From an uncultured Ruminococcus sp. (lineage in GTDB: Bacteria; Bacillota; Clostridia; Oscillospirales; Ruminococcaceae), in the NCBI GenBank assembly GCA_902780505.1, contig CACZFN010000011.1, forward strand, positions 1 through 64,000: a stretch of 64,000 bases of DNA, in the 5' to 3' direction. Made by a program: the position numbers and the translations under genes. Positions within the stretch are counted from its first letter, which is position 1; each line of letters begins with the position of its first letter. Below the pieces are notes generated by a model that did not search any database, was not told the DNA's origin, and saw only the letters and a list, made by a program, of their open reading frames with translations. Of the stretch, positions 1 through 64,000 are shown one piece after another.

Positions 1-1497
1 TATCTCGATATCGCTATCGCCGTATGTCTTTGTGAAATCAAATATATAGCCGCGATTACAAGGTACGATCTTAAAGTCCTTCGTGATAGTACCGTTTGTT
101 GTACCTGAGAATGTGAAGCCCTCAGCCTCGAATTTTGCTACTGCTCTGTATTCGCCAACATCAACAGGTGCCTCTTCGAGCGGTTTATACTTGTTATCGC
201 CTATCTTCTCATAATAGGTTATCTCAGGCTTATAGTCCTCAAATTCTTCGTAGAGCAGATCACGTGCATCACCTGTTATGCTGACTGCATATTCGATTCT
301 TCTTGCAACGGAATTACCGGTGTAAGTATACTCCTTATCAACAGCAAACGCTGCATTAAGTGTAGCATCTTTGATTGCCCATGTCTTGCCGGTTGTTGCG
401 GTATCTGCAAGCGTGCCGGTATAGTTGCCCTTGCCTTCGATGCCAACATAGAACGTATCAGGCAGTATGCCCCTCAGAACGCCTATTGTGTTGAAGTCTG
501 TGTCTGCAAGGTCATGTGTGCTCTCAGCTGTGTAGGTTACTTCAATACTTTCTATATCGATAGTGGGGGAATTCGGGGTATTAGAAGATTTAACAGATAT
601 CGTCTTAACATTACCAGTCAAAGTAATTGTCTTGTTTTCACGATCAACAGTACCTTCAACACCACTGTCGAGGTTAATAAAATAATTAACCTCATCAGGG
701 TAATCATGGTTACCATTTACTGTGATTTCACTAAACTTTATAACTACCTTGCTTACGGTCTTTCCGGTACCTGCATCGATTGACAACGAATTATGATTAT
801 CCTCATCATCATAATACAGATACAATAATCCATCATCTTTATTTGCTGTTACAGTAACACCATTTTTAATAACTGTACGCTCATCAAAGTAACTGTCCTT
901 AAATGCCGCAGTCTTCTCAACAGTCGTCTTATCCGTACCCTTGACAAATACGTCATATGCCTTACCGCCGTAGGTGAACGCGCTGGTGTACTTCGTATCT
1001 GCGCCGTTGTCGCCCTTGTAGTACAGGTCGAACATATCCTTTGTTATCGTCTTCGGGCTTACAATGAACTCACCCTTTTCGTCAACTTTTACGGTGTAGT
1101 TCGGTACTTTGAAGCCGGAAACAACTTCGTACTTATAGCTGCCCGCATTGTTTGCCCATGCATCGCCGAATGTGAAGCCGTTAGTTTCGCCGCTCTTTTC
1201 GATCAGCTTGAATGCACCGCTGAAATCAACCGTTTCGCCTGTTACAAGGCCTGTGCCCTTCTTGTCGTCCTGCTTTTCAGCTTCGTATGTCACATACTTC
1301 TCGTAGAAATTAGCCTTAGCATCGTCATTGTTCGCAACAAATGTGCCGTAAACAAAAGGCGTATTATTGTTCTTGGGTGTGATAGTTACAGGGCGCTTGC
1401 CTATAACTGCTGTAAGCGAATTATCTGCAACAGATGTGTCAACAGTGCCGTCCTGTTTAAGTGTCTGCTTGTAAACAATATCCTCAAAGTTTTTGCT
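1..1497 (-). CDS. Continuation of the large repeat protein in the -1 frame, cut by the window edge
   Basis: From 1497 down to base 1 the minus strand is open for 499 codons without a stop. It encodes the same style of repeat (VTITPKNNN, YTYTGNSVARRIEYAV, PVDVGEYRAVAKFEAEGF). It has no start or ribosome site of its own and joins the upstream part at a run of five A on the coding strand (1490-1494). One extra A there would make a single gene of more than 2,000 codons. The carboxy end, possibly with a wall anchor or dockerin, lies outside the window. A real frameshift, a sequencing error in the A run and a programmed shift cannot be told apart here. Confidence 0.75.
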
Positions 1498-4400
1498 CTT
1501 GATAGTTCGTTGGCTTTCTTTACTTCGCCATCAACATTTGCGTCCTTGATGTTGGAGGCTTTCAGTTCAGTGGTTGTTTTCTTTTCAGGTACGGTATCAA
1601 GGTGGATTTCCATTATTTCCATATTGTATTCGGTGGTATCTAAAGTCCTACTGAAATTAGAAATTTTAAGGCGATATCCATTATCTGGAACAAATTTATA
1701 CCCATCTATAGTCAGGCTACCGTCCTCACCATATGTTAATGTAGCGTTATTACTTACGAATACAAAACTAGCATCATATTCATTGTTATTATTGTAGATT
1801 TTAATTGTGGCAACATTTCTCATTACAGTTAGTGATTTAGTTGGTTGCCCCTTAGTAAACTCTACATTAAGATCGCCGTTGATTACCTTGTTTACGTAAC
1901 TATCAATATTATCATAGTTTACAGTCACACCTTCAGCCGAAGTCATTTCATCAGCAGTGTAATCAGTTTTAGTTGCAACATCAACCTTAGCCGCAGAAAC
2001 CTCAAACGTTGTGCCGCTGTCCTTAACGCCGATAGTTGAGAGGAATTCCTTTGTGAGAGCGTTGTCTTCTGAACCTGCTGCTGCCTTTACGTCAAAATCG
2101 TCGCCGTCAAGGTTCTTGCCGTCGTAAACTATGTTGTTCTTAGCCGCAACAGTTACGTTTGCCTTAGCCTTATTGATAGTCCATACAACAGTCACGTCGC
2201 CTGTGTAATTTGCCTGCGTGATGACATTGTTGCCCTCGTCCTTAACACTGGGCACTGCCGTGATCTTCTCGCTGTATGTGCCTGCGTCCTTATGGGCTGT
2301 AACTGCGCTTGTGTACTCGCCGTCAGCTGTTTCTGACTTGATAACAAGTGCTGTGCCGTCGGGGTTAGTTTCGCTCTTGCCAAGGCTCGGGTTCTTGACA
2401 ACGATGTCAGGCTTCTGATCTTCCGAGTTGTAGGTGTATGTATTCTCAGGCACTACAACAACGGGGTACTTGTAGGTTTTGTCTGCTGTATCTTTAAGAT
2501 CAGTGAGATCAAGCTCAGGCTCTGTATTGCCGATCGGTGTTTCTACAGGTGTTCCTCCAGATATTCCTACAGCTATGCCTGTACCGCTGCCCGAACCGCT
2601 GCCCGAACCTGAATCTGTTCCGGCAGCCTTAGCCTTTGCATACTTGACTGCAAGTGGTTTCAGAGTTTCCACGCCCTGATCGTTCGTTGTTTTAAGATAG
2701 TATGTGTTCTCCGACATCGGGCGGGGTGCGAAAGTAACTTCTCTCCTCAGCGTTTCGGTAAGCTGACCGTCTTTGGTATCAAAGTTATTATCGCCGTCAT
2801 TGTCGATAGTAAGAATAGCTGTGAGGTTATACTCGCCATACTTCACGTTTGCGCTTGTAAGGTCAACCTTTGCGCCTGTAGAATCAGCAAGGTAAATATC
2901 CTTGACCTTTACAAGGTTAGGCATTTCTATCTTAACATCATCAAACTCAGGTGTGTCGCCGTAGTAGTATGTGCTCTTGCCTTCAAGTGTTGCCGCAGGT
3001 ATGGTTTCGTCAGTAACATTCACGTCGCCGTCAGCAACATAAAGCTTTGTTTCATCGGATTCAAGAACCTTGCCCTGATAGTTGTTTGTGTGCGAAAGCG
3101 TGAACGCATCGTTCGGGTAATCTTCTGCATCAGGAACTTCCGGGAGAGTGATAGTGTAGACATACTTATAATCGCCTGTTTTCAGCGTCTTGCGCGAAAG
3201 GCCATACTTCGTTTCCAGAGCCTCGTTTATGGACTTCTCGGTGTAGATCTTGTATGTCTTGCTCGCCTTGAGTGTGTACTGGTTGCCTGTGGCTGTTACG
3301 GGTGTTTCTTCCTTGGTTGCATAATCATACTCTGCAACCTTGACGTTACCAAGGTTAGAAACCGTCAGGCTTATCGGCTTGTAGTCTATTTTCGCCGTGC
3401 CGATCTTTGTGGGTGCAACGTTTTCATAGTTAGCGCCGCCCTGTATTCTGTAGTATACATCGTACTCGCCGACGTCTTTTGCGGTAGGTACGGTGTCTTT
3501 CCAATCAACACTTTCAGGCTCAGCATTAACAGCTTCAATAGTAATGACTTTATTTCCTTTGTCAATAGTAGTCACTTTAACTGCATCGCAGCCATTAGGT
3601 AAAGGAATACCGGGATAAGAAGTAATAGTTTTATCTGAGTCAAGGTAATAATGAGGGGATCTATATATATAATAACTTATGTTTACGCTATTATTACCAT
3701 AACCTTTATGTTCCGCCTCGTTATACATAACAGTATAACCACTGGGGAAAAATACTCCATATTCTCCGGTAGGCTTATAAATATTACCAATTGCAACATC
3801 ATCCTCGCTCAGTGAGGCAGCACTGGCGCATTCTATAACCTTTCCCCCTTCTTTAGAGCCTAAAATACCATACTCAATCTTAACCTTATCATTTTCACCG
3901 GCGTCTGTGGGGTTAATGTTCTCCCTCAGGCTGCCTTCCTTGATAAGTGCCTGATCTTTGTCGTTGAAGTACAGGTAATTAAGGCCTTCTTTTTCCGTCT
4001 TTATCGTCGGGGCGGTGTAGTCTGTGCCTGCTGTGAGGTTAGCCTTAGCGATAGTAACATCAACGCTACCCTCAGCGCTGTTGTAGTTATTATTGCCTTC
4101 AGTCCTGTAATAAACGGTGTATGTACCGGCATTGGTCTTCTGGGGAACGGTTGTGGTTTCAGACCACATATACTTGCCTTCATAATCAGAAGCCTTAACT
4201 ATCTCGGCGGTCAAGACCTTATTTTCCGTGTCAATGCCTGTGATAAGCAGCGAATCTGCTTCTGACGTAAATTCTACTGCACTGCCGCTGCCGTGAGAAA
4301 ATTGATATTTATTTTGCCAATAGTAAAGGTTTATTGTATTACTAGTCGGATTCGGCAAATATGTATCATCGCCAATTTCCATTGAATAATTTTCCGGGAA

Positions 4401-6011
4401 AAAGAAACCATAATCACTCGAAGGTTTATAGATATTACCCTCTTTAATGTCATTTGCGTTGAGTTTTCTCTCATTGGCCAAACCTGTGATGACAGTATAC
4501 TTAACAGTCGCATACTTTACCTCTGCCCCCGCAGGTGCTGTCACAAGCTCCTGTGCGGTTCCGTTATATTTGAGGTTTTCATTAGCCTTAACAGATAGGT
4601 TAGCCTTGGCTATCGTTGCTGTGCCGAGGGGTGTCGGTGCAAGTGCGCTGTAGTTGTCATCTGCATCGACCTTGACGAATACAGGGTAGGCGCCTGCGTC
4701 CTTGGCTGTGGGGATAGTATTTTTCCATGAATCAGTGGTGATGTAATAAGTAGCACTGGAATCTACATATACAAACTTGCCGGTGATAATCTGGCGTTCT
4801 TCATCAATTCCGGTTATCAAAAAGGCGTTTGTGCCGGCAGGGAGATCAGTATCTACCCCACCATTAGCCATTATCGCATGGGAGCCGCTGCCATTCAAAT
4901 AATAATTTACATAGCCGCTGGCACCGTTCGGTTCATAAGTTGTATTTCCTACTTTAAGTGAATACCCCGCAGGGAAATTGAAACCGCCTATGCCTAACGG
5001 ATTAAAAACTCTGTCTACTGAAATATTGTCAGTAGTAAGATTGTCTGCACTACTACCATCATTACCTATTACGTTTTTGGCTTCCTTACCCACCGCATAC
5101 TGCGCCGTGCCGATATTTACAACGGAGGCTGCGTTTTCTTTCAGGGTAACAAGCGACTGATCCTTGGCGTTGTAAGTGCTGTGGAGCATTGTATAGTTTT
5201 CCGGAGCGAGCTCTGTGGTAGCGGGGTTTACAGTTACCGTAAGATGATTCGGATCATCTGCCGTACCGGACTCCAAATAGTATGTATTCTTTTCAGAATA
5301 CCACTGAACATCATAGCTTCCGACGTCCGCTGCGGAGGGAACGGTTGTGCTCCAGTCGCTGTATGCATCATCAGTCGACTTCTTGTATCGGAATTTTATG
5401 CTCGCATTTTCAGGTGCCTGAACAAGTGCCTGAGCAGAGCCGGTCCAAGCGAGATCCTGAGTTGCACTGACAGTGGGGGCGGACATTTCAGCGTAGTATA
5501 CTTTTACTTTGGCTACTTCTATTCCATCATCATATTTATCTGTGTTTCTTATTGAAACCGAATTGGAATATACATTGCTTATTGTAACTGTGGAGTCGGA
5601 TGTTGAAACAGTACCGGAATCTGCAACGGTATAACTAACATTACCACTTCCCACATAAGTGTCGGTACCAGAAGAATAATAAAGCGTCAATTCAACGCTT
5701 TTGATAACATAATTGGCTTGACTATTTGAAACTGTTATTGTATGGCTTTTATTTACCAAAAAACCGCCACGGTAGCCACCTGTACCCGTGACTGTAATTG
5801 GATCACTAAAATAATCTCTTGATTGATTTTCGCCTACTTCGGATATAGTGAATTCAATAGAGCTGTCATCCGCACTTGCCGTAATAGTGCTGCTTTTCAG
5901 CAATCCTCCCCATTCAACGTTTGCGGGCAGTAAAACCTGACTCGCTACGATCGCAAGAGCCAATGCACCTGAGGCTATGCGCTTTGCGTTACGGCTTTTT
6001 TCGTTTGCCAT
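1401..6011 (-). CDS. Large secreted Ig-like/MBG-type repeat protein, upstream part of a frameshifted gene
   Basis: This is a very long surface or secreted protein. I chose the ATG at 6011 because an AAGGAGG ribosome site lies just upstream; a farther start at 6059 lacks one. The N-terminus is a signal peptide: basic residues (MANEKSRNAKR), then a hydrophobic stretch rich in A, L, I and V. The rest is beta-rich repeats with NGTAQELV-like openings and P-x-AKDAGxYxVYYR...NY closings, resembling MBG/Ig-like bacterial domains, plus a short Gly-Ser linker near 2,600. Three repeats hold an extra module of about 100 residues. The reading frame is lost at 1490-1494, and the last ~27 residues before the stop at 1401 look out of frame. 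It is probably an adhesin or cell-surface protein; no catalytic motif is visible. Confidence 0.8.
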   Translation of the reverse strand: MANEKSRNAKRIASGALALAIVASQVLLPANVEWGGLLKSSTITASADDSSIEFTISEVGENQSRDYFSDPITVTGTGGYRGGFLVNKSHTITVSNSQANYVIKSVELTLYYSSGTDTYVGSGNVSYTVADSGTVSTSDSTVTISNVYSNSVSIRNTDKYDDGIEVAKVKVYYAEMSAPTVSATQDLAWTGSAQALVQAPENASIKFRYKKSTDDAYSDWSTTVPSAADVGSYDVQWYSEKNTYYLESGTADDPNHLTVTVNPATTELAPENYTMLHSTYNAKDQSLVTLKENAASVVNIGTAQYAVGKEAKNVIGNDGSSADNLTTDNISVDRVFNPLGIGGFNFPAGYSLKVGNTTYEPNGASGYVNYYLNGSGSHAIMANGGVDTDLPAGTNAFLITGIDEERQIITGKFVYVDSSATYYITTDSWKNTIPTAKDAGAYPVFVKVDADDNYSALAPTPLGTATIAKANLSVKANENLKYNGTAQELVTAPAGAEVKYATVKYTVITGLANERKLNANDIKEGNIYKPSSDYGFFFPENYSMEIGDDTYLPNPTSNTINLYYWQNKYQFSHGSGSAVEFTSEADSLLITGIDTENKVLTAEIVKASDYEGKYMWSETTTVPQKTNAGTYTVYYRTEGNNNYNSAEGSVDVTIAKANLTAGTDYTAPTIKTEKEGLNYLYFNDKDQALIKEGSLRENINPTDAGENDKVKIEYGILGSKEGGKVIECASAASLSEDDVAIGNIYKPTGEYGVFFPSGYTVMYNEAEHKGYGNNSVNISYYIYRSPHYYLDSDKTITSYPGIPLPNGCDAVKVTTIDKGNKVITIEAVNAEPESVDWKDTVPTAKDVGEYDVYYRIQGGANYENVAPTKIGTAKIDYKPISLTVSNLGNVKVAEYDYATKEETPVTATGNQYTLKASKTYKIYTEKSINEALETKYGLSRKTLKTGDYKYVYTITLPEVPDAEDYPNDAFTLSHTNNYQGKVLESDETKLYVADGDVNVTDETIPAATLEGKSTYYYGDTPEFDDVKIEMPNLVKVKDIYLADSTGAKVDLTSANVKYGEYNLTAILTIDNDGDNNFDTKDGQLTETLRREVTFAPRPMSENTYYLKTTNDQGVETLKPLAVKYAKAKAAGTDSGSGSGSGSGTGIAVGISGGTPVETPIGNTEPELDLTDLKDTADKTYKYPVVVVPENTYTYNSEDQKPDIVVKNPSLGKSETNPDGTALVIKSETADGEYTSAVTAHKDAGTYSEKITAVPSVKDEGNNVITQANYTGDVTVVWTINKAKANVTVAAKNNIVYDGKNLDGDDFDVKAAAGSEDNALTKEFLSTIGVKDSGTTFEVSAAKVDVATKTDYTADEMTSAEGVTVNYDNIDSYVNKVINGDLNVEFTKGQPTKSLTVMRNVATIKIYNNNNEYDASFVFVSNNATLTYGEDGSLTIDGYKFVPDNGYRLKISNFSRTLDTTEYNMEIMEIHLDTVPEKKTTTELKASNIKDANVDGEVKKANELSRAKTLRILFTSRHLNRTALLTHLLQIIRLQQL

Positions 6012-6120
6012 AATTTTTTCCTCCTTGTTTTTTAAAATTTCTCCCCTCGTGGGAGGCATATGATATACATTAATATTATAGCATTATTTTGCCGTTTTTG
6101 TGTATTTTGCATAAAATAAT

Positions 6121-6151
6121 CAGGCGGCGCACCTTTAAAGTACGCCGCCTG
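6121..6151 (-). terminator. Hairpin terminator after the phospholipase-D-like gene
   Basis: A strong stem with arms CAGGCGGCG and CGCCGCCTG encloses an A/T-rich loop, followed on the minus strand by a T-rich stretch. It lies between the PLD-like gene and the large repeat protein gene and would separate the two transcripts. Confidence 0.7.
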
Positions 6152-6170
6152 CACATATCGCTTTTTTCTG

Positions 6171-7562
6171 TTATAAAAATCCTTCAAAGCCTTTGATGAG
6201 TCCGCCGCCGATCTCGTTTAGCAGACTTATATTATCTGTAGTTATTTCTTCACATTCTTCAAGTGTTTTTAAATAATCGGCTTTTACATCATTTATCACA
6301 CTGTTATTGTAAATAAAAGAACCACATTCAAAATGATATACAAGGCTTCTGTTATCAAGGTTTATTGTGCCGAGTACAGCTTTTATATCGTCAGATTCAA
6401 AGATCTTGCAGTGAATAAACCCGGGTGTATATTCATACACTTTCACGCCTGAATTTATAAGCCGCCTGTAATGAGAACGTGAAAGCATAGCCGCAGTATA
6501 TCCGTCATAGATACCGGGAACGATTATTCTTACATCGACTCCCCTTTTCGCTGTTTCACATAAAAGCGTTTCAAACTCAGTGTCAGGCATTAAATAAGGT
6601 GTAGTGATATAAACGTGTTCCTTTGAGTTTTCAAGTATCGACATATAAACACTTTTTGAAACGGCGTATTCGTCGAATGGGTTATCTGAAAACGGCATAA
6701 TAAAGCCATTATCAGCAGTTGTGCTTTGTGAAGATGTCAGGTACCTGTCGTATTCTTTTTCGCTTTCGTATGAATTCCATAACTGTAAGAACATAAGTGT
6801 ATAGCTTGAAACCGCCTGACCTGTTATTTTAAAACAGTTATCCTTCCATTTTCCGTATGGGCTTGAAATATTGATATATTCATCAGCAAGGTTCATTCCG
6901 CCGCTGAAGGCAGTTTTATTATCTATTACAATTATCTTTCTGTGATCTCTTATATTAGTTTCCCCCGCCCCGCCGCTGAGAACCGAGGAAAAAACATGAC
7001 ATTCAATACCGTCTTGTTTTAATCTTTCAGGGAAATCATATGGCATAAAAGTTCCGTCCCTAAGACCGTCATACATGATTTTCACTTCAACGCCTGATGC
7101 GGCTTTTCTTTTAAGTATATCATATATACTGTCCCAAAGCGTGCCTTCCGATATAATATAGTATTCAATCAATATAGAATCTTCGGCTTTTTCAAGTTCT
7201 TCCAGTATATGCGGCAGGGCTTTCTCCCCCATATCATAATACTCGATATCTGAGCATTTGTAAACAGGATAATCCCCTGTTTTGTTAATAAAGCTGTAAA
7301 GTGAAGTTATCTCACTTCCGACTGTGTTTTCATCAATCGGAAATGATGTATCCTGCAAGAGCTTATCAGAAGAATCGTTTATATTGTTTTCAATTCTTTC
7401 CCTGATGTTGAATGTTTCCGACGTCTGTTGTTCAGCCGGAGGCGACTCGGGTTGTGAGATGGTGTCGCTATTGTCTGTTTTGGAATAGCTGCTGTGAGAA
7501 CAAGAGCAAAAAAGGCAGAACAAAAATGCGATCAGAACTGAGATATATTTCTTATGACACAT
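6171..7562 (-). CDS. Phospholipase D / cardiolipin synthase-like lipoprotein
   Basis: It belongs to the two-motif PLD superfamily (cardiolipin synthase-like). Motif 1 is HRKIIVID followed by GGMN near residue 207, and motif 2 is HCKIFESD followed by GTINLD near residue 385; these form the paired His-Lys-Asp active site. The N-terminus is a lipoprotein signal (MCHKKYISVLIAFLFCLFCSC) followed by a Ser/Pro/Gln-rich spacer. Usual cardiolipin synthases have two N-terminal membrane helices instead. The ATG at 7562 sits about 11 bases after a GGGGG sequence; an in-frame GTG lies at 7574. It probably transfers or cleaves phosphatidyl groups outside the membrane; the substrate is unknown. Confidence 0.8.
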   Translation of the reverse strand: MCHKKYISVLIAFLFCLFCSCSHSSYSKTDNSDTISQPESPPAEQQTSETFNIRERIENNINDSSDKLLQDTSFPIDENTVGSEITSLYSFINKTGDYPVYKCSDIEYYDMGEKALPHILEELEKAEDSILIEYYIISEGTLWDSIYDILKRKAASGVEVKIMYDGLRDGTFMPYDFPERLKQDGIECHVFSSVLSGGAGETNIRDHRKIIVIDNKTAFSGGMNLADEYINISSPYGKWKDNCFKITGQAVSSYTLMFLQLWNSYESEKEYDRYLTSSQSTTADNGFIMPFSDNPFDEYAVSKSVYMSILENSKEHVYITTPYLMPDTEFETLLCETAKRGVDVRIIVPGIYDGYTAAMLSRSHYRRLINSGVKVYEYTPGFIHCKIFESDDIKAVLGTINLDNRSLVYHFECGSFIYNNSVINDVKADYLKTLEECEEITTDNISLLNEIGGGLIKGFEGFL

Positions 7563-7646
7563 TTTATGTTCCACCCCCTAAATACAAAATCATATGGTTA
7601 TCCCTTTGACATATCAAGTAACGTGGCTGTCAAACGTTTGACCATA

Positions 7647-8990
7647 TTATATTTTACTTTTTGTTTTCCATTTACCGCCTTTATACCTTATTATACTTAC
7701 AAGTGCCGTCACAAACCATGTTGCACAGGTGGTTATCCAGATCCCCCAGAAGCCTATCGACGATACTTTTGTAAGTATAAGTGAAAGCCCTATTCGTGAA
7801 ATGACCTCTGCCATGCCATTTACAAGAGCATAACTTGTATCGCCGCAGCCGTTGAGGAAGCCCCTTACAGTATGTATCATTCCAAGCGGTGCATAAAAGC
7901 AGGCTGTCATAATAAGTGCTTTTGATGCAATAACCACCGAATCTTCTCCGCTTATAAAAAATCCTACGAGCTGTTTGCTGAAAATAAGCAGCATTACAAG
8001 CGCAAAAACGGCAAATGCAACTGCAAGCTTTACAGACTGCTTTAATCCGTAAACCGCACGTTCCTGCTTACCCGCTCCGATATTCTGACCTGTGAAAGTG
8101 GACTCCGCTGCACTCAGTGATGAAAACGGCTGCTGAACAAACTGTTCTATACGCATAGAAACTGTATATGCTGCCATAACAACGCTGCCAAAGGAATTTG
8201 TAACTTTCTGAAGTGCCACCATTGAAACGGATATAAGGCCATTCTGAACAGCGATAGGTACACCTGTATAGAAAGCCTTGCTAAGGATTACACTATCAAT
8301 GCACATATCTTCTCTTTTAAGTTTGGCAATATCATTTTTCATAAAGAAAAACACAATACAGCACACCGCTGACAACCCCTGTGATAAAACCGTTGCAAAC
8401 GCGGCACCAACTACACCAAAATGAAACACAAAAACAAATAACAGGTCAAGCCCGATATTCAGCACACATGACAAAGCGAGGAAAAACAGCGGTGTCTTTG
8501 AATCCCCCAGTGCACGCATCAGTGCGTTTATCCAGTTATATGCGGCTATCAGAACCGTTCCCGCACAGGCAACAGTCATATAGCTTACAGATGTATCAAT
8601 AAGCTTTTTTGGAACTGATAGAAGTATAAGTATATTTCTTGCAAAAATACAGGATATAAGGCTTGTTAATACCCCAAAGCCTAAAGTAAGCAGCGCACTG
8701 TTAAAAACGGTAAGACGAAGCTTATCATAAAGGCGTGCGCCATAATACTGAGATACGAGTATCCCCGAGCCGATAGAAAGCCCGATGCACAGTGTATAGA
8801 ATAAATAAGTAATAGAACCTGTTGCACCTACAGCGGCTAACGCATCATCTCCGAGATATTTGCCGACTATTAAAGTATCAGCTATATTATAAGTTTGCTG
8901 TAACAGGTTGCCTATTAAAAGCGGCAGCGTAAAGGCAATTATTTTCCCTGTAATGCTGCCTGTTGTCATATCGTTAGTTTTGCTGTTCAT
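7647..8990 (-). CDS. MATE-family multidrug/toxin exporter
   Basis: About 447 residues with roughly twelve membrane segments. It has typical MATE N-terminal sequences: a short polar start, then PLLIGNLLQQTYNIADTLIVG and an ALAAVGATGSI-like stretch. Family members export cationic drugs or metabolites using a Na+ or H+ gradient. The start is the ATG at 8990, with AAGGAAG nine bases upstream; the open frame continues 27 codons further up but without a ribosome site. It lies between the PLD-like lipoprotein gene and a GNAT gene on the same strand, with no obvious shared regulator. The substrate cannot be predicted. Confidence 0.9.
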   Translation of the reverse strand: MNSKTNDMTTGSITGKIIAFTLPLLIGNLLQQTYNIADTLIVGKYLGDDALAAVGATGSITYLFYTLCIGLSIGSGILVSQYYGARLYDKLRLTVFNSALLTLGFGVLTSLISCIFARNILILLSVPKKLIDTSVSYMTVACAGTVLIAAYNWINALMRALGDSKTPLFFLALSCVLNIGLDLLFVFVFHFGVVGAAFATVLSQGLSAVCCIVFFFMKNDIAKLKREDMCIDSVILSKAFYTGVPIAVQNGLISVSMVALQKVTNSFGSVVMAAYTVSMRIEQFVQQPFSSLSAAESTFTGQNIGAGKQERAVYGLKQSVKLAVAFAVFALVMLLIFSKQLVGFFISGEDSVVIASKALIMTACFYAPLGMIHTVRGFLNGCGDTSYALVNGMAEVISRIGLSLILTKVSSIGFWGIWITTCATWFVTALVSIIRYKGGKWKTKSKI

Positions 8991-9106
8991 TACCAAACAC
9001 TTCCTTACAATGGCCAAGCGGTATTGCGTCAACACATAAATGATTATACAACTTAGTGTTCGGTGTGTCAATCTGAATTTTTTTAATTTTTCTTACTATT
9101 TGAATA

Positions 9107-9580
9107 TTAAGTGATAATATATTCAAGAGTAGTCTTGCGTACAGTCATACCCATAGCTTTATAAAAACGCTCTGCTGTATCGTTGCCTTCCCATACATTC
9201 AGAGAAACATCATAAACGCCCAGCTCTTTTGCGTATGAAATGCAGTATTCAAAAAGCTTTCTGCCTACATTCTGCCGCCTTGCAGCAATATCTACACAGA
9301 TATCATCAATATACATAGATCTCATTCCTTTTGGCATATTTTGCGATGTATTTACCGATATCTGAGTAAAAGCGTGACCGAGGATACTGTTATCCTCCCC
9401 TGCGGCGACAAATACAGGAGTGTTGGTGTTAGTGATTATTTCTTCAAGTTCCCGTCTGCTGTATTTTACTGTACCTGAAACAAAAAGGTCCGGCCTTATC
9501 TTTGCGTGTACTTCAAGCACCTGTGATAACAGTTTGAGAATACCGTCTATATCGCCTATCTGTGCTTTTCTTATGATCAT
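9107..9580 (-). CDS. GNAT-family N-acetyltransferase
   Basis: A compact protein of about 157 residues. The acetyl-CoA binding region is R-R-Q-N-V-G-R-K-L (motif A), preceded by an IDDICVD strand and followed by GVYDVSLNVWEGNDTAERFYKAMGM, a typical GNAT carboxy end. It should transfer an acetyl group to an amine; the substrate is unknown (RimI-like and small-molecule enzymes look alike). The chosen ATG at 9580 is nine bases after AAAGGA; another ATG at 9589 overlaps that ribosome site. A leader of about 150 bases with two hairpins precedes it. Confidence 0.85.
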   Translation of the reverse strand: MIIRKAQIGDIDGILKLLSQVLEVHAKIRPDLFVSGTVKYSRRELEEIITNTNTPVFVAAGEDNSILGHAFTQISVNTSQNMPKGMRSMYIDDICVDIAARRQNVGRKLFEYCISYAKELGVYDVSLNVWEGNDTAERFYKAMGMTVRKTTLEYIIT

Positions 9581-9599
9581 TGAAATCATTCCTTTAATA

Positions 9600-9723
9600 C
9601 TGTCACCCACAGCCAAGCCCTGCAAAAATATCTGACAGATGATCTCTGCGTTACAAAAGCTTGAATGGCGACAGCCCGTGTCTTGATACTTTTTGTGTTC
9701 CGGCAATGTACAATTGACGGAAC
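9600..9723 (-). promoter_or_regulatory. Structured leader of the GNAT gene
   Basis: Two hairpins lie between the promoter at 9738-9766 and the start at 9580. One (9697-9723) has arms GTTCCG/CGGAAC with an inner CAAT/ATTG pairing. The other (9600-9638) has arms CTGTCA/TGACAG and ends just before the ribosome site. I see no T-box sequence or known riboswitch signature. Confidence 0.35.
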
Positions 9724-9737
9724 AATAATATATTACT

Positions 9738-9766
9738 ATTATAGCACAAAACATTCCCCATGTAAA
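9738..9766 (-). promoter_or_regulatory. Promoter of the GNAT gene
   Basis: TTTACA, 17 bases, TATAAT on the minus strand. The predicted transcript starts near 9731, giving a leader of about 150 bases. Confidence 0.6.
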
Positions 9767-9847
9767 GTGACATTATTATACATATTTGACATGCCTTTCA
9801 TTTTGTTAAAACTTTGTGAAAATCATTTCCCGAAGTTTTCATATTCC

Positions 9848-9880
9848 TTTAAACTAACTTTTAAGTTACAGGGGTATTAT
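9848..9880 (+). promoter_or_regulatory. Possible operator/promoter region of htrA
   Basis: The sequence TTTAAACTAACTTTTAAGTT contains the perfect inverted repeat TAACTT-TT-AAGTTA (9855-9868), followed by an AT-rich -10-like TATTAT at 9875. A related sequence precedes the gene at 28,379. The binding protein is unknown. Confidence 0.35.
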
Positions 9881-9915
9881 ATATTTAAGATAAAAACAGA
9901 AAGGAAGTCATCACT

Positions 9916-11256
9916 ATGAATGGTTTTTATGAAAATAACAATTATAACAGTGGCTATCAGCCCTATACACAGACACAGCCCTCACCCAAGAAAAAAGGCA
10001 AGGGCGGAAAGGTCGCGGCAATGGCGCTGTGCTTCTCGCTTTTAGGCGGGGCTATAGGTACAGGCGGAACATATCTTGGAATGAACTACTTAAACCAGAC
10101 AAACCAGAGTGAGTCTGTTTCAAGTGAGGGCTCAAAAACAGTTATCTACTCCTCCCCCACTTCTACTCAGCTCACACAGACAAAAGCTGTAAGCGGAACT
10201 AAGATGTCAGCATCTGAAGTTTACAACAGCAATGTAAATTCAACAGTCGGTATCACAACATCGATCAAGACCAATTATTTCGGATATGAGACCACTGCTG
10301 CTGCATCAGGTTCAGGGTTTATTATCTCGGCTGACGGTTATATAGTTACAAATCATCACGTTATAGATGGTGCAAACAAAATAACAGTTACGCTTTATGA
10401 CGGCAAAACTTATGATGCAGAGCTTATAGGAAGCGATGAAAGCAATGATATTGCCGTTCTGAAAATAGATGAAGACGGGCTTACGCCTGTTGTACTTGGC
10501 TCATCTGAAGCGTTAAGTGTCGGTGATGATGTTGTGGCAATAGGCAACCCGTTAGGCGAACTGACATTCTCGCTGACTGCCGGTGTTGTCAGCGCACTTG
10601 ACAGGACTGTCACAACGGAAAACACCACTATGAATCTTATACAGACTGATGCGGCGATAAATTCAGGCAATTCCGGCGGTGCACTGTTCAATATGTACGG
10701 CGAAGTAGTTGGCATAACTAATGCAAAGTATTCAAGTTCCGGCACAAATCAGGCTTCTATTGACAACATAGGCTTTGCGATCCCGATAGACAATGTAAAA
10801 AGCATAATTCAAAGCCTTATCGAAAATGGCTATGTTATAAAGCCTTATATAGGTGTATCTGTGGCTGATGTAAGTACGGAAGCTATAGGATATGGTCTGC
10901 CTGAAGGTGCTGCTGTCAAGGAAATAACTAAAGCTTCCCCTGCTGAAACAGCCGGTATTGAAGTGAATGATATTATCACAGAAGTAAACGGCAAGGCGGT
11001 AGCTTCATCAAATGACCTGGTAGCTATTGTTAAAAAAGCTTCCAAGGGCGATAAGCTTGAATGTAAAGTATACAGAAACGGTGAATATAAAGACATTACC
11101 ATTACGGTAGGTGAAACAAAGCAGGACGGCAAGAGCAGTGATGAAAATGAAGAACAGCAGAGCCAGCAGAAGCAGTCACAGCAGCAGAACCCTGACGGAA
11201 GCTTTGGCGGGTTCGGCGGATATGGCAGCTTTCCTGATGACTTCTTCGGGTACTGA
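9916..11256 (+). CDS. htrA: HtrA/DegP-like membrane-anchored serine protease with PDZ domain
   Basis: Envelope quality-control protease of family S1C, 446 residues. A Gly/Lys-rich cytoplasmic start leads to one membrane helix (about residues 34-58). The trypsin-like domain shows the catalytic triad: His in TNHHVIDG, Asp in SNDIAVLKID and Ser in GNSGGAL. A PDZ domain follows (IGVSVADV... GLPEGAAVKEI). The tail is rich in Gln, then Gly/Phe. An AAAGGAAG ribosome site precedes the ATG. It is divergent from the GNAT gene and ends at a strong terminator. An upstream TTTAAACTAA motif resembles one before the lipoprotein gene at 28,379. Confidence 0.93.
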   Translation: MNGFYENNNYNSGYQPYTQTQPSPKKKGKGGKVAAMALCFSLLGGAIGTGGTYLGMNYLNQTNQSESVSSEGSKTVIYSSPTSTQLTQTKAVSGTKMSASEVYNSNVNSTVGITTSIKTNYFGYETTAAASGSGFIISADGYIVTNHHVIDGANKITVTLYDGKTYDAELIGSDESNDIAVLKIDEDGLTPVVLGSSEALSVGDDVVAIGNPLGELTFSLTAGVVSALDRTVTTENTTMNLIQTDAAINSGNSGGALFNMYGEVVGITNAKYSSSGTNQASIDNIGFAIPIDNVKSIIQSLIENGYVIKPYIGVSVADVSTEAIGYGLPEGAAVKEITKASPAETAGIEVNDIITEVNGKAVASSNDLVAIVKKASKGDKLECKVYRNGEYKDITITVGETKQDGKSSDENEEQQSQQKQSQQQNPDGSFGGFGGYGSFPDDFFGY

Positions 11257-11289
11257 TATTCTTCGATCAACTGATGACGCATAAAATAG

Positions 11290-11323
11290 AAAAGCACGCT
11301 CGGCAATCGGGCGTGCTTTTTCT
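11290..11323 (+). terminator. Terminator after htrA
   Basis: Stem AAAGCACGC/GCGTGCTTT with a loop of about eleven bases, followed by TTTTTCT. It also lies just past the end of spoVS on the other strand, so it may serve both genes. Confidence 0.85.
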
Positions 11324-11340
11324 ATTGACTGATATGACGT

Positions 11341-11601
11341 TTATCTTGTTTCACAGATAAGCTTGATAGCTGTCCTGTCTTCGCCGTCGATCTGAACACT
11401 TGCAAATGCAGGAACACAAACCATATCTATTCCGACGGGGGTAAGATAGCCCCTCGCGATCGCCACAGCCTTGATTGCCTGATTAGCTGCCCCTGCGCCA
11501 ACAGCCTGTACCTCAACAGAACCGCTTTCACGCACAACAGCAGATATAGCACCTGCGACCATATTCGGAACACTTCTTGAAGAAACCTTTAATACTTCCA
11601 C
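11341..11601 (-). CDS. spoVS: Stage V sporulation protein S
   Basis: This 86-residue Alba-like protein is recognisable along its whole length: MEVLKVSSRSVPNMVAGAI at the start and GVGAANQAIKAVAIARG-type core (here VGAGAANQAIKAVAIARGY). In Bacillus it is needed for late sporulation and affects division. The start is a GTG at 11601 with GGGAGG about ten bases upstream. It is downstream of ymdB on the same strand, the same order as in Bacillus, but has its own promoter at 11635-11663. Confidence 0.95.
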   Translation of the reverse strand: MEVLKVSSRSVPNMVAGAISAVVRESGSVEVQAVGAGAANQAIKAVAIARGYLTPVGIDMVCVPAFASVQIDGEDRTAIKLICETR

Positions 11602-11634
11602 AAATACAAACCTCCCATATTTTGCTATATTTAT

Positions 11635-11663
11635 ATTATACTACATAATTATTACAATTTCAA
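11635..11663 (-). promoter_or_regulatory. Promoter of spoVS
   Basis: TTGAAA, 17 bases, TATAAT on the minus strand, about 35 bases before the GTG start. Confidence 0.65.
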
Positions 11664-11685
11664 TACAAAAATTATTTTTTGTGTA

Positions 11686-12453
11686 TTATCGCTCAATTAT
11701 TCTGATAATTTTGTTAGCTTTGCCCTTAAATTCATCAAAATCCACAACTACTCCGTTCAAAAAACATGGGTTATCGCTTTCAACAAACTTAACAGGGGCG
11801 TGATATTTCATTTTTTCTATAGCAAGTTCACTTCTGACACCGAGGACTGAAAGCTCGGCGCCGGTCATACCTGCATCAGTAATATAGGCAGTTCCACCCG
11901 GAAGAATAGTTTCATCAGCTGTCTGAACATGGGTATGTGTACCAAGAACAGCAGTTACACGCCCGTCAAGATAAATACCCATAGCTTTCTTTTCGGAGGT
12001 GGCTTCCGCGTGGAAATCAACAATGATATTGTGTGTATCAAGCTTTGGAAGAATACTGTCAATACATATAAATGGGTTATCAATGGGTTCCATATATGTT
12101 GTGCCCATAAGGTTTATGACAGCCACCCTGCAAAAGCCGAGGTCAACGGTAGTATATCCATGCCCGAGTACACCCTCGGGGTAATTTGCAGGGCGCAGAA
12201 GCGTTTCATTTTCATCAAACAAAGGCAGAGATTCCCGTCGCCTGAAACAATGATTGCCTGTAGTTATGATATCAGCGCCAAGACTGACAAGGTGCTGATA
12301 GGATGCGGGTGTTATGCCGTTGCCGAGGGCAGAGTTTTCGCCGTTTATAACAGTAAGGCTTATATCATACTTATTCTTAATGGCATATATCTGCTTTTCA
12401 AGGAATTCACAGCCCTTTTCACCTACTACATCACCTATAAACAGTATATTCAT
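11686..12453 (-). CDS. ymdB: YmdB-family metallophosphoesterase
   Basis: About 255 residues of the TIGR00282/YmdB family, whose Bacillus member hydrolyses cyclic nucleotides and affects biofilm and sporulation decisions. Metal-binding motifs are visible in order: FIGDVVGEKG, NGENSALGNG, TGNHCFRR, DFHAEATSEK and LGTHTHVQTAD. I chose the ATG at 12453 because GAGG is five bases upstream; the longer frame to 12492 runs back into the ftsH terminator. It is followed by spoVS, which preserves the Bacillus order, although rny is absent upstream. Confidence 0.93.
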   Translation of the reverse strand: MNILFIGDVVGEKGCEFLEKQIYAIKNKYDISLTVINGENSALGNGITPASYQHLVSLGADIITTGNHCFRRRESLPLFDENETLLRPANYPEGVLGHGYTTVDLGFCRVAVINLMGTTYMEPIDNPFICIDSILPKLDTHNIIVDFHAEATSEKKAMGIYLDGRVTAVLGTHTHVQTADETILPGGTAYITDAGMTGAELSVLGVRSELAIEKMKYHAPVKFVESDNPCFLNGVVVDFDEFKGKANKIIRIIER

Positions 12454-12474
12454 ATTGACCTCGTTTCCAAAAAT

Positions 12475-12503
12475 AACAGGAGAGAAGACCATTCTCTCCT
12501 GTT
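12475..12503 (-). terminator. Terminator between ftsH and ymdB
   Basis: Perfect arms AACAGGAGAGAA and TTCTCTCCTGTT with a five-base loop, followed on the minus strand by ATTTTTGG. It starts eight bases after the ftsH stop codon. Confidence 0.85.
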
Positions 12504-12510
12504 AAAGCAT

Positions 12511-14505
12511 TTATTCGTTTTCTTCTTCGTTAGTATCAGTATTATCATCAGAAGGATTTTGCTCGTTATTATCTTCCTGTTCATCAGATACAGACTCTTG
12601 TGCCGAAACCTCATCGGGTTCTCCGGGCAGATCCTCTTTTACATCGATCGCTTCCTCTTTTTTAAGCTCACCCTTCATAAGTTTATCAAAAGTTTCGCCG
12701 TCGATCTTCTCATTTTCGATAAGATACTGTGCAAGCTCGTGAAGTTTATCTATATGCTCTCTTAAAATGCTTTCACAGGCTTCAAAAGAGTTTTCAATGA
12801 TATTCCTTATCTCATGGTCAATCTCAGAAGCAACGGCATCTGAATAGCTTGGAGTGGAATTATAATCCCTGCCGAGGAATACCTGACTGTCATCATGACC
12901 GTATACTACAGGGCCGAGATTATCACTGAAGCCATATCTTGTGACCATTTTCCTTGCTGTCGATGTTGCCCGTTCAAGGTCATTTGACGCACCTGTTGAA
13001 ATATCATCAAGAATGATCTTTTCGGCTACGCGCCCGCCGAGCAGAACGATTATGCTTTCTGCCATTTGCTTCTTGCTTACATAAGCCTGATCCTTTTCAG
13101 GTCTGCCCATTGTAAAGCCGCCTGCCTGGCCGCGCGGGATAATAGTAACATAGTGGACCTTATCCTGTGTAGGGCAATAGTAATGACAAAGTGCATGGCC
13201 GCTTTCGTGGTAAGCGGTAAGTTTCTTTTCCTCGTCAGTTACAAGCTTTGATTTCTTTTCAGGGCCCATAACTACTTTGAGTGAAGCTTCTTCTATATCA
13301 TACTTGGTTATTGCTTTAAGGTTTTTCCTTGCAGCAAGCAGTGATGCTTCATTTACAAGGTTTTCGAGATCTGCGCCTGTAAAACCTACAGTTGTTTTTG
13401 CAATAGTTGAAAGGTCAACATCAGGTGCCAAAGGCTTGTTACGTGTATGCACCTTGAGTATTTCTTCCCTGCCCTTTACATCAGGAAGTCCTACAAGAAT
13501 ATGCCTGTCAAATCTTCCCGGACGAAGCAGCGCGGGATCAAGGATATCACGTCTGTTGGTAGCTGCCATAACTATAACAGAATCATTTGCCGTAAAGCCA
13601 TCCATCTCAACAAGGAGCTGATTAAGAGTCTGCTCTCTTTCATCATGGCCGCCGCCGAGTCCGGCGCCCCTTTGTCTGCCGACTGCATCTATTTCGTCGA
13701 TAAAGATTATTGAAGGCGAACTTTTCTTTGCCTGCTCAAACAGATCCCTTACACGAGAAGCGCCGACGCCGACAAACATTTCAACGAAGTCCGAACCGGA
13801 AATTGAGAAGAACGGCACATTTGCTTCACCGGCCACAGCCCTTGCAAGTAAAGTTTTACCGGTTCCGGGGGGGCCCTCAAGCAGAACACCCTTTGGTATA
13901 CGTGCACCGATCTCGTTATACTTCTTTGAATCCTTCAGGAACTCAACTATTTCCTGCAATTCTTCCTTTTCTTCGTCAGCGCCTGCTACATCATCAAAGG
14001 TGGCTTTTTTATTGCTCGGCTTGGTGTTTACCTTACCGAAATTCGTTGTCTTTCCGATACCTGCGTTACGTATCATAAAAATAAAGAAAAATATCATAAC
14101 ACCTATCATCAGAATAGTTGGCAGGAGATTGAGCCAGAAACTATTATCCGATATCGGGATAAGGTTATATTTCAGCGGAGAATCAGGGTTTTCAGCGTTA
14201 TAGCGCCGCCTGTAGTTCTCACCGTCATCACCGCCAAGCACCTCGTTTACAAAAATGGAAACATTCGGAACAGTGTATGTTTTTTCCTCACTTTCATCTT
14301 TAAGGATATAGGTCAGCTTACCGTTATTGAGGTCAAATTCATATTCCTTTATTTTCAGGTCATCGAAATACTGCATTACAGTCGAGTAATCTGTTTCATC
14401 CTTGCTGGTGCTCATTGACATAAGTGCGTATACAAGCCCCAGAATAGCTACAGCAGATATTACAAGATATAATAACAGAGTTTTGATACCGCCGCTTTTC
14501 TTCAA
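12511..14505 (-). CDS. ftsH: ATP-dependent zinc metalloprotease FtsH
   Basis: Membrane-bound AAA+ protease, 664 residues. Two membrane helices (about 7-30 and 124-146) flank an extracytoplasmic loop. The AAA domain has Walker A GPPGTGKT (211-218), Walker [12 protein letters not shown], and a second-region [20 protein letters not shown]. The zinc site HESGH is at 433-437. The tail of about 50 residues is strongly acidic (Glu/Asp/Asn-rich). The start appears to be a TTG at 14505, ten bases after AAAGG. It lies 68 bases after tilS, so it is probably in the same transcript; tilS-ftsH is a common Firmicute neighbourhood. Confidence 0.96.
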
Positions 14506-14573
14506 TTTACCACAACCTTTATAAAAATTTAAAAATCTGACAATTAGTATTATAATACACCATTGTGACAGAT

Positions 14574-15893
14574 TTATGATATCTTGATAATTAAAATATC
14601 CCTTGTATTTTCGTCAACTTTTACTCTTTCGCATATACCAAAGCCTTCGACATATATAAGCCCCGAATCATCTGTAATTATTGCCTTCCTGTCACGCTCA
14701 TTAAGCGGGATATTTTCATTAAACAGTGTCTTTAGCCTTGATGTAAACTCCCTGCCGGCAAGTCTTATTCTGTCGCCGTCGCGGCGGTTTCTCAGTGTAA
14801 GAGCGCCTGATATCTTATGCAGATCGGCTATATGGCCGTCGTGATCCTTATAAACACCTTTATAGTATTTAAAGCCGTGTGAGATCTCAATAACGAGTTC
14901 TTTGCCAAAAAAAGGCACGCGGCATGGCGGAATGATCTGCTTTGTATAGTTTTCAGCCTTTACGTGTCCGGCGGATATCCTCACACATTTATCATCAGCT
15001 AATACGTAAGTATTACCGCTGATATTATACTTACCGCCGGTTTTGATGACTTCAAGCGTTTTTCTGATACGGTAAGAAGAAACCTCTATATTGTTTTCTT
15101 CGAGCATCATCATGACCGCCCGTGAAGAAACCGCATTATGTGCATTTCTCAGAATATGCGTATCATAGGTTTTTTTATCTGTACTTGATAAATCAAAAAG
15201 CTCTCGTGCCTTTGTTTCAAGGTAATCATTATCATCATACAAAAACGATCTTGTGGCCTGATAGGAGCTATACAGTGAACTATTCAGCGAAATCAGTATA
15301 GGTATAACATTATGGCGTATCTTATTTCTTGTATACTCGTCGGTAAGATTGGTAGAATCCGTGACAAATCCCTGCCCGACGGAATTCAGATACTCCTCTA
15401 TCTCAAATCTTGTGACTTCAATAAGCGGGCGGATAATATCGCCCCGTTTTGGAGGGATAGAAACAAGACCTTTAAGCCCCGTTCCTCTTGCAAGATTGAA
15501 AACGGTCGTTTCAAGGCAGTCATTTATATTATGCGCAGTTGCGATCTTTCCTTTACTGTAAAGTGAAAATTCCTTATACCTGAGTTCCCTTGCACCCTCC
15601 TCTACAGAAAGGTGATTGCTTTCACAGTAAGAGAAAACATCTATACTTGAAACATGAAGATCGACGCCAAGTTTTTCGCAAAGCTTCTCACAAAACCTAA
15701 CATCACGCAAAGCTTCTTCACCGCGGATATTATGGTTTACGTGTATAGCAGAAACATCATACCCAAGTTCTTTTAAACACAAAAGCAGGCAAACGCTGTC
15801 TGCACCGCCCGAAAGACCTGCAAGAACAGTATCGCCGTCTTTGAGCATATCATATTTTTTTATAGTTTTATAGACTTTATCAGTTATTTTCAT
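14574..15893 (-). CDS. tilS: tRNA(Ile)-lysidine synthase
   Basis: TilS attaches lysine to the wobble cytidine of tRNA(Ile) CAU, so it reads AUA rather than AUG; the enzyme is essential. The N-terminal PP-loop ATPase shows [15 protein letters not shown], followed by [12 protein letters not shown] and [25 protein letters not shown]. The C-terminal region ends with the LRNRRDGDR element typical of the family. I set the start at the ATG at 15893, which overlaps the end of dnaB by 14 bases and gives the usual lead of about 30 residues before the PP-loop. The ribosome site AGAGGA is rather distant, suggesting translational coupling to dnaB. Confidence 0.93.
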
Positions 15894-17250
15894 CACGTCT
15901 GATATCAATTCCTCTGAAAAGTGTATACTCACCTATCCATGCAAGCTTAACAGTTGCCATTGAGCCATGTCGGTTCTTGGCGATTATACATTCGGCTTCT
16001 GACTGGGATTTATCAGCATCATTACCGTAATAATCCCTGTGCAGGAACATAATGATGTCTGCATCCTGCTCTATCGAGCCTGAATCACGCAGATCAGAGA
16101 GTACAGGCTTTCTTTCGTTTTTTTCAACTGCACGCGAAAGCTGTGAAAGTGCAACCACAGGGACATTAAGTTCCTTAGCCATAAGCTTTAACTGCCTTGT
16201 TATCTCTGAAACTTCGTTTACACGGCTCTGATTATTCTTAGTACCCTCCATAAGCTGTATATAGTCGATAACGACAAGCCCCAGGTTATCTACACGCCTT
16301 AGCTTTGCCTTCATCTGCGGAACAGTAACACTTCCGGTATCGTCAATATAAATCGGCAGGCCCGAAAGTCTTATAGTCGCCTGTGCAAGCTTAGGCCAGT
16401 CATCATTTTCAAATTTTCCCGAACGAAGTGTAGTGTTATTTACAAGCGCTTCGGTAGCAAGCATTCGGCTTGCAAGCTGTTCCTTGCCCATTTCGAGGGA
16501 GAATATAACAACATCCTTCATTGTTCGCTTGCAGACGTTTGTTGCAATATTTATAGCAAATGCGGATTTACCGACAGCGGGCCTTGCAGCTATTATTATA
16601 AGGTCGGAATTATTAAGTCCCGTTGTGATCTCGTCAAGCTGTGCAAACCCCGTCTTAGCACCGAGGTGGTCTTTTGCATCGGGACCGGAGATCTCCTGAA
16701 GATGATTATAGGTATCAACAAGAATAGAATCAAGCTTTGTCAGGCCTTCAACTTCCCTGCCCTGTCTGATGTTAAAGATCTTTTGCTCTGCCCGGTCAAG
16801 CATATCGCGGGCGTTAAGCGAGCCGTCGTTTACATCGTCGATTATTTCGTTTGCAACGAGCAAAAGTGATCTTATATTGTATTTTTCAATTATTATCTCA
16901 CAAAGGCTTGATACATTTTTTACAGATGCAACATAATCGGAAATGCCGAGAATATACTTTTTAGCCATTACATCAGTAGTAAAAAGCCCGCGCTTTACAA
17001 GTTCGTCTACAATAGATACAACAGAAAACTCCTTGCTGTCGGAAAAACTGTTTGATATAAGCGAAAAAAGCTGCTGATGAAGCGGTTCATAAAAATACTC
17101 ACTCTTTAATAGTTCTACAGCTTTTGGAACAGCGTTGTCGGGATCATTTATCATAGCACCGAGAACTGACTGCTCCGCCATCTGCGAATACGGTGGTTCT
17201 TTATGAAGAAGCTCGTACAGATTTCCGAGTCCGTTCGATTCAAGCGGCAT
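15880..17250 (-). CDS. dnaB: Replicative DNA helicase DnaB
   Basis: Hexameric fork helicase, about 456 residues. The N-terminal domain begins PPYSQMAEQSVLGAMI. The RecA-like C-terminal domain has Walker A ARPAVGKSAFA, a LGLVVIDYIQLM Walker B, the VVALSQLSRAVE segment and the SIEQDADIIMFLHRD arginine-finger region. The ATG at 17250 is chosen for its GAGGAAG site; it sits just beyond the rplI stop, with a GTG at 17256 overlapping that stop. Order gdpP-rplI-dnaB is conserved in Firmicutes. Confidence 0.97.
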   Translation of the reverse strand: MPLESNGLGNLYELLHKEPPYSQMAEQSVLGAMINDPDNAVPKAVELLKSEYFYEPLHQQLFSLISNSFSDSKEFSVVSIVDELVKRGLFTTDVMAKKYILGISDYVASVKNVSSLCEIIIEKYNIRSLLLVANEIIDDVNDGSLNARDMLDRAEQKIFNIRQGREVEGLTKLDSILVDTYNHLQEISGPDAKDHLGAKTGFAQLDEITTGLNNSDLIIIAARPAVGKSAFAINIATNVCKRTMKDVVIFSLEMGKEQLASRMLATEALVNNTTLRSGKFENDDWPKLAQATIRLSGLPIYIDDTGSVTVPQMKAKLRRVDNLGLVVIDYIQLMEGTKNNQSRVNEVSEITRQLKLMAKELNVPVVALSQLSRAVEKNERKPVLSDLRDSGSIEQDADIIMFLHRDYYGNDADKSQSEAECIIAKNRHGSMATVKLAWIGEYTLFRGIDIRRDENN

Positions 17251-17252
17251 GA

Positions 17253-17702
17253 TCACTCTTCCTCAACGACTTCAATATCTATCTTGCAGGAAACGCCCTG
17301 TGACATCTTGATTACAGCACTGAAGCTGCCGAAACTCTTTATTTCCGAACTTAAATTTATCTTCTTTTTATCTATATTCTGCGAATACTGTTCCTTGATA
17401 GACTGAGCCACAGTCTGTGCGGTCACAGCCCCGAAGAGCTTTCCGCCCTGGCCTGCCTTTGCTTTAACTGTTACCTTTTTTCCTTCAAGTGCAGCTGCGA
17501 TCTTTTCATTTTCAGCCTTTTCAACATCAAGCTTATGCTGAGCCGATGCCTTCTTACCGGCAAGGTCATTCTGGTTCTTGGCATTCGCCTCAACTGCATA
17601 ACCCCTTGCTATAAGGAAATTCCTCGCATACCCGTCAGCTACATTTAAAACATCGCCTTCTTTACCGCTGCCTTTAACATCCTTTATCAAAATAACCTTC
17701 AT
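17253..17702 (-). CDS. rplI: 50S ribosomal protein L9
   Basis: At 149 residues it matches the family length. The N-terminal signature is [21 protein letters not shown] then [16 protein letters not shown], and a long charged central helix follows. The C-terminal domain has [16 protein letters not shown]9 binds 23S rRNA at the base of the L1 stalk and helps hold the reading frame. It lies 18 bases after gdpP and abuts dnaB. Confidence 0.98.
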
Positions 17703-17720
17703 TTATTATACCTCCCGATA

Positions 17721-19697
17721 TCAAGTATTATTACGTATATATTCGTCAATTGTTTCATAAAGTGCTTTCTTAGCTTCTTCAACAGACATCTTGAGCTGTG
17801 TGGCAGCCATTGTCTGATGGCCGCCGCCGCCCATCGACTCCATCAAAACCTGTACATTATAAGCGCCCATACTCCTTGCTGAGATATTTGCGCTGCTGTT
17901 ATCGCCGTAGATCACAAATGCTGCATTTACACCTGTTATACCAAGCATTTCGTCAGCCGCCTGTGATGCGGCGATCCTGATATTTGAAAAGTTCTCAGTT
18001 GTACACGCAACAGCACATTTCCGGTAGATTTCCGCTTTGGAAATCAGTGCGGATTTTTCCTGATATGTTTCAATAGAATTTGCAAAAAGCTTCTTTACTG
18101 CAACTGTATCAGCGCCCGCGCTTTTAAGATAAGCAGCAGCCTCAAAGGTTTTAACGCCTGTTCGCATTATAAAGTTCTTTGTATCAAGCATTATGCCTGA
18201 AAGCAGTGCTTCTGCCTGTAAAGGCGAAAGCTTTACACCGTTATCAAGATACTGCAAAAGCTCGGTCACCATTTCACAGGCTGATGAAGCGTTAGGTTCA
18301 TGGAAAAAGAGCGCTGTATTCTCGATCGCTTTGACCATAAGCCTATGGTGATCTATAACAACTACTTCCTTTGCTGATGCAAGGACTTCCTTTGAGTCAA
18401 CGATCTCACTGTTATGGGTATCAACAACTATAAGGAGCGTATCGCTTGTCATTTTCACAAGCGCTTCCTGCGGGGAAATAAAATACTTAGCAATATCGTG
18501 ATCTTCTATATATTTGATAAGGCTTTTAGCAAGGCAGGTATCCTCATTGACCACGACATAGGCTTCACGGCTTATACTCTTGAAAGCACCCACAAGCCCG
18601 ACGGCCGCACCGATACTGTCAAGATCGCCGAAGCGGTGTCCCATAACAAGTATCTTGTCTTTACCCGCCATTATTTCATAAAGCCTGTTTGCCATCATAC
18701 GTGAACGGACTTTAGTGTTTTTCTCTATTCCCTTGGAAACGCCGCCGTAGAATTCATAACCGTTGTCTGTCTTTACGGCAGCCTGATCGCCGCCGCGCCC
18801 AAGACACATATCAAGTGCTGCTTTAGCGTAAGATTCGCTTTCGGCGAGGTTTGAAGCACCTGTACCCACGCCGATCGACAGCGTAACGCTCTGACTGCCG
18901 CCCACTTTGATATTTCTGGCATCTTCAAGCACCTTGAACCTGTTGTTTATTATCTTTGAAAGGTAGCGTTCCTCCATAATAACAAAGAACCTGTCATTTG
19001 AAAGCTTCTTTGAAACTGAATTTGTATCCTTAACAAAATTCTCGACTAAATATTCAAGCTCGACCATTGTATGCGCTTTTTCACTTTCAAGGCTGTTGCG
19101 CATAAGGTCATCATAATTATCTATCATAATGATAATTACCGATTTATGCGCTTGTCTTGTTTCATAATCAAGCTCAACAAAATCCGTAGTATCTTTAAAA
19201 TACATTATAGTGAACTGATTTGACCTGTCAGTATAGACAGCAGACACGTTATAGAAACGCCCGCCGATACAAACCAGATCACCCTCGGGTGTAAATGCTT
19301 TTGCCATGTCAATATTCATAAGGCTGTCAAGTCTTAGCCCATAAAGATTCCTGTCCTTGAACAGGTTATCCGAAAAGAATGTATTGAACCATATTATATC
19401 AAGATCGTTATCAATAAGCACTGCGGGTGCAGGAAAATTCTGAAGTGAAGCCTTTTCTGTCTTTGCAACCCTTGATGACAGCTTTGAAACGGTCTTTTTT
19501 AAATTATTGCTGTAAGCGATATAAAGCGGAACAAGCAGCACTGAAAGAATAATTATCATTATCAGAACTATCTTTGGCGCAGCTGAGCTGTCGCTTTTTC
19601 CTGCATAGCCAAACGCAGCTATCAGTGAAAAGATCACAAGCAGTAAGGTTATCAGGCGGATAAGCAGCTGCATACCGCCGTTTGCGTTTATTTTCAT
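17721..19697 (-). CDS. gdpP: c-di-AMP phosphodiesterase GdpP-like
   Basis: A 658-residue membrane protein with the GdpP layout: two N-terminal helices (about 10-62), a PAS-like domain (NFPAPAVLIDNDLDIIWFN), a degenerate GGDEF domain (VTLSIGVGTG, GRGGDQAAVK), then DHH and DHHA1 domains. DHH metal motifs are GHRFGDLDSIGAA, VVDTHN, VIDHHR and MLDTKNF; DHHA1 carries ESMGGGGHQTMAATQL. The family degrades cyclic di-AMP and so sets potassium and wall homeostasis. It is followed by rplI and dnaB. Its ribosome site GAAAGGG lies within a small palindrome that competes with an upstream hairpin. Confidence 0.94.
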   Translation of the reverse strand: MKINANGGMQLLIRLITLLLVIFSLIAAFGYAGKSDSSAAPKIVLIMIIILSVLLVPLYIAYSNNLKKTVSKLSSRVAKTEKASLQNFPAPAVLIDNDLDIIWFNTFFSDNLFKDRNLYGLRLDSLMNIDMAKAFTPEGDLVCIGGRFYNVSAVYTDRSNQFTIMYFKDTTDFVELDYETRQAHKSVIIIMIDNYDDLMRNSLESEKAHTMVELEYLVENFVKDTNSVSKKLSNDRFFVIMEERYLSKIINNRFKVLEDARNIKVGGSQSVTLSIGVGTGASNLAESESYAKAALDMCLGRGGDQAAVKTDNGYEFYGGVSKGIEKNTKVRSRMMANRLYEIMAGKDKILVMGHRFGDLDSIGAAVGLVGAFKSISREAYVVVNEDTCLAKSLIKYIEDHDIAKYFISPQEALVKMTSDTLLIVVDTHNSEIVDSKEVLASAKEVVVIDHHRLMVKAIENTALFFHEPNASSACEMVTELLQYLDNGVKLSPLQAEALLSGIMLDTKNFIMRTGVKTFEAAAYLKSAGADTVAVKKLFANSIETYQEKSALISKAEIYRKCAVACTTENFSNIRIAASQAADEMLGITGVNAAFVIYGDNSSANISARSMGAYNVQVLMESMGGGGHQTMAATQLKMSVEEAKKALYETIDEYIRNNT

Positions 19698-19704
19698 AAT
19701 TTTG

Positions 19705-19761
19705 CCCTTTCAAAAGGGTTAGAGTTAAGCGGGGGTATCACTCCCGTCGGCGCTTTAACCC
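19705..19761 (-). promoter_or_regulatory. Competing hairpins in the gdpP leader
   Basis: Hairpin A pairs GGGTTA (19761-19756) with TAACCC (19721-19716), with an inner AAGCG/CGCTT pairing. Hairpin B is the palindrome CCCTTTTGAAAGGG (19718-19705), which contains the gdpP ribosome site. The two share the same CCC, so only one can form at a time. Confidence 0.45.
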
Positions 19762-19795
19762 GTAACGTCGTTTGTTTTCTTTCTTTCCTTGTAAA

Positions 19796-21655
19796 TTACA
19801 TTTCAACTTCCATTATTATCGGAAGTATCATGGGGTTTCTCTGTGTTTTTGTATATATATAATCAGAGAGCTTATCTTTAAGGCGTGTTTTTATCGAATT
19901 CCATTCACGCATATTATTGTCAAGGCACTTTTGCAAAGTATCGGTCATAAGTGAACGCGCTTCCTCTAAAAGCTCCTCACTCTCCCTTACATAAACAAAG
20001 CCCCTTGAAACAAGGTCAGGCCCTGCAAGAATCATTCCTGCATCCCTGTCTATCGTTGCAACGGCAATTATAAGACCATCCTGTGCAAGGTGCTTTCTGT
20101 CACGTAAGACTATAGCACCGACATCGCCGACGCCAAGCCCGTCAACAAGCACATTGCCCGACTGAACCTCTCCTGTTATCTTCATATCCACGCCGTCGGT
20201 CTCTATAACTTTGCCGTTTGCGCCTATAATAATATTTTCTTCAGGTATACCAACAGTTCTGGCACTTTCTGCATGGCGGGTAAGGTGCTTATACTCACCG
20301 TGAACAGGTATAAAGTATTTTGGCTTTACAAGCGACAGTATAAGCTTCTGTTCCTCCTGACAGGCGTGTCCCGAAACGTGAACATCATACATGGCTTCAT
20401 ATATGACCTCTGCACCGAGTTTCAGAAGTTCATTCACGATTCTCGTAACATACTTTTCATTCCCCGGGATAGGTGTGGCGGATATGATAATAAAGTCATT
20501 CGGTGTGATCGAAACATTCCTGTGTTCGTTGAATGCCATACGGGTAAGAGCAGACATAGGTTCTCCCTGGCTTCCGGTGGTAACTATACAAACGTGCTCA
20601 GGTTCATATCTTGATACCACATCAATATCAATAAGCAGACCGTCGGGAACTTTCAGATAGCCGAGTTCGATACCCTTGCCTATAACATTGACCATGCTTC
20701 TGCCCGATACAGCGACCTTTCGGCCGTGTTCGATACAGCTGTTGACAATCTGCTGGATCCTATGAACATTTGAAGCAAATGTTGCAATAATTATCCTTTT
20801 ACCCTCAGCACGTGAAAACAGTTTTTCAAAACTCTCACCGACTTTTCGCTCACTCATGGTATAGCCCGGCCGTTCGGAATTTGTCGAATCTGACATCAGT
20901 GCCAGAACACCCTTGTTTCCAAGTTCGGCAAAGCGTGCAAGGTCAATTATCCCGCCCTCAATAGGGGTAAAGTCTATCTTGAAGTCGCCTGTATGGATAA
21001 GCACTCCCGCGGGGGTGTGTACAGCCATTCCCACAGCATCAGGGATAGAGTGATTCACCCTTATAAACTCGACCGCCATACAGCCGAGCTTTACAGTCTG
21101 CCTCGGGACAACCACATTGAGTTTGACACTGCCAAGCAGGTCATGCTCCTTGAGTTTGCCCTCAACAAGACCAAGTGTCAGCTTTGTACCGTAAATAGGC
21201 ACGTTTATCTTTTTTAGAAAATACGGAAGCCCGCCGATATGGTCTTCATGCCCGTGTGTCAGAACTATTCCGCGAAGTTTATCCTTATTCTGTTCAACAT
21301 AACCGAAATCCGGTATAACGATATCAACGCCAAGCATCTCACTATCAGGAAAAGCAAGACCGCAGTCGATTATGAACATATCGTTTGCGCATTCGATAAC
21401 AGTAAAATTCTTGCCGATCTCATTTAGACCGCCAAGCGGGATGATACGGACAGGTGTTTTGCGCTGTTTGTCGCGAGCTTGCTGTGATCTCGGACTTTTA
21501 GGAGAAAGCTTTTGCTGTAAAGCTTCACGCTTTACGGTGTTTTCGTTCCTCTCCCCTTTTGCGTTTCGTTCTGACCTTGACCTCAAATCTGCTTTTTTTG
21601 CTATAAATCTTTTTGATGTGCTTAGTCTTCTGTTCTTATTCTGTTTTGCACCCAT
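19796..21655 (-). CDS. rnj: Ribonuclease J
   Basis: A 619-residue metallo-beta-lactamase/beta-CASP nuclease that combines endonuclease and 5'-3' exonuclease activity in RNA turnover. The zinc motif is LTHGHEDHIGGLPYFL, with further ligands in VNHSIPDAVG and HTGDFKID; beta-CASP features include MSDSTNSERPG and VHVSGHACQEEQKL. The domain is preceded by about 65 very basic residues (Lys/Arg/Ser/Gln-rich), longer than in the Bacillus enzymes. The ATG at 21655 is chosen because it follows an AAAGGAG site separated by an 8-bp hairpin; the frame extends to a TTG at 21712 without support. Confidence 0.94.
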   Translation of the reverse strand: MGAKQNKNRRLSTSKRFIAKKADLRSRSERNAKGERNENTVKREALQQKLSPKSPRSQQARDKQRKTPVRIIPLGGLNEIGKNFTVIECANDMFIIDCGLAFPDSEMLGVDIVIPDFGYVEQNKDKLRGIVLTHGHEDHIGGLPYFLKKINVPIYGTKLTLGLVEGKLKEHDLLGSVKLNVVVPRQTVKLGCMAVEFIRVNHSIPDAVGMAVHTPAGVLIHTGDFKIDFTPIEGGIIDLARFAELGNKGVLALMSDSTNSERPGYTMSERKVGESFEKLFSRAEGKRIIIATFASNVHRIQQIVNSCIEHGRKVAVSGRSMVNVIGKGIELGYLKVPDGLLIDIDVVSRYEPEHVCIVTTGSQGEPMSALTRMAFNEHRNVSITPNDFIIISATPIPGNEKYVTRIVNELLKLGAEVIYEAMYDVHVSGHACQEEQKLILSLVKPKYFIPVHGEYKHLTRHAESARTVGIPEENIIIGANGKVIETDGVDMKITGEVQSGNVLVDGLGVGDVGAIVLRDRKHLAQDGLIIAVATIDRDAGMILAGPDLVSRGFVYVRESEELLEEARSLMTDTLQKCLDNNMREWNSIKTRLKDKLSDYIYTKTQRNPMILPIIMEVEM

Positions 21656-21691
21656 TAAAATACTTATTGCCGAATACGGCAATACTCCTTT
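21656..21691 (-). promoter_or_regulatory. Hairpin between the ribosome site and start codon of RNase J
   Basis: On the minus strand AAAGGAG (21691-21685) is followed directly by a perfect 8-bp stem, TATTGCCG-TATT-CGGCAATA (21684-21665), then nine bases and the ATG. If the hairpin forms, the spacing across its base becomes normal; if it opens, the ribosome site is about 29 bases away. Confidence 0.6.
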
Positions 21692-21712
21692 CTTTGACTT
21701 GATGCACAGCAA

Positions 21713-21869
21713 ACAAAGCGATACCGCAAAAGCGGTTCGTTCCTGCTGTTAGATGTAAAGACAGTACAGCGCGGCGAAATGCCATGCAGCGAATGAATAC
21801 TCAGAATAGCTGTACTTATATATAATGAAAGCACGAAGCCTTCAAAAAATACAAAACATTACCTTTATT
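21713..21869 (-). promoter_or_regulatory. Long 5' leader of RNase J
   Basis: From the promoter at 21870-21898 to the start codon lies a leader of about 205 bases. It holds a hairpin ACCGC-TTTT-GCGGT near 21725-21740 and a GC-rich stretch near 21760-21800. I see no credible gene here. RNase J leaders may be targets of self-regulation, but nothing in the sequence proves that. Confidence 0.4.
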
Positions 21870-21898
21870 ATTTTACCCTATATTATAAAAAATGTCAA
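21870..21898 (-). promoter_or_regulatory. Promoter of the RNase J-gdpP-rplI-dnaB cluster
   Basis: TTGACA, 17 bases, TAAAAT on the minus strand: a near-consensus vegetative promoter. It is the only strong one seen upstream of this long minus-strand gene series. Confidence 0.75.
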
Positions 21899-22028
21899 GC
21901 TAAAAGGAAAATTTTGATAAATTAAATTATTTATCATTTGATTTTACCCTGCATATTTGATTATTGACACGTTTTATTCGGTTTAAGCTGATAATATTGC
22001 TTATACATTTTACTATTACACAAAAAAT

Positions 22029-22058
22029 TCCCTTTTCAAATGCAGTTAAATATGGTAT
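22029..22058 (+). promoter_or_regulatory. Likely promoter of pcrA
   Basis: A TATAAT near 22,053 is preceded at 17 bases by TTTTCA, 4 of 6 to the -35 consensus. A TTGACA at about 21,965 has no well-spaced -10. The region between the two divergent genes (about 21,900-22,090) is otherwise AT-rich and shows no gene. Confidence 0.5.
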
Positions 22059-22092
22059 AATGATATTATAATACGAAAGGATATTATAAACT

Positions 22093-24462
22093 ATGGCAGA
22101 TAACTACAATACCCTAAAAAATAAAGCTCTTGAAAAATACTTTGAGAGATTGAACGATATGCAGAAAAAGGCTGTTTTTAAGATAAAAGGTCCGCTTCTG
22201 ATCCTTGCGGGTGCGGGAAGCGGCAAGACGACTGTTCTTATAAACAGGATAGCAAATATGATATATTTCGGCAATGCCTACAACTGTGTAAAAGGCTATG
22301 GTGAGCCTGATGATGACGAACTAAAATTTCTTGAAGATTACGCAGCGGGCAGGGAAAATGACGGCAGGCGTCTTTCTGATATTGTCGGGATAGACTGTGT
22401 AAAACCGTGGAGCATACTTGCTATCACTTTCACAAACAAGGCCGCCAACGAACTTAAAACACGTATAGGCGCTATGCTCGGAGAAAGTGCTTCAGGCGTC
22501 ACAGCGGCTACGTTCCATTCGCTTTGTGTAAGGATACTTAGGCGTGAATGTGACAATTTAGGCTTTATGCCAAGCTTTACTATATATGACAGTGACGATT
22601 CAAAGCGGCTTATCAAGGCTGTGATGAATGACCTTGATATCCCGGAAAGAATGTTCCCTGCAAAAACTGTGATAAGTGAAATATCATCGGCAAAGGATAA
22701 GCTTATCTCCCCGGAGGAATACATAAGTCAGGCGGGCGGTGACTACAGACTGCTTTCTATAGGCAAAGTATATAAAGTATATCAGCAAAGGCTCAAAAAT
22801 GCCAATGCTATGGATTTTGATGACCTTATTTTCCATACAGTCACACTTTTCAGGGAGTTTTCAGATGTACTTGACCATTATCAGAATCTTTATAAATACA
22901 TAATGGTCGACGAATATCAGGACACAAGCAAGGCTCAGTTTGAACTTATCAGGCTTTTGAGTGCAAAATACGGCAATATCTGCGTGGTGGGTGATGATGA
23001 CCAGAGTATCTATCGTTTCAGAGGTGCAACGATAGAGAATATCCTCTCTTTTGAAAACGACTTTAACTGTGATCCTGATAAAGATGTCATAAAGCTTGAA
23101 CAGAATTACAGATCCACACAGAATATACTTTCAGCCGCAAATGAACTTATCAGTCATAACGAGGGCAGAAAGGGCAAAAATTTATGGACTGACAGCGGCG
23201 ACGGTGAAAAGGTCACGGTTTATAAAGCAGCAAATGAAAAGAGTGAAGCGAGATTTGTCGCCGAAACCATAGCACAGTATGTTGCTGACGGCGGGAAGTA
23301 TTCGGATAATGCAGTCCTTTACCGTACAAACGCCCAGTCCAATGCTATTGAACAGGCGTTTATCAAATCGGGCATCAGTTATAGGATATTCGGCGGACCT
23401 AAGTTTTATGACAGAAAGGAAATAAAAGATATACTTTCATACCTTGCTGTGATTAATAATCATTCCGATATGCTAAGGCTCAAAAGAATAATCAACGAGC
23501 CTAAAAGAGGCCTTGGTGAAGCCACTGTAAACACACTTGAACAGATATCCTCTGACCTTGGTGAGGATCCTATCAGGGTAATGATGAATTCTGCTGACTA
23601 TATCCCCCTTGAAAAGAGATCAGGCAAACTTATAAGCGTAGCAAATATGTTTAATGAACTGACAGAGCTTTCAGAGGAACTTCCGCTTGAAGATCTGCTT
23701 GACAGGGTACTATCAGATACGGGATATCAGAAATACCTCAGCGAACAGGGCGAAGAAGGACTGACAAGGCTTGAGAATATAGCAGAGCTTAAATCGACTA
23801 TGGCAAACTATGAAGAAACCGCTGAAGAACCGTCACTTTCGGGGTTCCTTGAGGAGATATCGCTCTATACCGATCTTGACAAGCTTGACGAAGACGGTGA
23901 TTACACTGTCCTTATGACAATGCATTCAGCAAAAGGACTTGAATTCCCGACTGTTTTTGTAGTGGGAATGGAAGAAAATCTTTTCCCGTCATCAAGGACA
24001 GAGAGCCCTGATGACCTTGAAGAAGAAAGGCGTCTTGCATATGTTGCTTATACAAGGGCACAGAAAAAGCTGTACCTTACCCACGCCAAAGAACGTATGC
24101 TTTACGGAAGAACTGACAGAAACAGGACATCAAGGTTTATCAAGGAAGTGCCGTCGCAATATATCGAAAAGAGAGAAGATGCAGAGCTTGAAAGCAATTA
24201 CTATACACCCGCGCAGGGCGGGATAACTGCTGCAAGATCCATGTCTTTGCAGCAGCAGCTTGCCATGAAGAAAACAGGTACTGCTGCTGTCATCGAGGAT
24301 TTTACTGTCGGTGAGCGTGTAAAACACAAGATTTTCGGCGAAGGTACTGTTTTAAGTGCTAAGAAAATAGCAAACGACACCTTGCTTGAAATAGCCTTTG
24401 ACAGCAAAGGGACAAAGAAAATAATGGCAAATTTTGCAAAAATAAAAAAAGCAGAGCAGTAA
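22093..24462 (+). CDS. pcrA: UvrD/PcrA-family ATP-dependent DNA helicase
   Basis: Superfamily 1A 3'-5' helicase, 789 residues, used in repair, replication restart and clearing proteins from DNA. Motifs in order: Q-motif region LNDMQKKAVF, Walker A LAGAGSGKTTVLINR, TFTNKAANELKTRI (Ia), MVDEYQDTSKAQ (II), VVGDDDQSIYRFRGA (III), LEQNYRST (IV), MTMHSAKGLEFPTVFVVGME (V) and RLAYVAYTRAQKKL (VI). The C-terminal region (VGERVKHKIFGEGTVLSA) is the Tudor-like RNA-polymerase-binding domain of PcrA. The start has GAAAGGA upstream. No ligA neighbour is seen, unlike in Bacillus. Confidence 0.95.
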   Translation: MADNYNTLKNKALEKYFERLNDMQKKAVFKIKGPLLILAGAGSGKTTVLINRIANMIYFGNAYNCVKGYGEPDDDELKFLEDYAAGRENDGRRLSDIVGIDCVKPWSILAITFTNKAANELKTRIGAMLGESASGVTAATFHSLCVRILRRECDNLGFMPSFTIYDSDDSKRLIKAVMNDLDIPERMFPAKTVISEISSAKDKLISPEEYISQAGGDYRLLSIGKVYKVYQQRLKNANAMDFDDLIFHTVTLFREFSDVLDHYQNLYKYIMVDEYQDTSKAQFELIRLLSAKYGNICVVGDDDQSIYRFRGATIENILSFENDFNCDPDKDVIKLEQNYRSTQNILSAANELISHNEGRKGKNLWTDSGDGEKVTVYKAANEKSEARFVAETIAQYVADGGKYSDNAVLYRTNAQSNAIEQAFIKSGISYRIFGGPKFYDRKEIKDILSYLAVINNHSDMLRLKRIINEPKRGLGEATVNTLEQISSDLGEDPIRVMMNSADYIPLEKRSGKLISVANMFNELTELSEELPLEDLLDRVLSDTGYQKYLSEQGEEGLTRLENIAELKSTMANYEETAEEPSLSGFLEEISLYTDLDKLDEDGDYTVLMTMHSAKGLEFPTVFVVGMEENLFPSSRTESPDDLEEERRLAYVAYTRAQKKLYLTHAKERMLYGRTDRNRTSRFIKEVPSQYIEKREDAELESNYYTPAQGGITAARSMSLQQQLAMKKTGTAAVIEDFTVGERVKHKIFGEGTVLSAKKIANDTLLEIAFDSKGTKKIMANFAKIKKAEQ

Positions 24463-24466
24463 TAAT

Positions 24467-24513
24467 ACTTCCCCCGCCTTACCGCACAAACAAGCGGCGC
24501 AGGCGGGGGAAGT
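24467..24513 (+). terminator. Strong, probably bidirectional terminator between pcrA and csoR
   Basis: A 12-bp perfect stem, ACTTCCCCCGCC with GGCGGGGGAAGT, with an inner CCGC/GCGG pairing. It starts just after the pcrA stop and ends three bases before the convergent csoR stop. Confidence 0.85.
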
Positions 24514-24515
24514 TT

Positions 24516-24815
24516 CTATTTCATCATTTTTTTGAGAAGCTCACAAAGTTCGTCTACTACATCATCATTGCCTGATCTTATATCATCAACAACACAGGAA
24601 CGTATATGTGAGGACAGAAGCGCTTTGCTAAAGGAGCTGAGTGCCGACTGGACCGCACTTACCTGAACGAGTATATCAGGGCAGTAGCGGTTTTCATCAA
24701 GCATCTTTTTTATTCCGCCTATCTGCCCCTCGATACGGTTGAGCCTTATTGTCAGGTCTTTTATCTCCTCCGTGCTTCTTTCCTTATGCTTCATTCTTTC
24801 GCAGCAGTTATGCAT
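24516..24815 (-). CDS. csoR: CsoR-family copper-sensing repressor
   Basis: A 99-residue all-helical DUF156 repressor. The Cu(I) ligands Cys45 (RYCPDIL), His70 and Cys74 (SSHIRSC) form the X-Cys-His-Cys pattern of copper-sensing members; the family fold begins RLNRIEGQIGGIKKML. It should release DNA on binding Cu(I). The ATG at 24815 overlaps the end of copA and has AAAGGGA upstream, so it is co-transcribed and controls its own operon through the palindrome at 27366-27382. Confidence 0.93.
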   Translation of the reverse strand: MHNCCERMKHKERSTEEIKDLTIRLNRIEGQIGGIKKMLDENRYCPDILVQVSAVQSALSSFSKALLSSHIRSCVVDDIRSGNDDVVDELCELLKKMMK

Positions 24816-24816
24816 T

Positions 24817-25026
24817 TTAAGCTATCCCTTTAACTGTAAAATCCTTGTCCTCTACAGCTTTTTTAAGGATATCATCTGCCACATCAGCGTTAAGCTCTAT
24901 TACAGCTGTCCCCTTTTCATGGCTGACATCAGCAGATGCAACACCGTCAAGTGCTTCAAGTGCCTTTTTAACAGTAGCCTCGCAGTGTCCGCACATCATG
25001 CCTTCGATAGTGATCGTTTTTTTCAT
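24817..25026 (-). CDS. copZ: Possible separate CopZ-like copper chaperone from an internal start in copA
   Basis: Inside copA, in frame, an ATG at 25026 is preceded by AAAAAAGGAG with eight bases of spacing, as good as any ribosome site in this window. Translation from it gives a 69-residue protein, starting MKKTITIEGMMCGHC, of exactly CopZ length. Either copA and copZ have fused by losing a stop codon, or both the fused and the free chaperone are made from one mRNA. No stop codon separates them. Confidence 0.55.
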   Translation of the reverse strand: MKKTITIEGMMCGHCEATVKKALEALDGVASADVSHEKGTAVIELNADVADDILKKAVEDKDFTVKGIA

Positions 25027-27348
25027 AGTAACATTCTCCTTTTTTATAGAATTTGATTTATAGGAAATCTTCTTATCCTTCTTGTCTGAATGAATATCCA
25101 ATAGATTTAACCTTAGAGCGTTCATGCACACGGTAAAACTTGAAACAGACATTGCTGCCGCGCCTACCATAGGGTTCATTTCAAAATCAAGCCCGAAAAG
25201 TGCTGAATAAAAACCTGCCGCAAGCGGAATACATATCACATTGTAAAAAAACGCCCAGAACAGGTTTTCGTGAATATTCCTGACAGCAGCGCGGCTGAGC
25301 CTTACAGCAGCAGAAACATCAGTAAGTCGTGATTTCATAACAACTATATCGGCAGCATCTATTGCAATATCAGTTCCTGCACCTATCGCAATACCCACAT
25401 TAGCCCTTACAAGTGCGGGGGCATCATTTATACCGTCACCGACCATTGCAACACTGCCATTTGCGGAAAGCTGCCTAACAGCTTTCTCTTTCCCGTCGGG
25501 AAGAACTCCTGCTATTACCTCTTTTATTCCCGCCTGATCCGCTATTGCAGCAGCGGTGTTTTTATTGTCCCCAGTTATCATAACAGGGGTTATGCCCATA
25601 TTTTTAAGTTCGGTTATTGCTTTTTTACTGTCCTCTTTTATAGTATCGGCTACAGCGATCATACCAAGCAGTTTACCGTTTTCAGAAAACAAAAGAGGCG
25701 TTTTGCCTTCAGCTGACAGCTTTTCACATTTTTCTTTGACATCACTTTTTATTCCGACAGATCTGTCAATAAGCGAAATTGAACCGCCGAGTACCGTTTT
25801 GCCATTTATCACTGCACAAACACCGCTGCCTGTGAGCGATTTGAATGATGTTACGTTTTCCGCTTCGATCCCTTTTTGCTTTCCGTACTCGTTTATTGCT
25901 TTAGCAAGTGGGTGCTCAGACTTAGCTTCAATACTTACCGCAGCTTTGAGAAGCTCGTCCTGACTTGTATCAGGCAGCGGCATTACATCAGTAACAACCG
26001 GCTTTCCTTCTGTGACTGTTCCTGTCTTATCAAGTGCACATACAGATATCTTTCCTGCATTTTCGATTGATGCTGCGTTTTTGAAAAGTATTGCGTTTTT
26101 GGCGCCGATACCGCTTGCCGCCATAATCGCCACAGGCGTTGCAAGCCCTAAAGCACACGGGCAGGATATCACAAGAACGGAAATCGCCCTTGCTATAGAA
26201 AACGAAAACCCCTTGCCAACAACTGTCCATATAATGAAAGTGAGCAAAGATATCCCCATTACTGCCGGGACAAATACAGCACTTACTTTGTCAGCGATTC
26301 GTGCTATCGGGGCTTTTGTTGCAGCGGCGTCAGAAACAAGGGATATTATCTTTGAAAGCGTTGTATCCTCCCCTACCTGCGTCGCTCTGGCAAGAAAATA
26401 ACCCGATGAATTTATTGTTGCGGCATAAACACGGCTTCCGACTTGCTTATCTGCCGGAACAGCCTCACCTGTAAGCGCGGATTCGTCAACAGATGTTTCG
26501 CCTTCGGTTATAATCGCATCAACGGGGATATTCTCCCCCGGCTTTACCGCTATTATATCGCCGACTTCAACTTCCTCTATCGGGATAAGCTGTTGTTCGC
26601 CGTTTCTTATAACTGTAGCTTCAACAGGTGCTATACGCATAAGGCTTTTAAGTGCATCAGTTGTCCTTCCCTTTGAAACAGCCTCTAAAAGCTTGCCGAC
26701 GGTAATAAGTGTAGGTATCATGGCGGCGGTTTCAAAGTACAGGTCCATCTGGATCGACACAGCTTTATCCTGCATACCCAAATCGGTATAATAGAATATC
26801 ATAAACAGCGATACGAGCGAATAAACAAAAGATGCCGCCGAACCCATTGCCACGAGAGTATCCATATTAGGTGAACGCCCCGCAAGTGCCCTGAAGCCTG
26901 ATGTGAAGAATTTCCTGTTTATCATCATCACAATAACAGCAAGCAGCATTTGCAATGTACCTATCGCAGAAGGACTCGATAAAGACTTTGGAAGATAAAA
27001 CCCGAGCATACCATGCCCCATTGATATATACATAAGCATTAAAAGTACCGCAGCTGATCTTATAAGTCTGCTCCTGAGCAATGGCGTTTCACGGTCTTTA
27101 AGAAGATAATCGTAATCTGCTTTTTTACTGACCTGCTTACTGCCCTGAATACTTGCACCGTACCCTGCCTTTTCAACTGCTTTTATTATTTCTCTGCTTG
27201 AAGCACTTCCTTCGACACCTAAAGTGTTTGTAAGCAGTGAAACAGAACAGGAGGTGACACCGTTTACAGCAGATACCGCTTTTTCAACCCTTGACTGGCA
27301 GGCTGCACAGGACATTCCTGTTACATTGTATTTTTCTATGATAATCAC
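24817..27348 (-). CDS. copA: Cu(I)-exporting P1B-type ATPase with a C-terminal CopZ-like domain
   Basis: Copper exporter of about 843 residues. An N-terminal heavy-metal domain has GMSCAACQS, and eight membrane segments carry the CPC site (VISCPCALGLATP). The catalytic phosphorylation motif is DKTGTVTEG, with MITGDN and VGDGINDAPAL following. Unusually, a second metal-binding domain (GMMCGHCEATV) forms the C-terminus and looks like a complete CopZ chaperone. I place the start at a GTG at 27348, because the upstream ATG at 27396 lies before the predicted -10 and would not be transcribed. GAGGTGAT at that GTG could instead be the ribosome site for a rarer start downstream. Confidence 0.9.
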   Translation of the reverse strand: MIIIEKYNVTGMSCAACQSRVEKAVSAVNGVTSCSVSLLTNTLGVEGSASSREIIKAVEKAGYGASIQGSKQVSKKADYDYLLKDRETPLLRSRLIRSAAVLLMLMYISMGHGMLGFYLPKSLSSPSAIGTLQMLLAVIVMMINRKFFTSGFRALAGRSPNMDTLVAMGSAASFVYSLVSLFMIFYYTDLGMQDKAVSIQMDLYFETAAMIPTLITVGKLLEAVSKGRTTDALKSLMRIAPVEATVIRNGEQQLIPIEEVEVGDIIAVKPGENIPVDAIITEGETSVDESALTGEAVPADKQVGSRVYAATINSSGYFLARATQVGEDTTLSKIISLVSDAAATKAPIARIADKVSAVFVPAVMGISLLTFIIWTVVGKGFSFSIARAISVLVISCPCALGLATPVAIMAASGIGAKNAILFKNAASIENAGKISVCALDKTGTVTEGKPVVTDVMPLPDTSQDELLKAAVSIEAKSEHPLAKAINEYGKQKGIEAENVTSFKSLTGSGVCAVINGKTVLGGSISLIDRSVGIKSDVKEKCEKLSAEGKTPLLFSENGKLLGMIAVADTIKEDSKKAITELKNMGITPVMITGDNKNTAAAIADQAGIKEVIAGVLPDGKEKAVRQLSANGSVAMVGDGINDAPALVRANVGIAIGAGTDIAIDAADIVVMKSRLTDVSAAVRLSRAAVRNIHENLFWAFFYNVICIPLAAGFYSALFGLDFEMNPMVGAAAMSVSSFTVCMNALRLNLLDIHSDKKDKKISYKSNSIKKENVTMKKTITIEGMMCGHCEATVKKALEALDGVASADVSHEKGTAVIELNADVADDILKKAVEDKDFTVKGIA

Positions 27349-27365
27349 CTCGGTGTAACCGGCAT

Positions 27366-27382
27366 ATACCCCCGTGGGGTAT
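27366..27382 (-). promoter_or_regulatory. CsoR-type operator of the copper operon
   Basis: Perfect inverted repeat ATACCCC-CGT-GGGGTAT (plus strand), matching the TACCC...GGGTA pattern of CsoR sites. It covers the predicted transcription start, so bound repressor would block initiation. Confidence 0.85.
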
Positions 27383-27386
27383 TTTA

Positions 27387-27415
27387 AGTATACCATATCG
27401 GTATAAATTTGTCAA
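27387..27415 (-). promoter_or_regulatory. Promoter of copA-csoR
   Basis: TTGACA, 17 bases, TATACT on the minus strand, immediately upstream of the CsoR-type operator. Confidence 0.85.
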
Positions 27416-27476
27416 GCGGAATTAAGAATATATTAACACATTTTTATCTTAAATATGCTAAAATAGACAAGTAATA

Positions 27477-27574
27477 ATCAAACTGCCACCGGGTAGGAAT
27501 GTTTAAGCATTCATAATGTATCGTCAGGTCAACGCTTTTAAAGCTCGAAGATACATCATGGGTGCTGTTTTGAT
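27477..27574 (+). promoter_or_regulatory. Folded leader RNA before pnuC, possible riboswitch of unassigned class
   Basis: Three helices can be drawn. The outer P1 pairs 27477-27490 with 27561-27574 (ATCAAA.../...TTTGAT, CACC/GGTG, one bulge and one mismatch). P2 is GAATG-TTTAAG-CATTC (27497-27512). P3 pairs ATGTATC (27516-27522) with GATACAT (27550-27556), with an unpaired GGTCAACGC stretch and a small GCTT/AAGC hairpin in its loop. P1 ends four bases before the GGAGG ribosome site. I could not match it to the TPP, FMN, preQ1, THF or NAD families from memory. Confidence 0.5.
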
Positions 27575-27588
27575 TTATGGAGGTTTGC

Positions 27589-28272
27589 ATGAAAAAGCTT
27601 ATCGACGGCTTTACTCTTTATGAAATAATACTATGGGGTATATCTGTCAATGCGATAACCGTTTCGTTTCTTATATTCGGCGGGGCGAGCATACTAAACT
27701 TTACAGCTTCACTTATAGGCGTGACATCACTGATATTCTGCGCAAAAGGTGATGCTGCCGGGCAGGCTTTGATGATAGTTTTTTCGCTGCTTTACGGGCT
27801 GATATCCTACTATACAAAATACTATGGTGAAATGATAACATATATGGGAATGACAATGCCGATGGCAATGTTTTCGCTTATTTCGTGGATAAGACACCCA
27901 TATAAAGGCGGTGAACGTCAGGTAGAAATAAACAGTATAAAAAAAACGGAATACATTTTCCTGTGTTTTCTTGCTATATTGGTAACGTTTATATTTTATT
28001 ATGTACTAAAAGCACTTGGAACGGCATCTTTATTTTTCAGCACCGTATCGGTAACAACTTCCTTTTCTGCTGCATATCTGACTTTCAGGCGCTGCAGGAC
28101 CTATGCGCTTTTTTACGCTATGAACGACGTCGTACTGATAATCCTGTGGTGTATCGCCTGTACACAGGACAGCAGGTATATTTCCGTTGTAATATGTTTT
28201 CTTATGTTCTTGGTAAACGACATCTACGGCTTTTACAGTTGGGGCAGAATGAAAGACAGACAGAAAGGGTAA
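27589..28272 (+). CDS. pnuC: PnuC-family vitamin/nucleoside transporter
   Basis: About 227 residues with seven or so membrane segments. Family signatures include YYTKYYGEMITYMGMTMPMA, NDVVLIILW and the final LVNDIYGFYSWGRM. PnuC proteins let nicotinamide riboside, or in relatives thiamine or other nucleosides, diffuse in to be trapped by phosphorylation. The ATG at 27589 follows ATGGAGG by five bases; an ATG at 27577 overlaps that site and is rejected. No kinase or NAD gene is adjacent, so the substrate is uncertain. The folded leader suggests ligand control. Confidence 0.85.
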   Translation: MKKLIDGFTLYEIILWGISVNAITVSFLIFGGASILNFTASLIGVTSLIFCAKGDAAGQALMIVFSLLYGLISYYTKYYGEMITYMGMTMPMAMFSLISWIRHPYKGGERQVEINSIKKTEYIFLCFLAILVTFIFYYVLKALGTASLFFSTVSVTTSFSAAYLTFRRCRTYALFYAMNDVVLIILWCIACTQDSRYISVVICFLMFLVNDIYGFYSWGRMKDRQKG

Positions 28273-28315
28273 AATATTTAATATATTGTTATAATGTTTA
28301 CTTTTTGATTTTTTA

Positions 28316-28350
28316 TTTTAAACTAAACTTTAGGTTCGGGCATTATAATC
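28316..28350 (+). promoter_or_regulatory. Promoter region of the Cthe_2159-like lipoprotein gene
   Basis: TTTAAACTAAACTTTAGGTT followed by a TATAAT at 28344. The first ten bases and the layout match the region before htrA (9848-9880). The -35 is weak. Confidence 0.35.
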
Positions 28351-28378
28351 AAAATATCAACAAAAAGGGGCGGTAAAT

Positions 28379-29587
28379 ATGAAAAAAAGACTTACAGGAA
28401 AAATTGCGGTATATACACTCGTTGCGTCACTTGCGGCTTTTAGTATGGCCGGGTGTTCGGGAAATTCTTCTTCGGCATCTGATGGCTCCTCTGTAGTAAA
28501 AACATCCTCAGGCGGTGAGGTATCCTATACAAACAATACCGATTATACATCACTGCTTGATATTTCCGATCTGTTTTCAAATCGTGATCTAAAGCAGGAG
28601 GCTGATACATCCGAAGCACAGAATATTGCTTTGGAAAGCGGCTCTGATATAACAATATCACAGGAAGGTGTTTACGTATTGAGTGGTAATGTCGAAAACT
28701 GTACGATAATCGTAAATACAGATAAAGAAAGCAAGGTACAGCTTGTTCTTGACGGCGTGAGCATAACAAATGATAACTCCCCTGCTATCGTTGTGGTTTC
28801 GGCAGATAAATGCTTTGTTACTACGACAGACAGTGAGAATACATTCAAAGTAACAGGCAGTTTCACCGAAACAGAGGGGCTTGATACCGATGCGGTAATT
28901 TATTCAAAAGATGACCTTGTACTAAACGGCAAAGGCACACTGAATATTGAAAGCACAGATAATGCTGTCACAGCTAAGGACGATCTTAAAATAACAGGCG
29001 GTGTATATAACTTCACCTGTACAGGAAAAGGCTTTCAGGCAAATGATTCGATACTTATAAATGACGGAACATTCAATATAAAGACAAACAATGATGCATT
29101 CCACAGTGAAAACAACGATGATGATAAACTCGGATATATCTATATTGCAAACGGAAGCTTTGAGCTTAATGCAGAGGACGATGCATTGCAGTCCCATTCG
29201 GCAATACAGATAGACGGCGGTGAGTTCAGCATCACAGCTCACGAAGCCATTGAAGCGACCACTTTACAGATCAACGGCGGAAAATTCACTATTTCGGCAT
29301 CGGACGACGCTATAAATGCTACACAGACAAGCACAGCCTACAGCACAGCTGTAGAGATCAACGGCGGTGAGATCACTATGACGATAGGTCAGGGCGATAC
29401 TGATGCTATAGATTCAAACGGCGATATTGTTGTAAACGGCGGTTATATAGATATCACAGCAAATTCAGCTTTCGATTACGACGGCACAGCTGCCTATAAC
29501 GGCGGAACGATCATTATAAACGGTGAACAGGTAAACGAGATACCTCAGCCTCAGCAGATGGGCGGCAAAGGCGGGACCGATAAATAA
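28379..29587 (+). CDS. Carbohydrate-binding Cthe_2159-type lipoprotein
   Basis: A 402-residue secreted lipoprotein (lipobox near residues 22-26, FSMAGCSGNSS) with a Ser-rich spacer. The body is a right-handed beta-helix of repeated INGGxFxI/ISASDDAI turns, as in the Cthe_2159 (Pfam PF14262) family, whose Clostridium thermocellum founder binds cellulose and pectic acid. It probably tethers plant polysaccharide to the cell. AAAAGGGG lies upstream of the ATG. A pectate-lyase-like activity cannot be excluded from the fold alone, but no catalytic residues stand out. Confidence 0.85.
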   Translation: MKKRLTGKIAVYTLVASLAAFSMAGCSGNSSSASDGSSVVKTSSGGEVSYTNNTDYTSLLDISDLFSNRDLKQEADTSEAQNIALESGSDITISQEGVYVLSGNVENCTIIVNTDKESKVQLVLDGVSITNDNSPAIVVVSADKCFVTTTDSENTFKVTGSFTETEGLDTDAVIYSKDDLVLNGKGTLNIESTDNAVTAKDDLKITGGVYNFTCTGKGFQANDSILINDGTFNIKTNNDAFHSENNDDDKLGYIYIANGSFELNAEDDALQSHSAIQIDGGEFSITAHEAIEATTLQINGGKFTISASDDAINATQTSTAYSTAVEINGGEITMTIGQGDTDAIDSNGDIVVNGGYIDITANSAFDYDGTAAYNGGTIIINGEQVNEIPQPQQMGGKGGTDK

Positions 29588-29615
29588 ATATGACTCCTTA
29601 AATTTCATAATAATT

Positions 29616-29654
29616 GCGGGTAAAGCGTAAAAATGCTTGCCCGCTCTTGTTTTT
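29616..29654 (+). terminator. Terminator after the Cthe_2159-like gene
   Basis: Arms GCGGG...AAGC and GCTT...CCCGC with an A-rich loop, followed by TCTTGTTTTTG. Confidence 0.7.
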
Positions 29655-29656
29655 GA

Positions 29657-29713
29657 TTGACATTGTATTAAAAAAGTGGTATTATAGTATGGTGAGCAGG
29701 CAAAACGTGCCTG
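29657..29713 (+). promoter_or_regulatory. Promoter and leader hairpin of iorA-iorB-paaK
   Basis: TTGACA (29657), 17 bases, TATTAT (29680). A hairpin CAGGCA-N5-TGCCTG (29697-29713) starts just after the predicted transcript start and could be an operator or a protective 5' stem. Confidence 0.65.
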
Positions 29714-29740
29714 TATATAACCTTAAAAGGAGCATGGTTT

Positions 29741-31558
29741 ATGCATAAGGAATTCTTAATGGGTAATGCCGCTATTGCACGCGGTGCGATAGATGCGGGG
29801 CTGAATGTTGTTTCGGGCTATCCGGGGACACCCTCAACTGAGGTGCTTGAAACGGCAGCAAAGAATAATGACGGGAGTTTATATGTCGAATGGTCGGTGA
29901 ACGAAAAGGCTGCACTTGAACTTTCTGCCGGCGCAGCCTACTGTGGGGCTTACAGCATGGTCACTATGAAACAGGTGGGGCTTAATGTTGCTTCCGATCC
30001 GCTTATGAGCCTTGCATATATCGGTGTGAAAGGCGCTATGATAATCCTTGTGGCTGATGATCCGGGGCCGATATCTTCACAGACCGAGCAGGATACAAGG
30101 CATTTTGCAGCTTATTCAAAACTTCCCTGCTTTGATCCGTCAACTGTTCAGGAAGCGTATGATATGATACAGGACGCTTTTGAGTTTTCAAAGAAGTATA
30201 AAACCCCTGTGCTTTTCAGGCCGACAACAAGAGTCTGTCATGGGTATGCATCTATTGAAGTAAAAGATAAAGAGGAAAGGTATATAAATAAGCCCGAGGG
30301 GTTTGTAAAGGACGCATCAAAGTGGGTGATATTCCCAAGACTATCTTATAATTCGCATATACATATAGAAAAGCGCAATGCCGAACTGACAGAAGTGTTT
30401 TCAGAGTATAAAAAGAACTTTATCATATCTGAAACTATCAAAGACTATAAACGCGGGATCGCAACACATGGTATAAGCTACACTTATACAATGGAAGCCC
30501 TTGATGGTATTGACAGCCCGAGGATAATGAAGGTATCAACTCCTTTCCCGTTCCCGGAAGCTTTGGCGTTAAAGTTTTTAGAAGGTCTTGACGAAGTGCT
30601 CTGCATTGAGGAACTTGATCCTGTGATCGAGAAAGAACTGATCTATGTATGCGGCAAATATCACCTCAATGTCCGTATATACGGTAAGGTCACGGGAAAT
30701 GTCACTCCTGCGGGTGAGAATACGATACTTTCAGTTTATAATAATATAGCCCAGTTTATGGGACTTGAGGAGAAAAAGCCCGAAAATGACAATGATGCGC
30801 CAGAACTCCCGATTAGGCCGCCTGTTCTTTGTGCAGGCTGCCCGCACAGAGCTTCCTTCTATGCTGTAAAAAAGGCAATGAAAGGCGTCAAGAGCGTATT
30901 CTGCGGCGATATCGGGTGCTATACCCTCGGAAACGCTATGCCGCTTGATATGGTAGATACCTGCCTGTGCATGGGTGCAGGCGTGAATATAACACAAGGT
31001 ATAGGCAAGATAGAGCCTGATACCAAATGCTTTGCTTTTGTCGGTGATTCTACATTCTTTGCATCAGCTATAACAGGGGTTATTAATGCAGTATACAATC
31101 AGGCTGATATGACACTTATCGTTCTTGATAACTCTACTACTGCCATGACAGGCCATCAGCCGCATCCCGGTACAGGAAGAACAATGATGGGGCAGGTAGT
31201 CGATAAGGTCGATATTACAGCTGTTCTTAAAGGCTGCGGAGTAAGCTGCATTGAAACTGTAAACCCGTTAAAGCTTGATGAAGCTGTGGAATGTGTAAAG
31301 AGGGTTTCTTCACTTACGGGGGTAAAGGCAATAATATTCAAATCCCCGTGTGCTGTACTTATCAAACCTGAAAAGCCGTTGTTTATTGATAGCGAAAAGT
31401 GCAGACAGTGTAAAAAGTGTATAAATGAACTCGGATGTCCCGGGATAGTTATAAAAGACGGAAAAGTCACTATAGAGCGCTCTCTTTGCTCGGGCTGTGG
31501 GCTTTGCTCGCAGGTCTGTCCTTTTGATGCGATAGGAGGTGCTGATGATGCAAACTAA
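29741..31558 (+). CDS. iorA: Indolepyruvate:ferredoxin oxidoreductase, alpha subunit
   Basis: This 605-residue subunit oxidatively decarboxylates aryl pyruvates (from Trp, Phe, Tyr) to aryl-acetyl-CoA, reducing ferredoxin. It begins with FLMGNAAIARGAIDAGLNVV and SGYPGTPSTE of the pyrimidine-binding domain. The thiamine-diphosphate site is CGDIGCYTLG...GVGDST-type (here FAFVGDSTFFASA). The end carries two ferredoxin-like clusters, CRQCKKCINELGCPG and CSGCGLCSQVCPFDAIGG. AAAAGGAG precedes the ATG. It overlaps iorB, with translation likely coupled. Confidence 0.95.
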   Translation: MHKEFLMGNAAIARGAIDAGLNVVSGYPGTPSTEVLETAAKNNDGSLYVEWSVNEKAALELSAGAAYCGAYSMVTMKQVGLNVASDPLMSLAYIGVKGAMIILVADDPGPISSQTEQDTRHFAAYSKLPCFDPSTVQEAYDMIQDAFEFSKKYKTPVLFRPTTRVCHGYASIEVKDKEERYINKPEGFVKDASKWVIFPRLSYNSHIHIEKRNAELTEVFSEYKKNFIISETIKDYKRGIATHGISYTYTMEALDGIDSPRIMKVSTPFPFPEALALKFLEGLDEVLCIEELDPVIEKELIYVCGKYHLNVRIYGKVTGNVTPAGENTILSVYNNIAQFMGLEEKKPENDNDAPELPIRPPVLCAGCPHRASFYAVKKAMKGVKSVFCGDIGCYTLGNAMPLDMVDTCLCMGAGVNITQGIGKIEPDTKCFAFVGDSTFFASAITGVINAVYNQADMTLIVLDNSTTAMTGHQPHPGTGRTMMGQVVDKVDITAVLKGCGVSCIETVNPLKLDEAVECVKRVSSLTGVKAIIFKSPCAVLIKPEKPLFIDSEKCRQCKKCINELGCPGIVIKDGKVTIERSLCSGCGLCSQVCPFDAIGGADDAN

Positions 31559-32126
31559 TATATTGCTTTGCGGCGTTGGCGGTCAGGGTATAGTTTTAGC
31601 TTCAAAACTTATAGCCGCCACTGCTATGGCGGAGGATATTCCTGTAAAGAGTGCCGAAACGATCGGTATGGCACAAAAGGGCGGAAGTGTTTTCAGTTTT
31701 TTAAGGCTTGGGGAAAACCTGCATTGCCCTATGTTTGCGCCTAAAAGCGCTGATATCCTTATAGCTTTTGAACCCGCTGAAGCAGTCAGAATGCTGCCAT
31801 ACCTAAAAGACGGCGGAAAAGCTGTTGTTAATACTCATGCAATAATGCCTGTGACTGCGGCACTTAAAGGAAGTAATTACACAGGAAATGAAATGACAGA
31901 TCACCTTAAAAAGAAAGTATCAGATCTTACTCTTGTAGACGGCAGCAAGGCTTGCGAGGAACTTGGTTCGCCAAAGGTACTCAATATGGTAATGCTCGGT
32001 GAGGTACTGAAAAAAGGTGTTTTGCCTTTTGACCTTGAAAAGCTTGAAGAAACTATGAAAAAAACTGTCAAGCCGCAGTTTGTTCAGCTTAATTCAAAGG
32101 CGTTAAGATACAGAGAAATGGCATGA
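31545..32126 (+). CDS. iorB: Indolepyruvate:ferredoxin oxidoreductase, beta subunit
   Basis: The small subunit, about 193 residues, matches the POR gamma-type fold: NILLCGVGGQGIVLASKLIA at the start, then SAETIGMAQKGGSVFSFLRLG. It partners IorA. AGGAGG inside the end of iorA serves it; ATGs at 31545 and 31548 are both possible, and a GTG at 31539 overlaps the ribosome site. The stop of iorA falls within the first codons, an arrangement that couples synthesis of the two subunits. Confidence 0.95.
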   Translation: MMQTNILLCGVGGQGIVLASKLIAATAMAEDIPVKSAETIGMAQKGGSVFSFLRLGENLHCPMFAPKSADILIAFEPAEAVRMLPYLKDGGKAVVNTHAIMPVTAALKGSNYTGNEMTDHLKKKVSDLTLVDGSKACEELGSPKVLNMVMLGEVLKKGVLPFDLEKLEETMKKTVKPQFVQLNSKALRYREMA

Positions 32127-32175
32127 ATAATAACAAATACTTTACAGCATTACAGAATAATGGAGGTAGAATAAA

Positions 32176-33414
32176 ATGCAGATCTCGCAAACTCAACTTG
32201 AACAGGTAAACGACAGAATAAAGGCACTCATAGCATCTGACAGCTTCTATGGAAAAAAGCTTGAGGATGCAGGCATTTCCGAGGTCAGGACAGTTGAGGA
32301 TTTTCTAAAGCTGCCTTTTTCTGAGAAAAAGGATCTAAGAGATGCATACCCCTTGGGGCTTATGACCGCTCCCGAGGAAGAAATCGTCAGGATACATTCA
32401 TCTTCCGGTACAACAGGAAAGCCCGTTATAATTCCCTATACTGCAAAAGACGTTGATGACTGGGCTATTATGTTCAAACGCTGTTACGAAACTGCCGGCA
32501 TTACCAAAATGGACAGGATACACATTACCCCGGGATACGGACTTTGGACTGCGGGCATAGGCTTCCAGAATGGCGCGGAAAAGCTTGGTGCTATGGTAAT
32601 ACCTATGGGACCTGGAAATACCGAAAAGCAGCTTGAAATGATGCAAAGCCTTAAAAGTACAGTTCTTTGCTCCACATCAAGCTATGCATTGCTTCTTGCC
32701 GAGGAAATAGAAAAGCGCGGCATAAAGAATAACATTCACCTTAAAAAGGGCGTTATAGGCTCGGAAAGGTGGAGTGAAAAGATGCGTAAAAGAATATCCG
32801 AATCACTTGGGATCGAGCTTTATGACATATACGGTCTTACAGAGATATACGGCCCCGGTATTGGTATTAACTGCAAGTACAATACAGGTATGCATTATTG
32901 GGACGATTATATTTACCTTGAAATAATAGATCCCAAGACAGGTGAGCCTGTACCGGACGGTGAAATGGGTGAAATAGTCATTACAACACTTGTCAAGGAG
33001 GGCGCTCCGCTTATAAGGTACCGTACACATGACCTTTCACGCATTATTCCGGGTGAATGTCCATGTGGCAGGCACTTCCCGAGAATTGATGTTATCATGG
33101 GAAGAACTGATGATATGATGAAGATAAAGGGTGTTAATGTATTCCCGAGCCAGATAGAGGAAATTCTCGGCCAGTTCAGTGAGATATCAAGCGAGTACCA
33201 GATAAGGATATCCCACCTTGACGGCAAGGATACGATGCGTATTTATGTTGAAACAACAGGCGATAATGACTTTAACGCACTTGCAAAGAGAATTGCTGAT
33301 AAAGTCAAGAGTGCTATTGGGTTTACACCGATAGTAAAGATCGTTGAAGTAGGCGTTCTGCCGAGAAGTATGAAAAAGACCGCAAGAGTAATTGACGAAA
33401 GATACGATAATTAA
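32176..33414 (+). CDS. paaK: Phenylacetate-CoA ligase family (aryl-acetate CoA ligase)
   Basis: A 412-residue adenylate-forming enzyme. Signatures are HSSSGTTGKPVIIPYT, IYGLTEIYGPG, RYRTHDLS and GRTDDMMKIKGVNVFPSQIE, all typical of PaaK. It lies 49 bases after iorB with its own GGAGG. Next to IorAB it probably interconverts aryl-acetate and aryl-acetyl-CoA, linking aromatic amino-acid fermentation to ATP. In the ATP-forming direction this would need pyrophosphate, so direction remains open. Confidence 0.92.
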   Translation: MQISQTQLEQVNDRIKALIASDSFYGKKLEDAGISEVRTVEDFLKLPFSEKKDLRDAYPLGLMTAPEEEIVRIHSSSGTTGKPVIIPYTAKDVDDWAIMFKRCYETAGITKMDRIHITPGYGLWTAGIGFQNGAEKLGAMVIPMGPGNTEKQLEMMQSLKSTVLCSTSSYALLLAEEIEKRGIKNNIHLKKGVIGSERWSEKMRKRISESLGIELYDIYGLTEIYGPGIGINCKYNTGMHYWDDYIYLEIIDPKTGEPVPDGEMGEIVITTLVKEGAPLIRYRTHDLSRIIPGECPCGRHFPRIDVIMGRTDDMMKIKGVNVFPSQIEEILGQFSEISSEYQIRISHLDGKDTMRIYVETTGDNDFNALAKRIADKVKSAIGFTPIVKIVEVGVLPRSMKKTARVIDERYDN

Positions 33415-33423
33415 GGCAATACC

Positions 33424-33478
33424 TCACAAAGGTCACAGCGCAGATATGCCACAAAGCCATAAGGCGCTCTTTGTGCAG
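33424..33478. repeat. Small CACAAAG/CTTTGTG repeats between paaK and azlD
   Basis: CACAAAG occurs twice (near 33424 and 33453) and is followed by its complement CTTTGTG near 33470, giving a possible 7-bp stem without a T run. I assign no function. Confidence 0.3.
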
Positions 33479-33498
33479 TGTAGATTTAAAGAATAATA

Positions 33499-33531
33499 AC
33501 CGCCCTCAGAGTATAAAACTCTCAGGGCGGT
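33499..33531. terminator. Bidirectional terminator between paaK and azlD
   Basis: Arms ACCGCCCT/AGGGCGGT with an inner GAGT/ACTC pairing, followed by T-rich sequence on the plus strand and TTATTC on the other. It separates two convergent operons. Confidence 0.85.
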
Positions 33532-33536
33532 ATTCT

Positions 33537-33848
33537 TTATATAAGCAGACCTGCAATAAATACAGCAGCGGAAGACGAAAGTGCCACAACAATAAGCGGA
33601 AGCCCGAAAAATGCAAGTATAAGTGCTACAACTGTGCCCGCAGCGGCAGTAATGACCGAACCCGTGCTGTAGAAAATAGCAGGGATTGTCATGGCGCTCA
33701 ATACTGCATATGGGATATAATACAGAAAGCTTTTTATGAAACGTGATCTTATTCTTTTGGTAAAGAATGTGAATGGCAGCATACGTATAAGATAGGTGGT
33801 AACTGCCATTGCAGTGATATACAGTGCGGTCTTCATTTTTGATTTCAC
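33537..33848 (-). CDS. azlD: AzlD-family branched-chain amino acid exporter subunit
   Basis: A 103-residue membrane protein with three to four helices. Family signs are AVTTYLIRMLPF at the N-terminus and ILAFFGLPLIVVAL near the end. With AzlC it forms a two-component exporter of branched-chain amino acids or analogues. Its start overlaps the azlC stop by four bases (ATGA), so the two are coupled. Confidence 0.88.
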   Translation of the reverse strand: MKSKMKTALYITAMAVTTYLIRMLPFTFFTKRIRSRFIKSFLYYIPYAVLSAMTIPAIFYSTGSVITAAAGTVVALILAFFGLPLIVVALSSSAAVFIAGLLI

Positions 33849-34546
33849 TCTCCATTTGTATCATCATTTATCGGGAAAAGAAAAGCTGCTGCGGCTGCGG
33901 CAACAACTGCACTTATAATAACTGCAAAGCCGCCTGATACAACAGTTATCACATACCGAAACAGTATACTGATGACCGCTGCAATAATAACAGTTAAAAG
34001 CACACTAAGCTTTTTGCGTGACGGCGGGATAATAATAGCAAGGAACATTCCATATAAAACTATTCCCATAGCATCTGACACGGATTCTGGCAAAAGGCTG
34101 CCCGCAGCAGCTCCGAGCACTGTTCCGCTTGTCCACCCAAGAGCAGCTACTGAGATCATACCATACATATAAGAGGGCTTTAAGCGATCCTCCTGCGCTG
34201 AACATACGGCGAAAATCTCGTCGGTTATACCATATGATGCTATAAGCCGGTGAATGGGTGTAAAGCTTTTGTCAAGCTTTTGCGAAAGAGAAAGTGCCAT
34301 AAGAGAGTATCTCAGATTTATTGTTATCTGGACAAGGATCATTTCTATTATCGTACCGCCTGCGGCTATTACGTCAACACCTGCCGCCTGCCCCGCTGAG
34401 GTGAGATTTGTAAGTGAGATCATACCCGCCGAAAAGACCGAAAGCCCGCACCTTACAGCAAGTATTCCAAATCCGAATGAAACACTGAAATACCCAAGTG
34501 CTATGGGTATACCGTGATACATTCCTTTAAACAAACTGTTTTTCAT
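33845..34546 (-). CDS. azlC: AzlC-family branched-chain amino acid exporter subunit
   Basis: A 233-residue membrane protein with about eight helices. It starts GIPIALGYFSVSFGFGILAV and has ASYGITDEIFAV, both characteristic of AzlC (LIV-E family). It is the first gene of the azlC-azlD pair. No AzlB-type regulator is adjacent. The start is an ATG with a weak AAAGG upstream. Confidence 0.9.
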   Translation of the reverse strand: MKNSLFKGMYHGIPIALGYFSVSFGFGILAVRCGLSVFSAGMISLTNLTSAGQAAGVDVIAAGGTIIEMILVQITINLRYSLMALSLSQKLDKSFTPIHRLIASYGITDEIFAVCSAQEDRLKPSYMYGMISVAALGWTSGTVLGAAAGSLLPESVSDAMGIVLYGMFLAIIIPPSRKKLSVLLTVIIAAVISILFRYVITVVSGGFAVIISAVVAAAAAAFLFPINDDTNGE

Positions 34547-34694
34547 AAGCTTGTACCTTTCAAAATGTAATATAAAAACAACATTTTAATTTTACCACAA
34601 GTTTACAGTTAAGTCAATAAAAGCTTATTAAATAAGAAATAATATTTTGTATATTTTTAAATAAGTATAGGTTATAATTATTATGGTGATATAA

Positions 34695-35498
34695 ATGGAG
34701 AAAAGTATACTGTTTTTTGATATCGACGGCACTATAGTTTCTGAGGATGGCAGGCATATTATCCCGAAAAGTACAAAGGACGCACTGAAACAGGCGAGAG
34801 AAAACGGCCATATAATCATGGTAAACACAGGCAGGACATCACTTATTGTTGATAAGAATGTAAGAGAACTTGGGTTTTCAGGACTTATCTGCGGGTGCGG
34901 CACACAGATAATACTTGATGACAAGGAAATACTAAGGCATAAAAACGATGCCGCAAAATGCAGGGAAATAGCAGATCTGTTTGAAAAGCTTAAAATATCA
35001 GCAATATTTGAAGGCGCTGATCAGATGGGCTACAATAAAGACTTAGAAATAAATGACGAACTAAGGTCAATGATAGACCTGTTTGAACAAATGAATTACA
35101 GAATGATAACGACGGACAGCAATGATTTTTACTTTGATAAGCTATTCTGCTGGGCAAGAGATGATGAAAGCTTTGAGGAGTTTGAAAGCGTTCTTTCTAA
35201 GGATTTTGGTATAATAAGGCGCGGTGATACGGGAATAATAAGGCGGTGTGAAGTCGTTCCGAAGGGGTACAGCAAAGCAACAGGTATGGAATTTGTGATG
35301 AAAAAACTCGGTATTCCGCGTGAAAGAAGTTTTGCATTTGGTGACAGTACAAACGATCTGCCAATGCTTGAATATGCTGCACATAGCGCAGCAATGGGCG
35401 GCTGTCCGCCTGATGTCGCACAAAAAGTTGAATTTGTTACAGATACACTTTATAATGACGGGCTTGCAAATGCAATGAAAAGGTTTAAGCTTATATGA
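34695..35498 (+). CDS. Cof-type HAD-family phosphatase
   Basis: A 267-residue HAD hydrolase of the Cof/IIB type. Motif I is FFDIDGTIV (nucleophile Asp), motif II MVNTGRT, and the late motif is FAFGDSTNDLPML followed by AAHSAAMGG. Such enzymes dephosphorylate sugar phosphates, FMN or pyridoxal phosphate; the substrate is not predictable. GGTGAT is the only ribosome-site candidate. Its end overlaps the next gene by four bases. Confidence 0.9.
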   Translation: MEKSILFFDIDGTIVSEDGRHIIPKSTKDALKQARENGHIIMVNTGRTSLIVDKNVRELGFSGLICGCGTQIILDDKEILRHKNDAAKCREIADLFEKLKISAIFEGADQMGYNKDLEINDELRSMIDLFEQMNYRMITTDSNDFYFDKLFCWARDDESFEEFESVLSKDFGIIRRGDTGIIRRCEVVPKGYSKATGMEFVMKKLGIPRERSFAFGDSTNDLPMLEYAAHSAAMGGCPPDVAQKVEFVTDTLYNDGLANAMKRFKLI

Positions 35499-35983
35499 AC
35501 AGACAATCACATAATATTGAGCCGGTTTATAATGAAAAAAGCAAAGTGCTTATCCTCGGATCTTTTCCGTCGGTAAAATCAAGGGAGGAGAAATTCTTCT
35601 ACGCTCACCCGCAGAACAGATTCTGGAAGCTGCTTGCGGCATTACTTGAAAAAGAAATCCCGACTTCGACCGAAATGAAGAAAGAACTGCTGTTAAACAG
35701 CCATATTGCGTTGTGGGACGTTATACAAAGCTGTGAGATAAAAGGATCAAGTGATATGAGTATCACAAATGTTTCTGTAAATGATGTTGCAGGAATTATA
35801 AAGAAATCTGAAATAAATGCAGTATTCTGCAACGGCAGCAAAAGCTATGAACTATATAACAGATATCTCTTTGATAAAGCCGGTTTCAAAGCAACAAGAC
35901 TTCCTTCAACAAGCCCCGCAAATGCTGCGTGCAGTTTTGAAAAGCTGTTAAACGAATGGCGAATACTTTTAGATCACTTATGA
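35495..35983 (+). CDS. DNA-deoxyinosine glycosylase (uracil-DNA glycosylase superfamily)
   Basis: A 162-residue protein with motif GSFPSVKSREEKFFYAHPQNRFW. The active-site segment ILGSFPS and the late LPSTSPANA segment place it with the hypoxanthine/deoxyinosine glycosylase branch of the UDG superfamily. It should remove hypoxanthine arising by adenine deamination. It overlaps the HAD gene (ATGA) and is followed directly by a terminator. Confidence 0.85.
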   Translation: MNRQSHNIEPVYNEKSKVLILGSFPSVKSREEKFFYAHPQNRFWKLLAALLEKEIPTSTEMKKELLLNSHIALWDVIQSCEIKGSSDMSITNVSVNDVAGIIKKSEINAVFCNGSKSYELYNRYLFDKAGFKATRLPSTSPANAACSFEKLLNEWRILLDHL

Positions 35984-36007
35984 CCGATAGAAATATCGGT
36001 CTTTTTT
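35982..36007 (+). terminator. Terminator after the glycosylase gene
   Basis: Arms GACCGATA/TATCGGTC with a GAAA loop, then TTTTTT. It overlaps the stop codon. Confidence 0.9.
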
Positions 36008-36080
36008 GTGCAAAAGATATATATAACAGGCAAACACAGCATAGGAAAATGTGCATTAATACAAAACATTTCAAAAGCGG

Positions 36081-36176
36081 TTGACAAGGATAGTTGTCAT
36101 ATGGTATTATGTATTTGACAAATAAAGTTGTCATTTTGAAAATAGTTCTTGTCATACTGAAAGGAATGATTGTCAT
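36081..36176 (+). promoter_or_regulatory. Promoter with two palindromic operators and two half-sites
   Basis: TTGACA at 36081 and TATTAT at 36105 (18-base spacing) form the promoter. Two perfect palindromes TGACAA-N6-TTGTCA lie at 36082-36099 and 36116-36133, the first covering the -35. Single TTGTCAT copies follow at 36149-36155 and 36170-36176, each 21 bases on. The last covers the ATG at 36175. The downstream XRE protein is the obvious binder. Confidence 0.75.
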
Positions 36177-36735
36177 GATCGGTACAATAAATGGCTATAA
36201 GGTGAGAAATGTTAATTCACGCAAGCTAAAAAAGCTGAGCTTTTCGGAGAGTATCTGTATAAATAATATCTCTGAAAAAACCGATAGTGTTCTAAAAAAC
36301 GGCGGCAGACTCTATGCGCTTATAAACAAAGATAACGAAATTGCAGGCGGGTATCTATTTGAACTAAATAAAAACGCCGAGCTTGACAATGAAAAATGCA
36401 CAGCCCTTGAAGAATGTGAGGATCTGTTCACCGAGGAAACTTTTTGTGCAAGAGAGGAATTTGACACGGCTTTAAAAGCGGAGCTTTCCGAACTGACTGC
36501 ACTTACAACTATCAGTTATTCAGTGTTTCGCGGAGAGATAATAAAGTATAAAGATATGCTGACGGAGATAGAACAGGATTCAGACGGCGAAAAAAGTCTT
36601 GTGTGGATCATTGTTCTGTTTATCGTGTTCAATAAGGTTTTCGGGAGTATGCTGCTTGCTTTAATATTTGCATATTCACTGTCACCGCGAAAACGGTCTG
36701 AAACCCGAAAAGAACTTACCGAATGTGAGGAATGA
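36175..36735 (+). CDS. Unrecognised protein with a C-terminal membrane segment
   Basis: About 186 residues; I do not recognise the family. The ATG at 36175 lies nine bases after AAAGGA and inside the last operator half-site; upstream ATGs fall within the operators and are rejected. The first 145 residues are polar and Glu/Lys-rich, including a YALINKDNEIAGGYLFEL strand-like stretch. One hydrophobic helix follows (SLVWIIVLFIVFNKVFGSML and onward), then a short basic tail. It is first in an operon with the XRE repressor and a DUF3169 protein, so it is probably a cytoplasmic domain held at the membrane. Confidence 0.75.
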   Translation: MIGTINGYKVRNVNSRKLKKLSFSESICINNISEKTDSVLKNGGRLYALINKDNEIAGGYLFELNKNAELDNEKCTALEECEDLFTEETFCAREEFDTALKAELSELTALTTISYSVFRGEIIKYKDMLTEIEQDSDGEKSLVWIIVLFIVFNKVFGSMLLALIFAYSLSPRKRSETRKELTECEE

Positions 36736-36737
36736 TA

Positions 36738-36950
36738 ATGCCACTGATAAACCATTTAAAAGAAATGCGTGCAAGGCTTGGTGTAAATCAGGCGGAAATG
36801 GGAAGGCTTGCAGGAACATCACGGCAGACTATCAGTCAGATAGAACGCGGTGATTACTCCCCTTCTGTAACACTTGCACTGAAGCTTGCGAAAATTTGCA
36901 GTGTGTCTGTAGAAGATATATTTGAATACAAGGAGAATGAAAATGAATAA
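36738..36950 (+). CDS. Small XRE-family helix-turn-helix regulator
   Basis: A 70-residue protein that is essentially one Cro/CI-type DNA-binding domain (RLGVNQAEMGRLAGTSRQTI, then SQIERGDYSPSVTLALKLA). The second ATG, at 36738, is best placed after GAGG; an ATG at 36732 is closer to it. It overlaps the start of the DUF3169 gene by eight bases. It very likely represses its own operon through the TGACAA-N6-TTGTCA sites. Confidence 0.92.
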   Translation: MPLINHLKEMRARLGVNQAEMGRLAGTSRQTISQIERGDYSPSVTLALKLAKICSVSVEDIFEYKENENE

Positions 36951-37739
36951 TAAAAAGCCGCCAAAAAATCTTTGCTTTTTGCACTGATGATGATAATATG
37001 TATAACTGTCGGGATTGTTTTTGGGTATACAGTATCTACTGATGACAGTCAGAAAGTGCTTGAGTCCCTGACAAAACTTATAAAAAACAAAAGCGTATAT
37101 GTGATCGCCCCCTTATATGTTATATGGAGTATTGTATCACTGATATATCAGCTTTTACTGCTGCGCAAAGGCAAAAGATCTGCTTTGTCAGTTTCGCCTG
37201 ATGATGATGACGATACCGCTTTTGATGAAGCCGGAATAATGCTTGAAGCCCCGATAGAGGTATCAAACATAATAATCATCATTAGCTGTATACTTTTCAG
37301 TATTCTGATAGAATGTGCTGTATTCTCAAAAGAAATTAGCAAAAATGTAGCGGCTGTGCTTGGGATCGGCGGTTCTGTTATGTTTATATTCTTCTATCTG
37401 ACACAGTTTATAATTGTAAGGCACGTTATTGAACTTATCAAAAAGCTGTGCCCCGAAAAGCAGGGAGATCTTCTTGATATGAACTTTCAGAAAAAATGGC
37501 TTTCAAGTTTTGATGAAGGCGAAAAGTTTATAGCATACAAATGTGGCTTTAATGCTTATAAAAACGCAAACACTGCCTGCATGATACTATGGATAATCAG
37601 CTTTATATCGCAATTTACATTTAATACAGGAATAATGCCAATAATATGCATCGGAATTATCTGGGCGGTTCTTTCTATATCCTATACAAAGGAAAACAGA
37701 AGGCTTGAAAAAGGTAAAACCAATAATACTGATGAATAA
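36943..37739 (+). CDS. DUF3169-family membrane protein with an apparent -1 frameshift near its start
   Basis: The open frame from about 36,972 encodes some 250 residues with about six membrane helices, a DUF3169 type commonly found beside small XRE regulators. An AAGGAG and ATG at 36943 begin a frame that stops after 14 codons. Moving back one base in the A6 run at 36965-36970 joins it to the long frame and restores a normal basic start plus complete first helix. The run reads A-AAA-AAT in the starting frame, a canonical slippery heptamer. A one-base deletion, a sequencing error or a programmed shift are all possible; otherwise translation would begin at a TTG or ATG near 36,972-36,987 without a ribosome site. 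Confidence 0.7.
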
Positions 37740-37746
37740 GTATAAA

Positions 37747-37776
37747 ATGGGGCTGTTGCGCTTGCAGCAGCCCCAT
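37747..37776. terminator. Terminator between DUF3169 and mutS2
   Basis: Arms ATGGGGCTG/CAGCCCCAT with an inner TGC/GCA pairing. The two genes converge on it. Confidence 0.8.
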
Positions 37777-37790
37777 TCATGGTTTATCTG

Positions 37791-40175
37791 TTATTTGAGT
37801 TCAACGACAGTCACGCCGTCCTCGCCTTCGCCGTAAAGCCCGGGGCGGGAGGATTTTACGTGCGGGTGACGTTTTAAATGTGCACGTACTGCTTTTTTTA
37901 GCACACCCGTCCCCTTGCCGTGTATTATAGTAACGAGTGAGATACCTGACATTACAGCGCTGTCAAGGAAATTGTCAACCTCGTAGATGCCGTCGTCTGA
38001 TGCATAGCCGCGTATGTCAAGTTCAGACTGAACTCGTCTTGTCATCCGGCTTTCAACGCCTTTTGTGGAAATACCTCCGCCCTGTTTTTTACCCTGCTTT
38101 TTAATATCCTCGGTCTTTTCAACAAGACGAAGGTTTCTGACGTTCAGTTTTGTTTTCATGACTCCGACCTGAACAAAGCAAATGCCTTTGTTATCCGGGG
38201 GCGATACAACGATACCCTTTCGGCCCGAATCCGCAAGAATAACACTGTCACCCTTTTTAAGCGGGCGCGGCAGTTCATAATCATCATCTTTAGTAATAAC
38301 AGGGTTAGCTTCAAGGTAGAGCTTATTCATCGAAGATCTCTGCTTTTGCTTGGCATCTTTCGCAAGCCTTGCAAAATCATCTTTTTCTTTTTCTTTCCTG
38401 AGTTTTTCGAGTTCCTCTACAAGTGCGGCACTTTCTCTCTGCACTCTGTTTACTATCGACTGTGCTTCGTTTCTTGCCTTTTCAAGTTCTTCCTCGCGTT
38501 TCAAAGCTATTTCCTGCCTTATCTTTGACGCTTCGGCTTTTAGTATCTCTGCCTGCTTTCGGTCTTGTTCAGCCTGTTTTTTATTCTGTTCAAGTTCTGT
38601 TCTCAACTTGTCAAGGTCATCGATTATTGATTCAAACTTTTTGTTCTCGTCCGTAACAAGGCTTTTGGCGTATTCAATTATATCATCACTCAGCCCGAGC
38701 CGTTTTGATATTGCAAAAGCATTTGATTTTCCCGGCGAACCAATTATCAGACGATATGTTGGCATAAGGGTTGAAACATCAAATTCACATGAAGCGTTTT
38801 CAACTTTCTCTGTTTCGATAGCGTACATTTTTAATTCTTGATAATGTGTTGTGGTTATAAGTGTTGCACCCTTCTGTCTGAGTTTTTCTATGATCGCAAC
38901 AGCAAGTGAAGCACCTTCAACCGGATCGGTTCCCGAACCTAATTCATCAATCAGTACAAGGCTTTGAAAATCTGCCGTATCAAGTATCTCGACCACCCTG
39001 TTCATATGTGATGAAAATGTAGACAGTGACATCTCTATCGACTGCTTATCACCGATATCAACTAAAATATCATGAAAAACAGACACAACACTTCCGTCGG
39101 AAACGGGTATAAGCAGGCCGCACATTGTCATAAGTGTAAGCAAGCCTACGGTTTTGAGTACAACTGTTTTGCCGCCCGTATTCGGCCCTGTTATAATAAG
39201 TGATGTATAGCTGTCCCCTATCTGTATATCAACAGGAACTACGTTTTTACGGTCAATAAGCGGGTGGCGCGCTTTATTCAGAACTATCCTGCCAGTGTCG
39301 ACTATTTCAGGCGAGCAGGCATACATATCTGCGCCGAGGTTTGCTTTTGCAAAATAGAGATCAAGGCTGACAGCCGCTTCATAGCTTGAAAGAAGCTGTT
39401 CGCTCTGTGACGAGATCTCAAAAGAAAACTCTTTTATTATACGCCTTATTTCGTCAAGTTCTCTGCCTCTTAAAATGCGTATTTCGTTATTTGCTTCAAC
39501 TACAGCCGCCGGTTCTATAAACAATGTTGATCCGCTTGCAGATGTATCGTGCACCATTCCGCTTACTGCACCCTTGTGTTCAGTCTTTACAGGCAGGCAG
39601 TATCTACCGTCGCGGATAGTAACAATCGCTTCCTGCAAATATTTCTGTGCAGCAGCGGAACGTATCATTTTATCAAGTGTTTCCCTGATCTTTAGTTCGG
39701 CCTGATTTATCTTTCGCCTGATAGATGCAAGTTCGGCGCTTGCTTCGTCTGCAAGTGTGTTTTCATCTATTATCGATACATCAAGGCGCTGTTCGAGATA
39801 TTTGTCGGGATAGAGCATTTCAAATAAAAATTCAAGACTGCATTCTTCTTCAAGTGCACTGTGCCAGTCATCAAGCATTCTGATCTGTGAAAGCATACGC
39901 CTGATCTCTATAAGTTCTTTAAGAGTGAGCTCAGCTCCCGAAACGGCGCGCTTTACTATCCCCCGGATATCATAAAAGCCTATAAAATCAGGCGTTCCGT
40001 GTTTAACAGTCAAGTCAAGTGCGTTCTGTGTTCTTGCAATTTCCTGTCTTACTTCATCAACATCAATTGACGGGGTTATATCAAGGGCGGCCTGCTTTGA
40101 ACCGCCGTTTGAACACAGATCGCTAAGCTTTTGCAATATTTTATGTAATTCAAGTGTTTCATGGTATTTATTCAT
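37791..40175 (-). CDS. mutS2: Endonuclease MutS2
   Basis: A 794-residue MutS-family ATPase without the mismatch-recognition domain. Walker A is ITGPNTGGKTVVLKTVGLL, and the LIDELGSGTDPVEGASLAVAI and TTTHYQELK motifs follow. A long coiled coil (about 510-620) leads to a KOW-like segment and a C-terminal Smr nuclease domain (LDIRGY, IIHGKGTGVLKKAVR). MutS2 suppresses recombination and rescues collided ribosomes in Bacillus. The ATG at 40175 has AAAGGAG 24 bases away, with a 6-bp hairpin filling the gap. It ends at a shared terminator. Confidence 0.95.
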   Translation of the reverse strand: MNKYHETLELHKILQKLSDLCSNGGSKQAALDITPSIDVDEVRQEIARTQNALDLTVKHGTPDFIGFYDIRGIVKRAVSGAELTLKELIEIRRMLSQIRMLDDWHSALEEECSLEFLFEMLYPDKYLEQRLDVSIIDENTLADEASAELASIRRKINQAELKIRETLDKMIRSAAAQKYLQEAIVTIRDGRYCLPVKTEHKGAVSGMVHDTSASGSTLFIEPAAVVEANNEIRILRGRELDEIRRIIKEFSFEISSQSEQLLSSYEAAVSLDLYFAKANLGADMYACSPEIVDTGRIVLNKARHPLIDRKNVVPVDIQIGDSYTSLIITGPNTGGKTVVLKTVGLLTLMTMCGLLIPVSDGSVVSVFHDILVDIGDKQSIEMSLSTFSSHMNRVVEILDTADFQSLVLIDELGSGTDPVEGASLAVAIIEKLRQKGATLITTTHYQELKMYAIETEKVENASCEFDVSTLMPTYRLIIGSPGKSNAFAISKRLGLSDDIIEYAKSLVTDENKKFESIIDDLDKLRTELEQNKKQAEQDRKQAEILKAEASKIRQEIALKREEELEKARNEAQSIVNRVQRESAALVEELEKLRKEKEKDDFARLAKDAKQKQRSSMNKLYLEANPVITKDDDYELPRPLKKGDSVILADSGRKGIVVSPPDNKGICFVQVGVMKTKLNVRNLRLVEKTEDIKKQGKKQGGGISTKGVESRMTRRVQSELDIRGYASDDGIYEVDNFLDSAVMSGISLVTIIHGKGTGVLKKAVRAHLKRHPHVKSSRPGLYGEGEDGVTVVELK

Positions 40176-40212
40176 TTTTTTGATCAGCACTTTCTGCGTT
40201 GCTGACTCCTTT
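40176..40212 (-). promoter_or_regulatory. Hairpin between the ribosome site and start codon of mutS2
   Basis: On the minus strand AAAGGAG (40212-40206) is followed directly by stem TCAGCA, a ten-base loop and TGCTGA (40205-40184), then eight bases and the ATG. The layout matches that before RNase J. Confidence 0.5.
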
Positions 40213-40230
40213 CCTGTTTATGTTCTTTTT

Positions 40231-40992
40231 TCAATGTGCCATTTGTCTGTAAAAATCCCTTGTGTCGAATTTCGGCTTGATATGGTAGCTTACAAAGCTC
40301 TCCGAAAACGCCGTCAGGAGTTTTTGTGCCTTATCAGAGACCTTAAAGCTGAAAAGCCTGTCATAATCCGTGAGCATTATATATCTTAGTATATAAAACA
40401 TACCCTTATCAAAAACAAAATCAAAGCCATTGTCGCTGTCCTCACAGCAGTTATCGCAAAGAATTTTGCCTGTCATAATATTAAAATGCATATGATCGGC
40501 TTCATATTTCAGGCATTTATTGCAGCCAAGAAGATTCGGACGGAAGCCTATCTCGCAAAGCAGCCTTATTTCAAATATGGATTTTAATAGTTCAGGCGGC
40601 TGTCTGTTTGTGTCAAGTGAATAGTATGTATTCAGTGTCAAGCGCAGTATCTCGCCAAAATCCTTTTCCGCAGTGCCGCAGTAACACAAAAGCTCGGATA
40701 TATAGCTTGCAAGGCAGGCGTTTATAAGATCAAGCCTTATATTATAAAACAGGTTTTTTGTCTGTGAGCTGTTAAGGTAGTAAAGCCTTTCACCTTTAGC
40801 ATTCACTTTGACTTCAACACAAAGTGTCGAATATGAAAACAGCTGTGTGGCACTGAAATTTTTAGATGTCAGTTTCATACCGCCCCTGCAAAAGATATCG
40901 ATCACACCATGATCCTTTGCAAGGACGGTTATTATCCTGTTTCTCTCGCCTATATGCTTTTCTCTTATAATAAGTGCATCAAAGGTTATCAT
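40231..40992 (-). CDS. recO: DNA repair protein RecO
   Basis: About 253 residues. It has an N-terminal OB fold (ALIIREKHIGERNRIITVLAKDHGVIDIFCRGG) and a helical body. The zinc-binding C-terminal part is CNKCLKY...CDNCC. RecO loads RecA on SSB-coated DNA with RecR. The ATG at 40992 follows AAGGAAG and overlaps the small yqzL gene; a longer frame to 41064 has no support. Order era-yqzL-recO is as in Bacillus. Confidence 0.93.
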   Translation of the reverse strand: MITFDALIIREKHIGERNRIITVLAKDHGVIDIFCRGGMKLTSKNFSATQLFSYSTLCVEVKVNAKGERLYYLNSSQTKNLFYNIRLDLINACLASYISELLCYCGTAEKDFGEILRLTLNTYYSLDTNRQPPELLKSIFEIRLLCEIGFRPNLLGCNKCLKYEADHMHFNIMTGKILCDNCCEDSDNGFDFVFDKGMFYILRYIMLTDYDRLFSFKVSDKAQKLLTAFSESFVSYHIKPKFDTRDFYRQMAH

Positions 40993-41098
40993 CTTGTTCT
41001 TCCTTTTTGCGTTTTTCTTGTTTTTGTGTTTCACTAAGCTTATAGCTAAGATAATCAGATACAAGCCCTGTTTTGATAAATTCCTGCCAGTAATCCAT
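40979..41098 (-). CDS. yqzL: YqzL-like small protein
   Basis: A 39-residue gene with a strong AAAGGAAAGGA ribosome site. The peptide starts MDYWQEFIKTGLVSDYLSYK and ends in a charged Lys/Glu/Gln tail. Position between era and recO and the W-x-x-F-x-x-TG-x-x-x-x-YL pattern match Bacillus YqzL, a small protein of unknown function. It overlaps recO by 14 bases. Confidence 0.8.
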   Translation of the reverse strand: MDYWQEFIKTGLVSDYLSYKLSETQKQEKRKKEEQDDNL

Positions 41099-41186
41099 TA
41101 TTATTATCCTTTCCTTTTAATAGTCAACGCAGTGTTGCCTATATTATATATTATCTGTAAGGAAAGGTGATTTATGTATGGTGGGA

Positions 41187-42098
41187 TTATTTCTCAGACA
41201 ATCCGAAGTTTTTTATCATACCCTCACGGTTACGCCAGCCTTCCTTGACCTTAACCCATATATTGAGGTTCACTTTTATCATAAAGAACGCTTCAAGATC
41301 TGCTCGTGCTTCACTGCCCATCTTTTTAAGCATTGCGCCGCCCTTGCCTATAACAATACGTTTATGCGATTCACGTTCACAGAAAAGTGTCGCTTCGATA
41401 TCAAGTATTGCTTCCCCGTTTCTTGAATCACGCTCATTTAAAGACTCTATCGTAACAGCGATACCGTGTGGTATTTCTTCGCTCAGGTTTTCAAGTGCTT
41501 TTTCCCGTATTATTTCTGCCATTATCACCTTTTCAGGCTGGTCTGTTATACTGTCATCAGGGAAATAATGCGGACCTTCGACCGCATATTTATCAAGTAT
41601 CTGCATTATAATATCAAGTCCGTCATTTTCTTTGACACTTACAGGTACTACTTCATCAAACCGTGCAAGGGAAGAATAGTCGGTTATAACGCTGATAAGG
41701 TCTTCTTTTTTATCAAAAAGGTCGATTTTATTGATAACAAGTATTTTCTTTGCGTTTTTGCTGCCGGAGTTTGCTGCCAGCTGCTTTTCAGTATCCGATG
41801 GCTTTTTTGATGCATCAACTACAAGCATTATTACATCAACATCAGCAGCTGTTTCGTTTATAGCCCGGATCATATGTTCGGAAAGCTTATTCTTTGCCTT
41901 ATGCATACCCGGGGTATCCATAAAAACATACTGTGTTTTATCTTTAGTGACTACTCCTGTTATCTTCGTTCTTGTAGTCTGTGGTTTTGAGCTTACTGCT
42001 GCTATCTTTTCACCGACAAGAGCATTTAAAAGTGAAGATTTGCCGACGTTAGGTCTGCCTACTATAGTAACAAATGAATTGCGTGAGTTATTATGCAT
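41187..42098 (-). CDS. era: GTPase Era
   Basis: A 303-residue GTPase that binds the 3' end of 16S rRNA during 30S assembly. G1 is GRPNVGKSSLL, G2 lies in TTRTKITG, G3 is DTPGMH and G4 NKID. The C-terminal KH domain has IGKGGAMLKKMGSEARADLE. AAAGGA precedes the ATG. It is between ybeY and yqzL on the minus strand. Confidence 0.97.
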   Translation of the reverse strand: MHNNSRNSFVTIVGRPNVGKSSLLNALVGEKIAAVSSKPQTTRTKITGVVTKDKTQYVFMDTPGMHKAKNKLSEHMIRAINETAADVDVIMLVVDASKKPSDTEKQLAANSGSKNAKKILVINKIDLFDKKEDLISVITDYSSLARFDEVVPVSVKENDGLDIIMQILDKYAVEGPHYFPDDSITDQPEKVIMAEIIREKALENLSEEIPHGIAVTIESLNERDSRNGEAILDIEATLFCERESHKRIVIGKGGAMLKKMGSEARADLEAFFMIKVNLNIWVKVKEGWRNREGMIKNFGLSEK

Positions 42099-42159
42099 TT
42101 AAAATATCCTTTCATTTCATAAATAAAACGGCACGATTAATGCCGTTTTAACATAAACC

Positions 42160-42672
42160 TTATTCGTGAGAATGTTCGTCTATAACAAAGGTAGCATCTC
42201 TTGATATGCCAAGGCTATCAAGTATCGCTTCTTCTTTTTCACGCATTATGCGTTCCTGAAGACTGCCCTGCTCGTGATCATATCCTAAAAGGTGAAGCAT
42301 TGAGTGAACTGTAAGAAAGCCTATCTCACGTTCAAGCGAATGGCCGTATGCAGAGGCTTGTCTTAAAGCAGTTTCAAGGGAAATAACGATATCGCCGAGT
42401 ATGTATGCGCCTGTTTCATTATTCAGATCATACTCACCATTTTCCCCCATCGGGAAAGACAAAACGTCAGTGGATCTGTCAACATCTCTGTACTGTTTGT
42501 TCAGCTGATGGATTCTTTCATCATTCACAAAGGAAACGCTTACCTCGGAATCACCCTGAAAATTCTCGCTTTCAGTAACAGCGTGGCAGCATTTGCGTAT
42601 CAGAAGCCTTATGCCTACCGGTACTTTAACCTCCGACTGATCGTTCATTATAGAAACTTTAACCTTTCCCAT
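42160..42672 (-). CDS. ybeY: Endoribonuclease YbeY
   Basis: About 170 residues of the rRNA-maturation nuclease family. The zinc-binding motif HSMLHLLGYDHE is clear, preceded by DVLSFPM and ILGDIVISLETA. I chose the ATG at 42672, with GAAAGGA upstream; an in-frame ATG at 42705 falls within the end of phoH. It follows phoH with a one-base gap, so translation is probably coupled. Confidence 0.95.
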   Translation of the reverse strand: MGKVKVSIMNDQSEVKVPVGIRLLIRKCCHAVTESENFQGDSEVSVSFVNDERIHQLNKQYRDVDRSTDVLSFPMGENGEYDLNNETGAYILGDIVISLETALRQASAYGHSLEREIGFLTVHSMLHLLGYDHEQGSLQERIMREKEEAILDSLGISRDATFVIDEHSHE

Positions 42673-42673
42673 T

Positions 42674-43636
42674 TTACGATTTCCTTTCGTTATTGTATTT
42701 TTCATAAGCTTTTATGATATCAGACACAAGTTTGTGCCTTACAACGTCCTTTTCTGTAAAACGATTAATTGATATATCTTCCACATTTTTAAGTACCTTT
42801 ACCGCCTCAACAAGCCCTGAACGGCGCTTATCCGGAAGATCGATCTGTGTAACATCACCTGTGATCACTATTTTCGAGCCAAAGCCGAGCCTTGTTAAAA
42901 ACATTTTCATCTGCTCGGGTGTTGTGTTCTGTGCTTCATCAAGTATAATATATGAATCGTCTAAAGTCCTGCCGCGCATATAAGCAAGCGGTGCTACCTC
43001 TATGGCGCCCTTTTCCTGCTGTCTTGCAAAGCTTTCAGCCCCGAGCATTTCAAACAAAGCATCATAAAGCGGCCTTAGATACGGATCAACTTTATTCTGA
43101 AGATCCCCCGGCAAAAAGCCAAGCTTTTCACCTGCTTCAACAGCGGGGCGTGTCAGAATTATTCTGTTTACCTCGTGTGCCTTAAACGCCTTTACCGCCA
43201 TAGCGACCGCAAGATATGTCTTTCCCGTACCCGCAGGGCCTATGCCGATAGTTACAGTGTTATTCCTGATGGCATCTACATACCTTTTCTGGCCTAACGT
43301 CTTTGGCTTAACTATCTTGCCGCTGACAGTCACACAGATACCGCCTTCGGAAAGACTTGGCACTTTATCAGCCACACCTTCCTCGACCAGTGAAAAGATA
43401 TAGGATAAATTCTGTGATGTTATCCTCTCACCTTTTTTCACAAGGGAAAGCAGTGAATCTATGCACTCAGAGGCATCTTCGACATTTTTTTCTTCACCTG
43501 ATACAGTGATGTCCGTACCCCTGCAAAGGATAACGACACCATAGCGGCGCTGTATCAGATTTATATTATCATCATAATCCCCGAAAAGTGCAAGGGCTTC
43601 ATCCATTGAATCTACTGAAATAAGCTTTTGTATCAT
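42674..43636 (-). CDS. phoH: PhoH-like ATPase
   Basis: About 320 residues. The ATP-binding motif is GIGPAGTGKTYLAVAMAVKA, followed by LTRPAVEAGEKLGFLPGDL, ILDEAQNTTPEQMKM and RLGFGSKIVITGD, all typical of the PhoH family. Its N-terminal segment includes a KH-like region. Paired with ybeY, it is thought to act as an RNA helicase-like partner. The ATG at 43636 follows GGAAG. Confidence 0.95.
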   Translation of the reverse strand: MIQKLISVDSMDEALALFGDYDDNINLIQRRYGVVILCRGTDITVSGEEKNVEDASECIDSLLSLVKKGERITSQNLSYIFSLVEEGVADKVPSLSEGGICVTVSGKIVKPKTLGQKRYVDAIRNNTVTIGIGPAGTGKTYLAVAMAVKAFKAHEVNRIILTRPAVEAGEKLGFLPGDLQNKVDPYLRPLYDALFEMLGAESFARQQEKGAIEVAPLAYMRGRTLDDSYIILDEAQNTTPEQMKMFLTRLGFGSKIVITGDVTQIDLPDKRRSGLVEAVKVLKNVEDISINRFTEKDVVRHKLVSDIIKAYEKYNNERKS

Positions 43637-43737
43637 AAAAACTTCCAATCTTTATAAAAGTCCAGTATTATTATATCACACTCTCAAAAAAAATGCAATC
43701 AGTTTTTTGATGATTTATATAAAAAATCCTAAAAATT

Positions 43738-44934
43738 TTATGACTTTTTAACATAAATATCTGACTGTGCGCCTATTTCGCCATAAAGTGTATATTCAGC
43801 ATTTACATAGACGCCTTTATCAGTTCTGTTAATATTCATTTTTTTATCACGCATTTCAAAGCCTTTAAGGAAGCTTTCTTCATAGTTTTTAAGTGTTACA
43901 TCTATTTTTTCATCTATCTGTTTGTCTGTGTAGGTATTCAGTGCACTGACATATTCACTGTAACAGACATCTTTTATTGAGATCGGTAGTTCTTTTCCAA
44001 GCACAACCAGCGGCCTGGTTTTTGAAGTTACAGTGTAATCACCGCTTACCCTACCGTAAAAAAGAGGTATTGACACATCAAAAACATCAAGAAAGCTTAC
44101 ATTCTTTTGTTTTCCTGTATAGGTGTTTACATATTCTTCATATGGAAAGAAAAACCCCGCTGTTTTACTAAACTGTCCATATACCTTGCCGCTTGCGCGT
44201 GTATATGTAGGAATGTGTATCTCACTGACTTTGTCTTTTTCTTTTTTGGTTATAGTTTTTTCGCCTTTTCCGCTTATTATAACGTCCCCTGCCCTTACAC
44301 CGCTTCCGATACATACGGATAGAGTTCCCTCGTAGACCTCACACTTTTCAATAACACAGTCATATTCTGCCACAACATTACAAGGCATACGTTTATTATC
44401 GCTTTCGGGAGGAGGGATATAATCAAGCGTATCTATCACCATTGTGCTCCCATGAATGGATATACCCGCCCAGCTGATCTCATCGACTTTGGTTTTCAGT
44501 TCTCGTTCAAGTTTTATCATATCAAAGTCTTTGTAAAAGCTCAGAATATGTACGCCGTTTTCGTCAAGTACACTAAGTATATGCCTGCGGGCATCCTCGT
44601 TGTCTGTTTCAATTTTTATCTGAAGGATTGTACCATTTAACAGAAAAGCTAATGCTATTGACATCAAAAGGCCTATAACAAAGCCGCAATGAATAAGGGA
44701 TTTCTTTAAAACACCTGAAAGGCTTGCTATGTTATCTGATGTAAGCTTGCAGTCAAGATCTGAAGCCAGTGCAAAAACCGCTTTTTTGTCCCTGTTTAAT
44801 GCTTCAAAACAAATGCTTTCATTTTTTTCAACGATTTCCTGACACATTATGCCTTTATCAAGCAGCCTGTTCAATAGTTTCAGCCTGTCTTTACCTGTGA
44901 CAATAAATTTTTGCAATGATGAAAATAGCTTCAT
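43738..44934 (-). CDS. yqfD: Sporulation protein YqfD
   Basis: A 398-residue protein, a little over the usual length. One membrane helix (about 88-110) is followed by a large extracytoplasmic part with paired RxxLDxxGV-like segments (HILSVLDENGVHILSFYKD) and DTLDYIPPPESDNKRMPCNV. In Bacillus yqfC and yqfD are sigma-E-controlled and needed for proper sporulation. AAGGAG lies upstream. It follows yqfC by one base and precedes phoH. Confidence 0.93.
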   Translation of the reverse strand: MKLFSSLQKFIVTGKDRLKLLNRLLDKGIMCQEIVEKNESICFEALNRDKKAVFALASDLDCKLTSDNIASLSGVLKKSLIHCGFVIGLLMSIALAFLLNGTILQIKIETDNEDARRHILSVLDENGVHILSFYKDFDMIKLERELKTKVDEISWAGISIHGSTMVIDTLDYIPPPESDNKRMPCNVVAEYDCVIEKCEVYEGTLSVCIGSGVRAGDVIISGKGEKTITKKEKDKVSEIHIPTYTRASGKVYGQFSKTAGFFFPYEEYVNTYTGKQKNVSFLDVFDVSIPLFYGRVSGDYTVTSKTRPLVVLGKELPISIKDVCYSEYVSALNTYTDKQIDEKIDVTLKNYEESFLKGFEMRDKKMNINRTDKGVYVNAEYTLYGEIGAQSDIYVKKS

Positions 44935-44935
44935 T

Positions 44936-45202
44936 TTATATTCTCCTTATTTCTGCTCTTTCTTTTGTAAGTTCTATGCTGTTTATTCTGCCTGTGACCT
45001 CAATAACTGCTGTATCATAGTTTGAAAGTGAAAGGTCACTGCCCCATATCCTGATAATAAAACCGTTAGCACATATAGCCGCACAGACCTCGTTACATTC
45101 GATTATTTTTCTTACATTTTCTACAATTACAGACCTGTCGTCAACTATACTTACAAAAGAACTTACAAAAGCAAGCTCTTTAAGCCTTGAAGTTTTGCCC
45201 AT
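44936..45202 (-). CDS. yqfC: Sporulation protein YqfC
   Basis: An 88-residue protein of the YabP/YqfC family: an ending GRINSIELTKERAEI and the central VAICANGFIIRIWGSDLSLSN-like strands are characteristic. It probably acts with YqfD in the mother cell. AGAGGT precedes the ATG. It is the first gene of the minus-strand series down to mutS2. Confidence 0.9.
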   Translation of the reverse strand: MGKTSRLKELAFVSSFVSIVDDRSVIVENVRKIIECNEVCAAICANGFIIRIWGSDLSLSNYDTAVIEVTGRINSIELTKERAEIRRI

Positions 45203-45287
45203 TATTATCTACCTCTTTTCCTTTTACTAAATTATATTAGCAGATTATTTTTCATATACTTATAAAAAACAAAAAGGAGTAAAAACA

Positions 45288-46355
45288 ATGTATAAAAAGA
45301 TAAAGATACCAGAAGCTGTTATAAGTATAGTAATGTGCGTTATGCTTATAATAAATGCAAAAGGTTCAGCAGATGCCGCAGAGCTTGCGCTCAAGCGGTG
45401 TTTAGGTGTAATGATACCGTCCTTATTTGCGTTTATGGCGGCTTCGGAAATACTCGTCAGAAGCGGCGGATTAAGGATCATCTCGCTGCCGTTCGGAACA
45501 GTCGCAAAGTATATATTTAAAATGCCCGGCGAATTGTTCTCTGTCATGCTTATATCAAATATAGCAGGCTTTCCTGTAGGCGCTTCAATGATATCTCAGC
45601 TCGTTTCACAGGGCAGGCTGTCAAAAAGAGATGCTTCGGTGTTAAGCTGCTGCTGCTATGGCGGCGGTCCGTCATTTGCAATTGGTGTCATAGGACTTTA
45701 CTTATACGGTGACAAAAATGTGGGACTTGTTATATGGGCAAGCGCGGCAGCAGCAAACCTTATTATGGCTTTGGTATTAAACAGGTTTTATAAATTAAGC
45801 ATAAAAGAAAAAACAAGAACTGATAATTACAGCGGAATAATAATAGCATCAGCAGAAAAAGCCGGTCGGAATATGCTTATGATATGCGGGCTGATAATTC
45901 TTTTTTCAGTTTTGTTGACAAATGTTGGCGAGGTTTTAGGCTTTTTAAATAGATTTTCGGGATCAGCAGCAAATAAAGACGTACCAATACTCTTAAAATC
46001 GGTTTTTGAAATATCGGTTATCACACAGCTTTCTGCTGCTAAAATTGGGTATATACCGATTCTTGCAGCAATGTTCAGCTTCGGCGGCGTATGTGTTTTA
46101 ATGCAGACTGTTGCCGCAAGCTGTAAAGAATACCCGTTAAGCCCTTTCTTTATGTCAAGGATACCGGCATTACTTATAACTTTTATAATTGCGAAGCTGA
46201 TCACCCCATTTTTTGTCAGTGCGGAAACGGAGTGCTTTGCGGCAAGAGGTGATGCTATAGTCAATATCAACAATTTTGCGCCCTCGATTTGTTTGATTTT
46301 GATGATTTTTTTACTACTTTTTAAGAAAAGGGTAGCATTTTCAAAAGATATATGA
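45288..46355 (+). CDS. ylbJ: YlbJ-like sporulation membrane protein
   Basis: A 355-residue protein with about eight membrane helices and the nucleoside-recognition fold. Features are IPSLFAFMAASEILVRSGG, SNIAGFPVGASMISQLVS and SCCCYGGGPSFAIGVIG. YlbJ is a sigma-E gene required for heat-resistant spores in Bacillus. The start has AAAAGGAG. It is divergent from yqfC. A related spore-maturation SpmA/B protein is the alternative reading, but its length and motifs favour YlbJ. Confidence 0.85.
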   Translation: MYKKIKIPEAVISIVMCVMLIINAKGSADAAELALKRCLGVMIPSLFAFMAASEILVRSGGLRIISLPFGTVAKYIFKMPGELFSVMLISNIAGFPVGASMISQLVSQGRLSKRDASVLSCCCYGGGPSFAIGVIGLYLYGDKNVGLVIWASAAAANLIMALVLNRFYKLSIKEKTRTDNYSGIIIASAEKAGRNMLMICGLIILFSVLLTNVGEVLGFLNRFSGSAANKDVPILLKSVFEISVITQLSAAKIGYIPILAAMFSFGGVCVLMQTVAASCKEYPLSPFFMSRIPALLITFIIAKLITPFFVSAETECFAARGDAIVNINNFAPSICLILMIFLLLFKKRVAFSKDI

Positions 46356-46434
46356 TATAATTTTATATGGGATATCGCGCCTATTAAGCGGTATCAGGAT
46401 TATGTTTACTTTTTCAAAGGAGTTGTATATAAAA

Positions 46435-46650
46435 ATGGCAAAGAAAAAGAATTACTTCGGAAACGAGATCTCCCCTTCATGTTCTTACTGCACATTTGGT
46501 AATCGTTCGAGGGAAGGCAATAAGGTTCTTTGCGAAAAGCAAGGGCTTGTTGATGCGGATTACAGCTGTAAGAAATGGAATTATGATCCTATAAAAAGAA
46601 TTCCTAAAAAACAGCTTAATATTCCTAATCAGGAAGATGATGTTATTTAA
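46435..46650 (+). CDS. Small cysteine-containing protein of unknown function
   Basis: About 71 residues. The ATG at 46435 has AAAGGAG twelve bases upstream. Four cysteines occur as CSYC, then VLCEKQG and YSCKKWNYDP, a likely metal-binding knuckle. The ends are Lys-rich and acidic. I cannot name the function; homologues are probably widespread in related clostridia. It stands alone between the YlbJ-like gene and the GHL10 lipoprotein gene, which it faces. Confidence 0.75.
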   Translation: MAKKKNYFGNEISPSCSYCTFGNRSREGNKVLCEKQGLVDADYSCKKWNYDPIKRIPKKQLNIPNQEDDVI

Positions 46651-46677
46651 TATACTTAAGCAAGACGGCAGTTTTTA

Positions 46678-47931
46678 TCAACTGCCGCCTTTTTCTTTTA
46701 TGATGTTTTCGATAACAAGCCCTGCATATTCAGCTTTGTCGGGCTCTGTAGGGTAGAGTGAGCTGTAGTTATACAGTGCATAACCACTGTAGCCGTCAAC
46801 CCCCTTTGCAAAAGCTATCTGCTTAGCAAGAATACCGCTGTCCGACTGATATTCGTCCTCGGAATAGAGCTTATACACAGCAAGTCCGATCACAAGTGAT
46901 ACATTATTATTTGTCTTTAGTCTGCTCCACTTGTCAGCACATTCATCAAAAGGCAGGACAGGGTTTTGAAAGCCGAAGTATATCTGCGGGAGAATATAGT
47001 CGATATAACCTGTTTCACTGCACCATTTATATACATCAGCGTACATTTCGTTTATATTGTTGTCAATATTTCCCTGCGGCGAAATACCAAAAAGAATATT
47101 CTTGTTCTTTTCTTTTATCAGTTCATATGCCGCTTTAACCAGTTTATTTACATTATCACGCCTGAAATCGGAAAGCTCGGTCTGTCCTGAGTTTTCAAAA
47201 GAAATGCTGTCAAACCATGTATCAGTCGTCGGGTAGAAATAATCATCAAAATGGATGCCGTCAATATCATAATTATTAATTATTTCCGCTATTCCGTCAA
47301 GTATAAGCTGACGTACATCTTCATAAGCGGGATCAAGCCATAAATGCCCGTCGCTGTCAATTAGTTTTATTCTGTCATTGTCTGTGTGGTACCAGTATGA
47401 TATTCTATAATCATCATTACCGGAAATAAGCTCAGGTGTTTCACATCTGTATGGGTTTATCCATGCATGGATGGAAAGCCCGTTTTTGTGGGATATTGCT
47501 GTCATTATCTCTAACGGATCATAATCACACGACTCCCCTGCTGTTTTGGTAAACTGATAATATGACGAATGGTAAAAAGCATCCCCAAACGCCCTTACAT
47601 GAACATAAAGGGTGTTTGTCCCTATGTTCTTGCAGTTTTTACAGGCGTTATCGAAAGCTTCCTCAAACTGTGCTTCAGTTTTATTATAAAGCATATCGTA
47701 AAGGTCAATATATGAGATCCATACACCTTTTTGCTCTGTAAAATTCAGCTTGTCAGGCTCGTCCGATGTTTTATTATCAGACTTGGCCGCGATATATGTT
47801 CTGTTAAGCTTTATCTGCGACGGTATTCCGCTGTTATCTGCAAGAATCAGTTCATGGCTTACACTCTCACCTGTATCAGAACACGAACACAGTAAAGCTG
47901 TCAGCAATAATAATACTAATCTTTTTTTCAT
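46678..47931 (-). CDS. Glycosyl-hydrolase-like 10 (GHL10, YngK-type) lipoprotein
   Basis: A 417-residue secreted lipoprotein (MKKRLVLLLLTALLCSCSD). The body is a TIM barrel of the GHL10 family: KGVWISYIDLYDML, LYVHVRAFGDAFY, IHAWINPYRC, WLDPAYEDVRQLILDG and DGIHFDDYFYP, the last with the acidic residues expected in the active site, then FGISPQGN. It probably cleaves a cell-wall or extracellular glycan; the substrate of the family is poorly known. GGAGG precedes the ATG. Confidence 0.88.
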   Translation of the reverse strand: MKKRLVLLLLTALLCSCSDTGESVSHELILADNSGIPSQIKLNRTYIAAKSDNKTSDEPDKLNFTEQKGVWISYIDLYDMLYNKTEAQFEEAFDNACKNCKNIGTNTLYVHVRAFGDAFYHSSYYQFTKTAGESCDYDPLEIMTAISHKNGLSIHAWINPYRCETPELISGNDDYRISYWYHTDNDRIKLIDSDGHLWLDPAYEDVRQLILDGIAEIINNYDIDGIHFDDYFYPTTDTWFDSISFENSGQTELSDFRRDNVNKLVKAAYELIKEKNKNILFGISPQGNIDNNINEMYADVYKWCSETGYIDYILPQIYFGFQNPVLPFDECADKWSRLKTNNNVSLVIGLAVYKLYSEDEYQSDSGILAKQIAFAKGVDGYSGYALYNYSSLYPTEPDKAEYAGLVIENIIKEKGGS

Positions 47932-48008
47932 AATTATTCCTCCGTATATACTTTATTAAAGTATACGAAGAAATCCCGCAGAATATACAAAAAGCGGTGC
48001 ACAAAAGC

Positions 48009-48168
48009 GCAGCAGCGATATAGAAGCTTTTTAAGAATTATGCTTTGTGTTCGCTGCTGCTAAAAGAATAAATAATAAAGAAGAAAGAATAAAGAATAAT
48101 AAAGGCGGCGAAGGCGATACCTTCATTATTATTTCTTATTTATTCTTTCTTCTTTTTTCTTTTAGCAG
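48009..48168. repeat. Composite inverted-repeat element
   Basis: The 341-base gap between the GHL10 gene and gatB holds no gene. It contains a 10-bp perfect palindrome arm pair, GCAGCAGCGA (48009-48018) and TCGCTGCTGC (48051-48060). Overlapping it is a long AT-rich imperfect hairpin with arms of about 50 bases (48057-48105 and 48120-48168), from CTGCTAAAAGAA to TTCTTTTAGCAG. It could be a non-coding mobile element; no target duplication is evident. Confidence 0.65.
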
Positions 48169-48191
48169 GCGCTAAACTCAAGTAACAAAAA

Positions 48192-48222
48192 GACACTTCT
48201 GCCGTGATACAGCAGAAGTGTC
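48192..48222 (-). terminator. Terminator of the gatCAB operon
   Basis: Perfect 11-bp stem GACACTTCTGC/GCAGAAGTGTC, followed on the minus strand by TTTTTG. Confidence 0.9.
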
Positions 48223-48272
48223 GGATAAAAAACTTCTATATTGCGCCTGCGCTAATATGCACCGCTCAATTA

Positions 48273-51146
48273 TTATGGTGTAAGCCTGTTGATATCCCTC
48301 GGGAACAGCGAAGTTTCTCTTACATTCGGGAGTTCAAGCATCTTCATAAGAAGTCTTTCAAGGCCTATCCCAAGACCGCCATGAGGGGGAAGGCCATACT
48401 TATGTGCTTCAAGGTAGCTTTCAAAATCCTTAGGATCAAGTCCCTGTGCGAGCATTTTTTCTACCTGCTCGTTGTAATCATGGATCCTCTGACCTCCTGA
48501 TGTTATTTCAAGTCCCCTGAACAAGAGGTCAAACTTGTAAGCCTCTCTCGGATCTTCTCTTGAATTCATAGCGTAGAACGGAGGCTTTGAAGACGGGAAG
48601 TGTGTAACAAAGATAAAATCACTGTTATACTTTTCCTTTGCATACTTGCAAAGATTTACCTCGTCCTCGGGATCAAGGTCAAACTTCTTGCCTGTACCGC
48701 CGTTATCGCCCCTGAGCATTGTTATAGCATCAATGAACTTGATAGACGGTATCTCCGTTATCGTCGGGATATTGGCATCAAGGAAACGTATTTCGTCAGC
48801 GTAGTTTTCTTTAAGGTATTCGCAGATGAATTTAAGCATAGCTGTTTCCATTGCCATTACATCATACATGGAATCTATAAATCCCATTTCAAAATCAAGG
48901 CCGATATACTCATTAAGGTGCCTTGATGTTGCGTGCTTTTCAGCCCTGTATACAGGGGCTATTTCATAAACCCTGTTAAACACGCCGACCATTGCCTGTT
49001 TATAGAACTGCGGGGACTGGTTAAGGAACGCATTCTTCTGGAAATAATCAAGCTTGAATATGTTTGCGCCGCCCTCAGCACCCTGAGCAACTATTTTAGG
49101 TGAATGTATCTCGGTAAAGTTATTGTCCTGCATAAACTTATGCATTCCCTGAACTATACCTTCCTGAAGCCTGAAAGTTGCCTTTTCATATGGGTTTCTT
49201 AACGAAACGCTTCTGTTGTCAAGGTTTACATCAATAGTACAGTTGAGCCTGCCCTGTGATATTTTAAGCGGGTAATCATAGTGCGGTGCACTTATAAGCT
49301 GTATATCACTTAATACGACTTCTACGCCGTTATAGTCCTTTTCGTTTTCAGATACTTTACCCTTGACGTATACAAACTGCCCTTCCTTTATGCCCTCAAT
49401 GCTGTCTTTGCAGTTTTCCTGAGAGTAAACAGTCTGTATAACGCTGAAAGCTGTTCTGATAACTATAAACGAAACCTTGCCGTACTTTCTGACTCTGTGT
49501 ACAGTACCGCTGAATTCTATCTCCTTGCCGACGTTGTCAAGAATATCTGATATGGTTATTTCCTTTTTCAGCTTTTCAGGTGAAACCATAAGCATACTGC
49601 CGTCAGCAGAAGGAATATATTTATCATGGTTTACATATTCGGTAAGCTTTGCTGTACTGCCGATAACTTCTTCCTGTACTTCCTGCTTTGATCCATCGGT
49701 CGAAACTGATGACAAAGCACTCAGCTTTCTGTCAAGTATATCCTTTATGACCTTTGGTGTAGCAACGCCTTTCAGAGCCTTTGTACACTGCCCCATAATA
49801 AAGCCGAATACCTTCTGTTCGCCGTTAACATACTGGTTTACCTGTGCACTGTTTTTGGCAAGAACTTCGTCAATTACCTGTTCGGCCTTGCCGGTATCAA
49901 TGCTTATAAGCATTCCGTTTTGCTTTGCGATATCCTCAGGCTTTCCGCCCTTTTCTACCATTATCCTGAATATCGCCTTGGCATCGGATTTTGAGATCTT
50001 TTCTTCATCAGCAAGTTTTGCAAGTTCTGCAAAATCCTTTGCTGTAAAGGTTATATTTTCAGGATCGATCTCTCCCAAGTTGACACGGCGCATAAATTCA
50101 CCGAGAATAAGTACAGCAATACTCTTTGGATTATCATATGCCTTTACAGCGTCCTCAAAGAAATCAGAAATCGTCTTTGAATGGATAATAATATCCGCAT
50201 CAACAGCAGAAAGGCCGTATTTTTCGGTATACTTTGCAAATCTTTTATTTGGCAGTTCAGGGAGTTTTGCCTTGATCTCCTCAAGTTGTTTATCTGTCAG
50301 GTTTACCTGTAGAATATCCGGCTCGGGAAAATAGCGGTAGTCGTTGGCATTTTCCTTAGTACGCATTGATGTTGTCTTATCACGGTTAGCATCATAACGT
50401 CTTGTTTCCTGAACGACCTTTTTTCCGGCATCAAGCAAAAGTGCCTGTCTTCTTTCTTCGTACTTGATAGCACGCCCGACACTTTTTATAGAGTTGATAT
50501 TCTTTATTTCTGCACGTGTACCGAATTCCTTAGCATCAGGTTTCATTATAGAAATATTTACGTCACATCTGAGCGAGCCTTGTTCCATTTTACAGTCACA
50601 TACACCTGCATACTGCAACAGGAGTGATATCTGCTCGACATATGCCATAGCTTCCTCAGCTGACGACATATCAGGCTCTGAAACTATTTCGATAAGCGGG
50701 ATACCGCATCTGTTATAGTCAGCAAGCGAAACACCGTTGAAATCGTCATGAACGAGCTTACCTGCATCTTCTTCAAGGTGGATATGATTTATTCTGATGT
50801 CTTTTTTCTTGCCGTTTACATCAATAGTTATAGCACCGGGCCCTATAATCGGATAATAAAGCTGGGATATCTGATATGCCTTAGGCAGGTCGGGATAGAA
50901 ATAGTTCTTTCTGTCAAAAACAGAGAACTTGTTTATCTCACAGCCAAGTGCATAGCCTGCTTTTACAGCATATTCCACAGCAGTCTGGTTTATGATCGGG
51001 AGTGTGCCCGGCATACCCGTACAAACAGGGCAGACTCTCGTGTTAGGTGCACCACCGAATTCGGCGGAACAGTTACAGAATATCTTAGTTTTTGTCAAAA
51101 GCTCGGCATGGATCTCAAGACCTATGACGGTTCTGTATTCACTCAT
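48273..51146 (-). CDS. gatB-aspS: GatB fused to an archaeal-type aspartyl-tRNA synthetase
   Basis: One uninterrupted 957-residue frame. Residues 1-476 are GatB, the kinase/amidotransferase subunit of GatCAB: VIGLEIHAEL, the zinc cysteines 24, 26, 39 and 42, and the YqeY-like tail ending ILDRKLSAL. A Ser/Gln/Lys-rich linker (about 477-525) leads to an OB-fold anticodon-binding domain (about 528-620). A class IIb catalytic domain (640-957) follows, with motif 2 VYEIAPVYRAEKHATSRHLNE, the ITSGGQRIHD segment and motif 3 GIGLERLL. The ending LFPRDINRLTP and PPHGG match archaeal-type AspRS, not AsnRS. GGAGG precedes the ATG. It follows gatA by 17 bases. It probably makes Asp-tRNA(Asn) and amidates it in one complex. 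Confidence 0.93.
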   Translation of the reverse strand: MSEYRTVIGLEIHAELLTKTKIFCNCSAEFGGAPNTRVCPVCTGMPGTLPIINQTAVEYAVKAGYALGCEINKFSVFDRKNYFYPDLPKAYQISQLYYPIIGPGAITIDVNGKKKDIRINHIHLEEDAGKLVHDDFNGVSLADYNRCGIPLIEIVSEPDMSSAEEAMAYVEQISLLLQYAGVCDCKMEQGSLRCDVNISIMKPDAKEFGTRAEIKNINSIKSVGRAIKYEERRQALLLDAGKKVVQETRRYDANRDKTTSMRTKENANDYRYFPEPDILQVNLTDKQLEEIKAKLPELPNKRFAKYTEKYGLSAVDADIIIHSKTISDFFEDAVKAYDNPKSIAVLILGEFMRRVNLGEIDPENITFTAKDFAELAKLADEEKISKSDAKAIFRIMVEKGGKPEDIAKQNGMLISIDTGKAEQVIDEVLAKNSAQVNQYVNGEQKVFGFIMGQCTKALKGVATPKVIKDILDRKLSALSSVSTDGSKQEVQEEVIGSTAKLTEYVNHDKYIPSADGSMLMVSPEKLKKEITISDILDNVGKEIEFSGTVHRVRKYGKVSFIVIRTAFSVIQTVYSQENCKDSIEGIKEGQFVYVKGKVSENEKDYNGVEVVLSDIQLISAPHYDYPLKISQGRLNCTIDVNLDNRSVSLRNPYEKATFRLQEGIVQGMHKFMQDNNFTEIHSPKIVAQGAEGGANIFKLDYFQKNAFLNQSPQFYKQAMVGVFNRVYEIAPVYRAEKHATSRHLNEYIGLDFEMGFIDSMYDVMAMETAMLKFICEYLKENYADEIRFLDANIPTITEIPSIKFIDAITMLRGDNGGTGKKFDLDPEDEVNLCKYAKEKYNSDFIFVTHFPSSKPPFYAMNSREDPREAYKFDLLFRGLEITSGGQRIHDYNEQVEKMLAQGLDPKDFESYLEAHKYGLPPHGGLGIGLERLLMKMLELPNVRETSLFPRDINRLTP

Positions 51147-51163
51147 TTGTCTTTACCTCCGTT

Positions 51164-52615
51164 TCAAAGCTTCGGCTTTTTAACATCAAAGCCGTTTTCA
51201 AAAGCCGAGGAAACCTGCAAGATCGTTGCCTCGTCAAACTTCCTGCCAATTACAGACATACCTATCGGCATACCGTCTGCATTATAACCGCAAGTCGTAT
51301 TTACAGCAGGAAGTCCTGCAATATTGACTGTTACCGTGCATATGTCAGCCTGATACATCTTAACAGGATCATCAACCTTTTCGTCAGGCCTGTATGCCAC
51401 AGAAGGTGTTGAAGGCGTAAGGATCACATCACACTTTGAGAATATATCATTGTATTCTTTTCTTATAAGCTGTCTCAGACCAAGTGCTTTTCTATAGTAA
51501 GCATCATAGTAACCGCTTGAAAGACAATAGTTACCAAGCAGTATTCTTCTCTTGACTTCGTCACCGAAGCCCTCGGAACGGGACTTGATTATAAGTTCTT
51601 CGTAGCTGTCAGCTTCAGCAGTTCTGTGACCGTACTTGATGCCGTCATACCTTGAAAGGTTAGATGCCGCCTCAGCACACGCAAGGATATAATAGCAGGG
51701 AATAGCATATTTAAGTGAAGGCATAGAGCAGTTCACAAGCTCAGCACCCATTTTCTCATATTCCTTTGCGGCATTCATTACAGAAGCTTTGACATCATCA
51801 TCAATGCCCTCAGCAAAGAATTCAGCGGGCAGTGCTATTTTCATACCCTTCAAACTTCCGCCTATCTTAGCAGTAAAATCTGTCACGGGCTGTTTTTCGG
51901 TAGTGCCGTCGTGGTGGTCTGCACCGCATATCGCATTAAGGATAATACCGCAGTCAAGGCTATCCTTGCCAACAGGACCTATCTGGTCAAGTGACGATGC
52001 AAAAGCCACAAGCCCGAACCTTGATACCCTGCCGTATGTAGGCTTGATACCGGTAACGCCGCAGAATGCAGCAGGCTGTCTGATGGAGCCGCCCGTATCA
52101 GAGCCAAGTGCCGCAGCACAAAGATCGGCAGCAACAGCCGCAGCTGAACCGCCCGAAGATCCCCCCGGAACACAAGCTTTATTATAAGGGTTCTTTGTCT
52201 TTTTAAAAGCGGATGTCTGTGTAGAGCCGCCCATCGCAAACTCGTCCATAGAAACCTTACCGAGCATAACGATATCCATTTCGTCAAGCTTATCCATAGC
52301 AGTGGCATTATACGGCGGTATGAAGTTTTCAAGAATATTAGACGAGCAGGTCGTTTTTACCCCAACCGTACATATATTATCCTTGATAGCCATAGGGATA
52401 CCTGTAAGTGGTTCTGCTTTGCCGTCATTTATTCTTTTCTGTGCCTTTTCTGCCTGAGCAAGCGCCTTTTCTTTGGTCAAGGTGATATAGCAGTCAAGCT
52501 CACCGTCATATTTTTCTATTCTGTCCAGATAGCATTCAGTCACTTCTTTTACAGATATATCCTTTTTGTCATATGCTTCACGAAGCGCTGAAATTTTCAT
52601 TGTCTGTATATCCAT
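51164..52615 (-). CDS. gatA: Asp-tRNA(Asn)/Glu-tRNA(Gln) amidotransferase subunit A
   Basis: A 483-residue amidase-signature glutaminase that frees ammonia for GatB. Ser-cisSer-Lys residues are visible in IPMAIKDNICT (Lys) and LGSDTGGSIRQPAAF (Ser), with the signature PGGSSGGSAAAVAADL between. GGGGAGG five bases before the ATG at 52615 sets the start; the frame to 52633 overlaps gatC. It lies between gatC and the gatB fusion. Confidence 0.97.
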   Translation of the reverse strand: MDIQTMKISALREAYDKKDISVKEVTECYLDRIEKYDGELDCYITLTKEKALAQAEKAQKRINDGKAEPLTGIPMAIKDNICTVGVKTTCSSNILENFIPPYNATAMDKLDEMDIVMLGKVSMDEFAMGGSTQTSAFKKTKNPYNKACVPGGSSGGSAAAVAADLCAAALGSDTGGSIRQPAAFCGVTGIKPTYGRVSRFGLVAFASSLDQIGPVGKDSLDCGIILNAICGADHHDGTTEKQPVTDFTAKIGGSLKGMKIALPAEFFAEGIDDDVKASVMNAAKEYEKMGAELVNCSMPSLKYAIPCYYILACAEAASNLSRYDGIKYGHRTAEADSYEELIIKSRSEGFGDEVKRRILLGNYCLSSGYYDAYYRKALGLRQLIRKEYNDIFSKCDVILTPSTPSVAYRPDEKVDDPVKMYQADICTVTVNIAGLPAVNTTCGYNADGMPIGMSVIGRKFDEATILQVSSAFENGFDVKKPKL

Positions 52616-52629
52616 ACTTACCTCCCCGA

Positions 52630-52908
52630 TCATTCTACGACTTTAGGCACAACAAAGCAGTTCTTTGAATTAACAGCATTTGAAAGCACCTTTTCTGTCG
52701 GCATTGAAGGCATTATTTCATCCCGCCTTAGCCCGTCGAGGTAAACATTATGGTTATCAAGATGTGCATCATAGGTTATATCTATATCTTTAATAGTATC
52801 CATAAGCTCCATAATGCTTGTCATCTCACCTGCTGTTTTGGCAAGCTTTTCGTCGGTATATTCAAGCTTGCTTAAATCAGCCAAGTATTTTACGGTATTT
52901 AAGTCCAT
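52630..52908 (-). CDS. gatC: Asp-tRNA(Asn)/Glu-tRNA(Gln) amidotransferase subunit C
   Basis: This 92-residue subunit wraps around GatA and GatB to stabilise the complex. It starts VKYLADLSKLEYTDEKLAKTAGEMTSI-like (shown here only in part: KYLADLSKLEYTDEKL) and has the LRRDEIMPSMPTEKVLSNA ending. GGAGG precedes the ATG by six bases. It is the first gene of the gat operon, behind the promoter at 52961-52989. Confidence 0.95.
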   Translation of the reverse strand: MDLNTVKYLADLSKLEYTDEKLAKTAGEMTSIMELMDTIKDIDITYDAHLDNHNVYLDGLRRDEIMPSMPTEKVLSNAVNSKNCFVVPKVVE

Positions 52909-52960
52909 ATATATCCTCCATTCACAAAAAATGCAAGTTTACAAACTAACTCAATTTAAT

Positions 52961-52989
52961 ATTATACTACATTCACGCATTTATTGCAA
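52961..52989 (-). promoter_or_regulatory. Promoter of the gat operon
   Basis: TTGCAA, 17 bases, TATAAT on the minus strand. Confidence 0.65.
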
Positions 52990-53018
52990 GAGTTTTTTAT
53001 TAATTTTAATTATTTATT

Positions 53019-53053
53019 AAACAAAAATGCCGCGGCAAGTCATACACCGCGGC
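53019..53053 (-). terminator. Terminator after lysA
   Basis: Arms GCCGCGG/CCGCGGC with an eleven-base loop, then ATTTTTGTTT on the minus strand. Confidence 0.9.
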
Positions 53054-53063
53054 CAAAAAACTA

Positions 53064-54332
53064 TTATTTATTAAGATATTTATCCATAATATTACAAAAA
53101 TCAAATGTTGCAAAATAATCGGCAGGTGTTTCGGCACGTCTTATCATTTTAAAACTGCCGTCCTCCTGCAAAAGGATCTCTGCCGAACGCAGCTTGCCGT
53201 TATAGTTATAGCCCATAGAGAAGCCGTGGGCGCCTGTATCATGGATACAGAGTATATCACCTATCTCTATCTCCGGAAGCATTCTGTCGATAGCAAACTT
53301 ATCGTTATTTTCGCAAAGACCGCCTGTTACATCATATTTATGGTCACATGGCGCATCTTCCTTGCCAAGAACTGTTATATGATGATAAGAGCCATACATC
53401 GCGGGACGCATAAGGTTGCAGGCACAGGCATCAACACCGACATATTCCTTATAAATATGCTTGAAATGCTTAACGGTCGTTATAAGATGCCCGTAAGGTG
53501 CGAGCATATATCTGCCAAGTTCAGTAAATATAGAAACATCGCCAAGCCCTGCCGGAACCATTATCTCGTCAAATGCCTTATGAACGCCTTCGCCTATAGC
53601 CATTATATCATTCTGCGGCTTGTCAGGCTCGTAAGCTATACCAACACCGCCGGAAAGGTTTATAAACTTGATATCAACGTCTAATTTAACATGAAGCTCA
53701 ACAGCAAGTTCAAACAGGATACGTGCAAGTTTCGGGTAATATGCATTGGTAACAGTATTTGAAGCAAGGAAAGCGTGTATGCCAAAATGCTTTGCACCCT
53801 TTTCTTTAAGTATCCTAAAGCCTTCAAAAAGCTGCTCACGGGTAAAACCGTACTTGGCATCACCGGGGGTATCCATTATCTGTGATGATATCGCAAAATC
53901 ACCGCCCGGGTTAAAGCGGCAGCAGATATTTTCGGGAATACCGCAAAGCTTTTCAAGAAATTCAATATGCGTAAAATCATCAAGGTTTATGTACGCACCA
54001 AGTTCGTACGCTTTTTTCATATCCTCCTCAGGTGTTACATTTGAAGAAAACATGATGTCACTGCCGCTGAAACCGCAGCATTCGCTCATCATAAGCTCAG
54101 TAAGGGATGAGCAGTCCACACCGCATCCTTCTTCTTTAAGTATTTTTAGAATGTAAGGGTTTGGTGTCGCCTTTACAGCAAAGTATTCCTTATAGCCTTT
54201 ATTCCACGAGAAAGCTTTATAGAGCCTTCTTGCATTTTCTCTTATTCCCTTTTCATCATATACATGAAAAGGTGTGGGGAACTGTGCTTTTATTTCCAAA
54301 GCCTTTTCTTTTGTCAAAAATGGTTTTTTCAT
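53064..54332 (-). CDS. lysA: Diaminopimelate decarboxylase
   Basis: A 422-residue alanine-racemase-fold PLP enzyme for the last step of lysine synthesis. The PLP lysine lies in YFAVKATPNPYILK; INLSGGVGIAY and TELGRYMLAPYG follow, and the second-subunit cysteine motif is VTGGLCENNDKF. Product and length fit LysA, though the sequence is somewhat unusual, and a related carboxy-spermidine decarboxylase is less likely. AAAGGAA precedes the ATG. It is monocistronic with its own promoter and terminator; no lysine-riboswitch sequence appears in the short leader. Confidence 0.88.
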   Translation of the reverse strand: MKKPFLTKEKALEIKAQFPTPFHVYDEKGIRENARRLYKAFSWNKGYKEYFAVKATPNPYILKILKEEGCGVDCSSLTELMMSECCGFSGSDIMFSSNVTPEEDMKKAYELGAYINLDDFTHIEFLEKLCGIPENICCRFNPGGDFAISSQIMDTPGDAKYGFTREQLFEGFRILKEKGAKHFGIHAFLASNTVTNAYYPKLARILFELAVELHVKLDVDIKFINLSGGVGIAYEPDKPQNDIMAIGEGVHKAFDEIMVPAGLGDVSIFTELGRYMLAPYGHLITTVKHFKHIYKEYVGVDACACNLMRPAMYGSYHHITVLGKEDAPCDHKYDVTGGLCENNDKFAIDRMLPEIEIGDILCIHDTGAHGFSMGYNYNGKLRSAEILLQEDGSFKMIRRAETPADYFATFDFCNIMDKYLNK

Positions 54333-54414
54333 TGAAATATTCCTTTCAGATAGATATTTATGCCCAAAACACTATATTACAAAAATAGTGAAATTACGAC
54401 AAACTAACATTTAT

Positions 54415-54443
54415 ATTATACACTATCGATAGGGTTAAGTCAA
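54415..54443 (-). promoter_or_regulatory. Promoter of lysA
   Basis: TTGACT, 17 bases, TATAAT on the minus strand. The leader of about 75 bases has a small hairpin CACTAT/ATAGTG (about 54371-54391). Confidence 0.8.
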
Positions 54444-54482
54444 TAGGAAAGCATAATTTTTTTGACAACGTGCCATTCTTGC

Positions 54483-54512
54483 TTGACATGGAAAAGTAAA
54501 ATATGATATAAT
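54483..54512 (+). promoter_or_regulatory. Promoter of the DUF951-prfA series
   Basis: TTGACA, 18 bases, TATAAT, close to 40 bases before the DUF951 start. Confidence 0.8.
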
Positions 54513-54549
54513 ATAATTTGATTATTTAATTCTGAAAGGAGTATGCCTG

Positions 54550-54738
54550 ATGGATATCGAGAAAAACGATACACTTATCATGAAGAAAAAGCATCCCTGC
54601 GGCGCAAATACCATGCTCGTGTTAAGGTCAGGCATGGATTTCAAGCTCAGATGCACAGGGTGCGGGAGAGAATTTATGATCCCCCGAAACAAGGCTGAGA
54701 AGAATGTAAAAAGCGTTATCAGAGAAGCCGAGTCATAG
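54550..54738 (+). CDS. DUF951 family protein (YyzM-like)
   Basis: A 62-residue protein with the family pattern MKKKHPCGANTMLVLRSGMD, then DFKLRCTGCGREFMIPR. The cysteines C-G and C-x-x-C suggest a small zinc ribbon. The function is unknown; it is often near spo0J/parB or translation genes. GAAAGGAG precedes the ATG. It lies 52 bases before prfA. Confidence 0.9.
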   Translation: MDIEKNDTLIMKKKHPCGANTMLVLRSGMDFKLRCTGCGREFMIPRNKAEKNVKSVIREAES

Positions 54739-54790
54739 CGGGAGTGCAGATTTGACACATTATAACTGATAACGAAAGGAAAGAAATATA

Positions 54791-55870
54791 ATGATTGAAA
54801 AGGTAAAAGTATTGGAAGAACGGTTTTCGGAGATAAGCGAAAAGCTGAGCGAACCCGACACAGTAAACAATAATACACTATACCGCGATCTTATGAAAGA
54901 ATATAAAAACTTAGAGCCGATAGTAGAAAAATACAAGGAATATGAAAGCGCAAAGGCCGCAAATGATGAAGCGCTTGAACTCCTTGGTGAGGGCGGGCTT
55001 GATAAAGACTTTAAAGAAATGGTCCAGGAACAGCTTGAGCAGTCAAAAGATGATATGTCAAGGCTTAGTGAAGAACTTAAAGTGCTTCTCCTGCCAAAAG
55101 ATCCGAATGATGAAAAGAACGTTATTGTTGAGATCCGCGGCGGCGCGGGCGGTGAGGAAGCGGCACTGTTTGCAAACTCTCTGTACAGAATGTACTCAAT
55201 GTACGCTTCATCAAAGGGATGGAACACCGAAGTGATGAACGCAAATGAAACAGAGCTTGGCGGTTATAAAGAGATATCTTTTATGATAGAGGGTGAAGGT
55301 GCATATTCAAGACTTAAATACGAAAGCGGCGTTCACAGGGTGCAGCGTGTTCCCGAAACAGAATCCCAGGGGCGCGTGCATACTTCTACAGTAACCGTTG
55401 CCGTTTTGCCTGAAGCAGAAGAAGTCGAGCTGGAACTTAATGAAGAAAAAGACCTGAAAATAGACGTTTTCCGTTCTTCAGGCGCGGGTGGTCAGCATAT
55501 AAACAAGACATCATCTGCTATAAGAATAACACATATCCCTACGGGTATGGTTGTTGAATGTCAGGACGAAAGATCACAGTACAAAAACAAGGATAAGGCT
55601 CTGAAAGTGCTGAGGTCAAGGCTTCTTGATATAGCACAGAGAGAGCATGACGAAAAAATATCCTCAGACAGACGCTCACAGATAGGTACAGGCGACAGAT
55701 CTGAAAGGATAAGGACATATAATTTTCCCGAAAACAGAATATCTGACCACAGGATAGGGCTGACTATATATAAGCTTGAAAGCGTGTTAAACGGCAATCT
55801 TGATGAAGTTATAGATGCCTTGGCGACAGCCGATCAGGCTGCAAAGCTTTCAAAGCAGGAAGAAACTTAA
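54791..55870 (+). CDS. prfA: Peptide chain release factor 1
   Basis: A 359-residue class I release factor that reads UAA and UAG. The peptidyl-tRNA hydrolysis motif [20 protein letters not shown] is complete, and the anticodon-like region is in [20 protein letters not shown], with R-x-P-type specificity loop (RVPETES). GAAAGGA precedes the ATG. No prmC methylase gene follows; instead comes a broken TfoX-N gene. Confidence 0.97.
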
Positions 55871-55882
55871 AGGTGAATTACT

Positions 55883-56179
55883 GTGGCTTCAAGTAAAGAA
55901 TACCTTGAATATATTCTCGGGCAGCTGTCACTTGCCGACGAGATAAACTACCGCGCCATGATGGGCGAATAAATACTATACTGTAAAGGTAAGGCAGTCG
56001 GTGGAATATACGATAACAGGCTGCTTGTAAAGGACACAAAGGCAGCAAAGCAATTGCTGAAAGCTGCAAGGTATGAACTGCCTTATGAAGGCGCAAAGCC
56101 AATGCTGCTTGTTGAAGAAACTGATGACAGGGAACTTATGAAGCGTATTTTTGAAAGTATCGCCGACGAGATCCCGTAA
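55883..56179 (+). pseudogene. TfoX N-terminal-domain protein broken by a stop codon
   Basis: A GTG start with AAAGGTG upstream begins a frame of 98 codons: MASSKEYLEYILGQLSLADE, then YRAMMGE, then an in-frame TAA at 55970-55972, then ILYCKGKAVGGIYDNRLLV and a KRIFESIADEIP ending. Relatives have Tyr or Phe at the stop position, so a single base change would explain it. The rest of the frame is clean, so the loss is recent, is a sequencing error, or is read through. Confidence 0.8.
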
Positions 56180-56204
56180 GTAAAGAAAAGAGCAATAAAA
56201 CAAA

Positions 56205-57218
56205 ATGGAAACAAAACTACTCACAAATGACGACAATTCATTAATAGAAGCGGCAGAGCTCCTGAAAGCCGGAAAGGTAGTTGGGATACCGACTGAAACA
56301 GTGTACGGACTTGGTGCAAACGCTCTTGATGTAAACGCTGTGGCGGATATCTTCAAGGCTAAAGGCAGACCGCAGGATAACCCGCTTATCGTGCATATCG
56401 CAGATATAAAAACGCTTGAAACACTTGCTTTTGATGTACCTGATCTTGCGTATAAATGCGCCGAAGCATTCTGGCCGGGACCGCTTACAATGATACTGAA
56501 AAAAAGGAAAATCATTCCTGATGTGACAAGCGGCGGACTTGATACAGTTGGTATAAGAATGCCCTCGAACAGATATGCAAGAAAGATAATAGAGTATTCA
56601 GGTCTTCCGATCGCAGCACCGTCTGCCAACCTTTCGGGAAGTCCCTCTCCTACCACGGCTATGCACGTATTTAACGATATGAACGGACGTATCCCCGCGA
56701 TAGTAGACGGCGGAATGTCAGCTGTAGGTGTCGAATCAACTGTTATAGCGTTTGATAATGATTCAATACGTATTCTTCGTCCTGGGTTTGTTTCAAGGGA
56801 GGATCTTCTGGATATCTGCAAAAATGTTATAATTGACAAGGGTGTGCTTGAACAGCTTTCTCCTGATACTGTAGTCAGATCACCGGGAATGAAATATAAG
56901 CATTACTCGCCAAAAGCTGATGTTACTATAATTGATGCAGATACCGATAAGTTCAGAGAGTTTATAAAGGAAAAAGCTGACAGAGATACCGTATGCCTTG
57001 TGTTTGACGAAAATGATGTTAAGGGTATAGATATAAAAAACATAAATTACGGCAAAGACAGTAAAGAACAGGCAAGACTTTTGTTTGATGCATTAAGGCA
57101 CATTGATGAAATAGGTGCAAAAAAAGCCTACGCTCGCTGCCCTGAAAAAAGCGGAGTAGGGCTTGCGGTATATAACAGGCTGCTGCGGGCGGCAGGGTTT
57201 CAGGTGATAAAGCTATGA
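56205..57218 (+). CDS. tsaC: L-threonylcarbamoyladenylate synthase
   Basis: A 337-residue Sua5/YwlC-type enzyme. It makes threonylcarbamoyl-AMP for the t6A base of ANN-decoding tRNAs. The YrdC domain has VVGIPTETVYGLGANAL, KGRPQDNPLIVHI and SANLSGSPSPTTA; the SPGMKYKHYSPKA linker leads to the Sua5 C-terminal domain. AAAACAAA is a poor ribosome site, but the start position fits the family. It overlaps coaE by four bases. Confidence 0.93.
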   Translation: METKLLTNDDNSLIEAAELLKAGKVVGIPTETVYGLGANALDVNAVADIFKAKGRPQDNPLIVHIADIKTLETLAFDVPDLAYKCAEAFWPGPLTMILKKRKIIPDVTSGGLDTVGIRMPSNRYARKIIEYSGLPIAAPSANLSGSPSPTTAMHVFNDMNGRIPAIVDGGMSAVGVESTVIAFDNDSIRILRPGFVSREDLLDICKNVIIDKGVLEQLSPDTVVRSPGMKYKHYSPKADVTIIDADTDKFREFIKEKADRDTVCLVFDENDVKGIDIKNINYGKDSKEQARLLFDALRHIDEIGAKKAYARCPEKSGVGLAVYNRLLRAAGFQVIKL

Positions 57219-57817
57219 TAGTCGGTCTTACCGGACAAAGCGGTGCAGGCAAAACAACAGTCTGCCGTGTCCTTAAAAATGATAAGGATATAGCAGTGAT
57301 AGACTGTGATGTCTTGTCAAAAAATGTAACAATGCAGGGCAGTGAGTTTTTACGACAGATCAAAGACATCTATCCCGAAGCTGTTGACGACAAATTGACG
57401 CTTGACAGACGTAAGATGTCAGAGATAGTGTTTTCTGATAAAGAAGAACTGAAAAAATACGAAAGCCTTATCTTTCCTTTTATTACCAGAGAAATAGTGA
57501 AAGAAATTCACAGGCTTAAAGATGCAGGCTATGATATCATCGTACTTGACGCTCCGACACTTTTTGATGCGGGTGCTGACAAGCTTTGCGACACGATAAT
57601 CAGCATATGTGCCGACAAGGAAAAACGCCTTAAAAGGATCAAAAAACGTGATAAGCTGCCTGATGAACTGATACTTAAACGCTTTAAATCACAAAGAAGC
57701 AGTGAGTTTTTCAAGGAAAACTCGGACTACTTCCTTGAAAACAACGGCACTAACGAAGAACTGTCCGAAAGTGCCAAAAAAATAATAATGACATTAAAGG
57801 AAAACATAAATGGCTAA
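57215..57817 (+). CDS. coaE: Dephospho-CoA kinase
   Basis: A 200-residue kinase for the last step of CoA synthesis. Walker A is GLTGQSGAGKTTVCRVL, the substrate segment is VIDCDVLSKNV and the LID region is LDAPTLFDAGADKLCD. The start ATG overlaps the tsaC stop (ATGA), and the gene overlaps the transglycosylase gene at its end, so the three are translated as a unit. Confidence 0.94.
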   Translation: MIVGLTGQSGAGKTTVCRVLKNDKDIAVIDCDVLSKNVTMQGSEFLRQIKDIYPEAVDDKLTLDRRKMSEIVFSDKEELKKYESLIFPFITREIVKEIHRLKDAGYDIIVLDAPTLFDAGADKLCDTIISICADKEKRLKRIKKRDKLPDELILKRFKSQRSSEFFKENSDYFLENNGTNEELSESAKKIIMTLKENING

Positions 57818-58433
57818 AAGAAAAAGAAAACGAAGATCAAAAGCGCCTGCGATCGGCATAATAATTGTGTTGCTTATGATAATGGGACTTGGGATGTTTG
57901 TGCTTTACCAGAAAAAAGGCTATATTGGGCCGCAGCAGTTTACTTATCCTGTAAAATATGAAGAATATGTTATAAAGTATTCAAATAAATACGGAGTTGA
58001 GCCTGAACTGATATATGCAGTTATCAAAACCGAATCAGGCTTTAACGAAAACGCAGTATCCGAAGTGGGAGCAAGAGGGCTTATGCAGCTTATGGAGGAT
58101 GCCTACAGCTGGGTAAGATACAGGCTTGATGTTAAAGACGAATACGACTTTGACAAAATGTTTGATCCCGAAACAAATATTGAATACGGAACGTATTATT
58201 TAAGCTTCCTGCTTGATAAGTATGACGGATCTATCGGTCTGACCGCGGCTGCTTATCACTGCGGAATGGGAACAGTTGACGGGTGGATAGAAGAAGGCAT
58301 AGTCAACGCACAGGATTTTGATGTTTCAGACATTCCTGATGAAAATGACCAGACAAGCCACTATGTGAATAAGATCACAAAAGCATACAATATTTATAAA
58401 GAATCTTTAAAGGAGGATACAGATAATGGCTAA
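57810..58433 (+). CDS. Membrane-anchored lytic transglycosylase
   Basis: A 207-residue SLT-family enzyme. A Lys/Arg-rich start precedes one membrane helix (about 11-33). The catalytic Glu lies in IKTESGFNENAVSEVGARGL, followed by MQLM, ETNIEYGTYYLSFLL and LTAAAYHCGMG. It cleaves peptidoglycan outside the membrane. AAAGGAAAA precedes the ATG; the end overlaps the M18 peptidase gene by eight bases. Confidence 0.93.
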   Translation: MAKRKRKRRSKAPAIGIIIVLLMIMGLGMFVLYQKKGYIGPQQFTYPVKYEEYVIKYSNKYGVEPELIYAVIKTESGFNENAVSEVGARGLMQLMEDAYSWVRYRLDVKDEYDFDKMFDPETNIEYGTYYLSFLLDKYDGSIGLTAAAYHCGMGTVDGWIEEGIVNAQDFDVSDIPDENDQTSHYVNKITKAYNIYKESLKEDTDNG

Positions 58434-59835
58434 AGAAGAAAAAAGCGAAGGCAAGAAGCTGAAAGAAAAGCTGCTTGCAAAAAAGAAGAATTCAGGTCTT
58501 ACAATGACCGAAGCAGAGATCAAAAAGGCAGATAAGTTCTGTGAGGGTTACAAAAAGTTTGTGACAAATGCCAAAACAGAACGTGAAGCTGCTGCCGAGG
58601 CTGTAAAGGAAGCTGAGAAGAACGGCTTTGAAGAATACGTTCACGGCAAAAAGTATAAGCCGGGCGATAAATTCTATTATCTTAACAGAAAAAAAGCGAT
58701 CATTCTTTGCGTAATGGGTAAGAAACCGCTTTCAGAAGGTGTAAGGATAGCTGTTGCACATATTGATTCACCAAGACTTGACCTTAAACAGAACCCGCTT
58801 TACGAATCAGACGAGCTTGCACTTTTCAAAACACATTATTACGGCGGTATCAAAAAATACCAGTGGCCTACTATCCCGCTTTCGCTTCATGGTGTGATCG
58901 TAAGAGCAGACGGCGCTGAAATAACAGTTAATATTGGCGAGGACGAGGGTGATCCTGTATTCTGCATTACCGATCTTCTTCCACACCTTGCACAGGAACA
59001 GATGAAAAGATCCGCCCCTGCTATAGTAAAGGGTGAAGAACTTAATATCCTTATCGGTTCACGCCCGTTCAGGGAGGATGACCTTAGCGATAAAGTTAAG
59101 CTGAATATCATGAAGATACTAAATGATAAATACGGTATTATTGAGGACGATTTCATTTCAGCAGAGCTTGAAGCTGTCCCCTGCTTTAATGCGAGGGATA
59201 TCGGTTTTGACAGAAGCATGATAGGCTCTTACGGACAGGATGACAGGGTTTGCTCTTACCCCGCACTTGAAGCTGTATTAAAGGTGAAAAACCCTGAAAA
59301 GACCATAATGACTGTTCTTACGGATAAGGAAGAAACCGGAAGTGACGGAAATACCGGTCTTAACAGTTCATACCTCCCCTATTTTATATCCACTCTTGCA
59401 AAAACGCACGGGTTTGATGAAATACAGGTCATCTCGAATTCGGAATGCTTATCTGCTGATGTAAACGCTGCATTTGATCCGACATTTCCTGATGTTACAG
59501 AGTCAAGAAACGCAGCCCACCTCAATTACGGCGTATGTGTTACAAAGTTTACGGGTTCAAGGGGAAAATCGGGAACATCTGACGCTTCAGCTGAATTTGT
59601 AGGCAGGATAAGGCGTCTTTTTGACAAAGAAGGCGTTGTTTGGCAGACGGGTGAGCTCGGTAAGGTAGATGCGGGCGGCGGCGGAACTGTTGCACAGTTT
59701 GTCGCGAACCTCAATATCGACGTTATTGATGTAGGTGTCCCTGTGCTCTCGATGCACGCTCCGTTTGAGGTAACTGCCAAAAACGATATATACAATTGCT
59801 ACAAGGCATTTGTAGTCTTCTTTGAAGATAAATAA
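58426..59835 (+). CDS. M18-family aminopeptidase
   Basis: A 469-residue dinuclear zinc aminopeptidase (aspartyl aminopeptidase type). Zinc-binding segments are AHIDSPRLDLK, VLTDKEETGSDGNTGL and VPVLSMHAPFEV near the end. It probably trims acidic N-termini from peptides in the cytoplasm. GGAGG precedes the ATG. The first 60 residues are Lys/Glu-rich and coiled. It ends the tsaC-coaE-transglycosylase series. Confidence 0.93.
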   Translation: MAKEEKSEGKKLKEKLLAKKKNSGLTMTEAEIKKADKFCEGYKKFVTNAKTEREAAAEAVKEAEKNGFEEYVHGKKYKPGDKFYYLNRKKAIILCVMGKKPLSEGVRIAVAHIDSPRLDLKQNPLYESDELALFKTHYYGGIKKYQWPTIPLSLHGVIVRADGAEITVNIGEDEGDPVFCITDLLPHLAQEQMKRSAPAIVKGEELNILIGSRPFREDDLSDKVKLNIMKILNDKYGIIEDDFISAELEAVPCFNARDIGFDRSMIGSYGQDDRVCSYPALEAVLKVKNPEKTIMTVLTDKEETGSDGNTGLNSSYLPYFISTLAKTHGFDEIQVISNSECLSADVNAAFDPTFPDVTESRNAAHLNYGVCVTKFTGSRGKSGTSDASAEFVGRIRRLFDKEGVVWQTGELGKVDAGGGGTVAQFVANLNIDVIDVGVPVLSMHAPFEVTAKNDIYNCYKAFVVFFEDK

Positions 59836-59854
59836 ACAGAAGTTTTATATAATC

Positions 59855-59892
59855 TGCTCACGAAAGGCATTCGCTTTTCGTGAGCTTTATTT
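59855..59892 (+). terminator. Terminator after the M18 gene
   Basis: Stem GCTCACGAAA/TTTCGTGAGC around a GGCATTCGCT loop, followed by TTTATTTTTT. Confidence 0.9.
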
Positions 59893-59907
59893 TTTCAGTG
59901 CTTTTAA

Positions 59908-59941
59908 ATCGACAGCCTTTGCCAGCTGCCTTTGCTATAAT
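59908..59941 (+). promoter_or_regulatory. Spo0A-type promoter of spoIIGA-sigE
   Basis: A -35-like TCGACA (59909) is 21 bases from a TATAAT (59936). The minus strand across the -35 reads TGTCGAT, 6 of 7 to the Spo0A box TGTCGAA. The over-long spacer and overlapping 0A box resemble the Bacillus spoIIG promoter. Confidence 0.65.
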
Positions 59942-59966
59942 ATATTTGCAAAAGGGGGCTAAGGCT

Positions 59967-60794
59967 GTGAAAATATATATAGATGTGCTGATAGTTACAA
60001 ATACACTGCTTACCTCTCTGCTGCTTAAATGTATATCCTGTTTGCTGCATACTAAGATCACAGGGCGGAGAGGGGCGATAGCGTCAATAATTGGCGGTGC
60101 GGCATCGCTTCTTGCTCTTATGATCCCCGAAAACAGGTTTGAAGCACTTATCCTTACTGTCATAAAGCTTATAGTTTCTGCTATTATCCCTGCTATTGCC
60201 TTCAAAGCAAAAAAAGCACAAGACCTGTTAAAACTGTTTTTTATGTACCTTAGTGCAAGTATTGTCTTTGCAGGGGTTTGTGTACTTATATGGAAAACAG
60301 GAAGCGCAAGAGTTATATACATAAACGCTTTAACAGTGTATTTTGATTTATCACTTGGGGTACTCGCTCTTTCGGCGACAGGTTCATATCTGCTGTTATG
60401 GGGATTTGAACTTATACAAAGGAAAAACGCCTTTACCCACAAAAGCTACCACTTGCTTATAAAAATAGAAAACCTTGAATTACTGATACCCGCCGTTGCG
60501 GACACGGGAAACACACTTTCTGACTTTTTCAGCGGCTTGCCAGTTGTTATTATTTGCAGCGATGAGCTTTATGATCATTTTGAACTTGACAGAGAAGAAG
60601 CTCTGTTTGATAAAGGCTTTCATCTGATACCGTATAAGACTATAAATGGTGACGGCGTTCTTAGTGTAACTACTAACGCCACACTTACACTTATAGATAA
60701 TGATAAAAACCACAAGGCAATTGAAGCAGCTGCGGGAATAACACTAAGCAGCGGACCATCAAGGGCGATTTTTAACCCTTGCCTTGCAGTATAA
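59967..60794 (+). CDS. spoIIGA: Sigma-E processing peptidase SpoIIGA
   Basis: A 275-residue membrane protease that activates pro-sigma-E in the mother cell. Five membrane helices (VKIYIDVLIVTNTLLTSLLL at the start) precede an aspartic-protease-like domain with the active-site motif PAVADTGNTLSD. The start is a GTG at 59967, nine bases after AAGGGGG; the frame continues upstream into the terminator but without support. It is immediately followed by sigE, as in all spore-formers. Confidence 0.95.
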   Translation: MKIYIDVLIVTNTLLTSLLLKCISCLLHTKITGRRGAIASIIGGAASLLALMIPENRFEALILTVIKLIVSAIIPAIAFKAKKAQDLLKLFFMYLSASIVFAGVCVLIWKTGSARVIYINALTVYFDLSLGVLALSATGSYLLLWGFELIQRKNAFTHKSYHLLIKIENLELLIPAVADTGNTLSDFFSGLPVVIICSDELYDHFELDREEALFDKGFHLIPYKTINGDGVLSVTTNATLTLIDNDKNHKAIEAAAGITLSSGPSRAIFNPCLAV

Positions 60795-60806
60795 GGAGAG
60801 ATAAAA

Positions 60807-61529
60807 ATGATAATAACCAACATCATAAGAAAAAGGATATTCCAGCTTTACCGATCGTTTATAAAGAATGATAACTGCGGCTCAGTTGATTATATAGGCG
60901 GTGCGGAATCGCTTCCACCCCCGCTTACAAAGGAGGAGGAACAGGCGGTCTTTGAACTGATGGAGAAAGATGACAAAAAAGCAAGGGATCTGCTAATAGT
61001 TCATAATCTTCGGCTCGTAGTGTACATATCAAAGAAATTTGAGTCTACAGGCATTGGTATGGAGGATCTTATCTCTATCGGAACTATAGGGCTTATAAAA
61101 GCTGTAAAGACATATCGTGCTGACAAGAATATAAAGCTTGCAACATATGCTTCACGCTGTATAGAAAACGAAATACTAATGTTTCTTCGTAAAGCAAGTC
61201 AGAGAAGAAACGAGATATCTATTGACGAACCACTCAATGTGGATTGGGACGGAAACGAACTTCTGCTTTCGGATATTCTCGGCACAAATGAAGATACTGT
61301 CAATTCAGGTATTGAAAGTGAAGTTGAACGCGAACTGATCAAACAGGAGATAGAACGCCTTAATGACCGCGAACGGCAGATAATGGAAATGCGCTTCGGA
61401 CTCGGCGGAAGAAGCGAACTTACACAAAAGCAGGTCGCCGATATTGTCGGGATATCACAGTCATATATTTCAAGGCTTGAAAAAAGAATAATAAAGTCGA
61501 TCAAAAGCAATTTAGAGAAAATCTGTTGA
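60807..61529 (+). CDS. sigE: Sporulation sigma factor E (pro-sigma-E)
   Basis: A 240-residue mother-cell sigma factor. The first 27 or so residues form the amphipathic pro-sequence removed by SpoIIGA, just before [19 protein letters not shown]. Region 2 has [15 protein letters not shown] and GLIKAVKTY; region 4 ends with [27 protein letters not shown] precedes the ATG. It follows spoIIGA by 12 bases and precedes sigG. Confidence 0.97.
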
Positions 61530-61557
61530 ATACATAACGCTCTTTCAGGGAATAATC
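61528..61557 (+). promoter_or_regulatory. Sigma-F-like promoter of sigG
   Basis: GAATA (61528) is 15 bases from GGGAATAATC (61548-61557), nine of ten to the sigma-F -10 pattern GGNRANANTW. The transcript would begin near 61564, after the left arm of the leader hairpin. Confidence 0.55.
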
Positions 61558-61589
61558 AGTTTAGACCGATTATCTGAAGGAGCGTTTTT
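61536..61589 (+). promoter_or_regulatory. Hairpin that hides the sigG ribosome site on read-through
   Basis: AACGCTC (61536) pairs with GAGCGTT (61580), TTCAG with CTGAA and ATAATC with GATTAT, around a ten-base loop. The AAGGAG of sigG sits in the right arm and TTTTT follows, directly before the ATG. It could also terminate transcription from spoIIGA-sigE. Confidence 0.7.
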
Positions 61590-62360
61590 ATGAACTATTC
61601 AAAGGTTAATGTCACAGGAATAAATACCGCACACATACCTGTTCTGAGCGAAAGCGAAAAGACGGAACTTATAAAAAAAGCACAGGCGGGTGATAAGGCG
61701 GCAAAGGATAAAATGGTGCTTTGTAATTTAAAGCTTGTCCTGAGAACCATACAGCCGTTTCTGTCAAGAGGTGATGATCCCGACGATATTTTTGAAGTCG
61801 GCACTATCGGTCTGTTAAAAGCAGTTGACAGGTTTGATACAGAAATGGGCGTCAAATTCAGCTCGTACTGTGTTCCTCTAATTCTCGGCGAATGTAAAAG
61901 GTATTTCCGTGACGGCGGGGCTTTAAGAGTAAGCAGGTCTATGCGTGATACTGCATATAAAGCATTCAAGGCAAAAGAAAGCTATATGGAAAAGCATCAG
62001 AAAGAACCGTCAATTGAGGAGATCGCATCAATGCTCGGTATGAAAAAGAGTGAGATCGTCACTGCTGTCGAAGCAATAAGCGATCCTGTTTCTATATATG
62101 AGCCTGTTTATTCGGATTCGGGCGATGCATTGTATGTCTATGACCAATTAAGCGATTCGGGCAGTGCTGATGACTGGCTTGATGAATTGAGCCTTAAGGA
62201 TACGATAAAAAAACTGCCGCAAAGAGAAAAGGATATACTTTTCCTGAGATATTTCCGCGGTAAAACTCAGGTAGAGGTTGCAACGGCTGTCGGAATAAGT
62301 CAGGCACAGGTATCAAGACTTGAAAAAGGCGCACTTGATAAAATAAAAAAATTATTTTAA
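61590..62360 (+). CDS. sigG: Sporulation sigma factor G
   Basis: A 256-residue forespore sigma factor. The N-terminus KVNVTGINTAHIPVLSE matches SigG, region 2 has PDDIFEVGTIGLLKAVDRF and SYCVPLILGECKRYFRDGG, and region 4 ends VATAVGISQAQVSRLEKGA. AAGGAG lies seven bases before the ATG but within a hairpin. It follows sigE by 60 bases. SigF is the closest alternative, but the position and N-terminus favour SigG. Confidence 0.95.
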   Translation: MNYSKVNVTGINTAHIPVLSESEKTELIKKAQAGDKAAKDKMVLCNLKLVLRTIQPFLSRGDDPDDIFEVGTIGLLKAVDRFDTEMGVKFSSYCVPLILGECKRYFRDGGALRVSRSMRDTAYKAFKAKESYMEKHQKEPSIEEIASMLGMKKSEIVTAVEAISDPVSIYEPVYSDSGDALYVYDQLSDSGSADDWLDELSLKDTIKKLPQREKDILFLRYFRGKTQVEVATAVGISQAQVSRLEKGALDKIKKLF

Positions 62361-62449
62361 TAAATATTAATAAGCCGTCGGCGATTATAAATTATTGCCC
62401 GAATCAGTTCATAATTAGAAAAATTATAGATTTTTTGCAAGAATTATGC

Positions 62450-62455
62450 TATAAT
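62450..62455 (+). promoter_or_regulatory. Extended -10 promoter before the Spo0A-C-like gene
   Basis: TATAAT preceded by TGC (extended -10, TGCTATAAT) about 37 bases before the start; the -35 (TAGATT) is weak. Confidence 0.5.
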
Positions 62456-62491
62456 CAATATATACGAACTAAGGAGGTGTAATATAATAAA

Positions 62492-63307
62492 ATGATACTG
62501 ATAGCTTCATGCGACGATATATCACGTGAGATTTTAAAAAATAAGTTTATGAAATACACCTCCGAGCCTATAACGGTAGCTGATTCAAAACAGCATATGA
62601 AAGCACTTATGGTAACCGGGGCGTATAAGTTTACTATTGTTTTAAATGATGAATATGACGAAGAAGAAATACTGTCAATTCGGGAATATGCCATGAAAAA
62701 CAACAGCAGTATTATAGCACTTGACAGATCATATTTTGAGCATTACAAAGACAATTTGTCAAATCCTCAGGCAGCAGACGGCACTTTATTATCCCCTATG
62801 ATGAATATGCGTCTGATGATGCTCAACATAGAACGCTTTGAATGTCTTGATACTATCAGCTTTTCCGAACTGCTGTCAAGATATCATCAGATAATCAATT
62901 TTGAACTGTACTGGACAGGCCTTGATGCTAATCATGTCGGCTATAACTGGATCGTCGACTGCCTGACTATTCTGACGCTTTGCGATAATTACAGCAAAAA
63001 TTACAAGAAATATTTGTTTCCTGTTATAATGGAAAAATACGGGGTTACAGGCTCGGCTGTGGAATCAGGTATAAGAAGATGTATAAATGCGTTTGTATCA
63101 TCAGCCGATGATATTGTAAGGAGAGAGATATTAGGTCCTTTTTCCGATAGCACGACAAAAGTATCAATAAGCGAGTATATGCGTGTTCTTTGCGACAGGA
63201 TAATTAAATACTACCCGCATATAACAAAAAGGATACTTGAAGATAACAGGCTAAGCGACGAAAGCGTAGTTGAAATGATAAAAACAAGGTTTAAAAATGA
63301 TACATAA
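62492..63307 (+). CDS. Spo0A C-terminal-domain protein with a degenerate receiver-like domain
   Basis: A 271-residue protein. The first 110 residues look like a response-regulator receiver but lack a convincing phosphorylated Asp: where it should be, the sequence is FTIVLNDEYDEE. The C-terminal part resembles the Spo0A DNA-binding domain: NWIVDCLTILTLCDNYSKNY, then YLFPVIMEKYGVTGSAVESGIRRCINAF, where the Bacillus protein has YPDIAKKF and VERAIRHAIE. It is right after sigG, with AAGGAGG 12 bases upstream. It may read Spo0A boxes without phosphorylation; this is not the usual spo0A location (next to spoIVB). Confidence 0.75.
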   Translation: MILIASCDDISREILKNKFMKYTSEPITVADSKQHMKALMVTGAYKFTIVLNDEYDEEEILSIREYAMKNNSSIIALDRSYFEHYKDNLSNPQAADGTLLSPMMNMRLMMLNIERFECLDTISFSELLSRYHQIINFELYWTGLDANHVGYNWIVDCLTILTLCDNYSKNYKKYLFPVIMEKYGVTGSAVESGIRRCINAFVSSADDIVRREILGPFSDSTTKVSISEYMRVLCDRIIKYYPHITKRILEDNRLSDESVVEMIKTRFKNDT

Positions 63308-63364
63308 TCAAACTCAAAAAAGAATATAAATATAAAAACTATTCTTTTTCGGGAGGACTAAACT

Positions 63365-63655
63365 ATGGTTTGTTCGTTAAGTGAACTCAGAAGCAAAGAA
63401 GTCGTAAATGCTAAAACAGGGCTAAAACTTGGTTTTGTTGATGATATAGAGTTTGATACAGTAACGGGAAACATCGTTTCAATAGTAATTTTTGGGCGTC
63501 CGAGAGCATTCGGCATTATGGGCAGAGATAACGATATTATAATAAAATGCGAAGATATAGAGCTTATCGGTGAAGATACTGTACTTGTAAGATTCAGCGA
63601 TAATGCAATATGCACAAAATCAAGAAGCTTCACTGTTGAAAATTTGTCACACTAA
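63365..63655 (+). CDS. ylmC: YlmC/YmxH-family sporulation-associated PRC-barrel protein
   Basis: A 96-residue PRC-barrel protein: MVCSLSELRSKEVVNAKTG, then VDDIEFDTVTGNIVSIVIFG are characteristic of the YlmC/YmxH group found in spore-formers. Its function is unknown; relatives lie beside sigG or dapG. GGGAGG precedes the ATG. It follows the Spo0A-C-like gene by 57 bases and ends before the rpsB promoter. Confidence 0.9.
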   Translation: MVCSLSELRSKEVVNAKTGLKLGFVDDIEFDTVTGNIVSIVIFGRPRAFGIMGRDNDIIIKCEDIELIGEDTVLVRFSDNAICTKSRSFTVENLSH

Positions 63656-63669
63656 ATGCGGTATCCCCC

Positions 63670-63698
63670 TTGAAATGTGAGGGGAAATATGGTATAAT
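63670..63698 (+). promoter_or_regulatory. Promoter of rpsB
   Basis: TTGAAA, 17 bases, TATAAT, giving a leader of about 120 bases. Confidence 0.8.
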
Positions 63699-63704
63699 AT
63701 TAAA

Positions 63705-63800
63705 GCAATTCGCACGCATGGTTCTTTGCCTGTGGTTCCCGCTGATGGGTAAGGCAAGTATTACAGGTCATGCGGAGGGCAATATCCGTAAAACGGAAAT
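63705..63800 (+). promoter_or_regulatory. Probable S2 protein-binding leader of rpsB
   Basis: The leader contains short complementary stretches (GCATG...CATGC, TTGCC...GGCAA, CCTGT...ACAGG) that can form a compact structure. Leaders of rpsB in Firmicutes often bind S2 for feedback control; this is inferred from position and pairing only. Confidence 0.45.
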
Positions 63801-63827
63801 AAAAAACCAAAACAGGAGGTTACTACA

Positions 63828-64000
63828 ATGGGAGTAGTATCAATGAAGCAGCTTCTTGAAGCAGGTGTACACTTTGGTCACCAGACAAGAAGATGGAACC
63901 CGAAAATGGCACCTTACATCTTTACTGAAAGAAATGGTATTTATATCATTGACCTTCAGAAGACTGTAAAGAAGCTTGAGGAAGCTTATCTTTTCGTAAG
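63828..64000 (+). CDS. rpsB: 30S ribosomal protein S2, start only (cut by the window)
   Basis: The first 57 codons are present: [38 protein letters not shown] and [12 protein letters not shown] match S2. AGGAGG lies eight bases upstream. S2 is one of the last proteins to join the small subunit. The tsf gene would be expected just beyond the window. Confidence 0.97.

What the first reader, a model, noticed from the sequence alone, without database searches (positions are those of the whole stretch)
48273..51146. GatB fused to an archaeal-type AspRS: a covalent transamidosome
The frame runs without a stop through all of GatB, a linker of about 50 residues and a complete archaeal-type AspRS, with no ribosome site near the joint. 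GatC and GatA precede it in the same operon. The non-covalent version of this pathway is well known: a non-discriminating AspRS charges tRNA(Asn) with Asp and GatCAB amidates it. Here the synthetase and the tRNA-binding amidotransferase subunit would be a single chain, so the misacylated tRNA need not be released. That the AspRS part is non-discriminating or tRNA(Asn)-specific is inference. I do not recall a described enzyme of this layout.
Basis: partly seen in the sequence, partly recalled or inferred. Interest (0 to 1): 0.93.

Follow-up and report, generated by a model that had tools for sequence, protein, structure and literature searches.

The report
Asparagine-tRNA makers joined in one chain
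In some bacteria related to Ruminococcus, an enzyme that likely loads aspartate onto the asparagine tRNA and a subunit of the enzyme that would then turn that aspartate into asparagine are encoded as one continuous protein, so the wrongly loaded tRNA would likely be corrected without being let go.

Summary
Confirmed: on the minus strand, 51146-48273 is one uninterrupted 957-codon frame for complete GatB, a linker of about 40-50 residues and a complete archaeal-type AspRS. It lies behind gatC and gatA; the operon starts have strong ribosome sites, the joint has none. Not an artefact: 116 of the 120 listed protein hits are full length at 66-100% identity, and 24 sampled genomes of one family carry the fusion. 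Unfused relatives have gatC-gatA-gatB-aspS side by side, sometimes in register with one stop between. AsnRS is missing in 22 of 24 fused genomes. The fused protein is thus the likely sole route to Asn-tRNA(Asn) in most carriers: a covalent form of the known Asn-transamidosome. tRNA(Asn) charging and channelling are inferred; of two recalled marker residues one fits, one does not. The fused state is not one clade (at least two changes), though most linkers look related. Named public records mostly say plain GatB. No description was found in the open-access library searched. Closest precedent: an NCBIfam AspRS-GatC fusion model.

The parts
48273..51146 (-). gatB::aspS2 fusion gene, 957 aa
50283..51131 (-). 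GatB catalytic domain (residues 6-288)
   Evidence: PF02934, 406 bits
49722..50165 (-). GatB tail domain GatB_Yqey (residues 328-475)
   Evidence: PF02637, 129 bits
49566..49715 (-). linker between the family models (residues 478-527): acidic low-confidence part, then a conserved short motif
   Evidence: pLDDT under 50 at 482-495; linkers of 24 fused genomes; pN below pS in 4 of 4 pairs
49611..49649 (-). conserved motif in the linker, residues 500-512 (N506, Y510, P512 nearly invariant in 66 sequences)
49293..49514 (-). OB-fold anticodon-binding domain of AspRS (residues 545-618)
   Evidence: PF01336
48294..49232 (-). class II synthetase core of AspRS (residues 639-951)
   Evidence: PF00152, 270 bits
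51164..52633 (-). gatA (489 aa as listed; the likelier start is the second ATG at 52615)
   Evidence: TIGR00132 601 bits, cut-off 481; SD energies
52630..52908 (-). gatC, 92 aa
   Evidence: TIGR00135 48.3 bits, cut-off 47.1; PF02686
52961..52989 (-). promoter-like site before gatC (10 of 12 matches); a consensus match only
   Evidence: 29 such sites found in the region, 15.6 expected
48192..48222 (-). terminator-like hairpin of 14 pairs with a T run, directly behind the fusion gene; a pattern match only
   Evidence: 7 such sites found in the region, 5.0 expected

Best explanation
One gene encodes GatB and an archaeal-type aspartyl-tRNA synthetase in a single chain, which would likely charge tRNA(Asn) with aspartate and, with GatA and GatC, would amidate it in place: a predicted covalent Asn-transamidosome. 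Shown: the single frame, the gatC-gatA-gatB::aspS2 order, its conservation in related genomes, the absence of AsnRS and GlnRS from this genome, and the presence of a separate bacterial-type AspRS and of only one GatB. Inferred: the bacterial AspRS supplies Asp-tRNA(Asp), while the fused AspRS makes Asp-tRNA(Asn); the tRNA end then moves to the tethered GatB/GatA sites and leaves as Asn-tRNA(Asn), without Asp-tRNA(Asn) being offered to the ribosome. Because the only GatB is fused, every GatCAB of the cell would carry an AspRS at 1:1, would likely pair up through the AspRS dimer, and would also have to amidate Glu-tRNA(Gln) made by the single GluRS.
For: Both halves pass curated cut-offs as complete family members. 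Operon with gatC and gatA, strong SD at its starts, none at the joint. The linker is under protein-level constraint: pN 0.24-0.37 against pS 0.71-0.86 in four pairs. The AspRS half is nearest among solved structures to T. thermophilus AspRS2, the non-discriminating AspRS of a transamidosome entry (1n9w/3kfu). Own genome: no AsnRS, bacterial-type AspRS present, one GatB, GluRS but no GlnRS. AsnRS over its cut-off in 2 of 24 fused genomes; 17 of the 19 fused genomes at least 90% complete lack it. Eight full-length tRNA(Asn) genes from five relatives (four fused, one unfused) have U1-A72, the pair that PMC9976931 (passage) names as the signal for amidation; own tRNA(Asp) has G1-C72. PMC6523644 (passage): where bacteria hold both types, the bacterial AspRS is discriminating and AspRS2 non-discriminating.
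Against: No activity was measured. The K85-equivalent is Tyr605, not the Pro seen in T. thermophilus AspRS2; Pro stands there in 2 of 24 fused genomes and 10 of 66 aligned proteins. AsnB is present, so free Asn does not depend on this route. Two fused genomes also have AsnRS. Unfused relatives without AsnRS exist (11 of 22 in the near-kin set, some of them incomplete), so fusion is not required for the pathway. tRNA(Asn) was not found in the own draft. Two fused genomes (G403, G496) have an internal ATG with a fair SD. The model does not fix the arrangement of the halves (pTM 0.48).
Confidence: 0.72

Rival explanations
1. The fusion is a near-neutral product of a lost stop codon between two adjacent in-register genes: the halves work as they do in unfused bacteria and the tether adds nothing.
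For: Unfused relatives have gatB and aspS adjacent, in several cases in register with a single stop between. The fused state came or went at least twice. Half of the unfused near kin (11 of 22) also lack AsnRS.
Against: The fused state has been kept across many genera (22 of 57 AspRS2 genomes in the family sample), with a linker of narrow length (51-68 residues in the slices) and a motif kept in both fused groups. This is suggestive, not decisive.
Confidence: 0.2
2. The chain is made as one but cut, or a second protein starts inside it, so that the cell holds normal GatB and AspRS.
For: Low-confidence acidic linker. Internal ATG with SD energy of -6 or better in 2 of 24 fused genomes.
Against: In the window the best internal start has -2.3 kcal/mol; median over fused genomes -3.2 against -6.6 for unfused genes. 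Linker motif conserved.
Confidence: 0.06
3. The fused AspRS is discriminating and serves tRNA(Asp); the bacterial-type AspRS is the one that charges tRNA(Asn).
For: Tyr instead of Pro at the K85 position. Bacterial-type AspRSs that charge tRNA(Asn) are known (PMC4206432, passages).
Against: His at the W26 position, as in T. thermophilus AspRS2, in 22 of 24 fused genomes; gene order and fusion with GatB; the division of labour in T. thermophilus and D. radiodurans (PMC6523644, passage).
Confidence: 0.08
4. Assembly or sequencing error.
For: The window is from a 51-contig draft.
Against: Same full-length frame in independent genomes, among them one of 2 contigs (G394) and one of 7 (G600), and in the protein collection.
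Confidence: 0.005

Closest known systems
Asn-transamidosome of Thermus thermophilus (PDB 3kfu: GatCAB with archaeal-type non-discriminating AspRS2)
   Same: The same kinds of parts: GatB and an archaeal-type AspRS; its AspRS2 is the nearest solved relative of the window's AspRS half.
   Different: There GatB and AspRS are separate chains in the database entries; here one chain. The window's organism lacks AsnRS and GlnRS; PMC4206432 (abstract and passages) says T. thermophilus has both.
NCBIfam PRK12820 / NF009460, bifunctional aspartyl-tRNA synthetase / amidotransferase subunit C
   Same: An AspRS in one chain with a subunit of the same amidotransferase.
   Different: Bacterial-type AspRS joined to GatC. 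The window's protein scores 88.9 against a cut-off of 1379; its AspRS is archaeal-type and its partner is GatB.
gatC-gatA-gatB-aspS operons of unfused relatives (for example G478, G471, G317)
   Same: Same genes, same order.
   Different: A stop codon and a start of its own for aspS.
GlnRS/YqeY-domain fusion, NCBIfam NF011291
   Same: A synthetase in one chain with the domain that forms the GatB tail.
   Different: GlnRS and no GatB catalytic domain; 109.9 bits against a cut-off of 681.
GatC-GatA fusion mutants of Mycobacterium smegmatis (PMC7541841, passages)
   Same: A fusion within the same pathway.
   Different: Arose by mutation in a selection, joins GatC to GatA, and raised Asn-to-Asp errors.

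Membership tests
GatB (amidotransferase subunit B) | Catalytic and tail domains; curated family score | tested here: met
   626 bits, cut-off 414; PF02934 and PF02637
Archaeal-type AspRS, aspartate--tRNA(Asn) ligase NF003483 | Curated family score; no GAD insertion domain | tested here: met
   534.6 bits, cut-off 353; no GAD domain among the Pfam matches
Non-discriminating AspRS | Anticodon-domain marker residues: His at W26, Pro at K85 of the T. kodakarensis numbering (recalled) | tested here: inconclusive
   His550 fits, Tyr605 does not; the second position varies in fused and unfused proteins alike
Non-discriminating AspRS | Aspartylation of tRNA(Asn) | not testable with these tools
   needs an assay
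Asn-transamidosome | GatC, GatA, GatB, AspRS and a tRNA(Asn) with U1-A72 encoded | tested here: inconclusive
   All four protein parts are present. U1-A72 in 8 of 8 full-length tRNA(Asn) genes from 5 relatives, one of them of the same genus; tRNA(Asn) not found in the own draft
Asn-transamidosome | AspRS and GatCAB act as one particle on tRNA(Asn) | not testable with these tools
   Covalent joint of AspRS and GatB shown; particle and channelling need biochemistry
AsnRS | Curated family score | tested here: not met
   253.5 bits, cut-off 414
PRK12820 AspRS-GatC fusion | Bacterial AspRS with GatC in one chain; curated family score | tested here: not met
   88.9 bits, cut-off 1379; GatC is a separate gene

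The most novel reading that the evidence does not exclude
A single-chain asparaginyl-tRNA factory: the fused AspRS has become a dedicated aspartyl-tRNA(Asn) synthetase whose product is never released, so that GatC, GatA and GatB-AspRS together stand in for AsnRS; the tether makes every GatCAB of the cell an obligate AspRS-bearing dimer, even when it serves tRNA(Gln), and the conserved linker motif docks the two halves without tRNA.
Probability: 0.3. Interest if true: 0.88.

Novelty: new variant of a known kind. Interest (0 to 1): 0.72.

Why it matters
The transamidosome has been proposed to keep Asp-tRNA(Asn) from causing errors, but in mycobacteria it assembles only with the tRNA, and its stability seems to tune fidelity (PMC8406222, passages). 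A natural covalent version, present in some species and split in near relatives that also lack AsnRS, gives matched pairs for testing directly whether channelling matters. It also offers a construct of fixed 1:1 make-up for structural work, and shows that public records named plain GatB in Ruminococcus-type bacteria can hide a synthetase (7 of the 9 named rows).

Tried and rejected
T-box control: no Rfam family reached its gathering score anywhere in the window; lower scores were not looked at. A pattern search for tRNA(Asn) in the own draft gave zero, but my pattern had a wrong loop spacing, so that zero means nothing; an Rfam tRNA search (43 hits, of which 4, all 82-84 nt long, were not typed) and a corrected pattern replaced it. 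Structure model of the chain: mean pLDDT 74.3, pTM 0.48 from 66 close sequences; not used for the arrangement of the halves, and no fold search was run. Link between fusion and missing AsnRS: Fisher p 0.003 for near kin, 0.0003 with five more distant rows, but the rows are related and only 2 independent pairs exist, with no significant trend, so this is no test of cause; several rows are incomplete genomes. Plasmids: 0 of 115 matching records cover 80% of the query. Single origin of the fusion: one clade is rejected (log-likelihood 53.9 lower, p-AU 0.002), yet 6 of 8 group-A linkers score above nearly all shuffles with a model of 15 group-B linkers (five with 0 of 500, G496 with 6 of 500; G447 with 259 and G420 with 499 do not), so one fusion with later splits, or two fusions, stay open; the motif pattern in that script was written after seeing the linkers. 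Rows left out: 9 of 76 from the AspRS tree (G397, cut by its contig; G568; seven divergent sequences L126-L132); 5 of 52 from the GatB+AspRS tree (G397, L092, L097, L120, L125); alignment A1 holds the window and 65 of the 120 listed proteins.
Full report
WHAT IS THERE. The stretch 48273-51146 holds one open frame on the minus strand, 957 codons from an ATG. Pfam places GatB_N at 6-288 and the GatB tail domain at 328-475, then an OB fold at 545-618 and the class II synthetase core at 639-951. NCBIfam scores both halves over their cut-offs: GatB 626 bits (cut-off 414), aspartate--tRNA(Asn) ligase 534.6 (cut-off 353); as AsnRS it scores 253.5, under the cut-off of 414. gatA and gatC lie just upstream on the same strand. 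The starts of gatC, gatA (second ATG) and gatB have strong Shine-Dalgarno pairing (-9.3, -11.4, -10.9 kcal/mol); the three in-frame start codons between residues 470 and 545 have -1.5, -1.2 and -2.3. A 14-pair terminator-like hairpin stands directly behind the gene, though such patterns are not rarer in shuffles (7 found, 5.0 expected). Within the genus the linker changes more at synonymous than at replacement sites in all four pairs compared (pN 0.24-0.37, pS 0.71-0.86), so it is read as protein.

IT IS NOT AN ARTEFACT. The protein search returned 1024 relatives under E 1e-3 and listed 120; 116 of the 120 cover 99-100% of the query, at 66-100% identity, one of them on a contig of 1.3 Mb. Nine of the 120 rows bear a source name: seven GatB (for example in Ruminococcus sp. 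Marseille-P6503 and YE71), one hypothetical protein (Hominimerdicola), one partial record called aspartate--tRNA(Asn) ligase. In the genus, 5 of 7 genomes have the AspRS match over the cut-off and all 5 are fused; the other two are 76% and 58% complete. In a sample of 247 genomes of the family, 57 have an archaeal-type AspRS over the cut-off, and 22 of those 57 are fused; with G395 and G397 from the genus search this makes 24. In a sample of 391 genomes of the class, 57 have this AspRS type and only the window's own is in a long frame. NCBI places two named carriers, Hominimerdicola and Ruminococcus sp. YE71, in the Oscillospiraceae.

SURROUNDINGS IN THE GENOME. G000 (2.82 Mb, 51 contigs, 98.6% complete) has four PF00152 matches: a bacterial-type AspRS (731 bits to TIGR00459), LysRS, the fusion, and a weak match inside HisRS. 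So no AsnRS is seen. There is one GatB_N match, the fusion, and one tRNA-synt_1c gene, which scores as GluRS (512.6 bits), so no GlnRS is seen. The other four fused genomes of the genus have frames of 592-627 aa with the split match pattern of the bacterial-type AspRS. AsnRS is over its cut-off in 2 of 24 fused genomes, G496 and G566 of one genus; of the 19 fused genomes at least 90% complete, 17 lack it. Of the 22 unfused near relatives in the tree, 11 have it.

tRNA. Own tRNA(Gln) genes have U1-A72, own tRNA(Asp) has G1-C72 (sequences). tRNA(Asn) was not found in the own draft: of 43 Rfam tRNA hits 39 were typed and none is tRNA(Asn), the other four are 82-84 nt long, and the corrected pattern gave no GTT anticodon there; it may lie in an assembly gap. 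Eight full-length tRNA(Asn) genes from five related genomes (four fused, of which one of the same genus, and one unfused) all have U1-A72 and G73. PMC9976931 (passage) states that U1-A72 directs amidation of Asp-tRNA(Asn), and that G1-C72 and U20a prevent it on tRNA(Asp).

HOW IT AROSE. In unfused relatives gatC, gatA, gatB and aspS mostly lie in the same order (in some the aspS stands elsewhere). In G478, G471, G510 and, in another family, G944, the gatB and aspS frames are in register with one stop between them, and aspS has a start of its own. The GatB+AspRS tree (47 rows: 23 fused, 18 unfused, 6 outgroup) needs at least two changes of the fused state, none of 200 bootstrap trees shows one, and a single fused clade is rejected (p-AU 0.002); a 15-row group is a branch of the best tree with weak support (80/65), and an 8-row group is not rejected (p-AU 0.71). 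Each group has an unfused neighbour (G440; G471 with G551) in the AspRS tree; the gatB of G440 is itself split over two frames in its assembly. Yet the linkers of the two groups share a motif round N506-Y510-P512, and 6 of 8 group-A linkers match a model of the group-B linkers better than nearly all shuffles, two do not. So either one fusion with later splits or two fusions. Ribosome sites fit the split: 13 of 28 unfused genes have an ATG with SD energy of -6 or better, against 2 of 24 fused (G403, G496, where an internal start cannot be excluded).

HOW IT LIKELY WORKS. The parts are those of the T. thermophilus Asn-transamidosome, whose AspRS2 is the nearest solved relative. PMC6523644 (passage) says that in T. 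thermophilus and D. [quoted passage not shown] the same division of labour is inferred here. In mycobacteria the particle forms only with tRNA, and trehalose, which stabilises GatCAB and the particle, lowers errors of this pathway (PMC8406222, passages); a tether would give such stability without tRNA. Against this reading stands Tyr605, where T. thermophilus AspRS2 has Pro; the position varies widely in fused and unfused proteins alike, while His550 fits in 22 of 24 fused genomes. Since the only GatB is fused, the same particle must also serve tRNA(Gln). These steps are inference.

IN PRINT. Searches of the held open-access library for GatB with AspRS and fusion or fused, AspRS-GatC fusion, Ruminococcus with GatB, synthetase gene fusions with GatB and direct compound names (no paper) gave no description of this layout in the listings. 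I saw search listings, and passages of PMC4206432, PMC8762117, PMC7541841, PMC9976931, PMC6523644, PMC8406222, PMC3532385 and PMC4394549; I read no paper whole. Most subscription journals are not held. NCBIfam lists a bifunctional bacterial AspRS-GatC family, so a covalent AspRS-amidotransferase joint as such has a precedent; GatB with an archaeal-type AspRS appears to be a new variant.

Noticed in passing
L246:2690-4897 (Oscillospiraceae MAG SIG502): A bacterial-type AspRS joined to GatC in one 736-aa frame, followed by gatA and gatB: another covalent AspRS-amidotransferase joint, 642 bits to PRK12820 but under its cut-off of 1379.
   Followed up: partly
window 47993-48266: Directly behind the fusion gene, 41-nt inverted arms (83% complementary) enclose a second palindrome with 56-nt arms (80%) and the terminator hairpin: looks like a small MITE-like element.
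   Followed up: partly
L118 (G496) and L119 (G566): The two fused genomes that also hold an AsnRS over the cut-off, both of one genus: both routes to Asn-tRNA(Asn) would coexist.
   Followed up: no
L126-L132 (G229, G293, G528, G537, G477, G577, G410): Seven divergent archaeal-type AspRS proteins in the same family with Glu/Asp at the W26 and Lys/Arg at the K85 position; 6 of 7 genomes have AsnRS: possibly discriminating enzymes.
   Followed up: no
window 49611-49649 (-): Short conserved motif round N506, Y510 and P512 in an otherwise variable acidic linker; role unknown.
   Followed up: partly
window 52633-52615 (-): gatA likely starts at the second ATG (52615), which has the strong ribosome site (-11.4 against -1.4 kcal/mol).
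   Followed up: yes
L124 (G510): A genome of the same genus code as the fused G406 has gatB and aspS in register but separated by one TAA and a start of aspS; in the trees the two do not group.
   Followed up: partly
window 46435-46650 (+): Small cysteine-containing ORF of 71 aa with no Pfam match.
   Followed up: no
L007:901-2451 (own genome, C31): A second asparagine-synthase-like protein of 517 aa, matching the AsnB model only from position 104 on and under its cut-off (252.7 against 267).
   Followed up: no
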